From IMG/VR virus record IMGVR_UViG_3300033180_000094, positions 1 through 22,887 of that record: a DNA stretch of 22,887 bases; one strand, given 5' to 3'. Each line of letters opens with the position of its first letter. Positions within the stretch are counted from its first letter, which is position 1. The notes under the pieces were generated by a model. It did not search any database. It was not told the DNA's origin and worked only from the letters and a program-made list of their open reading frames with translations. Of this stretch, positions 1 to 22,887 are shown one piece after another. This stretch comes from a virus. A program made the translations under genes and the position numbers.

Positions 1-1227
1 ATGGGCCACTCAACACGGGGCATCTACCCCGAAAGCGATGGAACCTGGCAGGTCGACAAGTGGTGGAAAGACACTCGACTTCGCAAGCGCGGTTTCGCAA
101 GTTCTGAAGAGGCGCAGCATTGGTTGATCAGGCAGCTCGAGGCGCTGCGCGTCGTGGTCATCCACGGCGAGAAACCGAAGCGAACCTTCGATGAGGCGGC
201 CGCCCACTACCTGCGACTGAACCAGTCCAAGACATCGATCGTCACTGAAGCGTATTTGCTGCGAAGCGTGATGCCGTACATCGGAGCGCTGCTGCTGCCT
301 CAGGTGCACGACGCGAGCCTGGCGCCCTATGTCTCAAAGCGTCTGGCGCAAGGTCGTGCACACAAGACCGTCAACCTGGCCCTGGGCATCGTGCGCCGGA
401 TCCTGAATCTGGCGGCCAGCGCCTGGCGGGACGAGAACGGTCACACCTGGCTGGAGCGCACGCCGATGATCACGATGCTGCCGCTGGTGGGTCATCAACG
501 CGAGCCGGGGCCCATCTCCTGGGCCGATCAGCGAGCGCTGTTGCCCAGGTTGCCGCAACATCTTTCGCGCATGGCGTTGTTCGTCCTGAACACCGGCGTG
601 CGCGACGACGTGGTGTGCAATCTCAGGTGGGCTTGGGAGATCGGCATTCCGGAACTGGGCATCTCGGTTTTCGAGGTGCCCAGGGAGCACGTGAAGGGCA
701 GAAGGCGATCGAGGGTGGTGGTGTGCAACAGCGTTGCGCAGTCCATCATCGAGGAGGTACGCGGCATGCACGACGAGTTCGTGTTCGTGTACCGGCGAGA
801 GCGCGTGAAGAACCTGGACGAGGCGCCGCAGATGCCGTACAGGCCCATCGAGATGATGAACAACACCGCGTGGCAGCGGGCGCGAAGGGAAGCCGACCTC
901 GGCGACCTTCACGTGCACGACTTGCGACACACCGTGGGCATGCGGCTGCGGGAAGCGGGTGTGCCGGAGAGCACGCGGGCCGACATCCTGTGGCACAGCT
1001 CGCCGTCGATGACGCACCACTACAGCGTGGCGCAGATCGTCGAGTTGCACGCAGCGCTGGAGAAGGTGAAGGAGGACAACGGGCGATGGAACAAGAGCCT
1101 GTTGACACTGCGCAGGGAGCAGGAGGAAAGGCGGGGATTCAAAAGTCCCCCAAAAGTCCCCCAAATCTCCCCGAAAAGAAAAAACGGCCTAGAGACCAAA
1201 ATCTCTAAGCCGTTGATTCGTTTGTAG
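1..1227 (+). CDS. int: Tyrosine site-specific recombinase (phage integrase)
   Basis: Catalyses integration and excision at the adjacent tRNA-Arg attachment site. Length 408 aa is normal for phage integrases. The N-terminus (about residues 5-50, with GTWQVDKWWK) looks like an arm-DNA-binding domain, about 60-150 is the SAM-like core-binding domain, and about 170-345 is the catalytic domain. The active-site set is complete by eye: Arg201 in NTGVRDD, a likely Lys232 in HVKGR, His306 and Arg309 in HDLRH, His332 in LWHSS, and Tyr341 in THHYS. The ATG is the first base of the window; the arm-binding motif begins almost at once, so this start is plausible, but an upstream start cannot be excluded. 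The last 30 or so codons run through the direct repeats and the hairpin that precede the attachment core, so the C-terminal tail (rich in Lys, Pro and Ser) is partly dictated by DNA-site function. The gene is convergent with the late operon. Confidence 0.96.
   Translation: MGHSTRGIYPESDGTWQVDKWWKDTRLRKRGFASSEEAQHWLIRQLEALRVVVIHGEKPKRTFDEAAAHYLRLNQSKTSIVTEAYLLRSVMPYIGALLLPQVHDASLAPYVSKRLAQGRAHKTVNLALGIVRRILNLAASAWRDENGHTWLERTPMITMLPLVGHQREPGPISWADQRALLPRLPQHLSRMALFVLNTGVRDDVVCNLRWAWEIGIPELGISVFEVPREHVKGRRRSRVVVCNSVAQSIIEEVRGMHDEFVFVYRRERVKNLDEAPQMPYRPIEMMNNTAWQRARREADLGDLHVHDLRHTVGMRLREAGVPESTRADILWHSSPSMTHHYSVAQIVELHAALEKVKEDNGRWNKSLLTLRREQEERRGFKSPPKVPQISPKRKNGLETKISKPLIRL
1141..1172 (+). 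repeat. Tandem 11-bp direct repeats, candidate integrase arm-type sites
   Basis: Two exact copies of AAAAGTCCCCC (1141-1151 and 1152-1162) are followed by a degenerate third (AAATCTCCCC, 1163-1172). They lie inside the end of int and about 60-130 bp from the attachment core. Short direct repeats at this distance from a core are typical arm-type binding sites for the N-terminal domain of tyrosine integrases; that role is inferred. Confidence 0.55.
1174..1214 (-). terminator. Intrinsic terminator next to the tRNA attachment core
   Basis: A long stem pairs AACGGC (1183-1188) plus TAGAGA (1190-1195) with TCTCTA (1202-1207) plus GCCGTT (1209-1214), with one C/A mismatch and a six-base loop. Read on the - strand the stem is followed by a T-rich run (A-rich on + at 1174-1184). 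It points the same way as the tRNA-Arg half next to it, about 20 bases after the CCA end, which is where a tRNA gene's own terminator would be. It also lies inside the last codons of int and would stop antisense transcription into int. On the + strand the following bases are only moderately T-rich. Confidence 0.8.
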
Positions 1228-1233
1228 TTTTTC

Positions 1234-1280
1234 TGGTGCGGCTGGCAGGAATCGAACCCACGACCCCTTGGTTCGTAGCC
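1234..1280 (-). other. attP: attP core: 3' half of a tRNA-Arg(ACG) gene
   Basis: Read on the - strand this gives the anticodon loop CTACGAA (anticodon ACG, 1272-1278), the 3' anticodon strand CCAAG, variable loop GGGTC, a T-arm with TTCGATT, the acceptor strand CAGCCGC, A73 and an encoded CCA (1234-1236). The 5' half of the tRNA is missing: the bases before the anticodon loop (TTGGG) do not complete the anticodon stem, and no D-arm or 5' acceptor strand follows. This is the usual signature of a tRNA-targeting phage that restores the 3' half of the gene on integration. The crossover is expected near the anticodon loop. It lies just downstream of int, and phage genes follow on its other side, so it looks like attP and not a prophage boundary. 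Confidence 0.88.
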
Positions 1281-1372
1281 CAACAGGACCGCTAACGACA
1301 ACTGCAAATCAACGACCTAGCGGCGCCCACACACCGCTTTCGTTCTGATCGATGCTGGGAAGCGCGAGCAGG

Positions 1373-1392
1373 ACTCACGCAGAAGTCACGCA
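1373..1392 (+). repeat. Short direct repeat on the far side of the attachment core
   Basis: ACTCACGCA (1373-1381) and AGTCACGCA (1384-1392) differ at one base and are spaced 11 bp apart, about 100 bp from the core on the side opposite int. They could be arm-type or excisionase sites, but two short copies are weak evidence. The rest of 1281-1435 shows no gene and no promoter I can defend. Confidence 0.25.
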
Positions 1393-1435
1393 CCCCCGCC
1401 GGCGCTACCATCGCGCTCGAAAGGGGGCTGAGCCC

Positions 1436-1612
1436 ATGGCAGATCCGATGCCGCGAGACGACTGGACCATGGCCTTTGCGGAGGTGCTCATCGCCGCCGG
1501 CCGTCCCAAGAAGGTGGCGCGCCAGGTCGCACTCTCCGAGTGGGTCTCCCGCCCCGACGACAAGCCCGAAAGGGTGGCGCGCGACTGGTTGCGGAAGCAG
1601 GAGAAGCCCTGA
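1436..1612 (+). CDS. Small unknown phage protein, first of a coupled pair
   Basis: Length 58 aa, starting with MADPMPRDDW. I chose the ATG at 1436 over the in-frame ATG at 1352 because a G-rich stretch (AAAGGGGGC) lies just upstream and the extra N-terminal 28 residues look like translated noncoding sequence. The product is acidic at the N-terminus, then basic and helical (GRPKKVARQVAL, ERVARDWLRKQ), with no cysteine, signal peptide or membrane segment. No family recognised. A small DNA- or protein-binding role is possible but unsupported. Its TGA overlaps the next gene's ATG by one base (TGATG), implying translational coupling. The pair lies between attP and the end of the late operon and is transcribed against it, a position where temperate phages often keep accessory or lysogeny-expressed genes. 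Confidence 0.6.
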   Translation: MADPMPRDDWTMAFAEVLIAAGRPKKVARQVALSEWVSRPDDKPERVARDWLRKQEKP

Positions 1613-1947
1613 TGCTCGTCGACGTGATCCGCCTGAGGGACAGGGGAACCAAGCTGACGACCGAGCAGGTGCGCACCGCGGAGAAGATCCGCGGAGATCT
1701 CATGGTCACGACCGAACGCAGGTCGCACGGGAACGGCAGCGTAGTGTCGGAGGTGACGGCAACGTTGACGCAACCTGGACGGCGGGAGGATCTGCTGCCC
1801 CCGCTCGTTCGCGTCACGGTGAAGACGATTCAGGGCGCTGACATACTGGTGGTCGGCACCGAGATACTTCTTTCCCCGCCTCCCGCCTCGAGCTTTCAGC
1901 CTCCGCAGACCTGGTGGTGCAAGGTGGTCGCAGGCAAAGAGCCGTAG
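1612..1947 (+). CDS. Unknown phage protein, second of a coupled pair
   Basis: Length 111 aa from the ATG at 1612, which overlaps the stop of the preceding gene. The in-frame upstream start at 1540 lies wholly inside that gene and is less likely. The N-terminal half is charged and helical (residues about 1-40); the middle is beta-like with alternating hydrophobics (LVRVTVKTIQGADILVVGTE), and the C-terminus is proline- and tryptophan-rich (PPQTWWCKVVAGKEP). No transmembrane segment or signal peptide. I recognise no family. It ends about 95 bases before the convergent spanin gene. Confidence 0.6.
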   Translation: MLVDVIRLRDRGTKLTTEQVRTAEKIRGDLMVTTERRSHGNGSVVSEVTATLTQPGRREDLLPPLVRVTVKTIQGADILVVGTEILLSPPPASSFQPPQTWWCKVVAGKEP

Positions 1948-1999
1948 GCGCGCTATCCCAGCGCTGCGCTACTCAGCCCTTGCCGCGCCGCCGTTTGCA

Positions 2000-2029
2000 C
2001 GCTCCAGCTCGATTTCGCAAGCCGGAGCG
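2000..2029. other. Stem-loop between convergent genes
   Basis: CGCTCC-A-GCT (2000-2009) pairs with AGC-C-GGAGCG (2020-2029) around a 10-base loop, with one mismatch. It lies between the ends of the + strand pair and the - strand spanin gene, where a bidirectional terminator would be useful. There is no T run on either side, so an intrinsic terminator is not well supported. Confidence 0.35.
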
Positions 2030-2041
2030 GGCGTCGGCGCA

Positions 2042-2578
2042 TCATGGGTGCTCGGTCAGCGCGTCGTAGGACTGCTCGCAGAGCTTGCCGGCGTTGCCGC
2101 GCTCGTCGGCGACGGAAGCCAGGAGTCGAACTCTCTGGACGCACCGTCCGAGCACGTCGACGAGCACTCCGGTGGGGTCGCTGGCTGCCTGGCCAGGCTG
2201 GACAGCTTGGGGATTGCTGCCGGCTTCACGGGCTGCGGTGACAAGGGCAGCGACGCGCTGGGACAGCCGACCAGCAGCAGCGTCAGCAGTGGCACGAGCA
2301 GCACGCTCGCGCTCGGCGGTTTTCTCGGCAGCATCGATCTTCTCCTGTTGTTCGTCGCGCCGGCGTTGCTCCTCGGCGCGGTTGCGTTGCTCGTCGAGCA
2401 GGGTGACACGGCTGGCCAGCAGGCGCTCTTCGGCCATGCTGGCGCGATCGCCGGCCCTGCCCGCTTGCTCGGTGTGCAGGCGCCAGGTCTGCACGCCTGC
2501 TGCGGCGATCAGCGCGGCGCCGGCCGCGGCCGCGAGTGGCAGGAGCCAGCTGGTCGGGATGAGCGAGAGTGGGCTCAC
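2042..2578 (-). CDS. Rz: Rz-like i-spanin (DUF2514-type)
   Basis: Inner-membrane spanin subunit that, with the lipoprotein encoded inside it, disrupts the outer membrane in the last step of lysis. I placed the start at the GTG at 2578, which overlaps the endolysin stop (GTGA); longer starts run into the endolysin frame. The product is 178 aa: a short N-terminus, one membrane segment (about residues 9-30, LLPLAAAAGAALIAAAGV), a long charged coiled-coil region (about 40-110, rich in E, R, Q and A), then a C-terminal domain with the DPTGVLVDVLGRC and KLCEQSYDAL motifs typical of DUF2514/Rz-like proteins. It is the last gene of the late operon. Confidence 0.85.
   Translation of the reverse strand: MSPLSLIPTSWLLPLAAAAGAALIAAAGVQTWRLHTEQAGRAGDRASMAEERLLASRVTLLDEQRNRAEEQRRRDEQQEKIDAAEKTAERERAARATADAAAGRLSQRVAALVTAAREAGSNPQAVQPGQAASDPTGVLVDVLGRCVQRVRLLASVADERGNAGKLCEQSYDALTEHP
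2056..2334 (-). CDS. Rz1: Rz1-like o-spanin lipoprotein, nested in Rz
   Basis: Fully embedded in Rz in another frame. The ATG at 2334 follows a strong ribosome-binding site (CAGGAGAAGATCG then ATG). The product is 92 aa: a short basic start (MLPRKPP), a hydrophobic core, and the lipobox LLLVGC with the acylated cysteine at position 24. The mature part (about 69 aa) is rich in proline and serine (LPLSPQPVKPAAIP), as in other Rz1 proteins. It is expected to be lipid-anchored in the outer membrane and to bind the Rz coiled coil through the periplasm. The nested arrangement matches lambda Rz/Rz1. A longer reading from 2409 is possible but would put about 25 residues ahead of the signal sequence. 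Confidence 0.85.
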   Translation of the reverse strand: MLPRKPPSASVLLVPLLTLLLVGCPSASLPLSPQPVKPAAIPKLSSLARQPATPPECSSTCSDGASREFDSWLPSPTSAATPASSASSPTTR

Positions 2579-3156
2579 GGCGAGATCCCCAGCGCGACCT
2601 TCGCGGCATTCCACAGAATCACGCGCTCGGCGTAGCCGTTCGAGTCGCCCTCGCGCTGCGTCTTGTGGCCGCGGTTGATGCTGTCGCACACACCGTCGAA
2701 GTCGCCGGCGTCGGCGTATTGGTCGATGCCGTGCGTGTGCCAGAAGAGGCCAGCGGCATAAGCGCCCCAACGCGGCAGCTCGAGCAGCTCGGGCGACTGC
2801 TCGAAGTCGGGCACGCTGGGGAGGTAGTTCGCCAGGTCGTTGCGAGTGGCGATGTAGTTCGCTCGCCCCGTGATCTGGATGGGCCCGCGGCCCATGAAGC
2901 GCCGGCCATCACCGGGACGCAGGTTCCCGAGATCCTTGCGACCTTCGTAGCCCAGCTGCGCCGCGTTCGGGCCCCAGATCTCACGCGTGTAGACCAGGCG
3001 CCCCGACTCGTGCCCGACGTTGGCAAGGAAGGCCGCCTGGCGCGCCGGCGTCGTGATGCCGAACAGATCCATCGCGGCGGTCAACGGATCGAGCCACAGC
3101 TGCGCCTTCTGCAGGGTCGAGCCCGTGCAGGCCTTGAGCTGGTCGGCGGTCATCAT
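2575..3156 (-). CDS. Endolysin, glycoside hydrolase family 19
   Basis: Cleaves the peptidoglycan glycan strand during lysis. Length 193 aa, normal for a single-domain phage GH19 enzyme. Motifs include FLANVGHESG with Glu50 as candidate catalytic acid, TREIWGP with Glu59 as candidate second glutamate, and the GRGPIQITGRANY substrate-cleft motif (residues about 89-101). No signal peptide or SAR segment is visible, so release to the periplasm should depend on a holin. The ATG at 3156 overlaps the upstream stop (ATGA) and follows GGTGGG; the ATG at 3153 is an alternative. It lies between two membrane-protein genes upstream and the spanins downstream. Confidence 0.93.
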   Translation of the reverse strand: MMTADQLKACTGSTLQKAQLWLDPLTAAMDLFGITTPARQAAFLANVGHESGRLVYTREIWGPNAAQLGYEGRKDLGNLRPGDGRRFMGRGPIQITGRANYIATRNDLANYLPSVPDFEQSPELLELPRWGAYAAGLFWHTHGIDQYADAGDFDGVCDSINRGHKTQREGDSNGYAERVILWNAAKVALGISP

Positions 3157-3515
3157 GGCGCCCACCAGTGATGCGGTTTGCTGTCGAAGTCGCCGGCGCC
3201 GGTCTTGCGCGCCTGCAGCTTCTCGTCGAACTTGGCGATGAAAGACCAGCCCTGCGCTCGACCATGACTGATCGTGACCTTGACCAGCGTACCGATCGCA
3301 TAGAGCGCGATGCTCGCGTGAAGGCCCGTCCAGCTCGGGTCATCGACGCCGAAGGCCCAGATCCAGCGAATCCTGCTGATGCAGAAGAGCACCAGGCCGC
3401 TCATGCCCAGGCACTGAAGCAGGTTGTCGTTGAAAGCTCGGTGGTAAAGACCGAGAGCGCAGATCGCGACGACGATCGCGAGCGAGATGATGCTGATGAA
3501 AGACAACATGGTCAT
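3153..3515 (-). CDS. Small membrane protein of the lysis cassette (holin or antiholin candidate)
   Basis: Length 120 aa. The ATG at 3515 overlaps the upstream stop (ATGA) and has a strong ribosome-binding site (AAGGAG) five bases away; longer readings run into the upstream gene. Three hydrophobic segments are visible: about residues 4-22 (LSFISIISLAIVVAICALG), 33-48 (around LQCLGMSGLVLFC) and 63-80 (around HASIALYAIGTLV). The C-terminus is charged and cytoplasm-like (KFDEKLQARK). Topology, size and place directly before the endolysin fit a holin or antiholin, but I recognise no named family. Confidence 0.8.
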   Translation of the reverse strand: MTMLSFISIISLAIVVAICALGLYHRAFNDNLLQCLGMSGLVLFCISRIRWIWAFGVDDPSWTGLHASIALYAIGTLVKVTISHGRAQGWSFIAKFDEKLQARKTGAGDFDSKPHHWWAP

Positions 3516-3844
3516 TGCTCCTTCGGCGGCTGAGGTTGCACAGGCGGTAGGCGTAGCAGCTGCCGCACCAGGTCGCGCAGCATCTCGGTCAAGCCGATGC
3601 CTTCCCAGGCCTTGACCAGGCCGGAGACAACGATCATTCCGAGCATGCCGAGCAGGAACCCCGCGAAGCCTGCGTCCAGGTCGACGAGGCGGCGCACCCA
3701 CGGCGTGCCGTAGTACGACAGCGCCGAGCCGGCCAGGAACATGGCCACGCGACGTGGCCAGGCTTCTTTCATGAACAGCAGCGACACCAGGGAGCCAGCA
3801 GCTCCCGGCACCGCCTTCATCATCTCGGGCGGAAGTTCTTGCAT
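3512..3844 (-). CDS. Putative phage holin
   Basis: Length 110 aa from the ATG at 3844, which follows a strong GAGGAG site that overlaps the DUF1996 stop codon. Hydrophobic segments lie at about residues 13-27 (PGAAGSLVSLLF), 32-46 (RRVAMFLAGSALSYYG) and 58-77 (GFAGFLLGMLGMIVVSGLV). A short charged, proline-rich tail follows (PPVQPQPPKEQ). The general pattern resembles the 3-TM holins of Burkholderia- and Pseudomonas-type phages. It would form membrane lesions that release the endolysin at the lysis time. With the next gene it makes two consecutive small membrane proteins; which is the holin and which the antagonist cannot be told from sequence alone. Confidence 0.8.
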   Translation of the reverse strand: MQELPPEMMKAVPGAAGSLVSLLFMKEAWPRRVAMFLAGSALSYYGTPWVRRLVDLDAGFAGFLLGMLGMIVVSGLVKAWEGIGLTEMLRDLVRQLLRLPPVQPQPPKEQ

Positions 3845-3854
3845 GGTGTGCTCC

Positions 3855-5222
3855 TCAGTAGAGCCAGGTGCCGTCGCCCAGCAGGTTCGCGTGGCAATCC
3901 ATCGAAGGGTTGTCACAGTTCTTGATGATCTTGGCCATCGTGGCCGGGTCCCAGCCCATCAGGTAGTCGCCATGCGAGCTATAGCCGCCGGGAGCGGTGA
4001 CCGCGTAGTTGTCGGAGGCGAGCCGCCACTTGGCCATGTTGGCCAGGTTCACCTTCGACAGGTCGTAGTAGATCTCGTAGGCGATCGCCGGCAGCGCGAC
4101 GGGGTGCGTCTTCGGGCACCCGCTGCCGGTTGTCTCGGCCATGTGCGACTTGTGGTCGGGCGAATCGAGGTTGATCCCGTCCCAGCACTGCGGGAACGAG
4201 ACCTCCATGATCAGCGAGTTGTTCTGGTAGCAGGTGCTCGGGATGGTTGCCTGCCAGCCGACGCCCTTGTCACCCCCGACGCACGCATAGCGCCCTGCCC
4301 CGCTCGGGCTCGTCGGGTTGCCAGCGGCGAGCCCGCTGATCATGCGCAGGCCCGTCGGCACCGCCCGCACGTCCGCTGGCTTAACGCCGCCGTAGCCGGT
4401 TTTGTAGTAGACCAGCAGCGCCGACGGTGTCACCGGCGATCCGTCGGTCGTGTCGATCATCGCCGGCGCCCAGTACGACGTGCGGTTCAGTGTGCCGCCC
4501 GAGCACGTGGAGTTGCCCGAGTTCGCGATCGTGTCGGCCGTCGAGTTCGCGTCCGTGCCGGTGTTGCCGAAGAACACATGCAGATGCGACTTGCCCGCCT
4601 GCTTCGGGTACACGATCGGGTCGTTGAACGACATGTGCGAATAGAAACAGCCGAGCCTGAATGCGCCCACGTCGGAGGGGTTGATCGTCATCGACGTCGC
4701 CTGCAGGCGCGGCCCGCTCCAGCCCGACGCAGCCATGGGAATCTTCGAGAGATCGATCACCGGCAACAGCGACGTTGCAGCCTGCTTACACACGCCGTCG
4801 GGTGCGGTCCCCGGGAGCCACGGTGTCGGCGTCCACTGGTTGCTGATCAGCGTGAAGTCGCGCACCTGGTCGAAGCTACCGACCAGCGGCTGCGCACACT
4901 GCACCGTCTGCTTGTAGAGAGCAGCGTCCGTCGGCTTCGGCGGAACGACAACGGGCGCTGGCGGCGTGGACGTGACTTCAAAGCCGGCCGAGGTGTTGCA
5001 GTAGTACTTCTGCCTCACGACGTACTTCGTGTCCTTGTTCAACCGCTCCGCCTCCGTCAGCGCGCGCGGCTGACATTGCGTGGTGCTGGTGAGCGTCGTG
5101 TCAACGTTCAGCGAGCCACGCTTGAGCGTGACGCTGCCGGGCCCGGGAGGCGTCGTGACGGTGCTGTCGGCGAGGGCGGCGCAGCACGCGAGCGAGAGTG
5201 CTGAGAGAACGAACGTTTTCAT
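3855..5222 (-). CDS. Secreted DUF1996-family protein, function unknown
   Basis: Length 455 aa. Of the paired ATGs at 5225 and 5222 I prefer 5222, since the AAAGGA site is better spaced from it. A clear Sec signal peptide is present (MKTFVLSALSLACCAALA, cleavage likely after residue 18). Residues about 20-170 are a variable Pro/Thr-rich N-terminal region; about 185-430 carry the hallmark DUF1996 motifs: CFYSHMSFNDPIVYP (192-206), SHLHVFFGN (212-220), SYWAPAMID, SFPQCWDGINLDSPDHKSH (342-360), CPKTHPVALP (369-378) and SHGDYLMGW (416-424). The conserved His, Asp and Cys residues (His196, His213, His215, His357, His360, His373, His417) could bind metal; this is my inference. The family is best known from secreted fungal proteins and some bacteria, with no established activity that I know of. 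It is the first gene after a terminator and is only ten bases from the holin, so it is co-transcribed with lysis. Confidence 0.85.
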   Translation of the reverse strand: MKTFVLSALSLACCAALADSTVTTPPGPGSVTLKRGSLNVDTTLTSTTQCQPRALTEAERLNKDTKYVVRQKYYCNTSAGFEVTSTPPAPVVVPPKPTDAALYKQTVQCAQPLVGSFDQVRDFTLISNQWTPTPWLPGTAPDGVCKQAATSLLPVIDLSKIPMAASGWSGPRLQATSMTINPSDVGAFRLGCFYSHMSFNDPIVYPKQAGKSHLHVFFGNTGTDANSTADTIANSGNSTCSGGTLNRTSYWAPAMIDTTDGSPVTPSALLVYYKTGYGGVKPADVRAVPTGLRMISGLAAGNPTSPSGAGRYACVGGDKGVGWQATIPSTCYQNNSLIMEVSFPQCWDGINLDSPDHKSHMAETTGSGCPKTHPVALPAIAYEIYYDLSKVNLANMAKWRLASDNYAVTAPGGYSSHGDYLMGWDPATMAKIIKNCDNPSMDCHANLLGDGTWLY

Positions 5223-5257
5223 CATGGTCCTTTCGAGATCGTTAAACATGCAGGCGT

Positions 5258-5280
5258 GAAAAAGCCCGCCGAAGCGGGCT
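5258..5280 (-). terminator. Intrinsic terminator between tail-tip and DUF1996/lysis genes
   Basis: AGCCCGC (5263-5269) pairs perfectly with GCGGGCT (5274-5280) around CGAA. On the - strand the stem is followed by five T residues. It lies after the last tail-tip gene and about 40 bases before the DUF1996 start, so DUF1996 and the lysis genes need readthrough, antitermination or their own promoter. I see no convincing promoter in the short remaining gap. Confidence 0.85.
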
Positions 5281-5305
5281 GTGATGGGGAGGCCATGTCC
5301 GAGAT

Positions 5306-6049
5306 TCAGGTGAACGTGTAGCCCAAGGGCTCCGAGGTGTTGATGGTCCCCGTGAGAAGCACCGCACCCGATGAGTTGAGGAACTCGATCTTCAGCGAGC
5401 CGCCGCTGAGGACGTACGGACCCCCGCCACTGTTGGTTCGCATATAGATGGTGTCGAAGTCGTGCAACACCGAAAATGTCGGGTCGACGGTGAACGTGCG
5501 AGTTGTGCCTTCGTCGAGGCCATCAGCGGTTACTTGGCCGGCGAACACATTCCAATTGCCGGAGTCCGTTCCTGCAAAGGAGAAATAGATAATGCCCGGT
5601 GTGCCGCCGACCTTCGCGGTGGTGAAGATCTCGCTCGTGTCTCCAATGCCCGAGGGGAAGGCCACCGAAGTCCCATCTTCGAGCGCGGTGTACCGAACGA
5701 ACGCGATCGGCCCTGATGGTGCAGGGGGAGGCGGAGGTGGCGGGGGCGGAGGTGGCGGAGGAGGCAAGATCACGCGGCCGATCTCCACGTCGACGGTGTC
5801 GCCGTCTGGCGCTTGGGTCTCGATCACACCGGCGCGCACGAACGCGCGCTTGCCCACCGGCACGCTGGTGCCCCGCGGACGCAGCAACGAGCCGACAGCC
5901 ACGGCGCCGGCGTAGCCCACGACCGGCGGGCCCGGGATCTCGACAGTGCTGGTGTCGTCGTCGTGGATCTCGACCACGGTGCCCACGTAGATCTGCGGGA
6001 GCGGCACCAGGGCGCGCAGCCGCTCGAAGAGGTTGACCAGGCTGCTCAT
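5306..6049 (-). CDS. Tail-tip protein with polyproline linker and beta-rich distal domain
   Basis: Length 247 aa; the ATG at 6049 overlaps the upstream stop (ATGA). Residues 1-95 form a compact, valine-rich domain (VGTVVEIHDDDTSTVEIPG) that looks like a structural tail-tip module. Residues 96-109 are fourteen consecutive prolines. Residues 110-247 are rich in Gly, Thr, Ser and Phe with a beta-sheet pattern (GNWNVFAGQVTADG, SLKIEFLNSSGAVLLTG) and no cysteine. The build, a virion anchor, stiff linker and beta domain, suits an adhesin or receptor-binding role; this is inferred, and no named family is recognised. It is the last gene before the terminator, the usual place for tail-tip or fibre genes. 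Confidence 0.8.
   Translation of the reverse strand: MSSLVNLFERLRALVPLPQIYVGTVVEIHDDDTSTVEIPGPPVVGYAGAVAVGSLLRPRGTSVPVGKRAFVRAGVIETQAPDGDTVDVEIGRVILPPPPPPPPPPPPPPAPSGPIAFVRYTALEDGTSVAFPSGIGDTSEIFTTAKVGGTPGIIYFSFAGTDSGNWNVFAGQVTADGLDEGTTRTFTVDPTFSVLHDFDTIYMRTNSGGGPYVLSGGSLKIEFLNSSGAVLLTGTINTSEPLGYTFT
5723..5764 (-). repeat. Low-complexity tract encoding fourteen prolines
   Basis: The - strand carries fourteen proline codons using a mix of CCT, CCG, CCA and CCC, so it is not a pure triplet expansion. The + strand is a dense run of GG and GGGGG blocks with quadruplex potential. Confidence 0.95.
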
Positions 6050-7254
6050 GTGATCACCGTTCCTTCGAGCCCGGCGCGACGCTCGAGCGTGATGCTTTGC
6101 GTCGCGCTGGGGAACGCGACTTCGACGCGCACAGCACGCACGATGCCGTACCACGTCTCGAAGGTGTCGTCGACGATGCGGCACAGTTGCCCCACGTTCA
6201 GCACCCCTGGAAGCGCGCCGCCGACGAGGATCGGCAACGTCATCCTCACGACGGCGCCAGGCCCGCCCTTGCCGAGCTCGGCGATGCCTCGTTGTGCACA
6301 CGCTGGCGGCTCGGTGAGCAGCAGGTCCGTTACCAGCGGCGCAATCTTGTCGCCTGTGGTGCCCGCCACGTGCACATAGCAAAGCGCGCCCTGCTGCTGG
6401 CCGCTGACATAAATCGCGTTGTAGGCCGGTTGGTCGTTGCGCTCGTAGCTGTCGACCATCGCGGCGTCGATGTGGATCTCGACATCGGGCGCCACGACAG
6501 GCCATTCGTTCGGCAGGTACGGATAGCGCGGCCGCACGTAGATTCGATTCAGCGCGCGATCGCTGGTGACCGTGGCGTCGACGCTTGATGCGACGCGCTG
6601 AGCGACCTCGAGCGGCGTGCCAGCGAACGTCCACACCTTGTCGGGAATGAGCCAGTCTTCCAGGAACCACAGCACCTCCATCCCGGTGTAGATCTGCGCC
6701 TGGTCGATGAGCTGCGCGGCGCTCGCCGGACCTTCGTTGATCCAGTTCTGTGAGAACTCATATGGCGTGCCGGCCGCAATGGTGATGCTGCGGCCGGTGA
6801 TGTTCAGCGTTGCGGAAGGGAACTGGCGCGTGCGTTGAACGCCTTCGATGATGAACAGCCATTCGATCCCGTCGATGGACACGCTCCACACCGGCAAATC
6901 GGCGGGATCCAAAGTCGCGAACAGCGACGCAGGCGCCGAGGCGTTCAGCGTCCACACCGCGGAGCCGTCGTCGGCATCGATCGAGAACGAGAGCAACTCG
7001 ATGGCGCTGCTGTCGCGCGTGTCGGTGACGGCGAACTCGTGCACCGCCGAGTAGTAGTACTGCGCCGGTAGCACGTACGTCGCATCGAGCGATCCAGGCC
7101 CGGTCGGGGTCGATCCGTCCGGGGGATCGATGGGCGTGAACGGCCCACCGCGGCTGACAATCGCCTCGCCGAAACCCCACGGCAGCTGAACGGCTGCGGA
7201 GATCGTGACGGCCTGCGTCCATGGGAGGCTGAACGCGACCGCAATGCCTGACAT
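6046..7254 (-). CDS. Tail hub / baseplate-like protein
   Basis: Length 402 aa. The ATG at 7254 starts three bases after the preceding stop. The chain alternates beta-rich regions: an N-terminal part (about 1-170) with PVWSVSIDGIEWLFIIEG, a middle with YTGMEVLWFLEDWLIP, and a C-terminal half with NAIYVSGQQQGALCYVHVAG (276-295) and a TLPILVGGALPGVLNVGQL segment. The motif NAIYVSG followed by a GELG/AELGKGG-type helix and a closing beta domain resembles tail hub proteins of the gp27/gpD-like group, which cap the tail tube and hold the tip. That assignment rests on pattern and gene position alone. It is followed by the polyproline tail-tip gene with an ATGA overlap. Confidence 0.7.
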   Translation of the reverse strand: MSGIAVAFSLPWTQAVTISAAVQLPWGFGEAIVSRGGPFTPIDPPDGSTPTGPGSLDATYVLPAQYYYSAVHEFAVTDTRDSSAIELLSFSIDADDGSAVWTLNASAPASLFATLDPADLPVWSVSIDGIEWLFIIEGVQRTRQFPSATLNITGRSITIAAGTPYEFSQNWINEGPASAAQLIDQAQIYTGMEVLWFLEDWLIPDKVWTFAGTPLEVAQRVASSVDATVTSDRALNRIYVRPRYPYLPNEWPVVAPDVEIHIDAAMVDSYERNDQPAYNAIYVSGQQQGALCYVHVAGTTGDKIAPLVTDLLLTEPPACAQRGIAELGKGGPGAVVRMTLPILVGGALPGVLNVGQLCRIVDDTFETWYGIVRAVRVEVAFPSATQSITLERRAGLEGTVIT

Positions 7255-7257
7255 GGC

Positions 7258-8634
7258 TCAGAGGCTCCCGCGGAGCTCGATGACGCCCGAGTCGTCACCA
7301 CCTGGTGCACTTGGCGACACCGTGCGTCCCATCCAGAAGCCCGCGCGGGAGCCGATGGTGTTGAACCGCAGAACGTTCCCGTTGGCCCAGCCTGTGCCCC
7401 ACCCAGCGGCCGTGATCGTGAAATACGGGGCGCCGGTGATCGGGTTCGTCGGAAGGAAATCGTCTGCGATGTTGCCTACAGCGATCTCGCCGATCGACTC
7501 GCCGACGAGCTTGAAGGCCGTCGTCGACGTGAAGACGACGGCCCACCGCTCCGTCGCACCGCCCAGGTTGTCGATCGTGATGGCGCCGGCCGCTCGGCTG
7601 TAGTTCGAGCTGATCGGGTTGCCGATGATCGTGTCGCTGAACACGCGCGTCCAGGTCTGCTGGCTCCAATTGCCCCCGACCGACGGCGCCATGTCGCCAA
7701 GCGAGAGAAGGCTGCTGATCGTCGCGCCCGAGGAGAACGCATTTGCCAGCGGAGCCGAGAGGGTGAGCCCAGACGGGTACTGGACGCTTGCGACCGTGAC
7801 CAGCTCGTCGGTGGCGCCTTCACGAATGATCGCGGACTCGCCAGCGCGGAAGATCGGGACCTTGCCGTTGACCATGCGCAGATCCGTCGGATCGAGGAGG
7901 TTGACGGACGTGGGGTACGTGCCGAGGGCAGGAACGAGCTGTGCCTCGACTTTGCCCACTGAGAGGGTTACGTCGCCGGGCGACGCAGCGAATGCAAGCG
8001 TGGTCGCCCCGTAGCAGCGCGTCGCGAGAGAGCTGGGACCGATGCTGCGCAACGTGTCGATGGCAACCCCGTTGATCGGCCGATCGAATTCAACGTCGTA
8101 AGGCGTGGCCGGAACGCCGGTTTCCTCAACGCCGATCACGATGGGCGAGAAGCGCAGAAGGTCCGGGGTGTAGTGCGGAGCGCCCGGTGAGATCGGGTTT
8201 GCGTAGAGCAGCACCTGCGCGCCAATGTCAGGGGCAGACACCCCGGAGAAATAGAGCTTGGTCGCCGTGTGCGGCGTCACGGAGCCAGCCAGGCCCGGCC
8301 CGGCCTGGTATGGAAACTTCGCGATGCCCGCCGCGGCCTGGGCGCGGGTAGGTGCATCGCCGAACAGGATGAGATCGGTGCCGACGTCGGTCGGCCCGAT
8401 CGCGATGCACATTTGCACCCCGAGCAGCGGGTCCGCGTTCTCGGCGACGACGGCTGCGAAGATCTTGCGCAGCTGCACTCGGCCGGCAGCTCGGTCGGCG
8501 TCGCTGACGTTGGGGAAGACGTTGTTGTCAAGGTCATCCTGGACGATGTAGCTGCTCATCTTGCCGCCGCCATAGGCGACGTCGACGGGGTACTCCGAGC
8601 CGAAGAACTTGATGTCGTCGGGACTGATGCTCAT
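7258..8634 (-). CDS. Distal tail structural protein, family uncertain
   Basis: Length 458 aa; the ATG at 8634 overlaps the upstream stop (ATGA) and is preceded by GAGG. The N-terminus (FFGSEYPVDVAYGGG, then LDNNVFPNVSDADRAAGRVQ at residues about 35-54, then RKIFAAVV) recalls a group of large hypothetical virion proteins found after the tape measure in siphophages. The rest is Gly/Ser/Thr-rich and beta-patterned, with no signal peptide or membrane helix. It most likely forms part of the distal tail or tip. I cannot name a family with confidence. Confidence 0.75.
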   Translation of the reverse strand: MSISPDDIKFFGSEYPVDVAYGGGKMSSYIVQDDLDNNVFPNVSDADRAAGRVQLRKIFAAVVAENADPLLGVQMCIAIGPTDVGTDLILFGDAPTRAQAAAGIAKFPYQAGPGLAGSVTPHTATKLYFSGVSAPDIGAQVLLYANPISPGAPHYTPDLLRFSPIVIGVEETGVPATPYDVEFDRPINGVAIDTLRSIGPSSLATRCYGATTLAFAASPGDVTLSVGKVEAQLVPALGTYPTSVNLLDPTDLRMVNGKVPIFRAGESAIIREGATDELVTVASVQYPSGLTLSAPLANAFSSGATISSLLSLGDMAPSVGGNWSQQTWTRVFSDTIIGNPISSNYSRAAGAITIDNLGGATERWAVVFTSTTAFKLVGESIGEIAVGNIADDFLPTNPITGAPYFTITAAGWGTGWANGNVLRFNTIGSRAGFWMGRTVSPSAPGGDDSGVIELRGSL

Positions 8635-9029
8635 GGGTTTACCTCGATGAAGCGGAGCACGACCGTGTACCAGTCGTCGCTTGTGGGATCTTCAAAATCA
8701 ACCACTGGCTTGGCGCTGATCGCGCCGGCGTCGTGGTCGAAGACAACTTGGAAGAACTGGCCGCGAATGAACAGCGTCATCACCGAGCCAACGATCGGGA
8801 CAAACGAACGCAGGATCCCCACGTCGTTGCGCGAGATCCACGCTGACGCGTCGTCCTCAGACTGCAGCGTGATCGAGCGGCCGGCTTTCTTCTGACCCGA
8901 CTCGACAATGAGCGCGCCGGTAATGCCGTAGCTCTGCTTCTGGGCCACCTCGGCCCACGACCACTCGTCTGGCCAGGCCAGTGCGTCGGGGATCTGGACG
9001 ACGGTTGAAACGCAAGTGAGGGAGCCCAT
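8631..9029 (-). CDS. Minor tail protein following the tape measure
   Basis: Length 132 aa from the ATG at 9029, seven bases after the tape-measure stop. The in-frame start at 9080 would overlap that gene by over 40 bases and is less likely. Motifs include IPDALAWPDEWSW near the N-terminus, SYGITGALIVESGQKKAGR in the middle and FFQVVFDHDAGAISAKPVV toward the end. This pattern matches small minor tail proteins that follow the tape measure in GC-rich siphophages, in the position of lambda gpM. The fold is probably mostly beta. Its stop overlaps the next ATG. Confidence 0.75.
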   Translation of the reverse strand: MGSLTCVSTVVQIPDALAWPDEWSWAEVAQKQSYGITGALIVESGQKKAGRSITLQSEDDASAWISRNDVGILRSFVPIVGSVMTLFIRGQFFQVVFDHDAGAISAKPVVDFEDPTSDDWYTVVLRFIEVNP

Positions 9030-9036
9030 GGCGTGC

Positions 9037-12000
9037 CTATTGACGAATTGACGAGCCCGCAGAGCGGGCGACGGATTCAAGCGACCGGATCAACGCATTT
9101 GCGTCCGACGCCGAGTTGGTGTTCACAGTCTCGGTTGCGCTGCCAGGTACGGTGATCTGGACCTTGTGCACTGTCGTGCCGTTCGTGACGGTCGGATTCG
9201 AATTGCGATTCGGCCCGTACAGCGAATTGCCTGCTGATGTGCCGTTGCCGACCTGGCGCGTGCTGCCACCGACGGTGGGCGAGGTGATCTGGTCGAGGAT
9301 CGCGCGGGCCTGGTTGTATTCGGCCTGCAGGCTGGCCAGGCCGGCGCCGGAGACCGCGGTGCCATTGCGCTGGGCCTGCGACAGGTTGGCCAACGCGTTC
9401 GAGTAGTTCTCCTGCGCCGCGGCCAGGTCGTCGCCGCTCAGCGTTCCCGACTGCTGTTTGCGCAGCAGCGTCTGCGGCGAGCTGTTGAACGACTTGGTAA
9501 AGATGTCGCCGAGCGCCGCGGTGTCGGCCGCGCTCTTGATCTCGGCCGCGGCTTCCTTGGCGTCCGTCGCCGCATTGCGCGCGGAGATCCCAAACGCATC
9601 CATGCCGGCGGCAGCCTGGTTGAGTGAGCTGCCGAGCGTGACGCAAGCGTTCCCCAGCGAGTCGACCGCGATCGTGACGCCGCGAGTTGCAGCCTCGACC
9701 TTGATGAACTCGGGGACGATGCCGCCATTGGCCTTGATGATCTCGTTCGCCGTGTTCACGAACGCTGTCTGCAGCTGGTCTGCGCTCAGCTTGCCCGAAC
9801 TCTTGAGGCGCTCGTATGCGGTGAGCGCCTGGTCGACACCGCGTGTGGTCTCGGTGCTGATGGTGACGCCCACGGCCTTGGCGTCGCGCTGCAGCTGCTG
9901 GAACGCGGGGCTGATCTCGTTGGCCTTCGACTTGATCTTGTCGAACGCATTCGCATAGTCGTCGCCCAGAAGCTTGCCGCTGTCGCGGGCCTTGTTGACC
10001 TCGACCGTCAGAAGGTCGATCTCCTCCTTGGTCGCAGCGACAGCGAGTCGCTGATCGAAAGCCTTCGCGAGGATCGGCGATGCGCGCTCGGCGGCGACGC
10101 TTGACTTGCTGATCTGGTCGACCAGGTTGCCGACATCGACGACGCTCTGCCTGAAGCCGACGCTGAGGCCTGTCGTCAGTTCGCCAAAGTCGACACCGGC
10201 TTTGCGTGCGGCCTCGCCCAGGCTCTGGATCCCAGGCGTCGCGTCTTCGATCTTGGCCTTGATCTCCTCGGCCTTCGTCGCGATCAACGCGAACGCACCA
10301 GCGACCTGGTCGCCGGTGATCTGACCGGCGGCGCCCAGCGCCTGGATCCTGGCCTTGATCGCCTCGAGCTCGGCGTTGCTACGGGCGCCGTCGATCAGCT
10401 TCTGAAAGGCCTGAGACACCACGGAGGCAGTGTCGACGCCTGCCGCCTTCAGCGCGGGCAGCGATCGAACGAGGACGGAGAGGTTCTCCTCGGCCTTGAC
10501 GAACTCGTCGCTGAGCGTGTTGCCGGCAGCGACCACGTCGACGCCGAGCGCTTGCGCGGCCGCCTTGCCGGTTTCGACCAGGATCTGCTTGAGGATCGCC
10601 GCCTTCGCTTGCGCGTCAGCGAGCGCCGGGCCGGTGCTCTGGCCAGCCGCGCCCAGGGATTCAGCGAGCCGCCTGGAGCTGGTGATCGCGCCTTCGAGTG
10701 CGGTGGTGAAGGCCACGCGGAACGCGTTGAGTTCCGGCCCAGAAAGCTTCTTTATCGCGGCCGGCAGCTCGGTGCCGATGCTTTGTGCAACCAACGAACT
10801 CTTGGCGGCCAATCCGGCCAGCGCAGAGGCCTGCTGCGACGCCGTGACGCCGATCGTGGGCAGGTTGACGTTCGCGGCCTTGGCGAGCTGCAGGATCGCT
10901 TCCTGAGCCGTATCGGCGCTTTTCGAGACACCGCCCACGCCGGATGCCCCGTGCGCACCTGCGGCATTGACCTGGCCGCCGGCTACCGTCGCAGTCGCGC
11001 CGAGCGCCTGCGTGGCATCCGTGGCCTGGTTGACGGCGCTGGCGATCGCTTTGGGAGCTTCGTTGGCGTGCTCCATGAGCACATCGAAGCTGTCCTGGAT
11101 CTCCTTGCTTCGGGCCTTGAATCGCTCGAACGCCGCGTCGACCGTGTCGCTCGTGAACACCGCCGCAGCGGCCTCCGCGAGAAACTGCAGCTCGCTTACC
11201 AACTCCTCGAAGAACCCGACCAGGCCAATGCCCAACTTCCGCGCGAGCGCCGAGTTGTTGTAAAGCATCTCGCCGATCTGGTAGCCGACCTCGAGGCCGA
11301 CGGCAGCGACCACGATGTTGATCGTCTTCGGCACCTTGTCGATCGATAGAGCCAGGAGATTCGTCGCGCCGGCGGCCGCAGTCGCCTCGACCGCATACGC
11401 GCGCAGGGCGGTGGCCGCCTGGACCGCGAGCGCGGCGACGATGACGGTGCCGGCGCGCGCCGCCATCCCCGCGACCTTGTCGAGATTGTTCGCGAGCAGG
11501 TTGATGCCGTTCGCGACGATCGACGTTTGGCCGCTGCTGGCCGACAGCTCACCGATGAACTTGGTCCACTGGGTGCCGAGGTTCGTGATCGCACGCCCGA
11601 CGGTCTGCGGCAGCTGCCCGAAGTCCTTCTCCAGCGCATCGCGTTGGGACTGCAGGGACTGGATGACGGTGGCGGTGGTGAGCTTGCCCTCGTTCGCTAG
11701 TGCACGCAGTGCACCGGTGGTGACACCCAGGCCTGCGGCCAACGCCTGGGCGAGGCGCGGAGCCTGTTCCATGACGCTGTTGAATTCTTCGCCGCGCAGG
11801 ACCCCGGACTGCAGGCCCTGAATGAGCTGCGTCACCGCGGCGTCGGCCGCCTCGGCAGATCCGCCGCTGAGCTGGATGGCCTGGTTGATGCTCTCGGTGA
11901 GCTGCAGCGCAGCCTTCTGGCCAAGCCCGATCTCTTTGCCCGCCTGCGCGATTCGCGTGAACAGCGTGGCCGTGGAGTCAAGCGAGCTGTTCGTGCGCAG

Positions 12001-13104
12001 CGCGACCTGGATCACGCCATCGAGCGCGGTGTGAAACGCCTCTCCATCACCAGTGACGAGCTTGATGCGCGCCGAGAGATTCTTGTATGCGTCGGCGGTC
12101 TCGCCGACACTCTTGAGCAGCTGGACGCTCTGGCTGCCCAGAATGCCGGCGATGCTGATGTTCTTCAGCGAATCCAGTTGCTCGCTGATCGACTTGACAC
12201 CGCTGCTGATGCTGCGATGGGCGGTGGCCTGCTGACCAGCAGCGAGCGTCGCATCCGCGGCGGTCGATCGGTAAGACGAGCCGAGCTGCTTCGCGGCCGT
12301 GGCCGTCGCGGTGAGCTCAGTGCGCGTGCTGCGCTGTGACGCGAGCAGCTTGTCCGTATTGACGCCGGCATTGCGCAGCTCGGCGCCGACGCTGGCGAAG
12401 GCCTGCCCGTTGGCCTGTGCGGCGATCTGCGCCTGGCGGGCGGCCTCGGCGAGGCTGGCGAGTTTGAGCGCCTCCTGTCGAGTCGGCTCGCCGGCGCTGG
12501 TGATCTCGCGCTTGAAGGCCTCGACGGCTTCGTCCGCCGCGACGAGGCTGGCACGCGCCTGCTCGGTGCTGGTGGCCAGTTCCTTGAAGCGCTGCACGAG
12601 CAGCTGCTGGCCTCCCAGATCGGCGACCTCGGCGCGGGTGAGGCGCAGGGCGGTGCGGAGCTCGACTTCTTTGCTCGCGACCGAGTCGGTGGCGATGCCA
12701 AGCTCGGTGAGCTTGCCGCGCGACGCATCGAGCGCGGCGGTGCTGGACTGCAGCTCGGCCTTCGCGGCGCTGACGGCGTCCTTCAGCTTGGCCATCTGGC
12801 CGACTTCGGCGCGGGTCGGCGCCTCCACGTCGGCGAGCCGCTGGCCCAGCGTCTGCGCTGCCGTCTGGGCCTTCTCCAGCTCGGTGCGCGCGCCAGCGGT
12901 CTGTTCCTTGAGCTTCACGAAGGTGTCGACGGCGGCCTGCTGCTGGCCGAGTTCGCGGAGCTGGGTGGCCAGCGCCTGGGCGCGCGCAGCCGCCGCAGGA
13001 TCGATGGCCGCGTCGAGCTTGGTGAGCTCGGTGGCCAGGCGGTCTACACTCTCGCTGCCTTCGGCATTCGCGAGGATGTCATACCGGATCTTGGGGTCAG
13101 CCAT
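9037..13104 (-). CDS. Tail tape-measure protein
   Basis: Length 1355 aa, the largest gene in the window. Sets tail length and is ejected with the DNA. Residues about 20-300 are long Ala/Glu/Gln-rich coiled coils. About 310-510 form the conserved tape-measure domain (SLKNISIAGILGSQSVQLL, QSGVLRGEEFNSVMEQAPRL, TTGALRALANEGKLTT). Hydrophobic segments lie near 550-570 (VIVAALAVQAATALRAYAV) and 590-610 (INIVVAAVGLEVGYQIGEM). The C-terminal third holds loosely repeated helical units (GQITGDQVAGAF, GKLLGDDYANAF, GKLSADQLQTAF), as often seen in these proteins. At the usual 1.5 angstrom per residue it predicts a tail of about 200 nm. The ATG at 13104 is the only sensible start. Confidence 0.96.
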   Translation of the reverse strand: MADPKIRYDILANAEGSESVDRLATELTKLDAAIDPAAAARAQALATQLRELGQQQAAVDTFVKLKEQTAGARTELEKAQTAAQTLGQRLADVEAPTRAEVGQMAKLKDAVSAAKAELQSSTAALDASRGKLTELGIATDSVASKEVELRTALRLTRAEVADLGGQQLLVQRFKELATSTEQARASLVAADEAVEAFKREITSAGEPTRQEALKLASLAEAARQAQIAAQANGQAFASVGAELRNAGVNTDKLLASQRSTRTELTATATAAKQLGSSYRSTAADATLAAGQQATAHRSISSGVKSISEQLDSLKNISIAGILGSQSVQLLKSVGETADAYKNLSARIKLVTGDGEAFHTALDGVIQVALRTNSSLDSTATLFTRIAQAGKEIGLGQKAALQLTESINQAIQLSGGSAEAADAAVTQLIQGLQSGVLRGEEFNSVMEQAPRLAQALAAGLGVTTGALRALANEGKLTTATVIQSLQSQRDALEKDFGQLPQTVGRAITNLGTQWTKFIGELSASSGQTSIVANGINLLANNLDKVAGMAARAGTVIVAALAVQAATALRAYAVEATAAAGATNLLALSIDKVPKTINIVVAAVGLEVGYQIGEMLYNNSALARKLGIGLVGFFEELVSELQFLAEAAAAVFTSDTVDAAFERFKARSKEIQDSFDVLMEHANEAPKAIASAVNQATDATQALGATATVAGGQVNAAGAHGASGVGGVSKSADTAQEAILQLAKAANVNLPTIGVTASQQASALAGLAAKSSLVAQSIGTELPAAIKKLSGPELNAFRVAFTTALEGAITSSRRLAESLGAAGQSTGPALADAQAKAAILKQILVETGKAAAQALGVDVVAAGNTLSDEFVKAEENLSVLVRSLPALKAAGVDTASVVSQAFQKLIDGARSNAELEAIKARIQALGAAGQITGDQVAGAFALIATKAEEIKAKIEDATPGIQSLGEAARKAGVDFGELTTGLSVGFRQSVVDVGNLVDQISKSSVAAERASPILAKAFDQRLAVAATKEEIDLLTVEVNKARDSGKLLGDDYANAFDKIKSKANEISPAFQQLQRDAKAVGVTISTETTRGVDQALTAYERLKSSGKLSADQLQTAFVNTANEIIKANGGIVPEFIKVEAATRGVTIAVDSLGNACVTLGSSLNQAAAGMDAFGISARNAATDAKEAAAEIKSAADTAALGDIFTKSFNSSPQTLLRKQQSGTLSGDDLAAAQENYSNALANLSQAQRNGTAVSGAGLASLQAEYNQARAILDQITSPTVGGSTRQVGNGTSAGNSLYGPNRNSNPTVTNGTTVHKVQITVPGSATETVNTNSASDANALIRSLESVARSAGSSIRQ

Positions 13105-13261
13105 GTCAAGTTTGAAGCTGGGTGGTGGGTTGTTGCAGCTCGGCGCCGCGTTCGCGGGAGCCGGTGTGATCGGTGCCGCAGTGCTTCACACGAGCCCTCT
13201 GCTCTGCCTGATCGGCGGGGCGTTGGTCGTGCTTGGCATCGCGGTGCTGGCGTTCGACTGA
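13103..13261 (+). CDS. Candidate two-helix membrane microprotein, opposite strand to the late operon
   Basis: Length 52 aa on the + strand, in the 194-base gap between the tail-tube and tape-measure genes. The ATG (13103) and the tape-measure ATG (13104, other strand) share one CATG. Two hydrophobic segments are evident: about residues 9-29 (GLLQLGAAFAGAGVIGAAVL) and 32-51 (PLLCLIGGALVVLGIAVLAF), joined by HTS. By my count 41 of 52 codons end in G or C and first positions are less GC-rich, the pattern expected of coding sequence in a high-GC genome. A G-rich block (TTGGGG) lies about 7 bases upstream, but it is also tape-measure coding sequence. The size and topology would suit a holin-like or superinfection-exclusion protein, without direct evidence. 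It could be spurious. Confidence 0.45.
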   Translation: MSSLKLGGGLLQLGAAFAGAGVIGAAVLHTSPLLCLIGGALVVLGIAVLAFD

Positions 13262-13268
13262 CAAGCGA

Positions 13269-13285
13269 CCTGGCGCACTGCCAGG
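13269..13285. other. Small stem-loop after the tail-tube gene
   Basis: CCTGGC (13269-13274) pairs with GCCAGG (13280-13285) around GCACT. It lies eight bases after the + strand microprotein stop and about 14 bases after the tail-tube stop on the other strand. No T run follows on either strand, so it may be an mRNA-stabilising hairpin or chance. Confidence 0.35.
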
Positions 13286-13298
13286 CCGCTGCGCCGAA

Positions 13299-14054
13299 TC
13301 AGCGCGCGTAGAAGACGAACGGCTCGCTCTTGCCCGGAGGGGTCTTCAGCTTGCCGGCCAGCTCGATGGTGTTGAAGTCATCCTTGAACCAATCGAACTC
13401 GCTGGTCGGCGCCAGCACCACTTCCCAGCAGCGCAGGATGCCGATCGACTCGTCGACCTTGTTCACGCCATCGAGCTCCACCAGCGCGCGGATCTGCGGG
13501 TTCACGCTGCCGCGGATCGAAGCACCGGCGAAGGTCGTCGACACGTAGTCGATCTTGCAGGACTGCAAGTCGGTAATTGCGCCGCCGACCAGGGCGCGAA
13601 CCCAGCCCATGCGACGGTTGACGTCGTAGTCCACGCCTTCGACATAGGTCACGGTCGCGCCGGTGTTCGACAACACAACCGTGGCGCCGAGGGCCTCGTC
13701 GGCCAGCTGAACCCAGCCGCCCAGCTGCATGATGACCACCTCGTCGACGACAGTGGCGCCTGTCTGCGTGTAGGCAGCGTCTTCGCCGCAGAAGGCATAT
13801 CGCAGCCCGTCCCGGTTGACGGTCTCCAGAGTCATCGAGAGCTCGGCGGGATCGAGCAGAGCGACGTTCTCCAGGATCTGGCCGTAGCTGTCGCGCTTCT
13901 TGCTTTTCTGTTCCTTGAGGACCGTGTTGGCCTTGATGCCGAGCTTGGTGGTGTTGCCCACGTCGACCCGCTTGCCGAACAACCCGCCGGCGAGGATTGG
14001 CGTGAGGTACACGTCGCCGGCACCGATGAAGCCCAGTGCAGTGGAAAGAGTCAT
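13299..14054 (-). CDS. Major tail (tube) protein
   Basis: Length 251 aa from the ATG at 14054, which follows TTGGAG; the ORF can be read ten codons further upstream, into the terminator, but not sensibly. The chain includes GFIGAGDVYLTPILAGG at the N-terminus, a central QILENVALLDPAELSMTLE, and beta-rich remainder (GATVTYVEGVDYDV). Features match tube subunits of siphophage tails: size about 250 aa, beta-rich, no cysteine cluster, and position immediately before the tape-measure gene. It would be made in many copies. It is isolated from upstream genes by a terminator. Confidence 0.8.
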   Translation of the reverse strand: MTLSTALGFIGAGDVYLTPILAGGLFGKRVDVGNTTKLGIKANTVLKEQKSKKRDSYGQILENVALLDPAELSMTLETVNRDGLRYAFCGEDAAYTQTGATVVDEVVIMQLGGWVQLADEALGATVVLSNTGATVTYVEGVDYDVNRRMGWVRALVGGAITDLQSCKIDYVSTTFAGASIRGSVNPQIRALVELDGVNKVDESIGILRCWEVVLAPTSEFDWFKDDFNTIELAGKLKTPPGKSEPFVFYAR

Positions 14055-14064
14055 GTCATTGCTC

Positions 14065-14092
14065 CAAAAAAGAAGCCGGCGCAAGGCCGGCT
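14065..14092 (-). terminator. Intrinsic terminator ahead of the tail-tube gene
   Basis: AGCCGGC (14074-14080) pairs perfectly with GCCGGCT (14086-14092) around GCAAG. On the - strand the stem is followed by TCTTTTTT, and the tail-tube ribosome-binding site starts immediately after. The hairpin is therefore inside the late gene series, between connector and tail-tube genes. Confidence 0.85.
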
Positions 14093-14117
14093 GGATGGGG
14101 TGGTGTGGCGCATGCTG

Positions 14118-14573
14118 TCAGGCGCCGGGGTAGATCTCGTAGTACTCGATTTCGTAAGCGCTGAGCAGCAGCGCGGCGTCGCCGATCGATTCCTTGAGCT
14201 CGGGCTCCACTTCGACTTCGCGAGGTTGCAGCGCACTTGGATTCCTTTCGAATTCCAACTTCTTGCGCATGGCCTTCAGTGCCGCGCGCGCTGCGAAGTG
14301 CAGCGCGTCGACATCCGCGTCGACATCGAGGTCCGCGTCTGCAGCGGGCGTCGACATCGCTCCCACCACCAGCCTCGCGCGCCGCCGTTCCCGCTGTCCT
14401 GGTTGCTCGGTGAGGCGGTCGCCTCGTTCGATCACGAACAGGATGCGGGTCTTGCGGCCCTTGAGATCGATCGGCAGGCGCGGGTTGAACAGCACGTCGC
14501 ACTCTTGCTCGACAGCCAACGCTTGGACCGCCTGGAGGACGGCCTGGCCGATGGCATAGCGTGTGCTATTCAT
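14118..14573 (-). CDS. Tail terminator-like protein
   Basis: Length 151 aa; the ATG at 14573 overlaps the upstream stop (ATGA). The N-terminal helix (YAIGQAVLQAVQALA) is followed by a beta segment (KTRILFVIERGD), a strand (ARLVVGAMS), an Asp-rich stretch (DADLDVDADVD), a helix (ALHFAARAALKAMRKK) and a C-terminal strand (LSAYEIEYYEIYPGA). This helix-strand order and place just before the tail tube correspond to the tail-terminator/completion proteins (lambda gpU or gpZ slot). No close family is recognised. Confidence 0.65.
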   Translation of the reverse strand: MNSTRYAIGQAVLQAVQALAVEQECDVLFNPRLPIDLKGRKTRILFVIERGDRLTEQPGQRERRRARLVVGAMSTPAADADLDVDADVDALHFAARAALKAMRKKLEFERNPSALQPREVEVEPELKESIGDAALLLSAYEIEYYEIYPGA

Positions 14574-14872
14574 CCCGGAACCTTGAAGAGGATGGCGAGC
14601 GATTCACGCCCGTCGTTCACCAGGTCGGAACGGTCGACCCTGTACGGGACGCCGCTCACGGTGATGGTGTCGCCGGGAACAAGATCGGCATCGTCGGTGG
14701 CATAGTGAAGCGAGCGATGCGTGCCCATCGCGTGCGCGCCCAGGGTCTCCTCGTCGGCCATGCCGAAATTGCCAGCGAACAGGACGTCCGGATCGCCGGG
14801 GCGAGTCAGGATGCATTCACTGGCGAACTCCGTCACGTCGAAGAAAACGCTGAGATCGTCATCGATGGGCAT
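14570..14872 (-). CDS. Head-tail joining protein (gpFII-like)
   Basis: Length 100 aa with the ATG at 14872. The middle (DPDVLFAGNFGMADEE) and the C-terminal beta region (GDTITVSGVPYRVDRSDLVN) are typical of small head-tail attachment proteins in the lambda gpFII slot, which form the hexameric surface the tail docks on. Its stop overlaps the next ATG. Ribosome-binding site weak. Confidence 0.75.
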   Translation of the reverse strand: MPIDDDLSVFFDVTEFASECILTRPGDPDVLFAGNFGMADEETLGAHAMGTHRSLHYATDDADLVPGDTITVSGVPYRVDRSDLVNDGRESLAILFKVPG

Positions 14873-14896
14873 GGTGCGTCGCTCGCGTTGCTACTG

Positions 14897-15112
14897 TCAG
14901 GCCTGGCCGCCGGCGTCGGCGCCGGTCCCGGCGTTGTCGTCGGGTTTGTCCGAGCCGGTCTTGCTTCCGCGCGACGCCGGCAGAGCAGCGCCGTAGGCAA
15001 TCAGGCGCTCGGCTTCGCCCTTTTCGGACTCGAAGACTTGGCCTTCAGCGATGTTCTCGACGCCGTCGTCCTTGGTGCCGCGACGGATGGGGGTTTGTGC
15101 GATGAGCTTCAT
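14897..15112 (-). CDS. Small head-completion-region protein (DUF7210-like)
   Basis: Length 71 aa. The ATG at 15112 follows AAGGA at good spacing. The first 50 residues (MKLIAQTPIRRGTKDDGVEN, EGQVFESEKGEAERLIAYG) resemble the small beta proteins that follow the capsid gene in many GC-rich phages; the last 20 are a flexible Gly/Asp/Ala tail. It takes the place of lambda FI. Function not established. Confidence 0.7.
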   Translation of the reverse strand: MKLIAQTPIRRGTKDDGVENIAEGQVFESEKGEAERLIAYGAALPASRGSKTGSDKPDDNAGTGADAGGQA

Positions 15113-15135
15113 GTCAATTCCTTGATTGGTTTGAG

Positions 15136-15158
15136 AAAAGCGACGCGGGCTAACCGCG
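15136..15158 (-). terminator. Weak terminator-like hairpin after the capsid gene
   Basis: CGCGG (15144-15148) pairs with CCGCG (15154-15158); on the - strand it is followed by TCGC, then TTTT. It lies 20 bases after the capsid stop. The stem is short and the T run offset, so it is a partial terminator or a 3' stabilising hairpin at best. Confidence 0.5.
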
Positions 15159-15178
15159 CCATCAGGTGGTGTTGTCGA

Positions 15179-16123
15179 TCAGGCGACGGCCGCGCTGATC
15201 AGGTAGCCGGACTCGGCGCCGGCGATGACCGGCGCGACCGAGTCGTTGACCGGATAGATCCACGACTTCGGGTTGCGGTCCAGGTACGCCTCCTCGGTGA
15301 AGGGGTAGCCTTCGAGCTGGTAGGTGTAGCCATAGCTCGGGATGCCCGCTGCAGCCAGGTTGGCGGTCGGCGTGTAGGCCAGCACCGCGAACTTGCCCCA
15401 CACGTCCGAGAACGTTCCGTCGTCGCTGGCCTTAACCGCATCGCCCACCGCGACCTCCTTCAGGCCGAACAGCATCGCCAGCAGCTCCGGCGTGGCGATC
15501 TCGCGCTGGGTGTACTTGATGCGGTCGACGATCTTCGGGTGCTGCTTCAGCTTCGCGAACACTGCGGCGCCGATGATCATCTTGTCCGGACGCTTGCCGG
15601 TGTTGGCACGGATCGCCTCCTTCGCGGCCTCCACGTCAGAGACTGGATCGCTGGTGCCGCTGAAGTCACTCCATTGCGCGGCGCCGGCCAGAGTGACCTT
15701 GTTGCTGCCCGCGTAGTTCGCGGCGGTCGTGGCCAGCGCAGCCTGGGCGATCTCAAGGCGCAGCGCAACGATGTCCTGGACACCGCTGACCGTGCGGGAA
15801 GCAAGGTCGATCCCGGGCACGGCCTGCGCCTCCTGGTCGATCTCGGTCGGCACCACGCCTTCCAGCGAATAGTCCCGCAGTGCATACGGCGCACCGGCGT
15901 AACCGAACTGGATGCGGCGGGTGTTCTGTCCCGGTGCGCGCTCCATGTTGGCGTACTGCAGGAACGCCTCCTTGCCGAAGGTGATGATGCGGCCGCCACG
16001 GGCCGTGACGGGCACGCGCGGAAAGAGCTTGCCGCCGACGAAGTCGGGGTTCTGATAGCCGCGTGCGACCTCGCTGAGGATGGGGTCGATGACGCGAGCG
16101 TTCGCGGTGGTCAATTGGGGCAT
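15179..16123 (-). CDS. Major capsid protein
   Basis: Length 314 aa. The ATG at 16123 is preceded by AGGAG, the best ribosome-binding site in the head region, fitting the high output needed. The N-terminus (TANARVIDPILSEVARGYQN, DFVGGKLFPRVPV, GGRIITFGKEAF), middle (GIDLASRTVSGVQDIVALRL, AKEAIRANTGKRPDKMIIG) and C-terminus (SYGYTYQLEGYP, YLDRNPKSWIYPVNDSVAPV) match a known group of HK97-fold capsid proteins in siphophages of GC-rich hosts. No long delta-domain is seen at the N-terminus, in keeping with a separate scaffold encoded by the upstream protease gene. It assembles the icosahedral shell. Confidence 0.93.
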   Translation of the reverse strand: MPQLTTANARVIDPILSEVARGYQNPDFVGGKLFPRVPVTARGGRIITFGKEAFLQYANMERAPGQNTRRIQFGYAGAPYALRDYSLEGVVPTEIDQEAQAVPGIDLASRTVSGVQDIVALRLEIAQAALATTAANYAGSNKVTLAGAAQWSDFSGTSDPVSDVEAAKEAIRANTGKRPDKMIIGAAVFAKLKQHPKIVDRIKYTQREIATPELLAMLFGLKEVAVGDAVKASDDGTFSDVWGKFAVLAYTPTANLAAAGIPSYGYTYQLEGYPFTEEAYLDRNPKSWIYPVNDSVAPVIAGAESGYLISAAVA

Positions 16124-16166
16124 GAAATAACTCCTGTGTTGTAGAGGGGCTGAAGTCGCTCAGGCG

Positions 16167-16511
16167 TCAGGCGGCGGGTCCGATGAGCAGCACCTCGACC
16201 ATCTGGCCGGCAGCGCTCGCCGCGTTTTGCGCGAAGCCGAGCGTGATGCCCGCGGCTTTGTCGATCGCGCGCCCGGTGGCGTCGGACTGCACCGGACCGT
16301 CCTTGGTCACGGCGGCGCCAGACTCGACGAGCTCCGTACCGAGCACGGTCATCGGAACCAGGTCGCCGGCAGCGCTGGCCAGCGTGCGGGTGACACCGCG
16401 CGAGCCGGCGCCGGCGGCCGGGTAGGCGCCGGCAGCGGTCACGAAACGAGCCGTGGCCAGCGCACCGGCGGCGACAACGCTCAGAGTGAGGATGGGGATA
16501 GAACCTTGCAT
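16167..16511 (-). CDS. Capsid decoration protein (DUF2190-type)
   Basis: Length 114 aa from the ATG at 16511, following AGGAG. An Ala/Gly/Val-rich beta protein: IPILTLSVVAAGALATARFV, then GSRGVTRTLASAAGDLVPM, GTELVESGAAVTKDGPVQSD and ATGRAIDKAAGI. This fits DUF2190-type proteins, which sit beside the capsid gene and are proposed or shown to trimerise on the shell, in the slot of lambda gpD. It lies between the protease/scaffold and major capsid genes as in lambda (C-Nu3-D-E). Confidence 0.85.
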   Translation of the reverse strand: MQGSIPILTLSVVAAGALATARFVTAAGAYPAAGAGSRGVTRTLASAAGDLVPMTVLGTELVESGAAVTKDGPVQSDATGRAIDKAAGITLGFAQNAASAAGQMVEVLLIGPAA

Positions 16512-16547
16512 GGGATGCTCCTGAAGTTGCGGAAGGTTTGGGGCGCG

Positions 16548-16964
16548 TCAGCTCGCGTAGCCGAGGGCCTTGAGCGCGTCGATGAACGTGACCTTGTGCT
16601 CGGCCTGGTACTTCTTGGCTTCGTCGACCTGCTGTTGCTTGGTCTTCGTGTCGCCGCCTGCGTCCCCGGCGCCGCCGCCGGGCGCCGCGTTCGGGGCATC
16701 CTTGGCGTGCGCGTCAGCAGCGGCCTTCAGTTGCACCTGCGTCGCCACGACGATCGCCGCGGCAGCTTCCGGACCTGTGGTCTTGCCGTCGGCCGAGAGG
16801 CGTTCGATCAAGGCTTCGTGACCAGGCACGAGCATCGCGCGGACCGCAGCTACGCGATCGCGCTCTGCCGAGGCGCCAAGGGCGAGGATCTCGGCGTGCA
16901 GCGCCTGGTGATCGCGCGCAAGGACCTCGCGCGTCATCGGTTGGGGGTTGGTGGGGTCAGCCAT
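16548..16964 (-). CDS. Nested capsid scaffold protein (Nu3-like internal start)
   Basis: An in-frame ATG at 16964 (residue 349 of the protease; MADPTNPQPMTREVL) follows GAAGGACAG, an AGGA site about 6 bases away. It would give a free 138-aa scaffold sharing the protease C-terminus, exactly the lambda C/Nu3 arrangement. The chain is helical, with Ala/Gln/Lys-rich segments (QLKAAADAHAKDAPNA), a Gly/Ala linker and a C-terminal KYQAEHKVTFIDALKALGYA, likely the capsid-binding end. Inferred from start signal and family knowledge. Confidence 0.72.
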   Translation of the reverse strand: MADPTNPQPMTREVLARDHQALHAEILALGASAERDRVAAVRAMLVPGHEALIERLSADGKTTGPEAAAAIVVATQVQLKAAADAHAKDAPNAAPGGGAGDAGGDTKTKQQQVDEAKKYQAEHKVTFIDALKALGYAS

Positions 16965-18008
16965 GGTCTGTCCTTCAGTTGGGTTTGCGGGATCTGCGCT
17001 GGCCAGCGCCGGCGCGGTCTCGTCCTCAGCCGCGGCACCGGCGCTGGTGGACTTCGGTTTCCCCTTCGCCTTCACCTTCGCTTTGCTGCGCGAAGAGAAG
17101 GCTGCGGGGTTGGTGGCCATGGATTCGATGAGCGAGTCCAGCGTGGAAACACCGTCCACGAGACCTGCATCGAGACCCTGCTGGCCGATGAACACGCGGC
17201 CGTCGGCCATGTGCTCAAGTACTGTGTCGACATCGACGCCGGCGTCTTCGGCGACGTTGCCCACGAACACGCTGTAAACGTAGTCGGCGCGCTCCTGAAT
17301 GTTGGCGAGACCTTCCTCACTGAGCTTGCCGTCCGGCCCTTCCGCACATTTGAACTTGCCCGAGGTGATGACGGTCTTTTTGACGCCCGCCTTCGCCTCT
17401 GCAGCGGAGGTGTCGGTGTGCGTGTAGACGACACCGATCGACCCGACCTGCACCATGGAGTCGGCGATAAGCACCTGGTTGGCCGCGCGGCCGATCCAAT
17501 AGCCAGCGCTTGCGAGAACGCCATCGGAGTGCGTGACGATCGGCTTGCGCTCGCCGAAGGCGCGCACGGCCTCACGCGCGGCCGGGATGCCGAGCACGTT
17601 GCCGCCTGGCGTGTCGGCGACGATGATCGCGCTCTGCACTGACGAGTCGGCAGCGGCGGCATTCACGTCACGCACGAACAGCTGTGCAGAGGCGCCGCCG
17701 CTGATCTGCGAGAACAGATTCGCCTTCGGCGAGATCGCACCCTGCAGGCCAATGAGGGCCACGCCATTGACCACCTCGTAGGTGCGCTGCTGATTCGCCA
17801 GTGGGCGCCCCAGCGAGGCCTCGATGGCCTTAATGTCGATCTTCTCCCCGCGCAGGTGAGTCTCGTAGATCGCCTGCAGCTCGAGCAGCTGCTCGGGCAT
17901 GAGCGCCCACACGCCGTAGACGAGGTCGGCCAGGCGCATGTGCCCCTGAAACGGCGAACCCCGCTCGGGGGCGGGGTTCGCTGTGCGGGTCGTGAATGTC
18001 GTTTTCAT
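16548..18008 (-). CDS. S49-family prohead protease with C-terminal scaffold (lambda gpC-like)
   Basis: Length 486 aa. Matures the prohead by cleaving scaffold and portal or capsid chains. The S49 domain (about residues 75-290) holds GLQGAISPK, an ADTPGGNV loop (131-138), and the nucleophile Ser167 in VLASAGYW; the general-base lysine is probably Lys220 in SGKFKC, about 53 residues on, the spacing of SppA-type Ser-Lys dyads. A flexible, Lys/Ala/Ser/Pro-rich linker covers about 300-345, and the last 138 residues are helical and acidic/alanine-rich, like a scaffold. A nested start for that part is listed separately. The ATG at 18008 overlaps the preceding stop (ATGA). Confidence 0.92.
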   Translation of the reverse strand: MKTTFTTRTANPAPERGSPFQGHMRLADLVYGVWALMPEQLLELQAIYETHLRGEKIDIKAIEASLGRPLANQQRTYEVVNGVALIGLQGAISPKANLFSQISGGASAQLFVRDVNAAAADSSVQSAIIVADTPGGNVLGIPAAREAVRAFGERKPIVTHSDGVLASAGYWIGRAANQVLIADSMVQVGSIGVVYTHTDTSAAEAKAGVKKTVITSGKFKCAEGPDGKLSEEGLANIQERADYVYSVFVGNVAEDAGVDVDTVLEHMADGRVFIGQQGLDAGLVDGVSTLDSLIESMATNPAAFSSRSKAKVKAKGKPKSTSAGAAAEDETAPALASADPANPTEGQTMADPTNPQPMTREVLARDHQALHAEILALGASAERDRVAAVRAMLVPGHEALIERLSADGKTTGPEAAAAIVVATQVQLKAAADAHAKDAPNAAPGGGAGDAGGDTKTKQQQVDEAKKYQAEHKVTFIDALKALGYAS

Positions 18009-18499
18009 TGCTTAGCCCGTAGGAACAAGTGGAAGTGGTGCATGCGGCGCCGACGTTCGTCGCGCGCGTTGGAGCGGTTCTCCACGGCCTGGTCGACCAA
18101 GGTCGGCGCCGGGGCGGAACGACGAAGCCACTCGGACTGCGAGATCTGGGAGCCGGGACCGCCAGGCATCACCGATCCGCCCGGCACCGAGTCGCCTGGC
18201 GACGATGGCAGCACCGGCGCATCGAGCTGCGTGGCGGCCCCACCGAGCCAGAAGGCGAAGAGGCTTCGCAGGCCTGCGCGCCGGTCCTCGGCGGCTGGCT
18301 CCATGCCGGCGCCGCCGAGCCATGGCGCGAGCAGCCCTCGGATGCTGGCCTGAACGGTAGGCGTGGACCCGTTTACCGCGGCGCCACCGATCCAGAAGGC
18401 GAACGGGCTGCGAATGCCCCCCTGCACCGCCGGGGCCGAGCCATCGACGGCTGCGCCCCCGATCCAGAACGCGAACAGGCTTCGGATGCTGGCGTCCAT
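18005..18499 (-). CDS. Unknown protein with four 24-residue repeats
   Basis: Length 164 aa from the ATG at 18499, five bases after the upstream stop. A longer reading from 18568 overlaps the upstream gene and is rejected. Residues 4-99 hold four tandem units of exactly 24 residues, beginning SIRSLFAFWIGGAA, GIRSPFAFWIGGAA, SIRGLLAPWLGGAG and GLRSLFAFWLGGAA, each followed by a ten-residue variable spacer rich in Ala, Pro and Ser. Then come a Gly/Pro-rich segment (PGDSVPGGSVMPGGPG) and a basic, His-rich end (RRRRMHHFHLFLRAKQ). I recognise the unit only as a motif seen singly in hypothetical phage structural proteins. Sitting between a fibre-like gene and the protease, it is probably a virion or assembly protein. 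Confidence 0.75.
   Translation of the reverse strand: MDASIRSLFAFWIGGAAVDGSAPAVQGGIRSPFAFWIGGAAVNGSTPTVQASIRGLLAPWLGGAGMEPAAEDRRAGLRSLFAFWLGGAATQLDAPVLPSSPGDSVPGGSVMPGGPGSQISQSEWLRRSAPAPTLVDQAVENRSNARDERRRRMHHFHLFLRAKQ
18203..18490 (-). repeat. Four tandem 72-bp coding repeats
   Basis: Repeat starts lie at codons 4, 28, 52 and 76 of the host gene. The core of each encodes I/L-R-S/G-x-x-A-F/P-W-I/L-G-G-A. The spacing is constant but the copies have diverged, most in the third. Confidence 0.9.
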
Positions 18500-18504
18500 A
18501 GGGT

Positions 18505-19617
18505 TCAGCTCGGATCGGCGCCGGTGATCGGCGTTGCTGTGTCGGACGTTGACAGCGTCGACGTCCACGCCGGCGTGGCGTCATCTTCCTTGGTCACTGT
18601 CAGGGTCGCGCCGGTGATGGACCACTTGTTGCGGATGTTCCGGAGCGCGTTGAGGACGGAACGCGAGGCCTCGCCGGCGACGGCCGACCAGTCGCGCTTG
18701 AGCAGCGCGTCCGCGTTCTCGAGCGCGGTGGGCACGTCCCCAATGTCAGCGGCGAGGCTCGCGCCCGCCGGTGCCCCGAGGCGTCCCATGATCGCGTCAG
18801 TGGCCGCAATGACCAGCGACTGGTCCGCAGGGTCAACCGGGAGGTTGTCGGTCTTGCCCTTCACCGAGGTGACGTCGCCGGCGACGGCGGTTAGCGCTGC
18901 AGCGGTCGCCAGTCCTGTCTGCAGCTCGACCGTGAGATCCGCGGCGGCCGCGGCGGCCGTCATCACGTTGGCGGCCATTGCACCGACGGACGCATCGATC
19001 CGTCCGCCGACAAGTGCCGCGGGAAGGCGAGTCTGCAGGTCGTTCGTGTCTGCCTGGATCGACGTCACGTCGCCCGCTACGGCGGTGAGCGCTGCAGCTG
19101 TGGCCAGTCCTGTCTGCAGCTCGACCGTGAGATCCGCGGCTGCCGCCGCGGCAGTCATCACGTTGGCGGCCATCGCGCCGACGGATGCATCAATGCGGCC
19201 ACCGACGAGAGCCGCGGGGACGCGCGTCTGCAGGTCGTTCGTGTCCGCCTGGATCGACGCTGTCTCAGCCTTGACCGCAGCGATGTCGGCAGAAACGGAT
19301 GCACCCGCCGGTGCGCCGAGGCGCCCGAAGGCGTCGCCGGTTTGCGGGAACTGGGTGACGTATTGGACCGTCACCGGGATCGCACCGGCTGCGACGAACG
19401 TGAAGCAGGCGAGGTCATAGTTCGTCTCGGCCTGCGCCGGTGCATACGTGTGCAGTCCGTTGCCCTCGTGCGTGCACGCGCCGGCGCCGACGGAGCCCAC
19501 CGCCTGCACGCCTCCGTCGCCGGTCACGTAGACGGTGACGGCGCCCGTGAACGCAGAGCCATCGGCCGCCGCGATCATTTGTGCTGCCGCGACCTGCGCG
19601 GCGACGTTCTTTTTCAT
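18505..19617 (-). CDS. Fibre-like virion protein with internal repeats
   Basis: Length 370 aa from the ATG at 19617, which overlaps the SGNH hydrolase stop (ATGA). The N-terminal 95 residues (ending VTVQYVTQFPQTGDAFGRL) resemble the attachment domains of phage fibre and upper-baseplate proteins. Residues about 100-120 (GAPAGASVSADIAAVK) lead into a helical stalk with two near-identical 65-residue repeats (121-185 and 186-250, IQADTNDLQTR, GGRIDASVGAMAANV). A related GAPAGASLAADI element recurs near residue 287. The C-terminus (SITGATLTVTKEDDATPAWT) is a small beta domain. The repeats are common in phage fibre-like proteins, probably a trimeric stalk. Its place in the head gene cluster argues for a head or neck fibre; the attachment point is inferred. 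Confidence 0.8.
   Translation of the reverse strand: MKKNVAAQVAAAQMIAAADGSAFTGAVTVYVTGDGGVQAVGSVGAGACTHEGNGLHTYAPAQAETNYDLACFTFVAAGAIPVTVQYVTQFPQTGDAFGRLGAPAGASVSADIAAVKAETASIQADTNDLQTRVPAALVGGRIDASVGAMAANVMTAAAAAADLTVELQTGLATAAALTAVAGDVTSIQADTNDLQTRLPAALVGGRIDASVGAMAANVMTAAAAAADLTVELQTGLATAAALTAVAGDVTSVKGKTDNLPVDPADQSLVIAATDAIMGRLGAPAGASLAADIGDVPTALENADALLKRDWSAVAGEASRSVLNALRNIRNKWSITGATLTVTKEDDATPAWTSTLSTSDTATPITGADPS
18868..19257 (-). repeat. Two tandem 195-bp coding repeats
   Basis: Copy 1 is 19063-19257 and copy 2 is 18868-19062. The 65-residue products differ at one site (Val133/Leu198), while the DNA differs at several synonymous positions (for example GCGGCGGCCGCG against GCTGCCGCCGCG). 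That suggests an old duplication under protein-level selection. Confidence 0.9.
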
Positions 19618-20840
19618 GATTGGACTACCGTGTTTGAGCCGCGTGCCCAAGCGGCAAGGAAAGAGGCCGCGGGCGAGCTCAGCGTGAGACCTGGGAGCGT
19701 CTTCGCAACTGCGCAGCGGCGCTCCGCCGTCAGCTGCTGGCCGGCGTCGGTCTGATGCAGACAGTTTGGCGAGGGCTCATACCAATAGGCGGCGGTCGCC
19801 GTGAAGTAGGCGGCATTGAACGTCGCTGTGTCCCATGGCGGGTCGGCCGTCATGTCGAAGAAGACGTCGATGTTCAGCGCTGCCAGATGCGCACGGATGT
19901 ACGCGTTTGCGTCTGCGTTGGCTGCGTTCAGCGCGTCGAGCGTGGGGCCGTCGGCGAAACTGCGCTGGGCGGGGATCGCACCCGATGCAAGGGTGATCCA
20001 CTCCGGGTGCACTGCGCGCAGCGCCCCGAAGTAGTCCCCCAAGAATTCAGCGGCCTCGACACCGGTCGATCCGCCATTGAACGTCTGATTCGTGATCTCC
20101 CACGCGTCGGCGACCATCGATCGATCAGGGTCGAACTCCGGAGTCACGAACTCCGCAATGCGGTCGATCATGGCTTCAGTCGTCTGGCCGTCGACCGCGA
20201 CGTTCACGAATTCGGTGCCGGAGCCGAGGAAAGGCTCCAGTACGGCCATGCGCTCCAGCACGGTCTTCGGTTCAGCCCGGATCGCCAGCGAATTGCCGTC
20301 GCCGAGCCACTTGACCGTGTTCGGCGTGAAGTAGGTGCGCGCCTGCCCGAGCGTGGCCGTCGCGGTGCACGTACTGCCGGCGCTGAAAGACCGGAAGGAA
20401 GGCGAGAGGTCGCCGATGTGCTGATCCTCGAAGACGTGAACAACCTTGGGCCCCGATCCGTCGTCAACGCCGACGAAAACCTGACAGCCCGCGCGCTCGA
20501 TCTCGATGGCATAGCCCGCGGTGCCCGCGAAGCTGTTGTCGTAGTTCGGCGCGCTGACATTGCCGAGATGCCACATCTGGAAGTCATCGCCCTCGACTAC
20601 CACGCAGGCGTACTCCATGTCGCCGATGTCGACGTAGTCGTTCGTCGAGTTGAGCGAGAAGAAGAGCGGGCCTGTCATCGCGCCGATCACGAACCGAATC
20701 TTGCCATCCGTGCCGGCGGCGATGATCGTGTCTGACTGTGCGCAGCCGCCGTCATCCGTGAGCGTGACGACGTGCGGTCCCGCGCCCGTGACCTCGCCAT
20801 TGCGAACATCACCCCAGTTCGGAAAAGCCGTGGTTGTCAT
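19614..20840 (-). CDS. SGNH/GDSL-family hydrolase with N-terminal virion domain
   Basis: Length 408 aa; the ATG at 20840 overlaps the portal stop (ATGA). Residues about 1-170 are beta-rich without a known motif (VVTLTDDGG, GKIRFVIGAM). Residues about 175-385 carry SGNH landmarks: block I as WLGDGNSLAI with Ser184, block II Gly218 in VAVDGQTT, block III Asn251 in ITNQTFNGG, and block V His362 in NCLHQTDAG. The usual Asp three residues before the His is Asn359. Relatives are mainly esterases or deacetylases of carbohydrates, so removal of acetyl groups from a host surface polysaccharide is a reasonable inference. It lies between portal and a fibre-like gene, so it is probably virion-borne. Confidence 0.8.
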   Translation of the reverse strand: MTTTAFPNWGDVRNGEVTGAGPHVVTLTDDGGCAQSDTIIAAGTDGKIRFVIGAMTGPLFFSLNSTNDYVDIGDMEYACVVVEGDDFQMWHLGNVSAPNYDNSFAGTAGYAIEIERAGCQVFVGVDDGSGPKVVHVFEDQHIGDLSPSFRSFSAGSTCTATATLGQARTYFTPNTVKWLGDGNSLAIRAEPKTVLERMAVLEPFLGSGTEFVNVAVDGQTTEAMIDRIAEFVTPEFDPDRSMVADAWEITNQTFNGGSTGVEAAEFLGDYFGALRAVHPEWITLASGAIPAQRSFADGPTLDALNAANADANAYIRAHLAALNIDVFFDMTADPPWDTATFNAAYFTATAAYWYEPSPNCLHQTDAGQQLTAERRCAVAKTLPGLTLSSPAASFLAAWARGSNTVVQS

Positions 20841-22789
20841 GGCAACGGAACCGTGTCGATCTGAACGATGTCACCGTCGGCGTTGTGCTTGACGGTCTGG
20901 CGTGTCGCCTGGTGCGGCGTATGCACGACCACCTGGGCCTCCGGCACATGCACGTCGCCGGCGTTGACGGTGACCGCCGGCTGCTCGATGTTTGCTTCGA
21001 GCTGGATGCTGCTCTCTGGCAAGTGCACGTTGATCTCGTGACCCTCGACCGTGACCGGCGGCGTGTTCACGGTGACCTCGACCGGAGGCGAAGACACGCT
21101 GATGTTTGGCGCCGGCATCTCGCGCGCCGCCATGATCGCGATCGACGCGGCCATCGAGGCGAAGGCCTTGTCGCTCTCGCTGGGTCCTGATGGCTCGGCT
21201 GCAGGAGCCGGTGCGCCAGCCTTCGGAACGGGCAACAGGTCCGCCGCCTTCAGCAATTCCTGTTCGGTCTGCTTGCTCGGCAGCGTCTCGTACCAGTCCT
21301 CCCCAAACAGCTCCCACTCGGCACGCTCGCGTGTCATGACGCGGCCGTCGACGGCGGCGAGGAAAGCAGCGACCTCGTCCTTCGGATTGATACTGCCCTG
21401 GCTGTCGCCATGCCACGCAGCGCGGGTGTATGCCCACCGCAGCAGCGGATCGGTGAAGAAGCCAGGTGCTGCGATTCGCCCGATCGAGACAGCCTCGGCC
21501 ATCCAGGTCTCGTACACGGGCTGGCAGAAGCTGCGTGCGAGCCAGGTGCGCTGGCCTTTGAACCAGATGAAGGCATCGAGCAGCGCGGCACGGGCAGACG
21601 TGTAGCTGGTGTCGAACTGCTTGGTGAGGAGCTGCTTGCCGATGAAGAGGCCGACACCTCCCTGCATCATCAGAGCCTCGATGAATGGCCCGAACGAAGT
21701 GTTCGGTCGCGTCGGGTTCGCGAACGTCGCCTTCTCCCCCTTTGCCAGGCCGATGACGGCGGCCGGGCCCAGCGAGATCTCGGGGTTCTGCGCGACCTGC
21801 GCGTCTGCTTCCTCCTGCGTGCCGCCGGCGAAGATGGGCGCAGGGCTCGCGCCCGACTCGGTCTCCACAATGACAGTGAAGAACGCGCTGACGATCGCGG
21901 CCTGGATCTCGGCCTCGGTGTACCGGCCCAGCTGCTTGAACAGCTCGACCGCCGGGGCCAGGTACGGGATGCCGCGCGGCTGCTCGGGCCGCAACTGGCG
22001 GAAGTGGTGCAGGATGCGCCGACGTCCGCTGACGCCGATGCGATCGACCCACACGCCCGCAAAGCGCTCGCCCGGGCCGGAGTAGATCGACCCAGGGTGA
22101 CGGTCGTAGATGAAGTAACTGGCCGCGGCCGAGCTGACGGCCTTGCGCTTGATGCCGCCGCAGATTTCGAGCGTGTCGCTGCGGCCACCTGGATTGCCAA
22201 TGCGGTCGGCTTCCAACGTCTGCAGACGCAGGCGGTACGGCATCGTTGGCGTCGGATCACCGTCGGGCATGAGGGTGAATGAATCGCCGGACTCGAGCGC
22301 ACTGCGCAGCGTGAGGCCTTGCTTCTCGTAGAAGTTCTGCTCGCCCGCAATGTCGCACTCGGTGCTATCGGCAAACAGGCTGAACTCGGTCTGCACGTGG
22401 CGCTTCCACTCCAGCACCTGCTCGCGCGTCCAGCCCAGCACGGCCGCGTTGGGCTGAGCGACCAGCGCCAAGCCGGTGCCGACGGTTCGGTCGACGTTGG
22501 TTTGGATGGCGCCCGCGGCAAGAGGCTGTGTGCGCGCCAGGTCGCGGCTCTGCCCGCGCTGCATGCGCATTGCCGGGAGCGAATCGCCAGCGGCGTCTCG
22601 TGTGCCTGGACGCCACCAGCGCAGGAGGGGGTTGCCGCCGGCGACGTTGCCGGTTTCGATACCGCTGAGAGCGTTGAACGCCGACGACTTCGCCAGCGTC
22701 GCCTCCATATCGAACCGGGCGCTCAGGCGGCGCGCAGCGATCCCCGGCGCCACACTCGCGATGGCGCGGTCGATCAGACTGAGTTTCAT
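20837..22789 (-). CDS. Portal protein (lambda type) with beta-rich C-terminal extension
   Basis: Length 650 aa; the ATG at 22789 is two bases after the preceding stop. Forms the dodecameric ring for DNA entry and the head-tail junction. Lambda-family portal features include the N-terminal RGQSRDLARTQPLAAGAIQT, WKRHVQTEFSLFADSTECD, the TLRSALESGDSFTLMPDGD segment and the conserved FIGKQLLTKQFDTSYTSARA (about 375-405). The core ends near residue 520. Residues about 561-650 are a low-charge beta-repeat tail of V-x-V patterns with prolines (PPVEVTVNTPPVTVEG, PAVTVNAGDVHVPEAQVVVH), absent from lambda gpB as I know it. Confidence 0.93.
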   Translation of the reverse strand: MKLSLIDRAIASVAPGIAARRLSARFDMEATLAKSSAFNALSGIETGNVAGGNPLLRWWRPGTRDAAGDSLPAMRMQRGQSRDLARTQPLAAGAIQTNVDRTVGTGLALVAQPNAAVLGWTREQVLEWKRHVQTEFSLFADSTECDIAGEQNFYEKQGLTLRSALESGDSFTLMPDGDPTPTMPYRLRLQTLEADRIGNPGGRSDTLEICGGIKRKAVSSAAASYFIYDRHPGSIYSGPGERFAGVWVDRIGVSGRRRILHHFRQLRPEQPRGIPYLAPAVELFKQLGRYTEAEIQAAIVSAFFTVIVETESGASPAPIFAGGTQEEADAQVAQNPEISLGPAAVIGLAKGEKATFANPTRPNTSFGPFIEALMMQGGVGLFIGKQLLTKQFDTSYTSARAALLDAFIWFKGQRTWLARSFCQPVYETWMAEAVSIGRIAAPGFFTDPLLRWAYTRAAWHGDSQGSINPKDEVAAFLAAVDGRVMTRERAEWELFGEDWYETLPSKQTEQELLKAADLLPVPKAGAPAPAAEPSGPSESDKAFASMAASIAIMAAREMPAPNISVSSPPVEVTVNTPPVTVEGHEINVHLPESSIQLEANIEQPAVTVNAGDVHVPEAQVVVHTPHQATRQTVKHNADGDIVQIDTVPLP

Positions 22790-22791
22790 GG

Positions 22792-22887
22792 TCAGCGCAG
22801 GTAGAGGACGCGGCGCGGCAGCTGCGCGGCGTTGATCTGAACGTTGAGCTTGTCGATCTGAGCGCGCACCTCAGTGAGATCGGCCCG
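22792..22887 (-). CDS. C-terminal end of a small head gene (cut by window edge)
   Basis: Reading from the right edge gives 31 in-frame residues beginning RADLTEVRAQIDKLN and ending QLPRRVLYLR, then TGA. A helical, charged segment with a basic end, located directly before the portal, fits the slot of the gpW-type head-completion protein (between terminase large subunit and portal in lambda), though family membership cannot be judged from a fragment. The start lies outside the window. Confidence 0.7.
   Translation of the reverse strand, partial: RADLTEVRAQIDKLNVQINAAQLPRRVLYLR

Follow-up and report, generated by a model that had tools for sequence, protein, structure and literature searches.

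A secreted DUF1996 protein encoded in a phage lysis unit may act on polysaccharide

The whole stretch of DNA analysed, hereafter the window, is a 22.9-kb (22,887-nucleotide) IMG/VR virus record of a temperate tailed phage, with an integrase gene on the plus strand (1-1227) and minus-strand structural genes running down from 22789. The lysis unit follows on the minus strand in the order terminator, DUF1996 gene, holin, small transmembrane protein, GH19 endolysin and Rz (Table 1). A preliminary description had placed a protein with a Sec signal peptide after the terminator and ten bases before the holin, and we confirm these coordinates on the minus strand: the terminator reads AGCCCGC-TTCG-GCGGGCT-TTTT (5280-5263), and the holin ATG at 3844, preceded by GAGGAG, lies exactly 10 bases past the DUF1996 stop codon. 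A consensus scanner missed the terminator (5280-5259) because of its T-run threshold. No sigma-70-like promoter is detected between the terminator and the DUF1996 gene, so its transcription could rely on read-through or antitermination just as well as on a promoter of its own. A frame inside Rz (2056-2409, minus strand) with a lipobox-like LLLVGC is a probable embedded Rz1 o-spanin. A scan found no relatives of the adjacent tail protein (6046-7254), and a search of the whole window against phage records gave no match.

Table 1. Positions of the DUF1996 gene, its parts and the neighbouring lysis features in the window
Feature	Position	Strand	Description and basis
Intrinsic terminator	5259..5280	-	Boundary between tail genes and DUF1996-lysis unit; sequence and fold
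DUF1996 protein gene	3855..5222	-	455 aa, secreted; 455 codons, stop TGA at 3857-3855
Sec signal peptide	5163..5222	-	About residues 1-19; read from sequence
N-terminal modules	4788..5144	-	Residues about 27-145; common to the alternative slot protein of L140
DUF1996 core (PF09362)	3951..4622	-	Residues 201-424; Pfam match
Holin (phrog_2359)	3512..3844	-	PHROG match; start codon from sequence
Small membrane protein	3153..3515	-	Possible second holin or antiholin; hydrophobicity only, no PHROG match
GH19-type endolysin (phrog_181)	2575..3156	-	PHROG match
Rz-like i-spanin (phrog_312, PF10721 DUF2514)	2042..2578	-	PHROG and Pfam matches

Directly after the integrase stop codon lies the 3' half of a tRNA gene (1234-1281, minus strand), with an ACG anticodon loop and a CCA end. 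Since phage genes flank it on either side, we read it as an attP-like site, which gives the record the look of a temperate phage in excised or circularly permuted form. The structural region also encodes a 408-aa protein (19614-20840, minus strand) that resembles SGNH/GDSL hydrolases (GDGNSLAI, CLHQTDAG) and has no Pfam or PHROG match; a stretch similar to it ends a tail fibre of another phage, L002 (3-2849).

The DUF1996 protein matches PF09362 at 157.4 bits against a gathering cut-off of 27 (E 8e-46), with positions 1-237 of the 237-position profile covered; this match, and the recurrence of the domain in scans of viral loci, lead us to reject a chance or artefactual call. The full set of DUF1996 motifs announced earlier stands for the head signature DPIxxP...HxH (DPIVYP KQAGKS HLH) and the tail signature HxDxxxGW (HGDYLMGW), whereas the middle position reads N-R-T-S-YW-A-P instead of the D-x-S-x-YW-x-P that Tong et al. 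2016 defined, with the other two, for fungi (PMC4738358). Phage and bacterial copies conserve the N, Y and W of this stretch, so the departure looks like a lineage difference. Judged by eye, the N-terminus, MKTFVLSALSLACCAALA followed by DS, is a Sec type-I signal peptide and does not fit a lipobox. We describe the protein as secreted, modular and rich in cysteine. No PHROG family covers it, and neither a lysin match in Pfam or PHROGs nor a tail PHROG match is found. The signal peptide, the position in the lysis unit and the lack of a tail PHROG match speak against a tail-spike-type depolymerase.

Viral DUF1996 loci numbered 4 in a single-sequence scan and 46 in a profile scan; about 38 loci are distinct when the window and a public phage record are counted in. 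A signal peptide, in some cases of lipoprotein type, heads nearly every full-length phage copy. Several copies sit among lysis genes, in the orders holin, membrane protein, DUF1996, lysozyme, Rz (L003), GH19 endolysin, DUF1996, holin (L024), holin, DUF1996, GH19 endolysin (L027, which has another copy after a tail gene) and endolysin, two membrane proteins, DUF1996, Rz (L030), and L002 carries a tandem pair ahead of its lysis genes. Others lie in tail or other regions (L001, L010, L011, L032, L038). Linkage was evaluated in records at least about 19 kb long, with phrog_7, phrog_181 and phrog_315 as the only endolysins, by sliding the DUF1996 gene along each record and comparing the endolysin gap. 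The gap is 3 kb or less in 9 of 14 endolysin-bearing records including the window (2.8 expected, P 3e-4) and in 8 of 13 without it (2.5 expected, P 7e-4), these P values being approximate because the 3-kb threshold was chosen after the loci had been seen, records were treated as independent and endolysins were limited to three PHROGs. The exceptions are G007, G011, G016 and G030, and also G035 unless that record is circular; in G027 a weak phrog_7 match inside a 1418-aa frame was set aside and the phrog_315 match used. Peptidase_M15_4, sought as an endolysin marker, is found in none of the large records. The record-level test replaced an earlier count within six genes based on locally chosen markers, in which 11 of 38 loci, little above a rough expectation, scored as linked, a low figure that reflects incomplete marker families and the fragmentary state of many records. 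The adjacency for which a profile search had been proposed therefore recurs in other phages, and the link between DUF1996 and lysis genes is real but not exclusive.

A gene directly before the holin, encoding a signal peptide without an outer-membrane anchor in the window copy, could specify an auxiliary lysis enzyme or other factor, whose periplasmic target would be peptidoglycan, osmoregulated glucans or the outer membrane and which would assist holin, endolysin and spanins in completing lysis. We consider this unlikely. The endolysins beside phage DUF1996 differ in chemistry (GH19, T4-type lysozyme, GH108 and VanY-type), and four kinds of partner imply no fixed murein partner; the domain also occurs in murein-free fungi and, on bacterial chromosomes, at sites with no phage genes nearby, and the protein matches no lysin family. 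The tail genes that neighbour many phage copies (L004, L018, L019, L021, L035), together with tail-spike depolymerases being a well-known class, are what one would expect of a virion-associated protein, a tail-tip or spike accessory working at entry, yet the signal peptide and conserved cysteines indicate export and not virion assembly in the cytoplasm, and we find this very improbable.

Other genes recur around phage DUF1996. A phrog_3108 gene (3823-4311 in L008, and relatives) lies three to five genes after DUF1996 beside four phage copies, and its lysozyme-like AIGLQES motif (ALLxAIGLQES) suggests that it may be an endolysin; it was left out of the endolysin counts because the function of this PHROG is unknown. 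In two related phages a secreted trypsin-like peptidase gene (L043 4804-5382, with PF13365, and L045 4788-5369) directly precedes a lipoprotein-type DUF1996 gene. A small secreted protein of ~100 aa is encoded directly after DUF1996 in L007 (7122-7424), L026 (6937-7230) and L027 (3132-3455). In a 322-kb record, L023 (7123-9108), the gene after DUF1996 encodes a DUF1800 protein with a CSDQTFGR-type N-terminal module common to other DUF1996 proteins.

Among 61 DUF1996 domains from phages and bacteria, R189, D201, H215, N246, Y250, Y272, Y273, W347, D348, N351, D353, H357, H360, D404, D419 and W424 are invariant, and H213 and H417 are conserved in 60 of 61, which bears out the many conserved His and Asp residues reported before; H373 is likewise among the conserved His and Asp positions, which would be candidates for the metal site suggested there. 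The eight cysteines conserved in the same set fit an exported protein. A simple method yields dN/dS of 0.055-0.27 for pairs of related phage copies, several of which have high dS. The phage copies are intact and under purifying selection, and the decay in phage that had been raised as a ground for doubt is rejected by the conserved residues and dN/dS. Phage and chromosomal sequences are mixed in the tree, where the window groups with L002 and L007; well-supported branches force at least seven phage/chromosome switches in a tree whose bootstrap had not settled, which disfavours a single phage family.

The closest relative found by endolysin (L129, 76% identity; Rz also matches, E 2.5e-50) has its two small membrane genes on one side of the slot and the GH19 endolysin on the other; the slot itself encodes a secreted protein of 628 aa that lacks DUF1996. 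We find that its first 150 residues match the N-termini of several phage DUF1996 proteins (phmmer E 7e-29 for L026 and 4e-24 for L024), and that the N-terminus of the window protein aligns with that of the L140 homologue of this swap partner (BLASTP 38%, 117 aa, E 2e-19). A module scan resolves three short N-terminal modules that are shuffled among DUF1996 and swap-partner proteins. No DUF1996 match is found in the three records that carry the swap partner, and the swap partner is absent from the window and two DUF1996 phages. Its C-terminus, whose columns average 84% identity in three phages, gives PKD and Beta_helix matches that are both weak and below Pfam cut-offs, and reads, suggestively only, like a right-handed beta-helix; a PDB search with it returned chance-level matches only. 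Either domain can occupy this slot behind a common secreted N-terminus, which suggests a shared kind of task.

Variable slot content between relatives, a temperate phage with an integrase and an attP-like site, and lipobox-type signals in a few phage copies (L043, L045) would also suit lysogenic conversion, in which the protein alters host glycans, blocks receptors and excludes superinfecting phage. The window gene nevertheless lies within the late lysis unit, away from the att site and with no promoter of its own detected, and we regard this explanation as improbable.

Links to polysaccharide come from bacteria and fungi. Among 70 bacterial DUF1996 proteins we find fusions to CBM6/CBM35 repeats (L096), CBM10 (L112), a GH5 cellulase (L052) and PKD repeats (L111), and a DUF4124 module in 11; CatAgl and CBM13 in L096 were not counted as separate fusions, as they overlap its CBM6/35 repeats. 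The GH5 cellulase-DUF1996 fusion, from Aquabacterium (L052 7779-10715), adjoins a second DUF1996 gene. Among 114 neighbours of a chosen set of chromosomal DUF1996 genes, glycosyltransferases account for 7, RmlD or epimerase proteins for 5 and nucleotidyl transferases for 3, and by reading, the DUF1996 genes of L061 and L067 follow rml genes and that of L054 follows sugar-nucleotide genes. A small control, 55 proteins drawn arbitrarily from only two such genomes, contains no sugar-enzyme family with two or more members. Fungal DUF1996 is often paired with CBM1, CBM6 or WSC, and a link to polysaccharide degradation has already been suggested by others (PMC7679414).

A functional study in fungi describes a vacuolar location and deletions with stress and metal-ion phenotypes (PMC4738358). 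These phenotypes and the many conserved His and Asp would be consistent with a non-enzymatic glycan- or metal-binding protein, such as a decoy or metal buffer freed at lysis, and the domain could bind sugars rather than cut them. An active site is a better fit to the invariant polar residues of phage and bacterial copies and to the swap with a beta-helix-like domain, and we think a purely binding role quite improbable. In the literature we found a demonstrated enzymatic activity for no DUF1996 protein, and, in line with the earlier description, no phage role is evident in the titles and abstracts of the examined papers that name the domain.

AlphaFold models the whole window protein with a pLDDT of 89.9 and the DUF1996 domain alone with a pLDDT of 96.4 and a pTM of 0.93. 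For the domain, Foldseek finds no PDB match under 0.001 and a second-look aligner reaches at best Z 2.7 with no convincing PDB match; fold searches of PDB and of a viral library with the full model give no significant match, and a sequence search of PDB with the A3 profile gives none. The DUF1996 fold may be new, and with no PDB fold match there is no mechanism to borrow.

We propose, with about even confidence for and against, that the DUF1996 domain acts on polysaccharide, likely as a depolymerase, and that the protein is held in the periplasm, released at lysis and aids progeny escape. The protein would be made late, together with holin and endolysin, exported by Sec and held in the periplasm until endolysin and spanins open the envelope and release it. 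Its C-terminal DUF1996 domain would act, most likely as a depolymerase, on exopolysaccharide, capsule or a different envelope glycan of the host. Outside the cell it would loosen the matrix that surrounds the lysing cell and those nearby, which would free progeny from debris and give them access to further cells. We infer the step from association to enzyme, and with it the activity, the substrate, periplasmic storage and a benefit at release. The envelope action or stray conversion gene suggested previously is thereby narrowed: the module swap, the CBM and GH fusions and the exopolysaccharide neighbourhoods favour action on polysaccharide over a generic envelope role or a conversion gene.

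Compared with the fungal proteins Vlp1-3 and Wsc1I of Beauveria bassiana, the window protein has the same domain, secretory pathway and head and tail signatures; it differs in being phage-encoded in a lysis unit and in its N-terminal modules, with no WSC or CBM1. Chromosomal homologues (Burkholderiales, Methylophilaceae, Actinobacteria) reach roughly 45-52% identity over the domain at their closest and intermix with phage copies in the tree, but are non-phage genes, and some of them lie near exopolysaccharide genes or carry CBM or GH domains as fusions. With phage tail-spike polysaccharide depolymerases the protein shares the proposed target class, and its swap partner a weak beta-helix signal; unlike them it is Sec-exported, encoded with lysis genes and without a match to tail-spike folds. 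Operon and timing are shared with endolysins and spanins, whereas the protein has no lysin or spanin domain and its family extends to murein-free organisms.

That a well-conserved DUF1996 member is common to phage and bacteria is the ordinary part. As far as the literature examined shows, three things are new: DUF1996 is used repeatedly in phage lysis units, another secreted domain can take its place on the same N-terminus, and the case that its target is polysaccharide is coherent. More tentatively, and with the balance tipped against it, DUF1996 might constitute a class of secreted polysaccharide-degrading enzymes with a new fold, which phages use with interchangeable partners as a lysis-expressed, matrix-clearing release module, unlike virion-borne depolymerases. 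If the proposal is right, it would offer a first clue to the function of a domain that occurs widely in fungi and bacteria and has no known activity or solved relative, would name a class of phage genes, now annotated hypothetical, as secreted glycan-acting proteins in lysis units, and would make progeny escape from polysaccharide matrix after lysis a testable question.
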